Of a stretch of 42,075 nucleotides of DNA, positions 1 through 42,075 are shown piece after piece. Below the pieces are notes generated by a model. That model saw only the letters and a list, made by a program, of their open reading frames with translations. It was not told where the DNA came from and did not search any database. The translations under genes were made by a program, and so were the position numbers. The DNA comes from Akkermansia muciniphila (GTDB taxonomy: Bacteria; Verrucomicrobiota; Verrucomicrobiia; Verrucomicrobiales; Akkermansiaceae): contig CAMDAD010000027.1 of NCBI GenBank assembly GCA_945888515.1, forward strand, positions 1 to 42,075. Direction: 5' to 3'. How positions within the stretch are numbered: the first letter of the stretch is position 1; each line of letters begins with the position of its first letter.

Positions 1-423
1 TGTGCGCAGAGCACCCTTGAGCACCGCATCGGCCTTGCTGGCTTCGATGAGAGTTTGTTTTTCCAGTCGGGTGACCATTTCCTTGACCGCCATGAGCACA
101 GCGGGTTGGAGCTTGGCTAACAATTTTTTATAAAAGTCATTGATATTTCCCGATGCGCGCGCCTCCTCTTTCGCCGCCGCTTCCATTTTTGCGGCGACAT
201 CTAGCGGATCGTCTCCGGCAAATTGAACAGCGTAAACTTCCGGAGCATGCTGCTGGAGCAGAGGGAAGAGATCTTTCGCATCAGGGTAGCCCAGACTGCC
301 CTCAATGTATTCCAACTCCAGACCAGTAGCGGCTAATACGGTTTTGGTGGCTTCGATGCACTCAGGACCAATTCCTTGGCCTTTGATGATCAGAATGGTG
401 GAGCGAGAGATGGATGGATTCAT
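1..423 (-). CDS. Isocitrate/isopropylmalate dehydrogenase-like protein, N-terminal part (runs off left edge)
   Basis: The first 141 codons of a minus-strand gene are visible, with ATG at 423; the rest lies outside the window. Residues 9-30 (TILIIKGQGIGPECIEAT) match the GDGIGPE start of the NAD(P)-dependent isocitrate/3-isopropylmalate dehydrogenase fold. The last visible residues (TLIEASKADAVLKGALRT) match the later strand motif in which this family reads ADAVLKGPLTTP. Between these motifs lie about 70 residues (roughly 47-118), where typical members have about 20. The extra stretch is rich in Ala, Lys and Glu and looks helical. Several IDH Asp positions differ (KGQGIGPE in place of PGDGIGPE). 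The family assignment is inferred from two motifs only, so the substrate cannot be stated. No clear Shine-Dalgarno sequence precedes the ATG. Confidence 0.6.
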   Translation of the reverse strand, partial: MNPSISRSTILIIKGQGIGPECIEATKTVLAATGLELEYIEGSLGYPDAKDLFPLLQQHAPEVYAVQFAGDDPLDVAAKMEAAAKEEARASGNINDFYKKLLAKLQPAVLMAVKEMVTRLEKQTLIEASKADAVLKGALRT

Positions 424-1112
424 GCTGTGTGAGGTAATGAGTGATGCGCCGACGATGAAAAAGAGAGAACTTGCTGCCGTGGCGCGCGACCAAGTAATGC
501 AAGATGTTTGCATTTGCAACTTGTCATCTGTGAAAAAATGACTGCCGCGATTTTTCCCCTGCCTGCGGTGGTTTTTTTCTGTTAGAATGCTAACAAATTC
601 ACTTCCAGGTAAGCAAAGTCGGTATCACCAGATCGCATGGCATTCTGGGTGAATTCACCAGCAGTGAAATGTGCGAAGCCGATGATGATCTCGACCTGAG
701 GCATGCTAGGAAAAGACAGAATCTCATGACTCTGGCATGCGCACTCGTCCGCTGATGGATGGGGAAATTCATGGATTGCGTCCTAGTCGCCGAGGCGTAA
801 GGGCGCGGCTTCCATCCGTCAAGAATGATCACAGGAGAAAAATGACATGCTAAAACTGTTAGGTGAGTTCTGGTTTCTGATGATGATGCGTGTGAGGTGG
901 ACGACGTTTTCGTCGCATGGCATGCATGCCAGTGCATGGCACATCTACTTTTTCATTTGATGGTAATAAGTATGAGTATGTCTTGTCCGAAAACTTGTGC
1001 ACTTCCCCTATCGCCCAAGTCAACGGCCATGTGGCACCGCAGGCCGGAGGATGAGTGACTCAATGATGGCTGCGGAAGCGTGTGTATCCGATTCTGGATA
1101 AGTGATCTGCCT
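424..1112. other. Gene-poor intergenic stretch with small palindromes
   Basis: About 690 bases contain no convincing gene. The only long frame (599-937, minus) encodes a Ser/His/Thr-rich sequence without recognisable domains and is probably spurious. Visible structures are an inverted repeat at 580-595 (TGTTAG, 4-nt gap, CTAACA), a hairpin at 902-915 (CGACG-TTTT-CGTCG) and a perfect 12-bp palindrome GGCATGCATGCC at 919-930. Any of these could be an operator or a small-RNA element, but nothing ties them to a function. Confidence 0.4.
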
Positions 1113-1151
1113 AAACAAAATCACCGCGCCCGAAGACTTCGGGCGCGGTGA
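1112..1151 (-). terminator. Intrinsic terminator of the EF-hand gene
   Basis: A perfect 15-bp stem pairs 1121-1135 with 1137-1151. Read on the minus strand it is followed by ATTTTGTTT, a U-rich tail. It lies 16 bases after the stop codon of the EF-hand gene, so it fits a Rho-independent terminator of that gene. Confidence 0.85.
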
Positions 1152-1166
1152 AGGAAATGGATGGGA

Positions 1167-1433
1167 TTACTTGCCTTTCTTATTGCGGTCTTCTTTGCTG
1201 ATCACTCCATCGCCATTGCGATCGAGTTTGGCGAAGAGTTTTTCCGCGCGTGCAGGGTCTTTGGCGCCAGCGAGGAATTCTTCCTTGCTAATAGAGCCGT
1301 CATTGTTGGTATCGCGCTTCTTCAGCTCGTGTTTTCCTGCCTGAGCTTTGCCTGGTTTGCCTTTGCCTTTTTCTTCCGCCTGAACGTTGGTGCTGCAAGC
1401 GACAAGGAATGTGAGTAGGAGTAGTGTTTTCAT
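1167..1433 (-). CDS. Small secreted or lipid-anchored EF-hand calcium-binding protein
   Basis: This 88-residue protein has a hydrophobic leader with a lipobox-like LVAC at residues 10-13, followed by a VQA signal-peptidase-I-like site near residue 19, so it is exported and possibly a lipoprotein. A lysine/glycine-rich linker leads to two canonical 12-residue EF-hand loops: residues 41-52 (DTNNDGSISKEE) and 71-82 (DRNGDGVISKED). Both have acidic or Asn residues at positions 1, 3, 5 and 12. Calcium binding is therefore likely, though the biological role is unknown. Such small EF-hand proteins are frequent in Verrucomicrobiota and Planctomycetota. The gene stands alone, with its own terminator just downstream. 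Confidence 0.85.
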   Translation of the reverse strand: MKTLLLLTFLVACSTNVQAEEKGKGKPGKAQAGKHELKKRDTNNDGSISKEEFLAGAKDPARAEKLFAKLDRNGDGVISKEDRNKKGK

Positions 1434-1667
1434 ATGTTACGGGATTCGGCAGAAGAAACACAGTATTGCCGCTAAAGTTGCGGAAGAGAGGAAAAAATTT
1501 CTTGCACGCGCGTTGCTGACTTTTGCGATGGACTGTAACAAGATCCTAGGAGCGCTATTGCGGCAAACGTCGATTATCGCTGGGTCTGATTTGTTGGGCT
1601 GTTTCAAGCTGTTAGTGCGCAAACTACGCTCGTCATAGGTGATGGCAGAAAGGCAAAGCCATCCCTT

Positions 1668-3203
1668 TTATGGGCCCTCAACTTCCTTGGTAGTTCCGCG
1701 GGTTTCGAGGTAGCGTTTCGTATCTTTTGGGGGCGGGCAGTCGCGGAGAGTGGCGGTCGTTACGTCGTTTAGCACGACCACCGGCTCGCGGCCGGCGGAG
1801 TGGATGTGACACTGGCTGAGGGTCAGTTGCTTGGCGTCATCGGCTACAAGGCAGGCGCGGTAGTCTCGTCCGCTCACGCGCAGGTTGATATTTTCCATGA
1901 CCAGACCATCGAGGTGGCGGAGATACAAGCCCCAAGCGGGAAGCACGCCGAACATTTTTGATTCCGGGTAGTTCCGCGCGCACTCGGGAATCTTGGCGAG
2001 ATTTTCCAACAGATGATGATCGGCTTTTGGTTCATCGCCGATGCCGCCGTAGGTGAGGTCGATGTTGCGCAAGGTCACGCCGCGGACGGGATGGCCGGGC
2101 AGGCCGGTGATGGAGGCAGTGATCAGTGTGGTGCAGAGATGCCGCCAATTCGGAGGAAATTTGTTCATTTCACTTTTACGACGGTTCGGAATTTCCGCAC
2201 GCAAATTGCTGATGCTGATCTGGCGTATGGTGCCGACCGCGCCATCGGCATTGCGGTGACCGAGCCGAAGGAAAATCGGGTTGTTCGTGTTTTTCATGCG
2301 GACGTCGGAGACGGAGACGTTTTCCATCACGCCACCATCCACGAGCTCTAGGGCGATGCCGGAAAAGTAGGTGTCGTAGATGTCGAGCTGGCGCGCTACG
2401 ATGTTACGGAAGCCTTTTACGGAGGCGGTGCCGAGCTTGAAGGCATTGCAGCTGGAGCGAATACGGCAGTGTTCGATGAGTACGTTTTCACAGAAACGTG
2501 GGCCAGATTTCAGGCAAATACCGTCGTCCTCGGAATCGATATCGCAGCCGCGGATGACGACATTCGCGCAGCTATCGATATCGATGCCATCATTGGTAAT
2601 GGCGGCGCAGGTCCGCACCTTGATGTTTTCGATGAGGAGCTGTGTGCATTCCCGATAGAGCTGCACCCAGCAGGCGCTTTCGCGCAGTGTGATACCCTGA
2701 ACAGTGACGTTTTCACAGAGACGGAAATGGATGATGGTGGGGCGTTCTGCTTCGTTGGCGCTGGGCAGTTTTCCTTCTTTGTGCAACTGCATCGTGTGCT
2801 GTGCGAGCTCGGCTCCTTGCCCATCGATGACGCCCTCGCCCGTGATGCCGATGTGGTGTTGTTGGTGGGCGAGGATGAGCCCGTGGAAATTGATTTTCCG
2901 GTAGTGCCTGCGATCCGTGCTGCCGAGCAAGACCGCGCCTTTTTGCAGGTGCAATGTGACGTGGCTTTTCAGGGCAAAGGAACCGCTGAGGAAACGCCCC
3001 GGAGGCACCAACACGGTGCCGCCGCCGGATGATGCTGCGGCATCGACGGCGCGCTGCAACGCATTCGTGTTGAGCGTGACTCCATCGCCCTTCGCGCCGT
3101 AGCTGATGATGTTGAAATTTCCTTCCGCGTGTGCTAGGCCTGTGGTGTGGATCAGGCAACTCATGAGCCACACGAATTTCGTTAGATGTCTTAGCCGCGG
3201 CAC
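1668..3203 (-). CDS. Glycoside hydrolase family 28-like protein (polygalacturonase fold), secreted
   Basis: The 511-residue protein carries a signal peptide (cleavage near LAHA/EG, residue 26) and the start typical of the family, FNIISYGAKGDGVTLNT (residues 30-46). It continues as a right-handed parallel beta-helix. GH28 motif I appears as NDGIDID (204-210) and motif II as SEDDGICLKSG (224-234), which supply the catalytic aspartates. At motif III, where classical polygalacturonases have GHG, this protein reads CNAFKLGTAS (252-261), and motif IV is RLG rather than RIK. It probably hydrolyses galacturonan- or rhamnogalacturonan-type glycans in the periplasm or outside the cell, but the substrate is inferred. 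It follows the pyruvate dehydrogenase E2 gene by 111 bases, with a hairpin between, so cotranscription is doubtful. Confidence 0.85.
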   Translation of the reverse strand: MPRLRHLTKFVWLMSCLIHTTGLAHAEGNFNIISYGAKGDGVTLNTNALQRAVDAAASSGGGTVLVPPGRFLSGSFALKSHVTLHLQKGAVLLGSTDRRHYRKINFHGLILAHQQHHIGITGEGVIDGQGAELAQHTMQLHKEGKLPSANEAERPTIIHFRLCENVTVQGITLRESACWVQLYRECTQLLIENIKVRTCAAITNDGIDIDSCANVVIRGCDIDSEDDGICLKSGPRFCENVLIEHCRIRSSCNAFKLGTASVKGFRNIVARQLDIYDTYFSGIALELVDGGVMENVSVSDVRMKNTNNPIFLRLGHRNADGAVGTIRQISISNLRAEIPNRRKSEMNKFPPNWRHLCTTLITASITGLPGHPVRGVTLRNIDLTYGGIGDEPKADHHLLENLAKIPECARNYPESKMFGVLPAWGLYLRHLDGLVMENINLRVSGRDYRACLVADDAKQLTLSQCHIHSAGREPVVVLNDVTTATLRDCPPPKDTKRYLETRGTTKEVEGP

Positions 3204-3245
3204 GCTCCATGATACAGGCGCGGGTAGCGCGGTCTATCGGACATG

Positions 3246-3281
3246 ACACAAACGCTTCTCAGAGCGAGAGGCGTTTGGTGT
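3246..3281 (-). terminator. Possible hairpin terminator after the E2 gene
   Basis: An inverted repeat pairs 3246-3255 with 3271-3281 (AAACGC/GCGTTT core, one bulge), with a second short pairing inside. No U-run follows on the minus strand. It may still end or weaken transcription from the E2 gene before the GH28 gene. Confidence 0.35.
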
Positions 3282-3314
3282 GGGAAGGCGCGGCACGAGG
3301 ATGTGGCTCATCGA

Positions 3315-4616
3315 TCAGACCAGCATCAGCGCTGGGCTCTCGATGAGTTTTTTCACCTCGCTGAGGAATGCGGCGGCGATGGCGCCATCGACCACGCGGT
3401 GGTCGCAAGAGAGACCAAGATTCACCCGCTGACCCACGACGATTTGTCCGTTTTTCACGACGGGCTTTTCGATCACGGCACCAACCGAGAGAATCGCGGC
3501 TTGCGGTGGATTCACGATGGCATCGAAGGACTCGATGCCCCAAGCGCCGAGATTGGAAATCGTGATCGTGCCGCCATCGAACTCGTCCGGGCGAAGTTTG
3601 CGCTCCTTGGCGCGTACGGCGAAATCCTTCACCTCACGGGAAATTTGCAGCAGCGATTTAGTTTCCGCGTTTTTCACCACGGGAGTGACGAGGCCGTCTT
3701 CGATCGCGATGGCGACGGAGAGACCTACCGAGCCGAAACGCACGATGTGATCGCCGCCGAAGGAGGCATTGATTGCGGGCACGGCCATGGTGGCATTGAT
3801 GAGCGCCTTCATAATGAAATCGTTTACCGAATACTTGTTCCCCGTGGTGCTGGCGGCTTGGTCGTTGATTTGCTTGCGCAGGCTCATGAGCGGCGCGGCA
3901 TCGGCCTCGACGTGGAGGTAGAAATGAGGGATCGTCTGCTTCGAGGTGAGCAGGCGGCTGGCGATGATTTTGCGCAGCGAGGAGAGCTCGATGATTTGAT
4001 CTTCCGCCTTCGCCACGGGTGTGATAGCTACGGGAGTAGGGGCTGCGGGTGCGACGCTGCGGGCCTTGGAAGCGGCGGCAAGAGCCGATGCTGCTGCGGC
4101 TAGGGGACTAGCGGGTGCGGACGCCTTAGGAGCAGCGCTTGACTTCTGTGAGGCGGCTTCCACGTCCTTGCGGATGATGCGACCGCCAGGGCCCGTGCCT
4201 GTGACGGAAGACAAGGTCACCCCGAGCGATGCCGCGATTTTGCGGGCTAGGGGAGAAGATTTGATGCGTTCGCCTGATGCCGCGACTGCTGGTGTGGGAA
4301 CTGCTCCCGTTGCAGGCGTTTGGGTTGCCACAGCAACGGGAGGCGCAGCGGGTGCGGGTGCAGAGGCGGGCGCCGCGTCATTACCGTCTAGGACGGCGAG
4401 AATCGAGCCAATGGCCGCTTTACTTCCCGCAGCGATGTGAATTGCGGTAATGATGCCTTCATCGAAAGCCTCCATTTCCATGGTAGCTTTATCGGTTTCG
4501 ACCTCTGCGATGATATCGCCGATCTCCACGCGATCACCGACGTTTTTGTGCCATTTAAGCAAAGTTCCTTCGGTCATCGTGTCCGAAAGCTTGGGCATTT
4601 CAATATTTACAGCCAT
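3315..4616 (-). CDS. pdhC: Pyruvate dehydrogenase complex E2 (dihydrolipoamide acetyltransferase)
   Basis: This is the E2 core of the pyruvate dehydrogenase complex, which passes acetyl groups from lipoyl-lysine to CoA in the cytoplasm. The 433 residues show the standard order. An N-terminal lipoyl domain carries Lys43 in the motif ETDKATMEME. An Ala/Pro-rich linker follows, then a peripheral E3/E1-binding domain (about 117-152, SSPLARKIAASLGV and GTGPGGRIIRKDV). A second Ala/Pro linker leads to the catalytic chloramphenicol-acetyltransferase-like domain, ending with the active-site motif SCDHRVVDG (His406, Asp410). Its start MAVNIEMPKLSDTMTEG is typical of pdhC. No E1 or E3 gene lies within the window, so it is at most the last gene of a split set. 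A 2-oxoglutarate E2 is less likely given the DTMTEG start. Confidence 0.9.
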   Translation of the reverse strand: MAVNIEMPKLSDTMTEGTLLKWHKNVGDRVEIGDIIAEVETDKATMEMEAFDEGIITAIHIAAGSKAAIGSILAVLDGNDAAPASAPAPAAPPVAVATQTPATGAVPTPAVAASGERIKSSPLARKIAASLGVTLSSVTGTGPGGRIIRKDVEAASQKSSAAPKASAPASPLAAAASALAAASKARSVAPAAPTPVAITPVAKAEDQIIELSSLRKIIASRLLTSKQTIPHFYLHVEADAAPLMSLRKQINDQAASTTGNKYSVNDFIMKALINATMAVPAINASFGGDHIVRFGSVGLSVAIAIEDGLVTPVVKNAETKSLLQISREVKDFAVRAKERKLRPDEFDGGTITISNLGAWGIESFDAIVNPPQAAILSVGAVIEKPVVKNGQIVVGQRVNLGLSCDHRVVDGAIAAAFLSEVKKLIESPALMLV

Positions 4617-4797
4617 GGTGGGAAAAAATCTGTTTGTAGCGCGAGAAATCCTAGGCGAGACATCGACGTTTTGCCAGTTTTTTCTCTAGCATTTCGCTCA
4701 TCTTTGAAAAATCACCTACAAACGACGATGTCAGCGTTTTTGCTAAGTCCGGCATTCAGGCTTGGAATGGGCCTGCAGATCCCGCATCATCCTGCCC
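4617..4797. promoter_or_regulatory. Divergent intergenic region between pdhC and creB
   Basis: This 181-base region must hold the promoters for both divergent transcripts. It is locally AT-rich around 4620-4740. I cannot name a clear -35/-10 pair or operator within it. Confidence 0.3.
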
Positions 4798-5493
4798 ATG
4801 ACACGTGTGTTGTTAGTGGAGGATGAACCGGCGATTGCCGATGCTCTTGTCTATGCCTTGCAGACGGATCGGTTCGTGGTGACTCATGCGCTGACGGGAA
4901 ATGATGCCCTGCTGCTGCTCGGCGGTCAGGCTTTCGACTTTGTCATCTTGGACGTGGGCCTACCTGATATGACGGGCTTTGATGTCTGCCGTAAGCTGCG
5001 CGAATTTTCAACGATGCCCGTATTGTTCCTGACGGCGCGCGATGGCGAAATTGACCGCATCCTCGGTTTGGAAATCGGCGGCGATGACTACGTGACAAAG
5101 CCGTTTTCGCCTCGCGAAATCACTGCCCGCGTTCGCGCCATTCTGAGGCGGGGATCGACGATGGAAATGAAAGCGACTGCTCCTGTCGCCGCAAAGTCGC
5201 TCCAACCACTGCAGCACGATGCCGTCGCGATGCGCATACACTGCCACGGCATCTGCCTCGATCTCACCGCTCACGAATATAAATTGCTGTTGGTATTGTT
5301 GGAAAATCAAGGTCGTGTCTTCACCCGTGATCAGTTGTTGGAAAAAGCTTGGTATGATCCAGGTGCAGTCACGGATCGCACGGTGGATGCACATATCAAA
5401 ACCGTCCGCGCTAAACTACGCCACGCCGCCGCAGGCGCGGAAGATCTGATTCAAACCCGCCGCGGGCTCGGATACGTGCTGGTGATGGACTGA
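4798..5493 (+). CDS. creB: Response regulator, CreB-like (OmpR/PhoB family)
   Basis: The start MTRVLLVEDEP (4798) is preferred over an upstream ATG because the receiver domain begins there at once. The receiver domain has acidic residues E8, D9 and the phospho-acceptor Asp52 (VILDVGLPD), a conserved Thr (LTARD) and Lys in VTKPFSP. A linker of about 25 residues follows. The C-terminal winged-helix DNA-binding domain contains LTAHEYKLLLVLLENQGRVFTRDQLLEKAW and the final RRGLGY motif. The partner gene 13 bases downstream is recognisably CreC, which supports the name CreB. In enterobacteria CreBC responds to growth on minimal medium or to cell-wall inhibition and controls creD. No creD lies in this window, so the regulon here is unknown. 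Confidence 0.8.
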   Translation: MTRVLLVEDEPAIADALVYALQTDRFVVTHALTGNDALLLLGGQAFDFVILDVGLPDMTGFDVCRKLREFSTMPVLFLTARDGEIDRILGLEIGGDDYVTKPFSPREITARVRAILRRGSTMEMKATAPVAAKSLQPLQHDAVAMRIHCHGICLDLTAHEYKLLLVLLENQGRVFTRDQLLEKAWYDPGAVTDRTVDAHIKTVRAKLRHAAAGAEDLIQTRRGLGYVLVMD

Positions 5494-5506
5494 AATACCA
5501 TTTTCC

Positions 5507-6949
5507 ATGAGGCTCACGCGCATTACTCTCTTGCTGATCACTGTGGTGATCTCAGTGGGGTTTTATCAATTGACCCAATTTCTGTTAGATGATGTCGAAC
5601 CACAAATCCTCCAGGCGACCGAGGAAGTGATGGTGGATGCCGCGCATGTGTTTTCAGAACTCGTTTCGCAGGAAATGAAAGAGGGCGCGCTCGACAAAGA
5701 ACGGTTACGGGACATTTTCCATCGCGCCCACGAGCACGAGTTTCAAGCGCAAATCTTCGCTTTACAGAAACAACAAGTCGGGTTGAATTTGTATGTTACC
5801 GATCAAAACGGCATCGTAATTTTCGACAGCGATGGCGGTCGGCGCGAGGGCCAGGACTATACTAGCAAACGCGATGTGCGGCTTACTCTGGACGGGCAAT
5901 ACGGGGCACGCAGTACGCGCGAAGCGGAGGAGGATTCCACCACATCGATCATGTATGTGGGCGCTCCCCTCGGTACGCGCGATGCGCCGCGCGGGGTGGT
6001 TACTGTATTCAAAAAACAAGCGGACGCCCTGCCCATGATCGCCGAACGGCGCGCTGTCATCATCCGTGCCATTATCAGCATCGGCATCGGTATTTTGTTG
6101 CTGATCGCCGCCGTGTTCTGGTGGGTCTATCAACCGATCGGCATACTCACCGACTATGCGCGCGCCGTGGAAAAAGGCCAGCGCCCGCCCAAGCCAAAAC
6201 TAGGAGCCGGCCGCGAGGTGAACGCGCTTTACCACGCGCTCGAAACGATGCGCGAGGCGCTGGAGGGCAAGCGCTATGCTGAGCACTACACGCAGACTTT
6301 AACGCACGAAATGAAAAGTCCGCTGGCGGCGATTCGCGGCGCGGCGGAATTGTTAGACGAGGAAATGCCGGAGCCGCAGAGAAGACGTTTCCTTGAAAAC
6401 ATCCGCGCGGAGAGTTCGCGGGCAGAGCGTTTGATTTCTCGGTTGCTGGAACTTGCAATGGTGGAGAGCCGCGCGCATCTCGATGCTACCGAGGCGATCG
6501 ACTTCGTTTCGTTAGTCCAAGGGGTGGTCGAGGAAGAACGTCCCACCGCCGAAAATGCCCGCGTGATTTTACAAGTCAGCGCGCCTGAGGCCGGCGTGAC
6601 GGTCAGTGGCGATCGCTTCATCTTGCGTGCCGCCGTGGCGAATTTATTAGAAAATGCGTTAGAGTTTTCCCCTGCGGATGCTGTCTTGCAGATTTCCGTG
6701 GAGCTCGAAAAGCAAGAGGTAATGCTTCACATCGATGACCAAGGCCCCGGCGTGCCAGAGTATGCGTTGGGAAAAGTGTTCGAACGCTTCTATTCCCTAC
6801 GCCACCATCACAGCGGTCGCAAAGGCACTGGCCTGGGCCTGAATCTCGTCAAAGAAGCTGCGGAACTTCATCACGGCAGCATCACCCTAACGAACCGCGA
6901 GGGTGGTGGTGCCAGAGCGAGCTTACGACTGCCGTGTCCCTCTCTGTAG
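5507..6949 (+). CDS. creC: Sensor histidine kinase, CreC-like
   Basis: A 480-residue inner-membrane sensor kinase. It has an N-terminal transmembrane segment (about 5-25), a periplasmic sensor domain with the CreC-characteristic stretch GQDYTSKRDVRLTL followed by DGQYGARST (about 115-137), and a second membrane segment (about 184-206). A HAMP-like linker leads to the HisKA phospho-acceptor His267 (LTHEMKSPLAAIRGAAE). The HATPase domain shows NLLENALEF (N box), DDQGPGVP (G1) and GTGLGLNLV (G2). The sensor-region match to E. coli CreC is recalled from the known protein rather than computed. The gene is in an operon with creB. Its 3' end overlaps the convergent DUF2891 gene by 27 bases. Confidence 0.85.
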   Translation: MRLTRITLLLITVVISVGFYQLTQFLLDDVEPQILQATEEVMVDAAHVFSELVSQEMKEGALDKERLRDIFHRAHEHEFQAQIFALQKQQVGLNLYVTDQNGIVIFDSDGGRREGQDYTSKRDVRLTLDGQYGARSTREAEEDSTTSIMYVGAPLGTRDAPRGVVTVFKKQADALPMIAERRAVIIRAIISIGIGILLLIAAVFWWVYQPIGILTDYARAVEKGQRPPKPKLGAGREVNALYHALETMREALEGKRYAEHYTQTLTHEMKSPLAAIRGAAELLDEEMPEPQRRRFLENIRAESSRAERLISRLLELAMVESRAHLDATEAIDFVSLVQGVVEEERPTAENARVILQVSAPEAGVTVSGDRFILRAAVANLLENALEFSPADAVLQISVELEKQEVMLHIDDQGPGVPEYALGKVFERFYSLRHHHSGRKGTGLGLNLVKEAAELHHGSITLTNREGGGARASLRLPCPSL

Positions 6950-8059
6950 GCCCACATCTGTTAGAAGATACACTGCGAAGGACGCCAACCAGTGCTCGCC
7001 CTCGTAATGGCCGCTGGAAACATGTTTCAGACCAGCCTCAGTATGTGCGGCGGCACTGCGCTGCAAGATATCGCGTCGCGGGTCATTTTCTGTGAGATTT
7101 TCCGCGATGCCTCTCATCGTCCAAGCCCGCGTGAGATTCAGTCCGGCGAGGTGAATCAGGTGCCCATCGCTCGGGTCGCTGACTTCCGCTGGCGTGAGCA
7201 AATTTCCTAATCGACCTTTGCCCAGATCCGGAAAATAGGCACTCAGCCATGAGGAAAATTCCTCGCGACCCAGCACCCGCCGCATCAGGTCGGCTACGTT
7301 GAGACCTGGAGAAAAAAAGTCGTTGCCCGATGGCTCGTAGTTCACTGGATAGTTTACATCACTCTCATAGAAAGCCCGCGCTTTTTCGCGGATCAGCTTC
7401 GCCAGTGGCTCGTCTTTCGTGAGATCTGCCCAGTCGAGAAATTGCGCTAGCGGAAAGGATGTTTCTGGATGAAAGCCGCAGCGCACCGGCCAATCGAGTT
7501 TCGGCAGGAAGTTCTTCATCAAGGTGACCAATTGCGTTTCGAGTGGTTGCATATACTGCGCCCAGCGCCGCGCATCCGCGTCTTCCCAGGTGCGTAGTTC
7601 GATCCCTAGTCGCATCACCCAGGCCCAGCCATACATGCGCTCAAAGCCGTAATTTTCCTTGATCGTGAAATGCGCCGCCTCCGCCGCGAGAGCATCCTGC
7701 GTGAAGCGTTTGTCGATGATGTCACGCACATCCTTTGCCCACGGAGCTTGCGGATGCAATCGCAGCAAACGCACCAACATCCAGTGCCCGTGTACTGAGG
7801 AATGCCAATCGAAGTGCCCGTAAAACACTGGATGCTTTGCACGCGGCACCACGATGTCAGACGCATCGCGCAGGACGTTGCCGGGTTTGTAAGGATACTC
7901 GCGATCGATCCCAGCCAATGCCATGGTGACAAAAGTTTCTGCTTGTTCCGCTCTCACGCCGACACTGTTAGCCATCAACATTCCAGTGGCAAGCGTGATC
8001 GCGCACACGCATTTTCCTAACGATTTGAAAGTCATTGCCGAAACTATCATGATACTCAC
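6923..8059 (-). CDS. DUF2891 family exported protein
   Basis: The product matches the DUF2891 family: it starts with a run of Ala/His-rich helices, including HPVFYGHFDWHSSVHGHW (about 96-113) and YGWAWVMRL. The family is predicted to form an alpha/alpha-toroid-like fold, and its activity is unknown. The conserved His/Trp/Asp cluster GHFDWHSSVHGHW suggests a catalytic or sugar-binding pocket, which is inference. A signal peptide is visible if translation begins at the third Met (about 8035), cleaved near VRA/EQ; Mets at 8059 and 8050 are alternatives. The 3' end overlaps convergent creC by 27 bases. No partner gene is evident. Confidence 0.75.
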   Translation of the reverse strand: MSIMIVSAMTFKSLGKCVCAITLATGMLMANSVGVRAEQAETFVTMALAGIDREYPYKPGNVLRDASDIVVPRAKHPVFYGHFDWHSSVHGHWMLVRLLRLHPQAPWAKDVRDIIDKRFTQDALAAEAAHFTIKENYGFERMYGWAWVMRLGIELRTWEDADARRWAQYMQPLETQLVTLMKNFLPKLDWPVRCGFHPETSFPLAQFLDWADLTKDEPLAKLIREKARAFYESDVNYPVNYEPSGNDFFSPGLNVADLMRRVLGREEFSSWLSAYFPDLGKGRLGNLLTPAEVSDPSDGHLIHLAGLNLTRAWTMRGIAENLTENDPRRDILQRSAAAHTEAGLKHVSSGHYEGEHWLASFAVYLLTDVGLQRGTRQS

Positions 8060-8110
8060 TGAATCTCAATGTGGAATGTTGAGATTGCAGGGCAAACCAG
8101 CGCTCAAAAA

Positions 8111-8172
8111 TTTTTACATGGGGACAGACAAATTATTATTGCTATCGGATTGGTATTAGCTAGGGTAGGGGC
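8111..8172 (+). repeat. Possible left flank of the RAYT transposase
   Basis: Just upstream of the transposase lies CATGGGGACAGAC (about 8118-8130). Downstream at about 9339-9354 is a partly similar CATACGGTGACATTTT in the same orientation. GGGGACAGAC-type sequence commonly precedes Y1/RAYT transposases in many genomes, to my recollection. The pairing is weak and has not been tested against other copies. Confidence 0.25.
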
Positions 8173-9285
8173 ATGAGGCGTTCTCGATGGTTGGCTCCTT
8201 GGAAAAATTCGTTGGTGAAACCAGCGATTTACCATTGTATTTCCCGAGTCGTGGATCGGCAGTTTGTGTTTGGGGATGCGGAGCGGGAGCAGTTTCGCAC
8301 ATACCTACGGATGTATGAAAACTTTACGGGATGCCGGATTTTGTCGTATTGCGTGATGTCGAATCATTTTCACATCCTGCTGGAAGTGCCGCCGATGCCG
8401 CAGGGTGGTTTGTCGGATGAGGAATTACTCAAGCGTCTGCGGGCGATCTACAGCGAGGCGGTGGTGAGTGTGGTGGATCAGGAATTGCGCGAGGCTCGGG
8501 AAAAAGGTTTGAGCGCTTATGCGGAACAAATCCACCAGCGATATACCTACCGGATGCATGACCTGAGCCAGTTCATGAAGACCGTGCTGCAACGCATGAC
8601 GCGATGGTATAACCTCTGCCACCAGCGCAAGGGAACCTTGTGGGAAGAACGCTACAAGAGTGTGATCGTGGAAGATGGCATTGCATCACGTATGATGGCG
8701 GCATACATCGACCTCAACCCCGTGCGTGCAGGGATGGTAAAAGACCCCGCGGAATACCGATGGAGCAGTTACGGCGAGGCGGTGGGGGGTGGACCGAAAG
8801 GCAATGGCAAAAAAGCTCGGGAGGGCTTGGTGCGGGCTTGTTTGAGCCACAAAGGGGTGGGATTTGAAGCGGAAAAATGGAAGGAAGTCGCGAAAATGTA
8901 TCGGAAGTTGTTAGGCTTGGCGATTGAGCGTAAGAGTGGTCGGGCGAGCGAGGAAGTCACGATGGCGAAAACCAAACGATTGCAAGTCCTGACGAGAAAA
9001 TCGTCAGAGCCAGGGCTCAAGCCTGATCCGAATGCTGTAGGCCACGATGACAATCAAACGGTGTATCAAGAGCTGAAAATGGCATCGATATTGTGCTACC
9101 GCGTGAGGTATTTCACGGCGGGCGCGGTGATCGGTAGCAGGGCGTTTGTCAATGAAGCATTCGCGAGAGCCCGAGAGCGATTTTCCGCAAAACGCAAAGA
9201 CGGCGCGCGCGCGATGAAAGGAGTCGCTGCCGCCGCGAAAGGTCAGTTGTGGAGTATGAGAAATTTGCGGGTGGATGTGGTGTAA
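8173..9285 (+). CDS. REP-associated tyrosine transposase (RAYT, Y1_Tnp family)
   Basis: A 370-residue HUH single-strand transposase of the IS200/IS605-related RAYT group, which handles REP-type hairpins. The N-terminal segment VKPAIYHCISRVVDRQF is the usual RAYT opening. The HUH motif is MSNHFHILLE (His65, His67). The catalytic tyrosine is probably Tyr146 in RMTRWYNLCHQRKGTLW, followed by EERYKS. The conserved AAYIDLNPVRAGMV with EYRWSSYGEA is also present. A basic C-terminal extension of about 150 residues follows, longer than in short RAYTs. The start at 8173 has a purine-rich TAGGGG just upstream. RAYTs are typically single-copy, domesticated and not flanked by target duplications. No partner REP hairpin array was found nearby. 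Confidence 0.9.
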   Translation: MRRSRWLAPWKNSLVKPAIYHCISRVVDRQFVFGDAEREQFRTYLRMYENFTGCRILSYCVMSNHFHILLEVPPMPQGGLSDEELLKRLRAIYSEAVVSVVDQELREAREKGLSAYAEQIHQRYTYRMHDLSQFMKTVLQRMTRWYNLCHQRKGTLWEERYKSVIVEDGIASRMMAAYIDLNPVRAGMVKDPAEYRWSSYGEAVGGGPKGNGKKAREGLVRACLSHKGVGFEAEKWKEVAKMYRKLLGLAIERKSGRASEEVTMAKTKRLQVLTRKSSEPGLKPDPNAVGHDDNQTVYQELKMASILCYRVRYFTAGAVIGSRAFVNEAFARARERFSAKRKDGARAMKGVAAAAKGQLWSMRNLRVDVV

Positions 9286-9719
9286 TACTAAACACTGGCA
9301 GGAAAAAAAAGACGTTAGCAGTTTTCTCTCAGGGGGTTCATACGGTGACATTTTCATTTTTTTGTTAGACTAGTAGATGTGAAATTTCTGACTAGAGGTG
9401 ATTTTGGCCGTGAGCTGACAATCATCGTATGCATTCCCCAGAGTGAGAAGAGAACCCAACAAGAGCAAGGAACGCGTGCCGTGCGGTTGCATTGATATTA
9501 CTGTTAGGTCGTGAAATCGTTTGTGTTTGCTCGCCTCGTCGAATTATAATCGTCTAGCTGTAAACTCGATGGGTCGTGTATTTTCTGGCAGTGTCATTTT
9601 CCAAGCAGATGATTGCTCCCTTTGTTTTGATCGAAGGCATACGGACTGGTTGCTTTGGTCAGCCCACTTCTTCCATCTGACTCTTGAAAGCTAAGCTGAT
9701 ATCATGTTTCTTTCTATTT
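9286..9719. other. Intergenic region between transposase and P450
   Basis: About 430 bases hold no recognisable gene. The left part, up to about 9370, may belong to the transposase element (poly-A run at 9302-9309, CATACGGTGACATTTT at about 9339-9354). The remainder should contain the P450 promoter. I see no clear terminator or RNA gene. Confidence 0.35.
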
Positions 9720-10862
9720 ATGAATGCAGACCCCTTTGCAGAGTTGCGCGCTACGAATGGCTTAATGGTTTGTCCGGTTCAGGGCGAGAAGATACCGATG
9801 TTACTTCGCCATGCGGCGGTGCGGGCGGCGGCGAGAGATTGGCAAACCTTCAGCTCGGATGCGCCATTTCGTGTGCCGATTCCTTCGGAGGAGGCATGGA
9901 GGGGCATGCGGCAATTGCCTATCGAAATCGATCCTCCCCAACATACGGAGTATCGAGCGATCGTTGAGCCCTATTTCCGGCGCGCCAAGCTTCCCGAAGT
10001 CATTGCTGCAGTGGGTGCGATGATTCGTGATTTAGTCGGAACAGCGTTGCAAAAAAAGTCAGTCGAGATCGTGCGAGATTTTGCGCTACCGTTACAATCG
10101 CGGGCGTTGGCGCACTTGCTGGCGGAGTCGCAAAGCGAAGCGAATACGTGGATCGGCTGGGGTGTTCATGTATTTCGTGACGGTGCGGACGGCGCGCAAA
10201 AGGGAGCGGTGTTAGCGGAATATCTAGAAGACCGATTCGAACGCGCCAGAAGAGAGCCGGGTGACGATTTTTTCACTGCGCTAACTCGTGCAACTTATCA
10301 GAATCGTTATCTCACCCACGAGGAAATGATGGGTTTTGCTAATCTCACCTTTGCCGGTGGGCGCGACACGGTGATTCATACGATTTCGTCTATCTTCGCC
10401 TACTTCGCTGAGCATCCCGCGAGTCTAACGTATTTGCGCGAGGATCCCGCGCGTATCGTGCATGCGAGTGAGGAATTTTTCCGTTGGATTTCGCCGCTGA
10501 CGCATATCGGGCGCGTGTGCCCAGTGGCGACGGTAGTGAGTGGAGTGAAAGTGCAGGCAGGCGGTCGGGTTTCGCTAGGCTGGGCAGCGGCCAACTACGA
10601 TCCTGCGGTTTTTCCGAATCCACAGGAGTGCCATTTCCAACGGAAGCCGAATCCGCATGTAGCCTTTGGCTTCGGCGCACACTTGTGCCTAGGAGCTGCG
10701 CATGCTCGTTTACTAGTACGGTGTCTCTTGGAAACGATGGCCCTGCGCATCGAAGCAGTAGAAATTCTGGAATCACAGCGGCATCGCGAATGCGAGGCGG
10801 CATACGAGCGGGAGGTGGGCTACGATCAACTACTCGTGCGGCTGCATCCGCTCACACCCTAG
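9720..10862 (+). CDS. Cytochrome P450
   Basis: A 380-residue soluble bacterial-type P450 monooxygenase; an upstream in-frame TTG at 9684 is possible but the ATG at 9720 fits better. The haem-binding loop is FGFGAHLCLGAAHARL with Cys323 as thiolate ligand. The K-helix ExxR appears as EEFFR (251-255), and the I-helix as FAGGRDTVIH (211-220). In the I-helix the usual acid/Thr pair of AGxDTT is modified to GGRDTV, so the oxygen-activating Thr may be shifted or unusual. IDPPQHTEYR (70-79) is the C-helix motif. The substrate is unknown. No ferredoxin or reductase gene adjoins it, so redox partners must come from elsewhere. It overlaps convergent rsmH by 11 bases. Confidence 0.9.
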   Translation: MNADPFAELRATNGLMVCPVQGEKIPMLLRHAAVRAAARDWQTFSSDAPFRVPIPSEEAWRGMRQLPIEIDPPQHTEYRAIVEPYFRRAKLPEVIAAVGAMIRDLVGTALQKKSVEIVRDFALPLQSRALAHLLAESQSEANTWIGWGVHVFRDGADGAQKGAVLAEYLEDRFERARREPGDDFFTALTRATYQNRYLTHEEMMGFANLTFAGGRDTVIHTISSIFAYFAEHPASLTYLREDPARIVHASEEFFRWISPLTHIGRVCPVATVVSGVKVQAGGRVSLGWAAANYDPAVFPNPQECHFQRKPNPHVAFGFGAHLCLGAAHARLLVRCLLETMALRIEAVEILESQRHRECEAAYEREVGYDQLLVRLHPLTP

Positions 10863-11889
10863 CCCAACGCAGCTTGGCGGGAATGGCGCGGGGGTTGGCG
10901 CGGCGCTCTTCGGCACCGGCGGTGATGACTTCCTCGCTAATTTCGCGAAAGATACCATCCCGGAGCCCTTGTTGGAACGCTTTTTTCACACGACGGTCCT
11001 CGCCGCTGTGAAATGTCAGAATGACGAGGCGCCCATCACGTTTGAGGAAATGTGGTGCGGTACGCAGGAAGGCATCGAGGGCGCTGAATTCTTCGTTCAC
11101 TGCAATACGCAGTGCCTGGAACACCCGCCGAGTGGTATCGCCGGAGAGATCGTGAGCGGCGCCTTCGATTAACTGTACTAAATCCGTAGTAGTTTGTAGC
11201 GATTTCCCAGCGAGGAACGAGGCGATTCGCTCGGCATGTGGTTCATCCGCATTTTCTCGTAGAATTTCTGCGAGTTCGTCCACTGTGCAGCGCTGGAGAT
11301 AATCGGCGGCGCTGATGCCGCGCTGCGGATTCATGCGCATGTCGAGCGGGCCGCTCGTCTTGAAGGTAAATCCCCGCCGCGGATCATCGATCTGCATGGA
11401 GGAGCAGCCAAGGTCGGCAAAAATGAAATCGACTTCGTGGACTCCGCGTTTTCCGAGCACTTTGCCAATGCCGGCGTAATTGGAAAGCACGGCATCGAAA
11501 CAATCTGCGTCGAAACCCGCGTGACGCAGCCGTTCGATGGTTTTGGGCTGTTCGATCGGATCGATATCGAGACCGATGAGTTTTCCGCTTGGGAGAATGC
11601 GGGAGAGAATTTCTCGCGCGTGTCCGCCGAAGCCTAGCGTGCAATCAATCCCCGTCATACCGGGTGCGAGCTGCAATGCATCTAACGATTCCTGCATCAG
11701 CACTGGGATGTGAGTGCCGGCAGGTGTTTTTCCGGATGCGGTGACTTTTTGTAAAATCTCAGGATAGAGTTCAGGGTTGAGCTCTTTGTATTTTTCAGAA
11801 AATTTTCGTGGGTTCTTGCCGGAGTATCGCTTACGCCTGATATGAATCGGTGTCGGCTCATCGGCGGCGGAGTCATCAGAGTTCATCAT
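10852..11889 (-). CDS. rsmH: 16S rRNA (cytosine1402-N4)-methyltransferase RsmH (MraW)
   Basis: This cytoplasmic SAM-dependent enzyme makes N4-methylcytidine at position 1402 of 16S rRNA. Diagnostic motifs are HIPVLMQESLDAL, the SAM-binding GIDCTLGFGGHAREIL, GLDIDP, FADLGCSSMQIDDPRRGF, MRMNP and LTFHSGEDRRVKKAF near the C-terminus. It carries an N-terminal extension of about 60 residues (RRKRYSGKNPRKF, YKELNPELYP, SGKTPAGTHIP) that short RsmH proteins lack but that resembles a known long subtype. The start at 11889 (or the adjacent Met at 11886) gives a small overlap with the upstream MazG-like gene; a longer start at 11937 would overlap by 62 bases. It is away from the usual mraZ-rsmH-fts cell-division cluster. 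Confidence 0.9.
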   Translation of the reverse strand: MMNSDDSAADEPTPIHIRRKRYSGKNPRKFSEKYKELNPELYPEILQKVTASGKTPAGTHIPVLMQESLDALQLAPGMTGIDCTLGFGGHAREILSRILPSGKLIGLDIDPIEQPKTIERLRHAGFDADCFDAVLSNYAGIGKVLGKRGVHEVDFIFADLGCSSMQIDDPRRGFTFKTSGPLDMRMNPQRGISAADYLQRCTVDELAEILRENADEPHAERIASFLAGKSLQTTTDLVQLIEGAAHDLSGDTTRRVFQALRIAVNEEFSALDAFLRTAPHFLKRDGRLVILTFHSGEDRRVKKAFQQGLRDGIFREISEEVITAGAEERRANPRAIPAKLRWARV

Positions 11890-12226
11890 ATTTGCGGTTG
11901 TTGCCCCGGGATTTTTCAGCAGGGTAGCGTTTTTCATTGTAGGTAATTTTGGCCGCCATCACATCACCTAGGTTCATGCCTAACAGGTCCGCCATTTCGA
12001 ATAAGAGAATGCCTACATCGGCAATCTCCGAGGCGATTTCCTCACGGTGCTCGATGACGCGCTGTTCGAGTTGATCCGGTTGTTGCCAGACGAAGTGCTG
12101 CATCAGTTCGCCGGCTTCGGCAGCGATGGCCACAGCCATATCCTTCGGATTATGAAATTGCTCCCATTCGCGGGCGGCGACAAAAGCGCGTATGCGACCA
12201 GTTAGCTCTGCTATGGAATCATTCAT
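11876..12226 (-). CDS. MazG-like nucleotide pyrophosphohydrolase
   Basis: A 116-residue all-alpha NTP pyrophosphohydrolase of the MazG-like/RS21-C6 group, which hydrolyses (d)NTPs to monophosphates and pyrophosphate and may clean up modified nucleotides. The metal-binding helices are visible as AIAAEAGELMQHF (about 33-45) and HREEIASEIADVGILLFEMADLLGM (about 77-101), giving the expected ExxE plus ExxD arrangement. It ends with NEKRYPAEKSRGNNRKY, a typical tail in this family. Its 3' end overlaps rsmH by 14 bases, so the two are probably translated together. The actual nucleotide substrate cannot be read from sequence. Confidence 0.85.
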   Translation of the reverse strand: MNDSIAELTGRIRAFVAAREWEQFHNPKDMAVAIAAEAGELMQHFVWQQPDQLEQRVIEHREEIASEIADVGILLFEMADLLGMNLGDVMAAKITYNEKRYPAEKSRGNNRKYDEL

Positions 12227-12330
12227 GAAATCATTCTGGAATAAGCGACGATGACAAGCAAGCGCGAAGTCCGTGAAGCGTATGCTGACAACGGAGAAGC
12301 GATGAGTTATTGTTCTGAAAAAGTAAATCG

Positions 12331-12360
12331 CATCACCCCGCTAAAATCTCATGGGTGATG
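12331..12360 (-). terminator. Possible hairpin after the transglutaminase gene
   Basis: CATCACCC (12331-12338) pairs with GGGTGATG (12353-12360) across a 14-base loop. On the minus strand the hairpin is followed by CGATTTACTTTTTC, moderately U-rich. It lies 30 bases after the transglutaminase stop and could terminate that operon before the MazG-like gene. Confidence 0.4.
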
Positions 12361-12389
12361 GCAGCACTCTTCACAGGGACCTACGCGCA

Positions 12390-14063
12390 TCATTCGCTAC
12401 CTTGCATTTGCTCCTTGAGAGTCGCCTCGATGGATGGGTCGGGAGAAGATTGGCCGTAACGGGTCTGAGAATGATAGCGATGCAAGAGAGCGGCGAAAGG
12501 CAATGCCTCGGGGAATTTCCCTAGCAATTGACGCACGGTAAAATGGGGTTTGACGATGATACGGCGCTTGTGACACAGCTGTATGAACGCGCGGTAGTAG
12601 CCTGCGTCGTGATGTGCGGATGCGATGCCATGGGTAGTGTGCGAGACACTGCGCTTCGTCCAGCGGGAAAGTAGCAGTGCCAGTGCAGCGCAGATGAGCA
12701 TGACTATGCCGAGCACTGCGGAAAACAAGCCGAGACTGGAATTTTCCGCCATCTCCGTCTCTTGCTCCGTCTCGTTTTCCTCATCAGTGAGCGGGGTCTC
12801 TCCAGGAAGCGCCGTGCGACTGCTGCCGATGGATGCGGATGGCGTACAATCCATGACCACCCATCCCACATCGGCGATCAGCACCTCGGTCCATGCGTGG
12901 GCCTCGCGTGCGCGAAACACAAACAAATTACTACTTTCATAGTAAGAACCGCCAGCCCATCCATAAGCGATACGTGCTGGCACACCCAGTGCGCGCGCTG
13001 CCATCACGCCTGCGGTGGCGAAAAGTTCGCAATGTCCGCGTTTTTCATGAAAAAGGAAATTGGTCAGTGGATCGCGGTTGTCAGGGTTGGCGATATCTAG
13101 TGAATAACGGCACTCTTGCTGTAGTCCATCGCGTAGCTGGAGTAGCTGCTGTTTGAGCGAGCCGGCGGTGATGTTTTCAGCATTGAGTCCGCGGATGCCG
13201 ATGAGAAGATTTTCGTCATCAGGCAATTGCAACCAAGCCGGTGGCACGGAGGTACGCGCTGCGGCGGTAATGGTATCATCGAGATCATCGATTGCTAGTG
13301 GGCGTGACCTTGCATAGTACCGGTAGCCGATGGGTCCATCGCTGGGCGGCAGGAGTAAAATGCCATCGCCGCGGTAGGACAACGGTGCGATGTCAGCGTC
13401 GACCAAGCCTTGCAGCGCGCAGAGAGGCGTTTGCCCCGAGGGATCATTCGCGTGGAAAATCTCGTAGCGTAACAGCTCGCCGGGGCGAGAGGGAAAAGAA
13501 GGTGGATTCGCTGTATCGGCTGGTGTCAGCGACCATGAGGCATCGGCATACGTACCGAGAGCGAAGGCGCTCACATAGGCTCGACGGCCGAGGAACTTGG
13601 ATGCATTGGTGGGGTTTTCCCACTGCAGGAAAACTTCTGGTTGATTGCCTGGCTTGAGGTTAGCGCGGCGTGGAAGGGGGCGAATGGTTTGTTCATTCCA
13701 CAGCCAATTTCCGGACTGGGGTTTTGCTTGATTGACCTGTTGCTCGACTTTTTTGATAGTCTGCTGTGAGCTCGGCATCAGCACAGTCATGACTTGCTCG
13801 GACACATCATCCAGCGCGTTCGGGGCATGGAGAAAAAACAAGCTGAGCAGACAACCGCAGGAGAGAACCATGGCAGAGGTCCGCAGGTTAGTGAGCCATG
13901 AATGCGGCGCGGTGCCGCGGGCGCCCGCTCCTACCCACCAGCCTAACAGGAGCATAGCACTGGCTAGTAATGCCGACCATAATGCCGATCCCTGAGGCGG
14001 CCCATAGCGCAGGGCCGCATACGCAAACGATGCGCCCAAAAGTATGCTCCACCATCGTTTCAT
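12390..14063 (-). CDS. Membrane-anchored transglutaminase-like protein (TgpA-like)
   Basis: A 557-residue membrane protein. Two to three hydrophobic segments occupy the first 80 residues, then comes a large extracytoplasmic region with a transglutaminase-like domain. The catalytic triad is visible: Cys in KRGHCELFATAG, His in REAHAWTEV and Asp in VVMDCTPS. One further membrane helix follows (SAVLGIVMLICAALALLLSRW), and the C-terminal tail resembles DUF4129 (YYRAFIQLCHKRRI, RQLLGKFP). TgpA has more N-terminal helices, so this is a shortened version. It overlaps the upstream DUF58 gene by ATGA, which indicates tight coupling. Such DUF58-transglutaminase pairs usually accompany a MoxR ATPase. 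No MoxR is seen here. The reaction on natural substrates is unknown. Confidence 0.85.
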   Translation of the reverse strand: MKRWWSILLGASFAYAALRYGPPQGSALWSALLASAMLLLGWWVGAGARGTAPHSWLTNLRTSAMVLSCGCLLSLFFLHAPNALDDVSEQVMTVLMPSSQQTIKKVEQQVNQAKPQSGNWLWNEQTIRPLPRRANLKPGNQPEVFLQWENPTNASKFLGRRAYVSAFALGTYADASWSLTPADTANPPSFPSRPGELLRYEIFHANDPSGQTPLCALQGLVDADIAPLSYRGDGILLLPPSDGPIGYRYYARSRPLAIDDLDDTITAAARTSVPPAWLQLPDDENLLIGIRGLNAENITAGSLKQQLLQLRDGLQQECRYSLDIANPDNRDPLTNFLFHEKRGHCELFATAGVMAARALGVPARIAYGWAGGSYYESSNLFVFRAREAHAWTEVLIADVGWVVMDCTPSASIGSSRTALPGETPLTDEENETEQETEMAENSSLGLFSAVLGIVMLICAALALLLSRWTKRSVSHTTHGIASAHHDAGYYRAFIQLCHKRRIIVKPHFTVRQLLGKFPEALPFAALLHRYHSQTRYGQSSPDPSIEATLKEQMQGSE

Positions 14064-15199
14064 CGTTTGGTATGGGTGATCTCACGGCGTATCGCGGAAG
14101 GTCGGACCGGTAACACCAGCGAGGGCATTTCACGCTTGATCAGGGCGCTGCGCCAGGAATCCGTCGGCAGATCGGAGATGACGATCAATGAGGAATCTCC
14201 TTCGATCAGGCGCTGCACGCGTTGCAGTTCGTGCAACTCTGTTCCTTGATGTCGTCGCACGCGCGCGAGGTGCTCTAACAAAGAAATCAGCTCTTTGCGA
14301 TTGCGGCAGGAGTGCTCGATCCAGCCATCAAAGTCCGCGATCATCGTGGCGGGTATCGCGAGGTGGGATAGGGTCCGCAGCGTGCCGCAGAGATAGGAAA
14401 GCGCGCGTTCAAAAAGTTCGGGCCGGATGATGGCGCGTTCTCCCGCGTAGGAATGAAAGAGCACGGTTACATGACGCGGAGAAAATCCCGGTGGCTCCGT
14501 TTCGACCATGATCAGGCCCGAGCCACGCGCGAAGGCGCGCGCGCTGGCTGCTGCATGAATGCGCTTGAGAGAATCTCCTGCGCGCCACGGGCGCAGACCA
14601 CGGATGTCACCCGATGCCCCAGCCATACTGGCTCCGGCCATCTCCGAAGCTTCTCGCCACAATCCGGGAATGGAAAGCTTCTTTGATACCAACGGACGCG
14701 GATACACGCAGAGCGAGTGAGCGATTGCTCCTAGTCGCGTGTGTTTCCACAGTCCCCATGGGAAATCTGAGTGTAAAATGTAAGGCAATTCTCGCATTTC
14801 ACCGCGTTGGGGAAGAGCGAAGGATTCCTTGCGCGGAGTGACCGATAGCGCATCGATCCCATCAAAGGCACAGAAATGACTGCTGCCACCTGGCAATGAG
14901 ATGCATGCCTGAATTGCGTGCGCCCGAGCGTTGCCGGAGACGCGCTGCATTTCTAACAAAACAGGAAAAGGTTGCCCTGCCATCGCCCGCGGTGCTGCGT
15001 GACAGTTTAGGATCAAATGTCGAAGGTTGTTTCTGCCAAGCCAGCGCGCGAGCGGAATCAATGACGCGAGAATTAGGCCAACGCTGGCTAAAGCGCCATC
15101 GGTACGCGCGATACCGATCACGAAAGCCAACGCCGCGCATGCCAGCACCACCGCACCACGGAGGCTTAATTCAGAACGCGGCAGCGGATCCTGAAACAT
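14060..15199 (-). CDS. DUF58 domain membrane protein
   Basis: A 379-residue protein with two adjacent N-terminal transmembrane helices (about 13-50), followed by a DUF58 core. The family signature is clear in GDIRGLRPWRAGDSLKRIHAAASAR (about 197-221), written in the family as RxYxxGDxxRxIxWxxxAR. The remainder resembles a von Willebrand A-type fold, but a complete MIDAS motif is not obvious. DUF58 proteins act with MoxR AAA ATPases and transglutaminases in the cell envelope, with a poorly defined assembly role. It lies 12 bases after the lipoprotein gene and overlaps the transglutaminase gene by four bases, forming a three-gene operon. Confidence 0.85.
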   Translation of the reverse strand: MFQDPLPRSELSLRGAVVLACAALAFVIGIARTDGALASVGLILASLIPLARWLGRNNLRHLILNCHAAPRAMAGQPFPVLLEMQRVSGNARAHAIQACISLPGGSSHFCAFDGIDALSVTPRKESFALPQRGEMRELPYILHSDFPWGLWKHTRLGAIAHSLCVYPRPLVSKKLSIPGLWREASEMAGASMAGASGDIRGLRPWRAGDSLKRIHAAASARAFARGSGLIMVETEPPGFSPRHVTVLFHSYAGERAIIRPELFERALSYLCGTLRTLSHLAIPATMIADFDGWIEHSCRNRKELISLLEHLARVRRHQGTELHELQRVQRLIEGDSSLIVISDLPTDSWRSALIKREMPSLVLPVRPSAIRREITHTKR

Positions 15200-15211
15200 C
15201 GCAAAAATCGG

Positions 15212-15736
15212 TTAGAGTAGTGGCGGCAGCCACTTGGTGATCTTTTCGTCATAAGCTGGCTCATTGATGTCGGTATGCAAAAAGCCGCCCGGGCCGAAGT
15301 ATTTCCACTCATGACATCCGTAGCAAATCTGCAACACGCGCCGACCTCTCGCATCCGACCACACCAAGGCGTAATCGGGATGAAATCCAGCGCAAGTCGT
15401 TTTCGGCGAGGCAAGGGCTTGGTGGGAAGTGGGATCGCAGTAGAGATCGACAATTGCTCGCACGAGTTCCGGTGACACCTTTGCTGGCTGACGATGAAAT
15501 TCAAACCCTTGGAACGCCTCATGCGGCAGAGTGCGCAATTGTTCGGCGTAGATTTTCTGGTCGCGTTTGGGATGTGCTAGGCCGTGGTAGACCTTGATGT
15601 TTTTTGCCTGAGAAAAATCCTTGGCCAACGCATGCAAAGAGGCGAGTTCCGTGGGGCGCAAGGGCTCGCCACCACGCCAGCAAGTGGCGCAGGAGGAAAA
15701 CAACAGCGCGGGCAAAAGCAGTAGCAAGCGAGTCAT
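15212..15736 (-). CDS. Hypothetical lipoprotein with a C-terminal CxxCH motif
   Basis: A probable lipoprotein of 174 residues: the leader MTRLLLLLPALLFSSCATC has a lipobox with Cys at residue 16 (start at 15736; a start at 15751 adds five residues). I do not recognise the family. Near the C-terminus is VLQICYGCHEWKYFGP, whose CxxCH would fit haem c attachment or a metal/disulfide site. Other notable parts are VYHGLAHPKRD and CAGFHPDYALVWSD. It is the first gene of an apparent operon with DUF58 and transglutaminase genes, so a cell-envelope role is reasonable inference. Confidence 0.6.
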   Translation of the reverse strand: MTRLLLLLPALLFSSCATCWRGGEPLRPTELASLHALAKDFSQAKNIKVYHGLAHPKRDQKIYAEQLRTLPHEAFQGFEFHRQPAKVSPELVRAIVDLYCDPTSHQALASPKTTCAGFHPDYALVWSDARGRRVLQICYGCHEWKYFGPGGFLHTDINEPAYDEKITKWLPPLL

Positions 15737-15807
15737 GACAAAAATCATCATGCCGCAACGCTGCCGAAAATCAATGTGATTTGCTGACTTCTTCGATCAC
15801 TCGTTTC

Positions 15808-16473
15808 TCAGAGCCGGCGAATGCGAATCTCTTTAAACCATACCGGGTCCCTGTGATCGGTGAGCATGATTTTCCCAGTGCCCGGAGCAAAGCCGGATTT
15901 GTTGCGAAACTTACTTTTGCCGATCAGCGTTTTCCATTCTTCCACTTTGCTATCGAGCTCGACGACCACAATACCATTCAGAAAATGCTGAAGTTTTCCG
16001 TCTTTGGCGATGATACGGCTTTGATTCCATTCGCCTGCCGGACGCAGCGGTTTGTCAGGCGCGGCGGCTTTGATATCGTAAATGCTGGCGGTGGCGTGGT
16101 TGCTGCCCGGTGTGCCATCGGCGTGACCGCCATCATCGATCATCTGATATTCGATGCCCAGCCACTCCTTGCCCCCTACTTTGGTGACCCAATACTTTAC
16201 GCCATTGTTTCCTTTTTTGTTTATTTTCCACTGCCATTCCATTTCAAACGAGCCGAATTCCTCCGTCGTAACAATGTTTCCTCCCGCTCCACTTAGGTGC
16301 AACATCCCGTCTACGACTTTCCAACCATCGCCAGGAGGCTTGCCTTCCACGGTGGTCCAGCCCTTGAGCGATTTTCCATCAAATAATGTTTGCCAAGCGC
16401 CTTCCCCAGCGTGGAGCAGGCAGGAATGAGCCATAGCGATGACGGTTATTGAGCGGAGAATCAGTTTTTTCAT
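15808..16473 (-). CDS. DUF1080 (3-keto-disaccharide hydrolase-type) secreted protein
   Basis: The 221-residue protein starts at 16473 with a signal peptide (MKKLILRSITVIAMAHSCLLHA, cleaved before GEG). The longer open frame upstream is not protein-like and would run into the divergent gene's promoter. The DUF1080 beta-sandwich follows: WQTLFDGKSLKGWTTVEG, WKVVDGMLHLSG, GSFEMEWQWKINKKGNNGVKYW, EYQMIDDGGH, WNQSRIIAKDGKLQHFLNG and the final DHRDPVWFKEIRIRRL. DUF1080 proteins include 3-keto-glycoside hydrolases and carbohydrate-binding relatives, and expand strongly in Verrucomicrobiota and Planctomycetota. The fold call is firm, but the enzymatic activity is not proven. Confidence 0.88.
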   Translation of the reverse strand: MKKLILRSITVIAMAHSCLLHAGEGAWQTLFDGKSLKGWTTVEGKPPGDGWKVVDGMLHLSGAGGNIVTTEEFGSFEMEWQWKINKKGNNGVKYWVTKVGGKEWLGIEYQMIDDGGHADGTPGSNHATASIYDIKAAAPDKPLRPAGEWNQSRIIAKDGKLQHFLNGIVVVELDSKVEEWKTLIGKSKFRNKSGFAPGTGKIMLTDHRDPVWFKEIRIRRL

Positions 16474-16579
16474 AGGGTTTCGATAGCGGATGTGGGAGGG
16501 ATGTCTAGTCTGAATCGTGACGTAACATAGCTCTGTCATTTGCCAAACGCGCAAACTGTGCGATAACAAGCGAGCCATT

Positions 16580-17005
16580 ATGTCAGACACTCCCAGCCAG
16601 CCATCGCGCGCCTTCATGCCGTATCCGGTTTCCACCTTGAGTCCGCCGATCGTGCCGAATGATTTAAGTAGTTTCAAATCACGCGGTATCAGCGAGGTGC
16701 AGAGGGATTTACAGCAAAAGTTGCGCGAGCTTCGCGAGCAATACCTGCAAGCGATCGATCATTTCAACTGGAACAAGTTGGTCTATGAGGCATCGATCCA
16801 GTTCGAGCCAGTGGTTGGTCAGACGTATTATTTGTATGCGATGAGCCGCGGCAATGTGCTGTCGATGATCGCACCGCATGAGTGGCCGATGAAGCATTTG
16901 GCGACCGTGCGACTGAACGTGGATCGCCAGTGGCAGGTGGAACAACTCGGCGCCGAGGTGGACTCACGGGAAATTTTCGGCACTACCGAGTCGCAAGAGG
17001 AATAG
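16580..17005 (+). CDS. DUF2452 family protein
   Basis: A 141-residue soluble protein. It matches the DUF2452 pattern: an early PYPVSTLSPPIVPND segment, then a coiled-coil-like helix (RDLQQKLRELREQYLQAIDHF), then YEASIQFEPVVGQTYYLYAMSRGNVLSMIAPHEW, and a final TVRLNVDRQWQVEQL strand. The family's function is unknown. It is divergent from the DUF1080 gene and converges on the hisG operon terminator. No partner gene is apparent. Confidence 0.8.
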   Translation: MSDTPSQPSRAFMPYPVSTLSPPIVPNDLSSFKSRGISEVQRDLQQKLRELREQYLQAIDHFNWNKLVYEASIQFEPVVGQTYYLYAMSRGNVLSMIAPHEWPMKHLATVRLNVDRQWQVEQLGAEVDSREIFGTTESQEE

Positions 17006-17030
17006 CTTTCACCTGCTGGCCACTCATCCC

Positions 17031-17062
17031 CAAAAAAGAAACCCGCTGGAAAGCGGGTTTCT
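17031..17062 (-). terminator. Strong intrinsic terminator of the hisG/small ribosomal protein operon
   Basis: A perfect 11-bp stem pairs 17037-17047 with 17052-17062 around a GGAA loop (TTCC on the minus-strand transcript). On the minus strand it is followed by TTTTTTG, so it is a classical Rho-independent terminator for the minus-strand genes. In the plus direction no U-run follows, so it would only weakly end the DUF2452 transcript. Confidence 0.92.
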
Positions 17063-17108
17063 GAGAAAGAAATCGGATCTGGTAAGAAACGCGTGGGCGC
17101 AGTCAAGA

Positions 17109-17213
17109 CTAGGACTTGTAGCGCAGACGCTTCTTATGGCGATTCTGTTTCATGCGCTTTTTGCGCTTGTGCTTGTTAATTTTGGTTTTACGGCGTTTCT
17201 TAATGGAACCCAT
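17109..17213 (-). CDS. 34-residue mS38/AURKAIP1/COX24-type ribosomal protein
   Basis: A short gene easily missed: 34 codons from ATG at 17213 to TAG at 17109. The product begins MGSIKKRRKTKINKHKRKKR and is about 60 percent Lys/Arg/His. It has the K-x-x-R-R-K, M/I-x-x-H-K, R-K-x-x-K-x-x-R pattern of the C-terminal domain of mitochondrial small-subunit protein mS38 (AURKAIP1/Cox24 C-terminal, DUF1713). Bacterial stand-alone versions of this domain are annotated in Bacteroidota and relatives. It lies 30 bases downstream of hisG and just before a strong terminator, so the two are probably cotranscribed. The extreme basic composition, proper start and stop, and terminator support a real gene. Ribosome association is inferred from the family. 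Confidence 0.82.
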   Translation of the reverse strand: MGSIKKRRKTKINKHKRKKRMKQNRHKKRLRYKS

Positions 17214-17243
17214 GGTTGTGTTTGTCGGTTGTTAGAAAAAGGG

Positions 17244-18122
17244 TTAGGGAACGATTTTGTTGAGAGGATATTCAATGATTCCTTCCGCTCCGAGAGCGAT
17301 CAGCTCGGGGATAATGTCGCGAACGACGGTTTCGTCAATCACTGTTTCCACCGCAATCCAATTTTCATCGGTCAGCTGGGAAATCGTGGGTCGTCGCAAG
17401 GAGGGCAGTTTTTCCGTGATGATGGCCAGGTTCGCCTTGGGCAGGTTCATTTTAAGACCCACCTTGCCCCGAGCGAGCAGAGCAGCCTTGAGCAGAAGCG
17501 CGATGCAATCCATCTTCTTTTTCTTCCAGGGATCCGCGGCGGCGGCGGGGCTGGCGTAGAAGTGGGGGAATGAGGTCAGCAGGGTATCGACAATACGCAG
17601 CTTGTTCGCCTTGATCGACGAGCCGGTTTCTGTGACATCGACGATAGCATCGACGAGATCAGGCACCTTGACCTCCGTGGCGCCCCAGGAAAATTCGACC
17701 TCGGCCTTGATTCCCTTGGCGGTGAGGTAGCGCTGCGTGATGCCTACGCCTTCGGTAGCGATGCGTTTCCCCTCTAGGTCCTCTGGTTTGCGGATGGGCG
17801 AGTCTTCCGGCACGACCAAGACCCAGCGAGTGGGGCGGGCGGTCGCTCGGGAGTAGGGAAGCTCGGCGAGATCGACGAGATCAGCCCCATTTTCATAGGC
17901 CCAATCGTAGCCGGTGATACCGCAATCGAGGAAGCCTTGATCGATGTAGCGACCCACCTCTTGGGCGCGGATCAGGTAAATGTCCAGCTCGGGATCGTTG
18001 GAAGCAGGCCGCAGTCCGCGCGACGAAACGTAAACCTCATACCCCGCTTTGGCCAATAGCTCTACCGTGGGAGCCTCGAGGCTCCCCTTCGGAATCGCGA
18101 TTTTGAGCGTGCGTTCGGACAT
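17244..18122 (-). CDS. hisG: ATP phosphoribosyltransferase (long form)
   Basis: HisG catalyses the first step of histidine biosynthesis, joining ATP and PRPP. The 292 residues starting at MSERTLKIAIPKGSLEAPT correspond to the long, self-contained HisG with a C-terminal regulatory ACT-like domain, so no HisZ is needed. Motifs are FLDCGITGYDW, RIATEGVGITQRYL and the PRPP-binding loop DVTETGSSIKANKLR (equivalent to DxxETGxTLxANxL). The C-terminal domain includes PTISQLTDENWIAVETVIDE. The extra 14 codons of the longer frame upstream are Pro-rich and unlike HisG, so 18122 is preferred. No other his gene is adjacent. No histidine leader peptide or attenuator was recognised upstream. Confidence 0.93.
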   Translation of the reverse strand: MSERTLKIAIPKGSLEAPTVELLAKAGYEVYVSSRGLRPASNDPELDIYLIRAQEVGRYIDQGFLDCGITGYDWAYENGADLVDLAELPYSRATARPTRWVLVVPEDSPIRKPEDLEGKRIATEGVGITQRYLTAKGIKAEVEFSWGATEVKVPDLVDAIVDVTETGSSIKANKLRIVDTLLTSFPHFYASPAAAADPWKKKKMDCIALLLKAALLARGKVGLKMNLPKANLAIITEKLPSLRRPTISQLTDENWIAVETVIDETVVRDIIPELIALGAEGIIEYPLNKIVP

Positions 18123-18407
18123 GGGCGGGGGGCGGGTTGTAGGGGACAAATCTCGACAAATCAAGAAAAAGGCACGATTTTTTTCATTTTTTGTAAATGG
18201 AGAATCCTTGCCTGCCGATTTGACACCGCGCTGCTGAGGAGAATCGATCCCATAGGAGGCGATGACACGCCGTTCGGATTTTCTGTTTTCCCACTTTTGT
18301 CCTTGCGTTCACCACTGCCAGAGCTATCTTTTCCGAACCGATGCAATCGTGTCGGTCATCATAACCCGGAGCTCTGCTCCAATATACAAAACCAAATACA
18401 TACGAAT

Positions 18408-19130
18408 ATGAAAACCAAACCATGGACCCGTAAAGGTTTCACACTTGTGGAACTCCTCGTCGTGATCGCGATTATCGTCGCACTCGCGGCTCTCGCTACA
18501 CCTGCCATCCTCAAGCAGCGCAAGAAGATGGACATGACTCAGGCCATCAGTAACTCGAAGCAAGTTTATCTGGTGTTGATGGACTTTGAACAAGACATGG
18601 GGAACTTTCCCGATCAGAATACGGCCACGCAAAGCCAAGAGTTGCAGGCTTTCACCGGCAATTTCGCGAACCAATTGTTGGGTCAGCTGATCGCTGGTGG
18701 ATACACCCGATCCGAGGAAATTTTCTTTGCCAAAGGCGGTAACCCCGCTGGTAACAAACAGCCCGACGATGTGATCAATCCTGTGGGCCGTATCCTCACA
18801 CAAGGGGAGTGCGGATTTTCCTATGTGCAAGTCACCGGTGGTGCTAGCGGCGGCGGCGTCCGTGGCCTGAGCACTTCCGACAATGGTGGCATTCCTATTC
18901 TCTGCGCTCCCGTGGAGACCGGTGGCACGGATGCCGCTTTCAAGCCTGATCCTTACGACAACCGCGGCGTGTATCTGCGCGTGGATGGATCCGCACGCTC
19001 CGAGCGTCTGAATCCGAATGACAACCGCATCCGCATCGATGGTGGAAACACTCTTTTCGGTGCTGGCATCGGCACCGTTTGGGGTCAAGGTGCTGCGGCT
19101 CTTCAGCCAAACGTTCTTCTGCCTCAATAA
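18408..19130 (+). CDS. Type II secretion/pilin-like protein with class III signal
   Basis: A 240-residue prepilin-like protein beginning with the prepilin peptidase signature RKGFTLVELLVVIAIIVALAALATPA (cleavage after Gly10, N-methyl-Phe11). The N-terminal helix is followed by a globular domain starting KMDMTQAISNSKQVYLVLMDFEQDMGNFPDQ, the form common in Verrucomicrobiota pseudopilins of the DUF1559/GspG-like group. It then runs into a Gly/Asn-rich tail. The upstream frame to 18297 is not protein-like. The gene is monocistronic, with a strong terminator 23 bases after its stop. Verrucomicrobial genomes carry many such orphan pilin genes; whether it forms part of a pilus or a secretion system is unknown. 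Confidence 0.88.
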   Translation: MKTKPWTRKGFTLVELLVVIAIIVALAALATPAILKQRKKMDMTQAISNSKQVYLVLMDFEQDMGNFPDQNTATQSQELQAFTGNFANQLLGQLIAGGYTRSEEIFFAKGGNPAGNKQPDDVINPVGRILTQGECGFSYVQVTGGASGGGVRGLSTSDNGGIPILCAPVETGGTDAAFKPDPYDNRGVYLRVDGSARSERLNPNDNRIRIDGGNTLFGAGIGTVWGQGAAALQPNVLLPQ

Positions 19131-19153
19131 ACGAAAGTCAGACGATTTCTTCC

Positions 19154-19185
19154 ACAGGCGATCCGCGAGGATCGCCTGTTTTTTT
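19154..19185 (+). terminator. Intrinsic terminator of the prepilin-like gene
   Basis: A perfect 11-bp stem (19154-19164 with 19169-19179, loop GCGA) is followed by TTTTTT on the plus strand. It also lies just beyond the 3' end of the RNase P RNA gene on the other strand and could insulate the two convergent transcripts. Confidence 0.93.
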
Positions 19186-19199
19186 ATCCCGTGAAGGGT

Positions 19200-19590
19200 G
19201 CCGTTTCCCTGTAAGCCGGATTCTGTCCCGGAAGCCCTGCGGCATCCATCGACGGTCATTTCTCTCCCTACTTGCGCAGGACCTCACTTTCGTGAAGTGC
19301 GACTATTACCCGGAGATGTGAGCGGGTCGCTCTCCCCTGTTCTGTCTTGCACCACGTGGGGTTTGCCCTGCCACCTTGGTTGCCCTCGGCGCGGTGGGCT
19401 CTTACCCCACCATTTCAACCTTACCTGATTCCCGCAAGCGGGACCATCGGCGGTGTATTTTCTGCGGCACTTTCCATCAAGGTTTTCTCGCGATCCCCCT
19501 GTCCTCACTTTTCACGAGGCACGTTACCCTGCGGTGTCCGGACTTTCCTCAGCCTGACTTGCGCCACACTGCGACCGTCCAGGAAACGGC
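19200..19590 (-). ncRNA. rnpB: RNase P RNA, bacterial class A type
   Basis: The minus strand shows the universal RNase P RNA elements. Near the 5' end is GGCTGAGGAAAGTCCGGAC (P4/CR-I region, complement around 19535-19560). The 3' end reads ACAGAATCCGGCTTACAGGG. The ends pair as helix P1: GCCGTTTCC (complement of 19582-19590) with GGGAAACGGC (complement of 19200-19209). The length, about 391 nt, fits class A RNAs. This catalytic RNA matures the 5' end of tRNAs. Small frames called in this stretch (for example 19284-19508 and 19347-19634) are artefacts of it. End positions are estimated from P1 pairing. Confidence 0.96.
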
Positions 19591-19678
19591 GGCAAAGAAA
19601 TAGCGCGGAAATGATCCTAATACCAGTAAAATGATGAAATCTCCGCCATGCCTCTATCGCTTCTGACGAAACGGCGCG

Positions 19679-22117
19679 TTACTCGTAGTGCAGTTGTGCA
19701 CTGGTAACGGCATCGCGATCACTGGAAAAGCGGATCCAATACGCGGAAAAACCTTCGGCAAAGCTGTGATCGAGCGTAACACCCGCTTTCAGGGGTAGCC
19801 TCTGGTATGTCACCCAATCACCAAAACCACTAATGTCGACTTCTACTACGATCGTAGTATCTACATCGCTGTGCAATGTCATAGTCTTGCGATCGTAGCC
19901 GGTCATGAGATAAGGATCAGATGGCTGGCCCGCCTTGACACTCGTGTTTTTCCACGGACCTCCCTCGCCCCGTGGTTTGCCTAGTTTCCATACATCGTCG
20001 ATTACCCCCGCCCACAATGCCGCTTTGCCATCACTGGAGCGGATGATGTGCCGGTTGTCGGACGTTTGGGCATCGATGCCTGAGAGCAGCAGCAGCCCAT
20101 GCCAAGAGCAGAAATCGTGTATCATACGGTTGTGCGTGGTGACAGGGCGGGCCATGGCGAAACCTCCAGCATTTTCAGCGGGTAGCTCATAAAAGGTGCC
20201 GGCAAGGTTGAGCAAATCACGCTCGGTAGCCACTTCGCGCGCCACGCGGGCATTGCCAAAAAGACCGCCATTCGCATAGGATTCGGGGCCTTTGGGAAAG
20301 CGCCAGCGCCGTCCTTTGTCATCGATGATCAGCGCGGAGGCGGCATCGATGCGATACGGTTTGTCACCGAGCTTGGTGTGATCTTTCGCATACTGATAGG
20401 CCGCCGCATCGGCATTGGGCACCAGCTTCATGTCAGCCGTCATGGTGTAGTATCCTTTGGGCGCGCCCTTCGCGTCCGTGGCCACCATCGAAAGGCTCAA
20501 CGCGTCATCGTTCAGCGCGCGAATCAGTCCACCCGTAGCCGACAGAGAGGATTCCGAGGAAATACCAGCAAACAGCGCACCATCTGCTTGCAGGTGCCGT
20601 GGCGCGGAACCATAGGTGAATGTTGCGGTGACTTTGGCGCAATCGCTCAGGGGGCTCAGTCGCACCCATGTGCCGCTGTCTTGCGCTTTGAAAATCCTAG
20701 TATTCAGGCGACCCGGCGCCGCAGTGATTTTTTGCAAGGGAACCCAGACGCCATCACCCAGGAGATCCACTTCGATCAAAAAATCCACGTCTGTTTTTTC
20801 GCCATGCGCAAGGTGCAAGGCGCGCTGATCATAACCACGGAACAAAAAGGCATCGGACGCTTGCTGCGCTTTGACCGCATCATTGAGCCACACCGCCCCA
20901 CGACCGATCGGCGCGCCGAGTTGATCAAGCCGCGCGTGCTCCACAAACCAAAGATTCGATTGCGAGCGCGGCGGCGCGATTTCCCCTTTCGCTTTGCGCT
21001 TGTTCAGAAACTCGGACTTCGCGGTGTCGTCGCAACCGAGCGCGACCTTGCCCTGCCATTCACAAAAATCGCCGATGACCTTGAGGTAATTCGAGCGCGG
21101 GGTGATGCCAGCGGATTTCTGCGGCGTGAAGTCCTTGGGAAATTTCCAGAAGGTTCCATGCATGGTCATCAGAAATTCCTTTTCACCGATGTCGCGAATG
21201 CGAGGCCACTCGGTATTCCAGCCGTGCGCGCCATCGTAAGAGTGAGAACCTTTTGGCAAACGATATGCATGCCATTTCCCACCGTGAAGGCACATGAGTA
21301 TCAGCGAGCGATGATCCCAACCCACGGCCCAAAGCGGGGCCTCTGGCGACTCCGCCTTGCCGCTGATGCCACCCGGGCCGGTGACTTCGGTGAACTGGTT
21401 GCGGCGCACGATGGTCCACTGGTCCGCCTTTCCATCCCACTCCGCTAACACGCCGCTGGGCACGCGGGGATCGGCCTGCGCCTCGCGACCATGTTCCCCA
21501 TTGTTCGCATAAACATAGCGCCCTTGCCCAGAGTAAAATCCTTTGCCGTGATAGCCAGGGAGTTCGGCTTTTCTGCCGTCTCTGACTTCGGTCGTGCCTT
21601 TTTTATTCGCACCACCCGCCTGCAATTGCTCATCGATCCACAGGTCCTTCACCGCCAGCGTTTTGACATCCACTTCGTAAATGCCCTCCTCCATCGTCGC
21701 ATAGAGAATTTTTCCCGCAGGATCGGTGAGATGCCGGGCGTTTCCTGTGTGCCGACCATACATCGTGGTGTAGGGAATGCTGCGCACACCACCGTTCGCA
21801 TCGATGATATATGGCCCGATGAACAACTGCTGCGATTCCTCATGAATCATGCGGTTTGCCGGTGTGCCGCCGATACTTTCGGGGCGGATGTTTTGTTTCA
21901 AGTCCGGCGTGATCTCGTAGAGTCGATCGGTCGATCCCTTCGGTTGGTGTGGTGCATACGTAATCACCCACAACTTCCCAGCCCAAGGCACGACCGCACC
22001 CGTGCCGCATTCGCCTTCGCGGTTTGACATCACCAAATGAGGATACACTCCCGAATACTCAACCTGAGCCAACAAAGGCAGGTGCAACAAACTAGCTAAG
22101 AACAACGAACGAATCAT
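19679..22117 (-). CDS. Large secreted protein with an internal duplication, function unknown
   Basis: An 812-residue exported protein with a short signal peptide (MIRSLFLASLLHLPLLAQ). I recognise no enzyme family. The first part resembles a beta-propeller-like repeat region (KLWVITYAPHQPKGSTDRLYEITPDL, GKILYATMEEGIYEVDVKTL). Two halves are clearly related: about 318-502 and about 638-811 both contain DFCxWxGxxxL, then a GYDxRxxxLH motif, then a long strand-rich stretch ending with WxRxSxxxxxVTxxxxY. Homologues of this layout are, to my recollection, common secreted proteins in Verrucomicrobiota and Planctomycetota, of unknown role. The gene ends 88 bases upstream of rnpB on the same strand. 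Confidence 0.7.
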   Translation of the reverse strand: MIRSLFLASLLHLPLLAQVEYSGVYPHLVMSNREGECGTGAVVPWAGKLWVITYAPHQPKGSTDRLYEITPDLKQNIRPESIGGTPANRMIHEESQQLFIGPYIIDANGGVRSIPYTTMYGRHTGNARHLTDPAGKILYATMEEGIYEVDVKTLAVKDLWIDEQLQAGGANKKGTTEVRDGRKAELPGYHGKGFYSGQGRYVYANNGEHGREAQADPRVPSGVLAEWDGKADQWTIVRRNQFTEVTGPGGISGKAESPEAPLWAVGWDHRSLILMCLHGGKWHAYRLPKGSHSYDGAHGWNTEWPRIRDIGEKEFLMTMHGTFWKFPKDFTPQKSAGITPRSNYLKVIGDFCEWQGKVALGCDDTAKSEFLNKRKAKGEIAPPRSQSNLWFVEHARLDQLGAPIGRGAVWLNDAVKAQQASDAFLFRGYDQRALHLAHGEKTDVDFLIEVDLLGDGVWVPLQKITAAPGRLNTRIFKAQDSGTWVRLSPLSDCAKVTATFTYGSAPRHLQADGALFAGISSESSLSATGGLIRALNDDALSLSMVATDAKGAPKGYYTMTADMKLVPNADAAAYQYAKDHTKLGDKPYRIDAASALIIDDKGRRWRFPKGPESYANGGLFGNARVAREVATERDLLNLAGTFYELPAENAGGFAMARPVTTHNRMIHDFCSWHGLLLLSGIDAQTSDNRHIIRSSDGKAALWAGVIDDVWKLGKPRGEGGPWKNTSVKAGQPSDPYLMTGYDRKTMTLHSDVDTTIVVEVDISGFGDWVTYQRLPLKAGVTLDHSFAEGFSAYWIRFSSDRDAVTSAQLHYE

Positions 22118-22440
22118 CGCCCAGACTACGCCAATTTATGCTAGAATTTGTCGAAGTATTTGCTCCCCGCCAGATTTCCCTAAGACCCGCTAGAGTGATC
22201 GGCATAGTTTATCAGTAGGAAAAAACGAGGCGTGAGCCCTGCAGCTTGCTTCTCATGCAAAAATTCAGATCACTATCGCGCTATATTACTAGTTTTTTGT
22301 GATGCAATCGTAAATTTCGCTTATTATGAAAAATACGAGTTATCAATTATAGCGTTTCTGAGGCTACCCAATAGCCTACTCGTGTGGCGCGGACATTCTG
22401 TGAAAGGGCGGGGGCTTTCATGTCGTAATGGGAATTTGCT
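22118..22440. promoter_or_regulatory. AT-rich intergenic region upstream of the Tat oxidoreductase operon
   Basis: About 320 bases separate two divergent genes. The section 22260-22370 is markedly AT-rich compared with its surroundings and likely holds promoters for both directions. An open frame at 22232-22507 overlaps the oxidoreductase start in another frame and shows no protein character. I cannot assign a specific -35/-10 pair or operator. Confidence 0.35.
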
Positions 22441-23718
22441 ATGGATCATTCTCTTTTGCTTTCTCGCCGTCGTCTTCTTGCTGGAGCCTTTGCTACGGCT
22501 GCTCTAGGGCCCTCGATGCTTGTGGCCGCGCCGAAGAATGATCGGCTCAATGTAGCGTTCATCGGTTACGGCAAGCGCGCTTATGCGGTGTTAGGGCATG
22601 CTCTGCGGCAGGCGGATGTGCGAGTGGTCGCAGTTTGTGAAGTGGAGGGGACGCGCCTAGCGAAAGCCAAGGAAGTAGTCGAGAAATACTACGCCGCGGA
22701 TCAAAAATCCGGCAGCTATCGGGGATGCAGAACCTACGTGGATTATCGCGAGTTACTCGAGCGAGAGGATTTGGACGCGGTGGTCATCATGACGCCCGAT
22801 CACATGCATGTGCATCCAGCATTGGCGGCAGCGAAGAAAAAGCTGGATATTTACTGTGAAAAACCACTTACCCGCACGATTGCGGAGGGGCGTATGCTGG
22901 TTGATACGGTGAAGAAGCATGGCGTCATTTTTCAAACAGGCAGCCAACAGCGCAGCGAGTTTGGTGGTCGTTTCCGCACAGCGGTCGAGATGATCTGGGC
23001 TGGGCGCATCGGTGACGTGAAGACAATCCGGGTCGGCGTAGGAGGGCCAGCGGGTCCTTGTGACTTGCCCACACAAGCCAAGCCCGACAATCTCAATTGG
23101 GATCTGTGGCTCGGTCCTGCCCCGCTGCGCGGCTACCACGAGGATCTTTGCCCCAAAGGCATGCACCAGCACTACCCCGCTTTCCGCAAGTATGAGGAAT
23201 ATGCTGGGGGCGCCCTATCGGATATGGGAGCCCATCATTTCGACATCGCGCAATGGGCGATAGGCATGGACGGCAGCGGACCGGTAAAAATTGAAGCTCC
23301 CGCTCGTGGAGAGACCGGGTTGAAATTTACTTACGCCAATGGCATTGAGATGTTTCATGGAGGGCCGGGCGGATGCACCTTTGAGGGAACCGAGGGCACC
23401 ATTTGGGTCGATCGCTCATTGCTCAAAAGCGACAAGCCCGAAATCCTCTCCGCACCCCTAGCGCCGGGAGATCGCCGCGCCATGGCATCCAAAGATCACT
23501 TTCGCAATTGGCTCGATGGCATCAAATCCCGCACAGAACCAATTTGCTCGGTGGAAACTGGACATCGGACTGCCAGCATATGTCACTTGGGCAATTTCGG
23601 CTACAAGCTCCGCCGCACGCTGCTATGGGATCCGGTGAAGGAACAATTTCGCGACAATGGCGAAGCCAACGCGCTCACTGCGCGCACGCCGCGCGACGGC
23701 TGGGCCTATGAGTTGTGA
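22441..23718 (+). CDS. Gfo/Idh/MocA family oxidoreductase, Tat-exported
   Basis: A 425-residue NAD(P)-dependent oxidoreductase. The N-terminus has a twin-arginine signal, SRRRLLAGAFATAALG (residues 8-23). The Rossmann domain starts LNVAFIGYGKRAYAVLG, and the family's EKP motif is IYCEKPLT (about 139-146). The C-terminal domain contains the typical GGALSDMGAHHFDIAQWAIG, with the His that usually acts in catalysis or metal binding. Secreted Gfo/Idh enzymes act on sugars or polyols, probably oxidising or epimerising periplasmic glycans. The substrate is unknown. It is the first gene of a plus-strand run: the next start is 36 bases on. Confidence 0.9.
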   Translation: MDHSLLLSRRRLLAGAFATAALGPSMLVAAPKNDRLNVAFIGYGKRAYAVLGHALRQADVRVVAVCEVEGTRLAKAKEVVEKYYAADQKSGSYRGCRTYVDYRELLEREDLDAVVIMTPDHMHVHPALAAAKKKLDIYCEKPLTRTIAEGRMLVDTVKKHGVIFQTGSQQRSEFGGRFRTAVEMIWAGRIGDVKTIRVGVGGPAGPCDLPTQAKPDNLNWDLWLGPAPLRGYHEDLCPKGMHQHYPAFRKYEEYAGGALSDMGAHHFDIAQWAIGMDGSGPVKIEAPARGETGLKFTYANGIEMFHGGPGGCTFEGTEGTIWVDRSLLKSDKPEILSAPLAPGDRRAMASKDHFRNWLDGIKSRTEPICSVETGHRTASICHLGNFGYKLRRTLLWDPVKEQFRDNGEANALTARTPRDGWAYEL

Positions 23719-23754
23719 AACAGCGCCACGGACCTAACGATACGCTTTTGACCT

Positions 23755-24504
23755 ATGGACGACTATCATCGCCGTGAATTCATCAAGACGACAGTGCCCG
23801 GGCTGCTCGGAGTGATGCTCTCATTGCCAGCTTTGTGCGCAATGGCCACACGGGCGAATGCGTTTGACGGACGCTTGAAAGCGGACCGATCCATGCATTG
23901 GGAAGCGTTTCTCGAGGCAGTTTCTAAGGAAGCGGCAAAACAGCATCTTGACCGATGGAACGAAGAGAAATACCTGCAAAAAATCGCCGGACTCACGAAG
24001 TCGCTGTACCTCGAGGATCCTGTCATTTCGCAAGCGATGGAAAAAGTAGCGGTGCGACTGAAAAAGGGATGGGTGGATTTTCATGACCTCGAAAAGAACC
24101 TCGATTTCGCTGTATGTCTGCTCCAGTTCGATGTGAATGAAGTCATTAAGCCCCACAATCACCCCGGGATGACGGGTCTGATTCTATGTGCCTCTGGGGA
24201 AATTCACGCGCAAAATTACGATCTTTACAAGACCATCGATGAGCGCGAGGTGGATGGCGTGCGCACGGGAAAATACCTGCTGCATCAATCGGGTAACAGC
24301 ACCTTGCGCAAGGGGGACATTTCCACACTGACTTCCCAAGCGCGCAACATTCACACACTCAAGGCCTCCATGGTCACGCAGTTGATCGATATTTTCACGC
24401 CGCCATACAATCAGGAGCGCTCGGAAAAAAGTTGCTGGTATGAGCTGGATGAGATACCCGTGGCCGGTAGTCGCACGATTTACGAAGCCCATCTCCGCGA
24501 GTGA
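23755..24504 (+). CDS. Tat-exported thiol dioxygenase of the PCO/ADO cupin family
   Basis: A 249-residue protein with a strong twin-arginine signal (HRREFIKTTVPGLLG, residues 5-19, cleavage near ANA/FD). Residues 131-156 (IKPHNHPGMTGLILCASGEI then HAQNYD) match the PCO/ADO cupin core, which in plant cysteine oxidases and 2-aminoethanethiol dioxygenase reads PxHxHPGMTxxxKxLxGxxHxxxYD. The expected three-His iron site is His134, His136 and His200 (ARNIHTL). The closing motif DIFTPPYNQERSEKSCWYEL matches DxxxPPYxxxxxRxCxYY. The family oxidises thiols, such as N-terminal Cys or cysteamine, to sulfinates with O2. Export to the periplasm is unusual for this family. The gene sits between an exported oxidoreductase and a kinase; the shared pathway is inference only. 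Confidence 0.82.
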   Translation: MDDYHRREFIKTTVPGLLGVMLSLPALCAMATRANAFDGRLKADRSMHWEAFLEAVSKEAAKQHLDRWNEEKYLQKIAGLTKSLYLEDPVISQAMEKVAVRLKKGWVDFHDLEKNLDFAVCLLQFDVNEVIKPHNHPGMTGLILCASGEIHAQNYDLYKTIDEREVDGVRTGKYLLHQSGNSTLRKGDISTLTSQARNIHTLKASMVTQLIDIFTPPYNQERSEKSCWYELDEIPVAGSRTIYEAHLRE

Positions 24505-24562
24505 TTTTTGCATTTGCGCTTGGCAATTCCCCTTCTTTCGCTCCAGCATCCCGCCAACAGTC

Positions 24563-25522
24563 ATGCCGACCGACGCCATCCTCGCCTGCACCCGCATTTA
24601 TCTCGACATCGATCCCACGGTGCCGGTGTCGATGATTCCCATCAAAAAAGGTGCCTCCGGTCGCACCATCGTGCGCGTGCTGCGGGAGGGGCGCGATCCT
24701 TTTATCGGCATCCACTGGAAACCCGAGCGACCCGATAGCGAGAACTTTGTGCCGGTGGCGCGGTTTCTCATGAAGTGCAAGCTGCATGTGCCGGAAATCT
24801 ACTATGAAAATCGTAACAAGCGAGTGGCGCTGGTGCAGGATCTGGGCGATGTCGATTTGCTTTCGATGAAAGCCGAGCCGTTTTCTGCGCGGATGCCCTA
24901 TTATCGATCGGCACTGGAGCAAATCGATCAGCTTTTTTACGCGCGTCCGCCGAAGGAACTGGAGTTGATGCCGCCCTTTGACGAATCGCTGTATCGCTGG
25001 GAGCAGGAATATTTTATGGAGCACTTGGTGGAAGACTATCTGGGCATGGATAGTGGGCCGCTTCGGCACAGTGAAGAGCTCAAAGCCTTGGCCAAGGGTC
25101 TGGGCGCCTCGGCAAAACATTTGGTCCACCGTGATTTCCAATCGCAGAACATCCTGCTGCATGATGGCGTGGCATGGTTGATCGATTTCCAAGGCTTGCG
25201 TCGCGGTCGTCAAGAGTATGATCTGGCGTCTTTGTTGTATGATCCGTATATGGATCACAGTGATGGCGATCGTGAGAAGATTCTCGATTTATGGGAGCAG
25301 ATTTCCGAGGACAGGCCAGCGGAGAGCACTTTGCGTGATTGTGCCGCGCAGCGTTTGATGCAAGCGTTGGGTGCTTATGGAAACTTGGTGGAAAACAAGG
25401 GCCAAGAGTGGTATCAGCAGCACATTCCCACAGCGGCTCGGCTGCTGCACGAAGTGATGGAGGGAACACCACTGCAAGAACTGTTGGCGCCCTACTTGCG
25501 CCAGGCAATGAAAAATCGATAG
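24563..25522 (+). CDS. APH-family kinase (N-acetylmuramate/GlcNAc kinase AmgK-like)
   Basis: A 319-residue cytoplasmic kinase of the aminoglycoside-phosphotransferase fold, starting at MPTDAILACTRIYL (24563). The catalytic loop is VHRDFQSQNILL (His189-Asp191), and the metal-binding Asp208 is in LIDFQGLRRG. The best functional match among relatives is AmgK, which phosphorylates N-acetylmuramic acid and N-acetylglucosamine at the anomeric position in cell-wall recycling. This fits the length and the DFQG motif. No MurU-type nucleotidyltransferase gene adjoins it, so the AmgK assignment is only probable. It is the third gene of the plus-strand operon, 58 bases after the dioxygenase gene. Confidence 0.7.
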   Translation: MPTDAILACTRIYLDIDPTVPVSMIPIKKGASGRTIVRVLREGRDPFIGIHWKPERPDSENFVPVARFLMKCKLHVPEIYYENRNKRVALVQDLGDVDLLSMKAEPFSARMPYYRSALEQIDQLFYARPPKELELMPPFDESLYRWEQEYFMEHLVEDYLGMDSGPLRHSEELKALAKGLGASAKHLVHRDFQSQNILLHDGVAWLIDFQGLRRGRQEYDLASLLYDPYMDHSDGDREKILDLWEQISEDRPAESTLRDCAAQRLMQALGAYGNLVENKGQEWYQQHIPTAARLLHEVMEGTPLQELLAPYLRQAMKNR

Positions 25523-25560
25523 ACCAAGTGCCTGACGCACTCTCACAGAGATTCCACGCC

Positions 25561-26922
25561 ATGCCTGCCAGTCCCTCACCGTTTTTGTCTCGACTGCTAC
25601 CGGTGATTTCCGCGAGCGTGACCATATGGGCCTTGATCCTTGCTCTGCCAGTGATGATGCGCTGGGAGAGGGGCATGCAACAAATCGCTGGCAAGATACT
25701 ATATCCATCGTACAAACGGATCAGTGGTGCAGAAACGCATGATGAGCCTTTTTTAATGATGCGCCTGTATGAGGTTGCCCCGATTGACAAGCCGTTTGTC
25801 GTGGCGATGGGGGAGGATGCAGAGAATGTATTCGACACCAATCCGCCTTCGCCCAGCGACTGCGCGGTATTGTTAGACGCGATGAAAAAAGAAGGCGTGA
25901 GCAAAGTCATGATCGCCACGCCCTTGGCCTGGCAGTCTGCTGATCCGTTTGCCTTAGAAGCATTGGAGATGGTGGTGGCGCAGTTACCGGGCTGCGTTAC
26001 GAGTGCGGCACTGGGGCGCGGGGCGAGGGAGGAAAGCATGCCACCTGCCTTGCGGCGCGCCTCGGTTCCCGTGGCGCGTGTGGTCGGGTCCAGCGCCACT
26101 CTACCAGTGGTGAACCGACTGGCGATCGAAGGGAATTTTCTCGGTCGCGAGACAACCTGGTCGGGATTTTCTGAGATCGAGTCCGAGCTCAAGGTATCTG
26201 GCCAATCTTGCTTGATCGCGCGCTGGGGTGATCGTGTGATTTTTTCGTCCTCGCTGCTAGCGGTGTTGCTGCGCGAGGATGTGCATCCTGAGGAACTGGT
26301 GATCGAGCCGGGACAGGCGATTTACTCGCCACGCACTGGTCATTGGTGGGAAATCGATGTCTATGGGAGGGGCAAGGAAATCCCGTCGATGGCTGCCGCG
26401 CCAGATCTGCAAGCGGCACAACTGATCCGCCCTGAGCCGGAGGATTTGCGTCAATTGCGCAGCCACAGTCCACCCGTGCACCTGCTCACACAAGTGGGCG
26501 ATGGCGCGCTGATGCAGCAGCAGCGGCAAGAGCTTCAATCGCTCTACATGAGCCCACGACTGCTGGATCGCGTAAGCTGGCAAAGATTGCCGATCGCGGG
26601 TGAGTTCGTACTCGTTAGCTTACTGGCATGCCAAGCGGTGCTAGTGATGGGATTTTCGCGACGTGGCGCATGCCTGGCCACGTTGCTGGTTTTCGGTTTG
26701 TGGTTGCTCGCCTTGCGCGGCGGGGCTACATGGATTCCCTTGACCCCGGGAGTGCTCGCATTCGCAGTCGCCTATGCCGCGCGCAGAAAAATCCCCGTTT
26801 CCATCGAGCCGACCGCGCACTCTGACTCCATCGAGTCAGAGCCTGTCGTCAAGGAGGCAGCTGAGGCTGAAAAGACTACGCGGAGGCAGTCGAAAAAAGT
26901 CGGCCGCAGAAAGAAAAAATGA
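25561..26922 (+). CDS. CHASE2-like membrane protein without an output domain
   Basis: A 453-residue protein from ATG at 25561. One transmembrane helix (about 9-30) is followed by an extracytoplasmic region that resembles a degraded CHASE2 sensor domain. The motifs are PFVVAMGEDAENVFDTNPPS, CAVLLDAMKKEGVSKVMIATPLAW and LEALEMVVAQLP, which is the usual CHASE2 order. Two or three hydrophobic helices lie near the C-terminus (about 340-410), ending in a basic, Lys/Arg-rich tail (about 415-453). No kinase, cyclase or GGDEF output domain follows, which most CHASE2 proteins have. It ends the operon with the APH kinase and overlaps nothing. The CHASE2 call rests on pattern only. Confidence 0.5.
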   Translation: MPASPSPFLSRLLPVISASVTIWALILALPVMMRWERGMQQIAGKILYPSYKRISGAETHDEPFLMMRLYEVAPIDKPFVVAMGEDAENVFDTNPPSPSDCAVLLDAMKKEGVSKVMIATPLAWQSADPFALEALEMVVAQLPGCVTSAALGRGAREESMPPALRRASVPVARVVGSSATLPVVNRLAIEGNFLGRETTWSGFSEIESELKVSGQSCLIARWGDRVIFSSSLLAVLLREDVHPEELVIEPGQAIYSPRTGHWWEIDVYGRGKEIPSMAAAPDLQAAQLIRPEPEDLRQLRSHSPPVHLLTQVGDGALMQQQRQELQSLYMSPRLLDRVSWQRLPIAGEFVLVSLLACQAVLVMGFSRRGACLATLLVFGLWLLALRGGATWIPLTPGVLAFAVAYAARRKIPVSIEPTAHSDSIESEPVVKEAAEAEKTTRRQSKKVGRRKKK

Positions 26923-26937
26923 TTTCGCTGCGCGTGA

Positions 26938-27774
26938 TCATTCCTCTGTGGTGACATCGATGGAGATGCAGGTTTTTTTTCCCTCCGCTGCCCATCCCTT
27001 TGAAGCTTGAAGAACGCCAGAGAGACGAGTGATGTTGCGAGGTCCAAATTCATATCGTTGCATGGCAAGCTGGAATGAGCCATTTGGGAGGCGGCTCAGG
27101 ACTTGAGGAGTCGAGGAATCGATGGCGCCGTCATCAGAAAAAAACCAGATCTCGCCGAGATCTTCGATGCGTCGAAGATTCCCAGGCGCTGGTGCAACGG
27201 TAAGCAGGATTTGCTGATCGCGGATGGTGGCTTTGCACAACCAGCGCGCATCGGATTCCGGGACTGCGGCGCGTGCTTGGGCAAACAGCGGAGCATTCGT
27301 TTCATCCACACGGGCCTCTCTTCCCGTCATGATCGTTAGAGAAAATGGCACGGCATGCGCAGGATGGCAGCTTTGGTGACAAGACATCCAGTCGAGCTGT
27401 GCCCTGAGGGTCACTGATTCTCCGGTTAGATTTGCCGGCGCGGTGATGGGCACCATCAGTAGTGTGTCGTCGCGGTAGCCTTGCGCCCTGTGGATGCTCA
27501 TCATGACTTTTTGCGGTGCGGGCCAAACCGTTTCTCCTGCCGTAAATCCTGCGGGCAATTGCCAAGTTATGTTTGTCGCCACGCCGATCACGCCGGGATG
27601 TTTCCAATAGGTATGATAGCCTGGAGGATGCTTCAGCAGGAAGCCGACCCAGAACGTTTGGCCTGCGCTGATTTGACTCATCTCACTCAGCATTCGGACG
27701 GTGAGTGGATTTTTTTCCGCGGCTTGCGCCCACAGGCAGCCAAGGAGGCAGAGAATCCATCGGACGGTGATCAT
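26938..27774 (-). CDS. Stand-alone DsbD N-terminal domain protein
   Basis: A 278-residue exported protein with a signal peptide ending LWAQA/AEK. It matches the N-terminal domain of the thiol:disulfide interchange protein DsbD (PF11412): VGFLLKHPPGYHTYWKHPGVIG, TWQLPAGFTAGETVWPAP, GYRDDTLLMVPITAPANL and LDWMSCHQSCHPAHA with the redox Cys pair in CxxxC form. The membrane and thioredoxin-like domains of DsbD are absent, so it probably receives electrons from an unlinked transmembrane partner such as a CcdA-type protein. Its start lies 135 bases from the divergent bamA gene. Confidence 0.82.
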   Translation of the reverse strand: MITVRWILCLLGCLWAQAAEKNPLTVRMLSEMSQISAGQTFWVGFLLKHPPGYHTYWKHPGVIGVATNITWQLPAGFTAGETVWPAPQKVMMSIHRAQGYRDDTLLMVPITAPANLTGESVTLRAQLDWMSCHQSCHPAHAVPFSLTIMTGREARVDETNAPLFAQARAAVPESDARWLCKATIRDQQILLTVAPAPGNLRRIEDLGEIWFFSDDGAIDSSTPQVLSRLPNGSFQLAMQRYEFGPRNITRLSGVLQASKGWAAEGKKTCISIDVTTEE

Positions 27775-27853
27775 GCACTAACATACGCCCGAGTGATGCT
27801 GGATTTTGTCAGCGTAGGGACATTTACTTCCCGTGTTGCCGCGCAATTCCCCC

Positions 27854-27882
27854 TTGACGGATGCCGCCGAACCAAGTGAGAT
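27854..27882 (+). promoter_or_regulatory. Possible sigma-70 promoter of bamA
   Basis: TTGACG at 27854-27859 is separated by 17 bases from TGAGAT at 27877-27882. The -35 is good, the -10 is weak (three of six). A Shine-Dalgarno AAGGA at 27895-27899 lies at the right distance before the bamA ATG at 27910. Confidence 0.45.
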
Positions 27883-27909
27883 GCTCGCGTTCTTAAGGAA
27901 CCACGAACT

Positions 27910-30255
27910 ATGAAATTATCGTCTCTCGATCAGTTAAAGTGCGGCTTGGCAGGCTCACGCAAGTCTGCATTCTTACTCTCCGCTCTCCTGTGCTGCGCGC
28001 CAGTGATGGTCCAGGGTCAGGGAGCTGACTACGAGGGCAAAAAAATCACCGACGTGGAAATCCGCTACCGGGGGAAAAAAACAGTCGATGAAGCCGCATT
28101 GCGGAACTCCATCAGCACCCGCGCCGGTCAGAATTATAGCATTGATCGTCTCGATGCCGATATCAAAAGCCTCTACGAGTCGGGTAAAGTCGATGACGTG
28201 CGCTGGTTGGCAGAGCCTGCCGGTGAGGGTGTGAAACTGATTGCAGAAGTGTCCACTCGCCCTGATCTTGCCTCGGTTGGCTTCGCAGGCAATTCGATTT
28301 TCAGTGATAAAAAACTGGCCAAGGAGTCCAAACTGCAAGCAGGTGGTCCGCTGAGCGACGAGCAAATTCTCACTGCCCGCCGCAACATTGAAACCTACTA
28401 CCAAGGCTACGGCTATCCTGACGTATCGGTCAGCCACCGCACTCAACCCGCGGAGGGCGGCGGTGCTTCACTGATTTTTCTCATTGATGAAGGCGTGAAA
28501 AATGAAGTGCGCAATATCAAGTTCGAGGGCAATGCGAACATCACTGCGAAAGACTTGGAAAAAGTCATGAAGACGAAGGAAAAAGGCATTTTTTCCATGA
28601 TCACCAAGTCAGGTCGCATCCAGGGCAACCAACTGGAAGAGGACCTAGAGGAGATTCTCGATTACTATCGAAACAAAGGGTTCCTGCGTGTCTCCAGTCC
28701 TGGCATTCAGCGCATCCCGACGGGCGATGGCAAGATCGATCTGGTCATTCCGATCAATGAAGGCAATCGCTACAAAGTCGCTGGTGTCGGCTTCGGCACC
28801 ATGTCTGTTTTCAAACCTGAGGAATTGTATCCTGCATTGACCCTCGTAGGAGGTGATGCCTACTCCGCGAAAAAAATGCGGGCGGACATTGACATGATTC
28901 GCAGCTACTATGGTTCTCGTGGATACGCTGATGCTACCGTGGTGCCTGATATCGACAACGCCTCGAACGATACCGTGCAAATCACCTATCGCGTCACCGA
29001 GGGCTCCCGTTTCCGCGTGGGTCGCGTGAGCATTTCTGGAAATACCAAAACCCAGGACAAAGTCATTCGGCGCGAGGTGCCTCTTAAGCCAGGTGATTGG
29101 TTCAACTCGGTGGACGTGGAAACGACGCGGACACGTCTGCGCAATTTGAATTACTTTAACGACGCACAAGTGAGCGCCGTGCCTGGTGGCAACGGCTATC
29201 GCGATCTCAATATTCTCGTGGATGAGAAAAAAACCGGCACCTTGAGCTTTGGTGTGGGCTTTAGCGCTATCGATAGTTTGGTCGGATACGTGACCATGGA
29301 ACAAACGAACTTTGATTTGTTTAATCCTTGGCATTTCACCGGCGGTGGTCAGCGTTTCACCGCTAACTTGCGTGCGGGTGCTGAGCGACGCGATTTTTCC
29401 TTGTCGTTGGTCGAACCATGGTTCCTCGATCGCCAGCTGGCACTCGGCGGTGAGTTGTTCTATCGCAACGCGCTGTTCTTTAGCGATTACTTCAATCAGG
29501 CCAATGTGGGGGCCGCGATTTTCCTCCGCAAGCCACTGACTGAAAACTCGTTCCTTCGTCTGGAATACCGATTGGAAAATATCGAGATCGATCCTGATAA
29601 CGATGGGATCGATGGCACAGCCGACGACTACTTTGCCGCGCTGGAAGGCGAATCCATTCGTAGCTCGGTTGGCTTGAACTACGTATTTGATAATCGTGAC
29701 AGCAACCAAACGCCGCGGGAAGGACATAAGATCGATGCCGGCATCAACTATGCAGGTCTCGGTGGTGACGTCAACACCGTCACTTTCATTGCCGCTGGTC
29801 AGAAATACTGGAACCTCAAATGGGATACGATCCTTTCCGTCAATGGAGAAATTGGCATGGTGGATAGCACGAATGACGAAGAAGTGCCCATCTTTGACCG
29901 GCAATGGCTTGGCGGGGCGCGATCCCTGCGCGGCTTTGAGTTCCGCGATGTCGGCCCACGCGATGATGCTTCGAGTGAGACAATTGGGGGTAACTCGATG
30001 GCATGGCTCGCCGTGGAATACACCCTGCCTCTGTTTGAGCAGGTGCGTGGTGCCTTGTTCTACGATGCCGGTTTCCTGAACCAAGATTCCTGGGACTTCA
30101 GCCCCGCTGACCTTTATACGGATGCCGGTGTCGGTCTGCGCCTGAACTTGCCTTTCGGCCCGCTGGCATTCGACTACGCCTTCCCCTTGGAGGTGCCTGA
30201 TGAGCGTGCGGATAATGGCGGTCAGTTCCAATTCTATCTTGATTACCGCTTCTGA
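27910..30255 (+). CDS. bamA: Outer-membrane protein assembly factor BamA
   Basis: BamA is the core of the beta-barrel assembly machine in the outer membrane. The 781 residues comprise a signal peptide (cleaved near VQG/QGADY, about 37), five POTRA domains (about 40-420, for example KKITDVEIRYRGKKTVDEAAL and VRNIKFEGNANITAKDLEKVM), and a C-terminal Omp85 barrel (about 430-781). The barrel carries the lid-loop motif WLGGARSLRGFEFRDVGP. It ends in LDYRF, the terminal Phe typical of BAM substrates. The start has a good AAGGA site. Its expected neighbours (skp/lpxD) are absent; a GNAT gene follows after three bases. Confidence 0.96.
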   Translation: MKLSSLDQLKCGLAGSRKSAFLLSALLCCAPVMVQGQGADYEGKKITDVEIRYRGKKTVDEAALRNSISTRAGQNYSIDRLDADIKSLYESGKVDDVRWLAEPAGEGVKLIAEVSTRPDLASVGFAGNSIFSDKKLAKESKLQAGGPLSDEQILTARRNIETYYQGYGYPDVSVSHRTQPAEGGGASLIFLIDEGVKNEVRNIKFEGNANITAKDLEKVMKTKEKGIFSMITKSGRIQGNQLEEDLEEILDYYRNKGFLRVSSPGIQRIPTGDGKIDLVIPINEGNRYKVAGVGFGTMSVFKPEELYPALTLVGGDAYSAKKMRADIDMIRSYYGSRGYADATVVPDIDNASNDTVQITYRVTEGSRFRVGRVSISGNTKTQDKVIRREVPLKPGDWFNSVDVETTRTRLRNLNYFNDAQVSAVPGGNGYRDLNILVDEKKTGTLSFGVGFSAIDSLVGYVTMEQTNFDLFNPWHFTGGGQRFTANLRAGAERRDFSLSLVEPWFLDRQLALGGELFYRNALFFSDYFNQANVGAAIFLRKPLTENSFLRLEYRLENIEIDPDNDGIDGTADDYFAALEGESIRSSVGLNYVFDNRDSNQTPREGHKIDAGINYAGLGGDVNTVTFIAAGQKYWNLKWDTILSVNGEIGMVDSTNDEEVPIFDRQWLGGARSLRGFEFRDVGPRDDASSETIGGNSMAWLAVEYTLPLFEQVRGALFYDAGFLNQDSWDFSPADLYTDAGVGLRLNLPFGPLAFDYAFPLEVPDERADNGGQFQFYLDYRF

Positions 30256-30258
30256 CCC

Positions 30259-30873
30259 ATGGCCCGCGGCACGCACACGGATGACATTGTCCTACTGCGT
30301 TGTTGTGGTGATGAGATTGAACCATACCTCGATGCCGCGGCACGTCTGCGCATCGAGGTTTTTCGTGAGTATCCTTATCTTTACGATGGTTCCGCAGAGT
30401 ATGAAGCCGTTTACCTGCAACGCTACAGCGCCTGTCCTGAGAGCCTGTTTGTTTGCGCTCTGCATGCGGGCGAGGTCGTAGGGGTATCCACAGCGTTGCC
30501 TCTCGCAGCGGCAGATGAGGCTTTTCAGCAACCATTCAGAGAATCCGGCTTGATTGTAGATTCCTACTACTATCTGGGTGAATCGTGTTTATTGCCTCAA
30601 TATCGAGGCCGTGGCATAGGTCATGCGTTTTTTGATCACAGGGAAGCGCACGCCTCCTCTCTCGGCTATGAGACGACGACATTCTGCTCGGTGCTGCGGT
30701 CTCCTCATCACTCTAAAAAACCGATGGACTATCGAAGCCATGATCGGTTTTGGCAAAACCGTGGCTATCATCCGAGTGATCTAGTGGCGGAACTCGCATG
30801 GAAGCAGGTCGATGCCCAAGGCGAGGAAACAAATCGTCTGAGGTTCTGGCAAAAAACAACGATGGGGTGCTGA
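30259..30873 (+). CDS. GNAT family N-acetyltransferase
   Basis: A 204-residue acetyltransferase. The acetyl-CoA-binding motif A is clear: QYRGRGIGHAFFDHREAHASSLGY (about 113-136). The earlier ESLFVCALHAGEVVGVSTALPL gives the preceding beta-strands. It starts three bases after the bamA stop, so it is translationally linked to bamA, though a functional tie is not evident. The substrate is unknown. It converges on lysC with 63 bases between. Confidence 0.85.
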   Translation: MARGTHTDDIVLLRCCGDEIEPYLDAAARLRIEVFREYPYLYDGSAEYEAVYLQRYSACPESLFVCALHAGEVVGVSTALPLAAADEAFQQPFRESGLIVDSYYYLGESCLLPQYRGRGIGHAFFDHREAHASSLGYETTTFCSVLRSPHHSKKPMDYRSHDRFWQNRGYHPSDLVAELAWKQVDAQGEETNRLRFWQKTTMGC

Positions 30874-30936
30874 TTCGCGTCGCGAGGAACGGGATCGATT
30901 GTCAGGTGGTGAGACAGGACCACGGCCGCGGTACTT

Positions 30937-32163
30937 TTACACGGGCTCCTTATCCAATTGAAAAGCATCGTGCACGGCGCGGGCGGCGTCCTCGATGAAG
31001 CGCTCGTCGACCGTGACGGCGATCTTGATTTCTGATGTAGAGATCATGCCGATATTGATACCCGCATCACCCAACGCTTTGAACATCGTCGCAGCCACTC
31101 CAGAGTGGGAACGCATGCCGATGCCGACAGCCGATAATTTTGCGATGCCCCCCTCTGTTTCGATTTTGGCATTGGTGCCGAGTTTCTCTAACACAGGCTT
31201 CAGCGCGGCTTGGGCCTTGCCGAGATCATTCGAGTGCATGGTGAACGAATGACGGGCAAAGCCATCGCTCGCGATGTTTGAAATGATCATGTCCAAGTTG
31301 ATTTCGGCATCACCTAAGGCACCGAGGATGGCTGCGGACATACCCGGTTCATCAGGAATACCAGTGACAGTGACACGTGCTTGAGAGCGTTCGATGCTAA
31401 TTCCTCGAATGACGACGTTTTCCATGGCGGGATGTTCTTCTAAAACTAAGGTTCCGGGATTTTGATTAAGACTGGAGCGAACTTCAAAAATAACGCCGTA
31501 TTTTTTGGCGAATTCAACGGAACGCGATTGCATGACTTTGGATCCGGACGATGCCATTTCCAGCATTTCGTCATAGGAAATTTCTGGCAACTTGCGCGCG
31601 TTCGGCACGATCCGTGGATCGCAGGTATAAACACCATCCACGTCTGTAAGAATTTGGCAGACATCTGCTTTGATCGCTGCAGCGATGGCAATGGCGGTTA
31701 AGTCGGAACCACCGCGACCTAAGGTATGAATCATGCCTTGCGGAGTGATTCCTTGGAAACCAGCGACAACCAGTGTTTTTCCTTCCGCTAGCAATTCATT
31801 CATCAGGGTCGGATCGATGTCTAGAATGCGACCGCGCGTATGAGATCCTGTGGTAAAAATGCCCGCCTGTCTGCCCGTGACCGAGGCGGCCGAAACTCCC
31901 AAGTCTTGCAAGGCCATGGCAACCAGAGCTATCGATTGTTGCTCACCTGTCGAGACAAGAACATCAAGCTCACGTTCTGAAGGATGCGGCGTCAGCTCAT
32001 GTGCCATTTTCAGCAATCCATCGGTGACTCCTGACATCGCCGATACTACGGCGACCACTTGGTTTCCCTGATCGCGTGTCTGTTTCAGACGCGACGCTAC
32101 ATTGCGAATGCGATCGAGTGAACCAACGGATGTGCCGCCGTATTTTTGAACGATGAGTGCCAT
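30937..32163 (-). CDS. lysC: Aspartate kinase
   Basis: Aspartokinase makes aspartyl phosphate, the first step to lysine, threonine, methionine and diaminopimelate for cell wall. The 408 residues start MALIVQKYGGTSVGSLDRI, with the KYGGTSV motif at 7-13. Later motifs are VSAMSGVTDGLL, the aspartate/ATP site TLGRGGSDLTAIAIA, and the GVYTCDPRIVPNARKL loop. Two ACT domains fill the C-terminus (about 265-400), so it is feedback regulated. Length and layout fit the monofunctional lysC type. The 286 bases before the next gene upstream contain no gene and no recognisable lysine riboswitch. Confidence 0.95.
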   Translation of the reverse strand: MALIVQKYGGTSVGSLDRIRNVASRLKQTRDQGNQVVAVVSAMSGVTDGLLKMAHELTPHPSERELDVLVSTGEQQSIALVAMALQDLGVSAASVTGRQAGIFTTGSHTRGRILDIDPTLMNELLAEGKTLVVAGFQGITPQGMIHTLGRGGSDLTAIAIAAAIKADVCQILTDVDGVYTCDPRIVPNARKLPEISYDEMLEMASSGSKVMQSRSVEFAKKYGVIFEVRSSLNQNPGTLVLEEHPAMENVVIRGISIERSQARVTVTGIPDEPGMSAAILGALGDAEINLDMIISNIASDGFARHSFTMHSNDLGKAQAALKPVLEKLGTNAKIETEGGIAKLSAVGIGMRSHSGVAATMFKALGDAGINIGMISTSEIKIAVTVDERFIEDAARAVHDAFQLDKEPV

Positions 32164-32449
32164 GGTGTGGAGCGGCGGAGAATTAAGAGGATTTTGAAGG
32201 ATTTGGCAAGTGGAGAGAACCGATTAGCGATCCGTTTTCAGTCATAATGCAAACCGATCGCCCGATGCCAGTCTGCTGATCGAGCGTGAAAACCTCACTG
32301 GGTGCGCAAGTTAGAGAATCGATAGGCTACCATGACGCGCGCTTTTTTCACACGGAAGTTACGGAATGGATCGCAGACAAAACGGAAATGCGCCGATGTA
32401 GCAGCTTGTGCGCTCCGCGGCTTGGGCGTGATTTTTACAGGAAACTTCG

Positions 32450-33157
32450 TCATGGCTCGGACAAGCGATAGCGATTGCGGTAATGAAGCGGAGTCTCACC
32501 GATCTCACGGCGGAAAAGCTGCACAAAAGAGGAACCGTCAGCAAAACCGCAATCATGGGCGATTTGTGAGATTTTATCATCGGATTGGCTCAGGCGATTA
32601 CAAGCGGCACTCATGCGCGTCTTGAGAATGAATACCTGGGGACTGCAGGCGAATGCCTGCTTGAAGCGGCGTAGGAATTGACGTTCGGAAAGACCGACGA
32701 TTTCCGCCAGTTCAGCGACGTTGAGTTTTTGTCGGAACGAACTGCGGATGATTTCCACAGCGCGGTCGATCAAGAGATAAGGCTTCAAATTTTCCTTTGC
32801 ACCCGCGTAGCTGCGGGTGGTTCCCATCAGACCGATCACCCGACGTTTTTGATCAAACACCGGAAACTTGTTTGTCACAAACCAATCGGGAATGCCGAAA
32901 CGATTAAAAAACAATTCGACTATGTTTCGTTTTGGTTGAGCGCTGTGGATCACCTCCAAATCATCGCGGCGAAAATGCTCAGCCATGTGTGTCGGAAAAA
33001 GCTCAAAATCCGATTTCCCGATCATCTCGCTTTCCTCATGAAATCCCAAACGTTCATAAAAAGAACGACTTCCCGCAAGTAGAACAGAGTCAGAATTTTT
33101 TAGGAAAAACGTGGTGTCGTGTAATTGATCGAACATCTGGGTCAGCGAGTTTTCCAT
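32450..33157 (-). CDS. AraC-family transcriptional regulator with N-terminal PAS domain
   Basis: A PAS sensor domain (MFDQLHDTTFFLKNSDSVLLAGSR through LMGTTRSY) is joined to two AraC-type helix-turn-helices: LNVAELAEIVGLSERQFLRRFKQAF and KISQIAHDCGFADGSSFVQLFRREIG. The PAS domain suggests it senses a small ligand or redox state. I place the start at 33157 (MENSLTQMFDQL), since the residues encoded further upstream are unlike a PAS domain; Mets at 33214 and 33262 are alternatives. The gene is divergent from the huge surface-protein gene, so it may control it, but this is inference. Confidence 0.8.
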   Translation of the reverse strand: MENSLTQMFDQLHDTTFFLKNSDSVLLAGSRSFYERLGFHEESEMIGKSDFELFPTHMAEHFRRDDLEVIHSAQPKRNIVELFFNRFGIPDWFVTNKFPVFDQKRRVIGLMGTTRSYAGAKENLKPYLLIDRAVEIIRSSFRQKLNVAELAEIVGLSERQFLRRFKQAFACSPQVFILKTRMSAACNRLSQSDDKISQIAHDCGFADGSSFVQLFRREIGETPLHYRNRYRLSEP

Positions 33158-33371
33158 TCCCACACAAGAGAGGAGAGATGCTTTTTGATTATGCAGTAAA
33201 ATGTCCGATTTCATATATAAAAAGACATAGCATATGACACAAGGTCGGTCTAGTTTTTTCATAACACCAATCTAGATTCACCTGCGTGTGTCTAGCACTC
33301 AACCCACTGTCTTGCCAGCGCCCCTGCGCTACATCATACAACAAAATCCACTACTCCATCGTAAAAAACCT

Positions 33372-36300
33372 ATGAAAAGTAAAATCAATACCATGTGGAA
33401 TGCATTTCCGGCCTTTGTTAGTCTGGCATTCGTATGTTCATCATCCGTATGGGCGCAGAATGGCACTTGGTCAGGAGATGCCACGGGTGGGACCTGGGAT
33501 AGTTCCTCCACGAACTGGACGGGTGTGACGGGTAATAGCTGGGACTCAACAGTTGGCCCCGGCAATACGGCAACTTTCAATACCGCGAGCCTCGCCCTGA
33601 CAGTCAGCGGCACCGTAACGGCCGGTGGTGTAATTTTCAGTCAACCCGCATCGCTCTCAGGCGGGACAGTAGCCTTAGGATCATCAGGTATCAATGCCTC
33701 CAGTTTATCTAGCGGCACTGTTACCATCGCCAGCGGCGTATCGCTCACTTCTCCCCAAACATGGAACGTAGGAACAGGTGCGACATTGGCACTGAGTTCG
33801 GGATCATTTACGCGCAATGCCGGCGTCAGCCTGAATCTGCCTGGCAGTGGCACCGTTAGCTCTACGCTCACGGGTTTAGCCAATGATGTGTCCAGCGGCG
33901 GCGTGTTGTTGGGTGCTTGGGCAACGGTCGGAACGGGGGCGAATACACGCTTTGCCACTCTGAGCGGTGGGAATATCGTTGGTTACACGGGTGCGAGTGT
34001 GGCGGCACAAGGTAACTTTGGATGGTCGGGTGATGCAACTATCAACTATGACGTGGCTACTACGGGAGGTCCATTTGGCGTTTCACGCACGGCGAATACC
34101 GCGCGTTACACTGGGGCTGCGGGAACGGTAATTTGGGGTAATAGCAGCGCGAATATAACGCTCACATTGAATGGCTTGTTGAATGTCGGCAGCGGCGCCT
34201 TAACCATTGCCAAGGGCGGCACCGGTACCGGCACTGGTTTGCTTGTAGGCTCAACGGGAACCTTGGTTCTCAACGCAGCAAGTGCTGATATCATCGTGAG
34301 CGCGCCGATTTTGAATAATGCTTCCGCATCTTCGTTGGTCAAAGATGGTGCAGCTAATGTAACTCTGTCCGGAGAAAGCAACATTAGCGGGAATCTTTTC
34401 GTTAACGCCGGTAGAGTCAGTGCGGCGCTCGGCAAAAATGTCACGAACCCTACGACTACCTCGCTCGGCAATCCCATGGTGGCACGCAACATCGTGGTCA
34501 ATAACGGCGGCACATTGCAGTTCGCCGCGGGCGATGCCTTGGGTAGTGCCACCACCACACCCGCCGCAACCCTCATCATCAATGCTGGTGGAACGGTGAA
34601 TAACAATGGCAGCGTCTTTACAAGCCTGGGCCCGGTCGTGTTGAATGGAGGAACGCTCACGACATTGGGCGGACCTGCCGCGGGCTACCAATCCTTTAAC
34701 CTCATGGGTTCGGTGACGGTAGGCGGCATTAGCCCCTCGACGATCTCGGTGACAGGTGCCGGCAACGGTTTCAACGGTTTCCACCTTCAAACAAACACGA
34801 CATTCAACGTGGCCGATGCGACATCGTCCTCGGCTGCGGATCTCACCGTTTCCGCGCCGCTGATCAATCGCAATGGTTCTCTGGGAGGTAACGGCGGCTT
34901 CACGAAATCGGGCGCAGGCACGATGGTTCTTACCGCGGCCAATACTTTCTCTGGCAATGCAGTGGTTTCCGCTGGCACCTTGGTTCTGGGAGTCAATGGC
35001 GGTAATCCTCAATTCGGTACCTTGGAGAATGCCGCGTTGCTCACCATCGAGGCCGGCACCACAGTGCGCGCTTGGGGAGCAAACGCTTTCAAGGGCTTCA
35101 GTGGCGGCACGCAGGCGGTGACGATCAATGGCGGTGACTTGGTCCTAGGCGATGGCGTGACGGAACATGGCAACCACGCGCTGGCGGCACTCGTGCTCAA
35201 TGGCGGCACGATATCGGGTGTGGGAAATGCGACTTTTGGTGGCTTTAATTTCGTCGGCGATGTTTCAGTAACCAATGATGCCACCATCAGTGCGACCAAT
35301 ACGAACACGGTGAACACGACACGTGTCGTTAACGTGGCGGATACGAAAACGCTGCAATGGACAGGTAACATCACCAACGGCAACAACAATGCTTGGACGA
35401 CCGCACTAACATTTACAGGAACGGGAACGACTGTCTTGAGCGGCAACAATACCCACTCGGGTGTGACGACGATCAGTGGCGGCAATTTGCGCGTGGGCAA
35501 TGGCTCCACGACCGGCAGCTTGGGTTCGGGCGCAGTGGTCAATAATGCAACATTGGTCTTCAACCGCAGTGATGACACGACAGTTTCGCAAGTGATCAGT
35601 GGCCTCGGTTCCGTCGAAAAGACAGGTGCGGGCACTTTGACCATCGCGAATGCCATGACATACAGCGGCACGACAACGCTGAGCCAAGGCAAATTGATCG
35701 TTGATCCAGCAGCGGGCTCATTGACCAGCACCTCTGCTTTGAGCTTGGGGGAGGGGACTACGCTCGCACTAAAGAGCTCAGCCGCCAATCGCATGCAAAG
35801 CGTGTCATCATTGACGATGAACGGCGCCACGGTAGAGCTGGCCATTTTGGGAACCAATGTGGATCAAATCATCGCCACCACCACTGCGAGTGTTTCTGGA
35901 ACCAACACGATCAAGTTGAGTGGCAATGCGGCACCGGGAACTTACACTCTCATTTCGACACCTGCGGCCCTATCCGGAACGTTCACCTTGGATACCAGCG
36001 ATGTGACGCCAGGGTTTACGAGCTTGTCCGGCGCGGTTGTAGGAAATGATTATGTGCTTACGGTAACAGGCTCACCACTGCCGGGCACGGCCTATTGGAC
36101 AGGAGATATCAGCAGTAATTGGTCGGATGTTTCGCAGGCGCCAAACAACAGCAACTGGGCCACGGACGCAGCGGGAACCATCGATGCTTTGCAAATTCCC
36201 AGCGTGGGAACCGACGTGATTTTCGCATCGACAAGTTCCGCCAACAGCACAACCGAGTTGTCCACCAACATGTCCGTGGATAGCGTCACCTTCCAGTCAG

Positions 36301-39245
36301 GCAGTTTCTCCATCGGCGGCTCGAATTCCCTTTCTCTGGTCAGCACGAACACGAATGGGCATGCTCTGGAAGTCAGCGCCAACGCCGTCGCCAGCTTGTC
36401 CATGGGGGCATCGGTATGGACTGGCTCCACTCATGTCGATGCGACTGGCACCTTGTTTGTGGGAGCAACAACGGCACTCGGCAATGCCGATGCACCTCTC
36501 TCGGTCAATGGAACTCTGACGCTCAATGCCAATCTGACGAAAGGAGATTTGACGGGAAATGGATTGATCAATGCTAATACGGCAGCGACGCTTCAAGTCA
36601 CTTCGACCATGGGCTCGAGCTACAGTGGAACGTTCGGAGATGGTTCTGCTGCTCTTTCTCTCACAAAAACCGGTGCGGGCCTGCTTAGCTTGGTGGGTAA
36701 TTCAACGAATACCGGTGAGACAACCGTGTCAGCAGGTCAACTGGAAATCGGCGACGGTTTTACCGCAGGAGCGTTGGGTTCGGGGCCTATCACGGTAAAT
36801 GCCGGTGGGATCTTATCCTGGAACCGATCGGATGACATCACGATCGCCAATAGCATCAACGGCGCTTTTGCGAATGTTGTGCAAAACGGGTCGGGCGCGC
36901 TAACTCTCACGGGGACGAATAATTTTGCCACAGGAGGAGGCAGTGGGCTTCTGATCAATAACGGTTCACTCGTGTTGGGCGCTGCTTCGGCCGTTCCTAC
37001 TAACGTGGTGCTCGGTGTTCGTAATGGGCTGCTCGATTTGAATGGATACAACATCACGGCGGGCTGGCTCGATGGCACAACTACCGGAGTGGTCACCGAT
37101 CGATCAGGCACGGCCGGTACTACGACCTTGACGCTCAATGTGACTTCGAACCCCGCCTGCGCGGCGTCCATTAATGACGGAACAAATGGTCGTATCCTCG
37201 CACTGGTGAAATCGGCAGCAGGCACGCAGACACTCAGCGGAAGCAGCAATTTCAGCGGAGGCACGGAATTGCGCGGTGGGTTGTTACAAGTGAACTCCGA
37301 TACCGCGCTGGGAACGGGAACCGTATTGGCTCTCGGAAATAATGTCGATATCACGCGACTGCAATTTGGCCCCAATGTCACCTTTGCGAACAACATTGAA
37401 TTGGGAACTCCCACACGCACCAATTTCAATGGCGCGATCAGCATGCCGGGGGCAAATGACTCCGCGACCTTGACGGGATCAATCCTCATCAAGGCTTCTG
37501 GTCTGGTGGGCGGCACGGTGAATGGTGGCTCCTTTTTTGGTCCAACAGGCACGGGTCTATTGACGCTGGCAGGTGCTGTGGATACCGACAGCGCCAGCAC
37601 TGTGGTCATTGTGCGCGGTGGCAATGTGCGCCTTGGTACTACCGGAAACGCAACCAACTGGCGGAATGAAGGCGTGCTGAGTTTGGGTGCTGTTGGTGCG
37701 CTGAATGCAAATGCCTCCCTTGCCATAGCGGGAAGCAATGCTGCGACATTTGATTTGAATGGATTCAGTCAGACACTCGTCGGCATCGGGAGCGGCTTGG
37801 CACAAAATTTCACCGCCACAGTGACCAACTCGTCCGCGACTGCCGCTAGCTTGACCCTCAATACCAGCGATACAGCAGACTACGCAACGGTTGTGACCGG
37901 CTTGTCGATCGGTTCGGTTGGCGTGAACGTTTTGGATGCGAACACGGTGATGGCAGGCAATTTGTCGATCATCAAACAAGGCGCTGGCACGCTCCAACTG
38001 CAAGCGCCCAGCACGTTCACGGGAAATGTCACCATCTCTGCCGGCACGGTGATTGCCGATCGGGCGAACAACGTCAACATCCCAACGAACAGTTGCTTGG
38101 GCAATCCACAGGTCAGCCGATCGATTATCGTGGAATCGGGAGCAACGCTGAGAATGCAACTTGGCGATGTCTTCGGCAGTGCCACTACGGTGCCAGTAGC
38201 CACATTGGTCGTCAATGCAGGAGCTACTGTCATCAACAACGGTAACAACTTTAACACCTTCGGCCCCATCCAGCTCAATGGCGGAACGATCACCACTTCG
38301 GGCGGTGCGGTTGCTGGATACCAGTCCTACAATTTGCTTGGAACGGTGACGGTCGGCGGTTCATCGCCATCGAGTATCACGGTGAGCGGCGCGGGCAATG
38401 CATTCAACGGATATCACCTCGATACCTCCACGACGTTTGATGTCGCAGATGCGACGGGGGACAGCGCGGCGGATCTGGTGGTCACAGCACCTTTGATAGA
38501 TCGTAATGCAAGTCTCACTGGTGCGGGCGGGCTATACAAGAGTGGTCTAGGAACCATGTCCATCCAGACGGCGGCTACCTACACGGGCGACACGCAGGTG
38601 CAAGAGGGTGTGTTGAGGTTGGAACAAGCATACCTTGCCGATGGCGCGGATGTGCGCATGATTGCGTCAGGGAAATTGAATCTGGCTTATACCGGCACCG
38701 ATACCGTGCGGGCGCTCTACATCGATGATCAATTGCAATACGCCGGTGTCTGGGGAGCGATCGGCTCGGGCGCGCAGTATGAAACGGCAGCCATTACTGG
38801 CACCGGCACACTCACAGTGACCAGCGGCGCAACTCCTCCTGGGTATGCGTCATGGGCTCTGGACAATGGTCTCACGGCGGGTGTCAACGATGGCTCGAAT
38901 GCGGATCCCGATCAGGATGGTTTAGTCAATCTTCTGGAATACGTGCTTGGTGGCAATCCGCTTGGATCATCACAGTCGATTACTCCTGTCGCTGGTCCGA
39001 ATGGTGCGAGCTTAGTACTGACATTCAAGCGACTTGATCTCTCGGAAACGGATACAACCGTCACGATACAGTGGTCCACGGATCTTGGCACCACATGGAC
39101 TGACTTTGTCACCCTCGGTGCCGAATCTGCGGGAGCTGTGACCATCGTGGAAAACGGCGCAGGGCTAGACGATGTCACAGTGGCGATCCCACTGAGTAAC
39201 GCGGTGAACGGTAAGTTGTTTGCGCGAATCAAAACGGTGAAGTAA
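33372..39245 (+). CDS. Giant autotransporter-associated beta-strand-repeat surface protein
   Basis: A 1957-residue secreted protein, starting at 33372 (MKSKINTMWNAFPAF) with a signal peptide cleaved near VWAQ/NG; the longer frame upstream begins with GTG and adds no leader. The body is made of PATR-type repeats (PF12951), each with GxGTLTLxGxNTxSGxTxVxxGTL-like strands, for example LVKDGAANVTLSGESNISGN and LSLVGNSTNTGETTVSAG. It is strongly Gly/Ser/Thr/Asn-rich and lacks Cys apart from a few. The C-terminus has DPDQDGLVNLLEYVLGGNPLG, a calcium-loop-like module common on verrucomicrobial secreted proteins, and a beta-sandwich. No barrel or PEP-CTERM anchor is visible. It probably forms a long beta-helix stalk on the cell surface. 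Confidence 0.88.
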   Translation: MKSKINTMWNAFPAFVSLAFVCSSSVWAQNGTWSGDATGGTWDSSSTNWTGVTGNSWDSTVGPGNTATFNTASLALTVSGTVTAGGVIFSQPASLSGGTVALGSSGINASSLSSGTVTIASGVSLTSPQTWNVGTGATLALSSGSFTRNAGVSLNLPGSGTVSSTLTGLANDVSSGGVLLGAWATVGTGANTRFATLSGGNIVGYTGASVAAQGNFGWSGDATINYDVATTGGPFGVSRTANTARYTGAAGTVIWGNSSANITLTLNGLLNVGSGALTIAKGGTGTGTGLLVGSTGTLVLNAASADIIVSAPILNNASASSLVKDGAANVTLSGESNISGNLFVNAGRVSAALGKNVTNPTTTSLGNPMVARNIVVNNGGTLQFAAGDALGSATTTPAATLIINAGGTVNNNGSVFTSLGPVVLNGGTLTTLGGPAAGYQSFNLMGSVTVGGISPSTISVTGAGNGFNGFHLQTNTTFNVADATSSSAADLTVSAPLINRNGSLGGNGGFTKSGAGTMVLTAANTFSGNAVVSAGTLVLGVNGGNPQFGTLENAALLTIEAGTTVRAWGANAFKGFSGGTQAVTINGGDLVLGDGVTEHGNHALAALVLNGGTISGVGNATFGGFNFVGDVSVTNDATISATNTNTVNTTRVVNVADTKTLQWTGNITNGNNNAWTTALTFTGTGTTVLSGNNTHSGVTTISGGNLRVGNGSTTGSLGSGAVVNNATLVFNRSDDTTVSQVISGLGSVEKTGAGTLTIANAMTYSGTTTLSQGKLIVDPAAGSLTSTSALSLGEGTTLALKSSAANRMQSVSSLTMNGATVELAILGTNVDQIIATTTASVSGTNTIKLSGNAAPGTYTLISTPAALSGTFTLDTSDVTPGFTSLSGAVVGNDYVLTVTGSPLPGTAYWTGDISSNWSDVSQAPNNSNWATDAAGTIDALQIPSVGTDVIFASTSSANSTTELSTNMSVDSVTFQSGSFSIGGSNSLSLVSTNTNGHALEVSANAVASLSMGASVWTGSTHVDATGTLFVGATTALGNADAPLSVNGTLTLNANLTKGDLTGNGLINANTAATLQVTSTMGSSYSGTFGDGSAALSLTKTGAGLLSLVGNSTNTGETTVSAGQLEIGDGFTAGALGSGPITVNAGGILSWNRSDDITIANSINGAFANVVQNGSGALTLTGTNNFATGGGSGLLINNGSLVLGAASAVPTNVVLGVRNGLLDLNGYNITAGWLDGTTTGVVTDRSGTAGTTTLTLNVTSNPACAASINDGTNGRILALVKSAAGTQTLSGSSNFSGGTELRGGLLQVNSDTALGTGTVLALGNNVDITRLQFGPNVTFANNIELGTPTRTNFNGAISMPGANDSATLTGSILIKASGLVGGTVNGGSFFGPTGTGLLTLAGAVDTDSASTVVIVRGGNVRLGTTGNATNWRNEGVLSLGAVGALNANASLAIAGSNAATFDLNGFSQTLVGIGSGLAQNFTATVTNSSATAASLTLNTSDTADYATVVTGLSIGSVGVNVLDANTVMAGNLSIIKQGAGTLQLQAPSTFTGNVTISAGTVIADRANNVNIPTNSCLGNPQVSRSIIVESGATLRMQLGDVFGSATTVPVATLVVNAGATVINNGNNFNTFGPIQLNGGTITTSGGAVAGYQSYNLLGTVTVGGSSPSSITVSGAGNAFNGYHLDTSTTFDVADATGDSAADLVVTAPLIDRNASLTGAGGLYKSGLGTMSIQTAATYTGDTQVQEGVLRLEQAYLADGADVRMIASGKLNLAYTGTDTVRALYIDDQLQYAGVWGAIGSGAQYETAAITGTGTLTVTSGATPPGYASWALDNGLTAGVNDGSNADPDQDGLVNLLEYVLGGNPLGSSQSITPVAGPNGASLVLTFKRLDLSETDTTVTIQWSTDLGTTWTDFVTLGAESAGAVTIVENGAGLDDVTVAIPLSNAVNGKLFARIKTVK
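34445..34930 (+). repeat. Internal repeat, copy 1, of the surface-protein gene
   Basis: This segment encodes a stretch with SLGNPMVARNIVVNNGGTLQ, AGDALGSATTTPAATLIINAG, GYQSFNLMGSVTVGG, GNGFNGFHLQTNTTF and SAADLTVSAPLINRNGSL. It is closely repeated at 38065-38560, about 3.6 kb downstream. The similarity is much higher than between other PATR repeats, so it reflects duplication of about 160 residues. Confidence 0.8.
38065..38560 (+). repeat. Internal repeat, copy 2, of the surface-protein gene
   Basis: Second copy, encoding SCLGNPQVSRSIIVESGATLR, GDVFGSATTVPVATLVVNAG, GYQSYNLLGTVTVGG, GNAFNGYHLDTSTTF and SAADLVVTAPLIDRNASL. It aligns with copy 1 with few gaps. Confidence 0.8.
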
Positions 39246-39292
39246 GTCTCATCGATCCATCTCAGATCATGGGGCACGGAGCGCACAGATAA

Positions 39293-39317
39293 CGGGCGAA
39301 AGCATGCCTTTCGCCCG
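39293..39317 (+). terminator. Hairpin after the surface-protein gene
   Basis: A perfect 10-bp stem pairs 39293-39302 with 39308-39317 (CGGGCGAAAG/CTTTCGCCCG, five-base loop). It starts 48 bases after the stop codon. No U-run follows, so it may act as a stabilising 3' hairpin rather than a standard terminator. Confidence 0.5.
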
Positions 39318-39478
39318 CAACGATCTTCCGGATCGCCTCGTCGCTGGTGGCTTTCCGGATTCCTGTTTCCGCTCAGGGCCCAGACTGCACCAAGGCGTTA
39401 GAAACGATCTATCAAAACATGCCGAAAGATAGCGATGAAGCGCAAGCCTTCGCGAGTCAGTATGGACTGGGGAAGTGA
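39293..39478 (+). pseudogene. Possible short coding remnant
   Basis: One frame is open from 39293 to TGA at 39476-39478 and ends in protein-like sequence: VSAQGPDCTKALETIYQNMP followed by KDSDEAQAFASQYGLGK. No ATG precedes it in this frame; a GTG at 39347 would give 43 residues. The first part resembles a signal peptide ending SAQ. It could be the tail of a lost small secreted protein, but chance is not excluded. Confidence 0.25.
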
Positions 39479-39531
39479 CTTTACCATCGCTCCCATGCTA
39501 AGGATTTGAGCGAGGGAGAAATCAGGCGGTA

Positions 39532-40398
39532 TCATTTTTTTCGAGTCAGCCAATGGCCGAGGAAACGCCCGAGCATGACTCCAGCGATGATTGGTAGTGG
39601 CAGCAAATACATGTAGTCCCCTTGATACTTGAAGAATAAAACGATGGTGACGATCACACCAACAAAAAAGCCGAGTACGATTCCGATGAATGTACCAAGA
39701 AATTGAGCCGGGCGGAAGGTGTTTTCCAGCGTCAACGAGCGCAGTGGCGACTCGTAAGCCGTGTTAGTAAACACTTCTAGAAAACCATTGGCGATGTTCA
39801 ATAAGCCTTCTCGTTCGCTGCCCTTGAGAATGGTGTGACTTAAGTCTGCTCTAATGACCCGTGTTTCCGGAGCCTCAATCGTCAGATAGCCGTCATGAAC
39901 CTTGATGCTACCAGTGACGGCTGTGGCCAAGAAGCGTAGTACACTGGGTTTGAGAATGGAAGCAACATCCGCGAGTCGGGGGACAAGATGTGGTGCGGAT
40001 TTGATCGATGCCTCAAGAGCCTTCCGAGCACCGCCGCCGAAGATGCTGTAGTTTTTCTTAAACGCATCGACCATCGCTCGTTCATCCGGTGATGCGTTGG
40101 GAGCCAGATTCAGATCCAAGCCTTTGACACCAAGCAAATTCATACCTGCCGTTTCACGACGCGGCAGAAGTTCGAAATTCGGCAATCGGAGGACCTCGAG
40201 GGGAATCACCGCGATTGTTCGCCAGTAATAGTAATATCCATCGCTACCGCCACGCTCAGTCCTAAGATCATACGTCTCAAACGCCCTATTCCGATAGGTT
40301 CCGCGCACATGATCCAAGCGATCTTCGGCTTCTCCAGGGTGATACTCATAGCCGTTTTGCTGAGCCCATTCGGCGTTTTCTGGTTGATGTGTGTGCAT
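39532..40398 (-). CDS. Membrane protein of unknown function
   Basis: A 288-residue protein starting MHTHQPENAEWAQQNGYEYH (40398); the longer frame upstream lies in the sigma-factor gene. I do not recognise a family. It has a soluble N-terminal region of about 220 residues, including RTIAVIPLEVLRLPNFELLPRR, and two C-terminal transmembrane helices (about 232-258, GTFIGIVLGFFVGVIVTIVLFF; and about 265-281, LLPLPIIAGVMLG) with a short basic tail. It starts four bases after the stop of the sigma-like gene, so it is translationally coupled. Like the DUF3592 gene upstream it begins Met-His-x-His. Confidence 0.65.
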   Translation of the reverse strand: MHTHQPENAEWAQQNGYEYHPGEAEDRLDHVRGTYRNRAFETYDLRTERGGSDGYYYYWRTIAVIPLEVLRLPNFELLPRRETAGMNLLGVKGLDLNLAPNASPDERAMVDAFKKNYSIFGGGARKALEASIKSAPHLVPRLADVASILKPSVLRFLATAVTGSIKVHDGYLTIEAPETRVIRADLSHTILKGSEREGLLNIANGFLEVFTNTAYESPLRSLTLENTFRPAQFLGTFIGIVLGFFVGVIVTIVLFFKYQGDYMYLLPLPIIAGVMLGRFLGHWLTRKK

Positions 40399-40402
40399 GG
40401 AT

Positions 40403-40520
40403 TTATTTGATTTGTGCTTCGAAGGTGCCCACGACAAAACTTCTTTTCTCATCGGACAAACGTAGGTGGATCTTGCCGGGGATTTTACCATGCATTGCGG
40501 TGCCAAATTCCAGCTTCATG
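40403..40520 (-). repeat. Duplicated C-terminal domain, copy A (fused to the sigma factor)
   Basis: This 118-nt segment encodes the last 39 residues plus stop of the chimeric sigma protein (SMKLEFG to TFEAQIK). It aligns without gaps to copy B at 41492-41609. The two copies are separated by 1089 bases. Both are followed on the minus strand by a gene that starts Met-His. Confidence 0.85.
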
Positions 40521-40939
40521 GAAAAATCTCCCAAGTATGTGAACTCGGCTTCAAGACGAGCGAGCGCTTCATGCACATCCAACAGTTGATCATCGTCCAT
40601 CGGTGCGGCAACAGGCAGCTCGTCGTCGAGAGGGATATTTTCTTCGCCTCCGCCGCGCTTGGCGGCCAGCCTGCGCCGCGCCGCATCGACGAGGATGCGG
40701 CGCATCGTCTCGGCGGCAGCGGCGTAGAATTGCTTGCGATCGCGCCACTGGTCAGGTGCGGATTTTTCCAACCGTAACCATGCCTCGTGGAGCAGACCGC
40801 AGGTGTCTAGCGTCCCGCCCTGGCGTTCCATGGACATTTTTGATCGTGCGATCCGGCGCAACTCTGCATATAATTCGGCAAACACCTCATTGTCGCGGGT
40901 TTGGTCAGCGTTGTTCAGCCAGCGGGTGTATTCAGGCAT
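40403..40939 (-). CDS. Chimeric ECF sigma factor: region 2 kept, region 4 replaced
   Basis: The first 130 residues are an ECF sigma factor of the TIGR02999/ECF_X6 kind: LYAELRRIARSKM and TLDTCGLLHEAWLRLEK, then FYAAAAETMRRILVDAARRR (about 71-90), and DVHEALARLEAE (about 121-132). In normal members this last helix leads straight into region 4 with its helix-turn-helix (usually DPRxAxxVxLRYFxG). Here it is followed, in frame, by FTYLGDFSMKLEFGTA and the remainder of a small beta-rich domain that ends FVVGTFEAQIK. The final 39 residues match the C-terminus of the protein at 41492-41836 at 30 of 39 positions. Total length (178) is near normal. Without region 4 it probably cannot recognise -35 elements. 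Confidence 0.85.
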   Translation of the reverse strand: MPEYTRWLNNADQTRDNEVFAELYAELRRIARSKMSMERQGGTLDTCGLLHEAWLRLEKSAPDQWRDRKQFYAAAAETMRRILVDAARRRLAAKRGGGEENIPLDDELPVAAPMDDDQLLDVHEALARLEAEFTYLGDFSMKLEFGTAMHGKIPGKIHLRLSDEKRSFVVGTFEAQIK

Positions 40940-40943
40940 AACC

Positions 40944-41471
40944 TTATCTGATTTGCGCGGTCTTTGCGGTGGCCATGTAAAACATCATCGATAAACCGAT
41001 AACGAGTCCCATCAACCCCAATGCCATCGCCAGCCAGGACAAGCCGATTCCCTTGATCAACACGCACTGATGAGGAGACATCGGATCGTAATACACCTGC
41101 ACTGCCTTGCCCGGAGAGTATAGTAGCTGCTCATCATTGGCCGATGCCCGAGAATCGTGGGACTCATTGCCATATCGCAGCCTGTCACTTTCAAACATCT
41201 GACCATTCACTTCGTAGGAGTAGCGGACATGGACTGTGTATTTCCTGTCGAAACCACGAGATCTACGACGTCCGGAAGAACCAGAGACTTTCCTTTCGAC
41301 GATTTTCGATTCGACGATTCTCCCCTCTGCTGCTGGCCAGTCATTCGTTTTCAGGCCCTGCTGGAGTTGGAATCCCCCAATCATCAGGAAGAGGAGGCCC
41401 AGAAAGGTGAAGCTTCCGCCAAAAATCCATTTGACTACTGTTTGCAGTTGGCCTGAAGAGTGTCTGTGCAT
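40944..41471 (-). CDS. DUF3592 domain membrane protein
   Basis: A 175-residue protein starting MHRHSSGQLQTVVKWIFGGS. It has two transmembrane helices (about 14-33, FGGSFTFLGLLFLMIGGF; and about 142-165, LSWLAMALGLMGLVIGLSMMFY) flanking a soluble domain with the DUF3592 pattern: WPAAEGRIVESKIVERKV, YTVHVRYSYEVNGQMFESDRLRYG, and YSPGKAVQVYYDPMSPHQCVL. The family is widespread, and its function is unknown. Its stop is four bases before the chimeric sigma gene, and its start is 20 bases after the upstream gene, so all lie in one transcription unit. Confidence 0.85.
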   Translation of the reverse strand: MHRHSSGQLQTVVKWIFGGSFTFLGLLFLMIGGFQLQQGLKTNDWPAAEGRIVESKIVERKVSGSSGRRRSRGFDRKYTVHVRYSYEVNGQMFESDRLRYGNESHDSRASANDEQLLYSPGKAVQVYYDPMSPHQCVLIKGIGLSWLAMALGLMGLVIGLSMMFYMATAKTAQIR

Positions 41472-41491
41472 GTAGATCTTGATTGAACAGG

Positions 41492-41609
41492 CTATTTGAT
41501 CTCCGCTTCAAAGGTGCCGATGACAAAGCTACCCTCATCGTCCGGCAGGCGCAGGTGGATCATGCCTGGGATTTTCCCATCCTTGGCGGTGCCGAATTCT
41601 AGTTTCATG
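41492..41609 (-). repeat. Duplicated C-terminal domain, copy B
   Basis: A 118-nt segment homologous to 40403-40520, encoding SMKLEFGTAKDGKIPGMIHL through TFEAEIK and the stop. Thirty of 39 residues are identical to copy A. Confidence 0.85.
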
Positions 41610-41836
41610 CTGTAGCCATTGAGGAAAGTAGTAGGCACGGCAAAATCTTCGCCCTCTTTCCTGTAACTCAAGACAGCCGATAGTCCACTGTGATCTTGAC
41701 CTGGCTTCATCGAGAATTTTTTGCCATCTACCTTATCCTTGAATCCAAAGATCGAGAATTCCCGATCATCTTTGTTAGGCTCAGCACCACTCTGCCATAA
41801 AGTCAATTCACCGTCACTGAAAGTGGCTTTCTCCAC
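41492..41836 (-). CDS. Small beta-rich protein of unknown function, possibly 5'-truncated
   Basis: At least 114 residues are readable from a GTG at 41836 to the stop at 41492. The sequence (EKATFSDGELTLWQSG, FSIFGFKDKVDGKKFSMKPG, FLNGYSMKLEFGTAKDGKIP, SFVIGTFEAEIK) looks like a beta-sandwich domain of about 140 residues seen in Verrucomicrobiota and relatives. Protein-like sequence continues upstream of the GTG in the same frame (HEVIPDKPANGKIKGEDFIV, to about 41895). Beyond that it becomes non-protein-like until an in-frame stop at 42020-42022, with no ATG. So the true start may be lost, or the gene's 5' part may be broken by a frameshift. Its last 39 residues are the source-like copy of the tail fused to the sigma factor. 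Confidence 0.6.
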   Translation of the reverse strand: MEKATFSDGELTLWQSGAEPNKDDREFSIFGFKDKVDGKKFSMKPGQDHSGLSAVLSYRKEGEDFAVPTTFLNGYSMKLEFGTAKDGKIPGMIHLRLPDDEGSFVIGTFEAEIK

Positions 41837-41899
41837 GATGAAATCTTCGCCTTTGATTTTTCCGTTCGCAGGCTTGTCGGGAATAACTTCGTGTTTGCT

Positions 41900-42075
41900 G
41901 AAAAAGTATCTTTTACGCTGCGCAGTATGCTGCGGGCGGCATGTGCCATTTCGATAAGAACCGGGATGTGTGATCTTTTGTTCGCTGATTGTTGAGTCGT
42001 GGAAGCTCCAGCGTGATGATCAGTCTACCAATCAGAGCACAAAGCTGTCTCAGTAGGTGGTCAAGGTTCATGACT
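41900..42075. other. Right-edge sequence without a clear gene
   Basis: The last 175 bases hold no convincing gene. A minus-strand frame from ATG at 42071 runs 52 codons (MNLDHLLRQLCALIGRL and so on) to a stop, overlapping the region upstream of the beta-rich protein in another frame. It resembles no family I know. It may be part of a broken element beyond the edge. Confidence 0.3.

Follow-up and report, generated by a model that had tools for sequence, protein, structure and literature searches.

Composition of the fused frame and its neighborhood

The window, i.e., the whole stretch of 42,075 bases analyzed here, corresponds to bases 1-42075 of contig C27 in a 3.36-Mb genome that was assembled in 54 contigs and is 97.5% complete. 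On its minus strand a single frame can be read without a stop from an ATG at 40939 to a stop codon at 40403, giving a protein of 178 aa, and this frame lies among the following features:

39532..40398, minus strand: gene for a 288-aa protein, the downstream neighbor in the window and in the intact loci of relatives
40403..40939, minus strand: fused open reading frame of 178 aa, very probably a deletion scar
40403..40540, minus strand: last 45 codons and stop codon of a deleted Ser/Thr kinase gene, assigned by collinearity with genomes G004, G005, and G008
40540..40541, minus strand: deletion junction with a one-base overlap (C), at which 2223 bp of the intact operon are missing
40544..40939, minus strand: kept 5' part of the sigma gene, codons 1-132, sigma2 domain and linker (PF07638, TIGR02999, and identity to orthologues)
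40944..41471, minus strand: DUF3592 gene of 175 aa (PF12158, 4.8e-15), the upstream neighbor in the window and in the intact loci
41492..41890, minus strand: 3' remnant of a beta-domain paralogue with its 5' side cut off, delimited by homology to G005
41891..42075, no strand assigned: end of a multicopy repeat at the contig break, with copies elsewhere in the genome

In accordance with the original prediction that residues 1-132 constitute a TIGR02999-type ECF sigma factor, both family profiles matched residues 9-131 of the fused protein. PF07638 covered only these residues (profile positions 12-135 of 185, E value 2e-28) with 100 bits as compared to a cut-off of 21.1, which is sufficient for recognition of the sigma2 domain, whereas the TIGR02999 match (1.1e-35) reached 123.1 bits and thus fell slightly below the curated cut-off of 126.15 that applies to the whole protein. 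No match to region 4 or a sigma4 helix-turn-helix was obtained with the fused protein, although the intact orthologue P0002 is matched by PF07638 over residues 9-180 and by Sigma70_r4_2 over residues 136-174, and the proposed absence of a helix-turn-helix for -35 recognition was thereby borne out. The last 45-46 residues resemble the C-termini of beta-domain proteins encoded elsewhere in the genome and the genus; within the own genome the tail shows 74% identity to the C34 beta protein and 70% to the cut-off gene upstream in the window.

The beta protein family itself (L048:1028-1996; L050:5504-6475 and 6537-7448) yielded no confident Pfam match in these two loci. Its members carry an apparent signal peptide and, as a weak structural model suggests, may have a two-part beta-rich architecture; two copies stand in tandem in L050, and the C-terminal part of the L048 and L050 proteins also forms the end of the Ser/Thr kinase encoded next to them (L048:4487-5305). 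Upstream of the DUF3592 gene, homology to the G005 locus, in which the corresponding protein is whole (303 aa, L050), ends at 41890. The repeat that follows recurs six times elsewhere in the genome as copies of 147-188 bases with 98-100% identity, none of which lies more than 50 bases from a contig end; two copies reach the position equivalent to 42075 and the other four stop at 42037. The open frame of this repeat had no Pfam match, and the repeat may be transposon-like.

Organization of the intact operon in relatives

The intact locus was found in three of the ten genomes of the genus, the window's own counted, namely in G004, G005, and G008, and in the order beta-domain protein, DUF3592 protein, 186-aa sigma factor, 727-aa kinase, and 288-aa protein. 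The sigma orthologues are full length (186 aa) in all three and share 84-87% identity with the fused protein over residues 1-147 and 90-93% over residues 1-133. The alternative that homologues normally end in the beta domain was checked with these orthologues, all three of which end in a normal region 4, as confirmed by the profile match in P0002, the one tested for it. Only a 15-base gap separates the sigma gene from the gene of the 727-aa Ser/Thr kinase, for which a Pkinase match of 2.5e-43 was obtained with the G008 protein as the one kinase tested. This kinase is probably membrane-bound, with a hydrophobic segment read by eye at approximately residues 400-430. The downstream 288-aa protein of the window shows 88% identity to its counterpart in G004 and 50% to that in G005; the comparison with G008, which spans residues 1-238, gives 89%.

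The sigma orthologue group (L048:2549-3109 and its orthologues) carries the motif DTCG, whereas the other relatives carry QATA-like motifs in a list that, like the set of 22 sigma relatives used below, was selected by its match to an LVHEA-type sequence pattern and is biased accordingly. The usual phosphothreonine position is a Cys in the DTCG group, although a kinase gene adjoins.

Junction and origin of the tail

BLASTN comparison of the window with the intact loci gave two aligned pieces that meet at window position 40541, with break points at 2947/5170 in G008, 1550/3773 in G004, and 5640/7864 in the reversed locus of G005, so that the same 2223 bp (741 codons) are absent relative to each of the three. 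The junction at 40541/40540 coincides with that expected near position 40540 from the frame alone. Since the intact sigma and kinase genes are read in one phase and the lost 2223 bp are a multiple of three, no stop arose. In G004 and G008 the second aligned piece reaches on into the 288-aa gene, and in G005 it ends where the kinase gene ends.

The tail is identical to the kinase C-terminus at the level of 87% in G008 and 74% in both G004 and G005, as compared to 63-80% for non-kinase paralogues (best 80% in G004 and 76% in G005); identity alone thus singles out the kinase as the donor in G008 only, since the paralogues of G004 and G005 are as close or closer. It is the collinearity of the alignment across the tail that points to the deleted downstream kinase. 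The tail had originally been described as belonging to an unrelated beta-rich family, which holds, and as taken from the family member encoded upstream, which does not: that paralogue was rejected as donor because the alignment to G004 and G008 does not stop at the tail but extends into the 288-aa gene, and because its identity of 70% compares with 87% for the G008 kinase.

When the missing segment (2222 bases of G008 DNA) was compared with the own genome, it matched weakly at only three places, over 125, 61, and 36 bases, one of them in the C34 beta gene and the other two probably at kinase motifs; no further copy of the missing 2.2 kb was thus detected in this assembly, which is 97.5% complete, and at the level of the assembly the deletion is real. 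Repeat-mediated recombination at the junction was considered and rejected, as the overlap is one base and the 60 bases before each G008 break share at most five bases. A short imperfect inverted repeat, terminator-like by scan, spans the junction at 40531-40548 on the minus strand. No sigma-70-type site was obtained when 40300-42075 was scanned for promoters.

The same locus in other genomes of the genus

The same junction was absent among the listed matches in the other nine genomes of the genus and in the other 56 relatives. In G002 and G006 the DUF3592 gene and the 288-aa gene are kept, and the sigma gene is preserved only to about codon 23, where, through a deletion larger than that of the window, the remnant runs out of frame into the final ten or so kinase codons; in G006 the sigma start codon is moreover ATA. 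In G003 the 288-aa gene stands directly behind a beta-domain protein and a sigma orthologue was not found, and in G001, G007, and G009 the 288-aa gene had no match. Judged by the 288-aa gene, the locus is therefore present in seven of the ten genomes, three of which keep the sigma-kinase pair; since completeness of the ten genomes ranges from 82 to 98%, an absence may reflect an assembly gap.

With two types of junction, at least two deletions must have occurred. As the deletion in G002 and G006 spans that of the window, it may represent a nested second deletion or an independent one, and the two trees compared disagree: in the rpoB tree (first 638 codons) G002 groups with G004 and G008, and the window's genome (G000) with G009, whereas in the 288-aa gene tree G000 groups with G002 and G006. 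The rpoB search gave no match in G003 and G006. Over the 638 rpoB codons G009 is the nearest among the relatives compared (90.3%) yet lacks the locus, while G008 shows 81.3% rpoB identity to the window's genome but carries the locus with a DNA identity of 83-89%. Its distribution is patchy, and the locus may move between species.

Another in-frame internal deletion was noticed in G006 (L042:3932-4147) and G002 (L043:3340-3555), in which a 71-aa frame leads directly from an apparent signal peptide to the last approximately 48 residues of the same beta domain as in the tail; it ends near the start of the window tail.

Sequence constraint and predicted structure

In the three-branch estimate, omega of the sigma part on the window branch was 0.106 (bootstrap 0.036-0.231), as compared to 0.033 for G008 and 0.080 for G004. 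For the tail it was 0.40 (bootstrap 0.057-3.5 from 913 of 1000 resamples), with 0.060 for G008 and 0.484 for the G004 kinase, and hence no higher than on the G004 branch. The sigma part contains neither stops nor frameshifts and is constrained on average. These values would fit a deletion of fairly recent date, after which constraint on the tail was perhaps relaxed, and are not decisive either way.

Seven residues of the sigma part are unlike all three orthologues, mostly at variable positions. Asp127 is replaced by Ala in the fused protein, in a column that holds Asp or Glu in 17 of the 22 pattern-selected relatives, and the linker residue Thr103 of the orthologues is Pro in the window, as it is in six of these 22. 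Two tail positions stand out from 14 other distinct tails: one is His in the window but Asp in 13 of the others and Glu in the remaining one, and the other is Ser in the window but otherwise Pro (13 tails) or Leu (one tail). This tail set was found by a pattern that leaves both positions free.

AlphaFold2 models of the fused protein and of the kinase C-terminal part, built from shallow alignments of 10 and 7 rows, respectively, had mean pLDDT values of 47.1 and 56.8. The weak model of the fused protein shows helices up to residue 132 and three strands between residues 139 and 176, with blocks in the strand region at pLDDT 55-72. A PDB sequence search returned nothing below E 0.14.

Discussion

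Taken together, these results indicate that the frame at 40403..40939 is very probably the scar of one in-frame deletion in an ECF sigma-Ser/Thr kinase operon, and that the gene is probably decaying and without useful function. Through the loss of 2223 bp, which the comparison shows, sigma codon 132/133 came to be followed by the final 45 kinase codons; the product, if made, would comprise a sigma2 domain, the linker, and a fragment of a broken sensor domain. It would be unable to recognize -35 elements and would be without its kinase. Most likely, the fused frame is without sigma function, having no -35 domain, no kinase, and a fragment only of the beta domain. Of the fates originally proposed, that of a dead relic is thus favored, as decay of the ECF-kinase operon is supported by the deletion in the window as compared to three intact relatives, by the different deletion in G002 and G006, and by the neighboring paralogue upstream that is cut off. 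Against a relic it counts that the sigma part, free of stops and frameshifts, is under constraint on average, which fits a recent deletion as well as a retained function, that omega of the tail is no higher than on the G004 kinase branch, and that the reading frame was preserved across the deletion, for which the chance is one in three.

An alternative view is that the fused protein is a retained regulator, in which sigma2 binds core RNA polymerase and, without sigma4, acts as a decoy or anti-activator. In line with this view are not only the open and constrained sigma part but also the seven differences from the orthologues, which fall mostly at variable positions, and the presence in the genome of five other, weaker PF07638 matches (22-44 bits, above the cut-off), so that other ECF-like factors would be available for competition; the fused protein gave no match to these five proteins at E 0.001. 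Nevertheless, we consider a retained regulator very unlikely. The junction does not recur among the matches listed for the other genomes of the genus and the further relatives. Moreover, by analogy to ECF43, in which the charge of sigma2.2 is provided by the neighboring kinase according to the excerpts of PMC8999054 and PMC13147305, the protein would depend on a kinase that is deleted here. This argument is limited by the fact that DTCG of the orthologue group keeps one Asp and that the T51A variant of EcfK from X. citri still works, linker sites mattering too (PMC13147305, in excerpt). The exchange of Thr103 in the linker for Pro also argues against retention, despite the occurrence of Pro in six of the 22 relatives. 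It appears highly improbable that the deletion gave rise to a retained, kinase-independent sigma2-only protein with a three-strand beta cap that binds core and damps other ECF sigma factors; if true, a regulator would have been born in one step from a sigma-kinase operon.

It might also be argued that the population has the intact operon and that the short join was made by the assembler or by a mixture of strains, since the assembly consists of 54 contigs and, 1.5 kb away from the junction, the contig breaks off in a repeat that was not resolved. The chance of such an artefact seems slim, because the junction overlap is one base only, which makes repeat-mediated misjoining unlikely, the longest exact match between the tail and either of the two other copies found in the own genome is 19 bases, the missing 2.2 kb is found in no contig, and the window tail differs from the three kinase tails compared. 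A split sigma factor, in which the sigma2 fragment cooperates with a sigma4 protein encoded by a gene of its own, as in the SigO-RsoA pair of B. subtilis (PMC8103513, in excerpt), is hardly credible: comparison of the lost sigma4 part with the own genome gave no match at E 0.1 in a search without a positive control, and the junction is that of a deletion and not of a gene split. The reading as a deletion scar is preferred.

If so, the frame could be annotated as an ECF sigma factor although it is without -35 recognition, and the decaying locus would otherwise matter little. The intact loci are of modest use, as they offer a sigma-kinase pair with the unusual DTCG motif, a kinase C-terminal domain that is common to neighboring proteins, and, in a single genus, two or more distinct deletions. 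A sigma-kinase deletion fusion of this kind was not found among the entries listed in a literature search covering titles and the beginnings of abstracts.

Fusion pseudogenes that arise by deletion across adjacent genes are a known general kind. The frame in the window resembles them in its collinear flanks, lost middle, and fused frame, and in the occurrence of another, larger deletion in relatives, and it differs in that the frame was kept by chance and reads as one protein. With SigO-RsoA it has in common a sigma2 part without sigma4; however, the frame in the window arose by deletion, and a sigma4 partner was not found in what was a weak search without a control.

Among characterized kinase-linked ECF groups, the nearest and best studied is ECF43. 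In this group, the acidic motif of sigma2.2, which makes contact with the beta' subunit, is replaced, activity requires phosphorylation by the neighboring kinase, and core binding is tied to this phosphorylation, as described in the excerpts of PMC8999054 and PMC13147305. EcfP-PknT of Vibrio parahaemolyticus and EcfK-PknS of Xanthomonas citri are like the intact relatives analyzed here in that a sigma gene is followed by a Ser/Thr kinase gene, that the kinase combines a hydrophobic segment with a sensor-like part at its C-terminus, and that DAED of sigma2.2 is replaced, here by DTCG. The ECF43 consensus is QTTA, with Thr at the third motif position in 88% of members (PMC13147305, in excerpt), whereas in DTCG of the window and the three orthologues the third position is Cys and the Thr stands one position earlier. 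Contrary to ECF43, the window has lost the kinase and region 4, and only the last 45 kinase codons are left.
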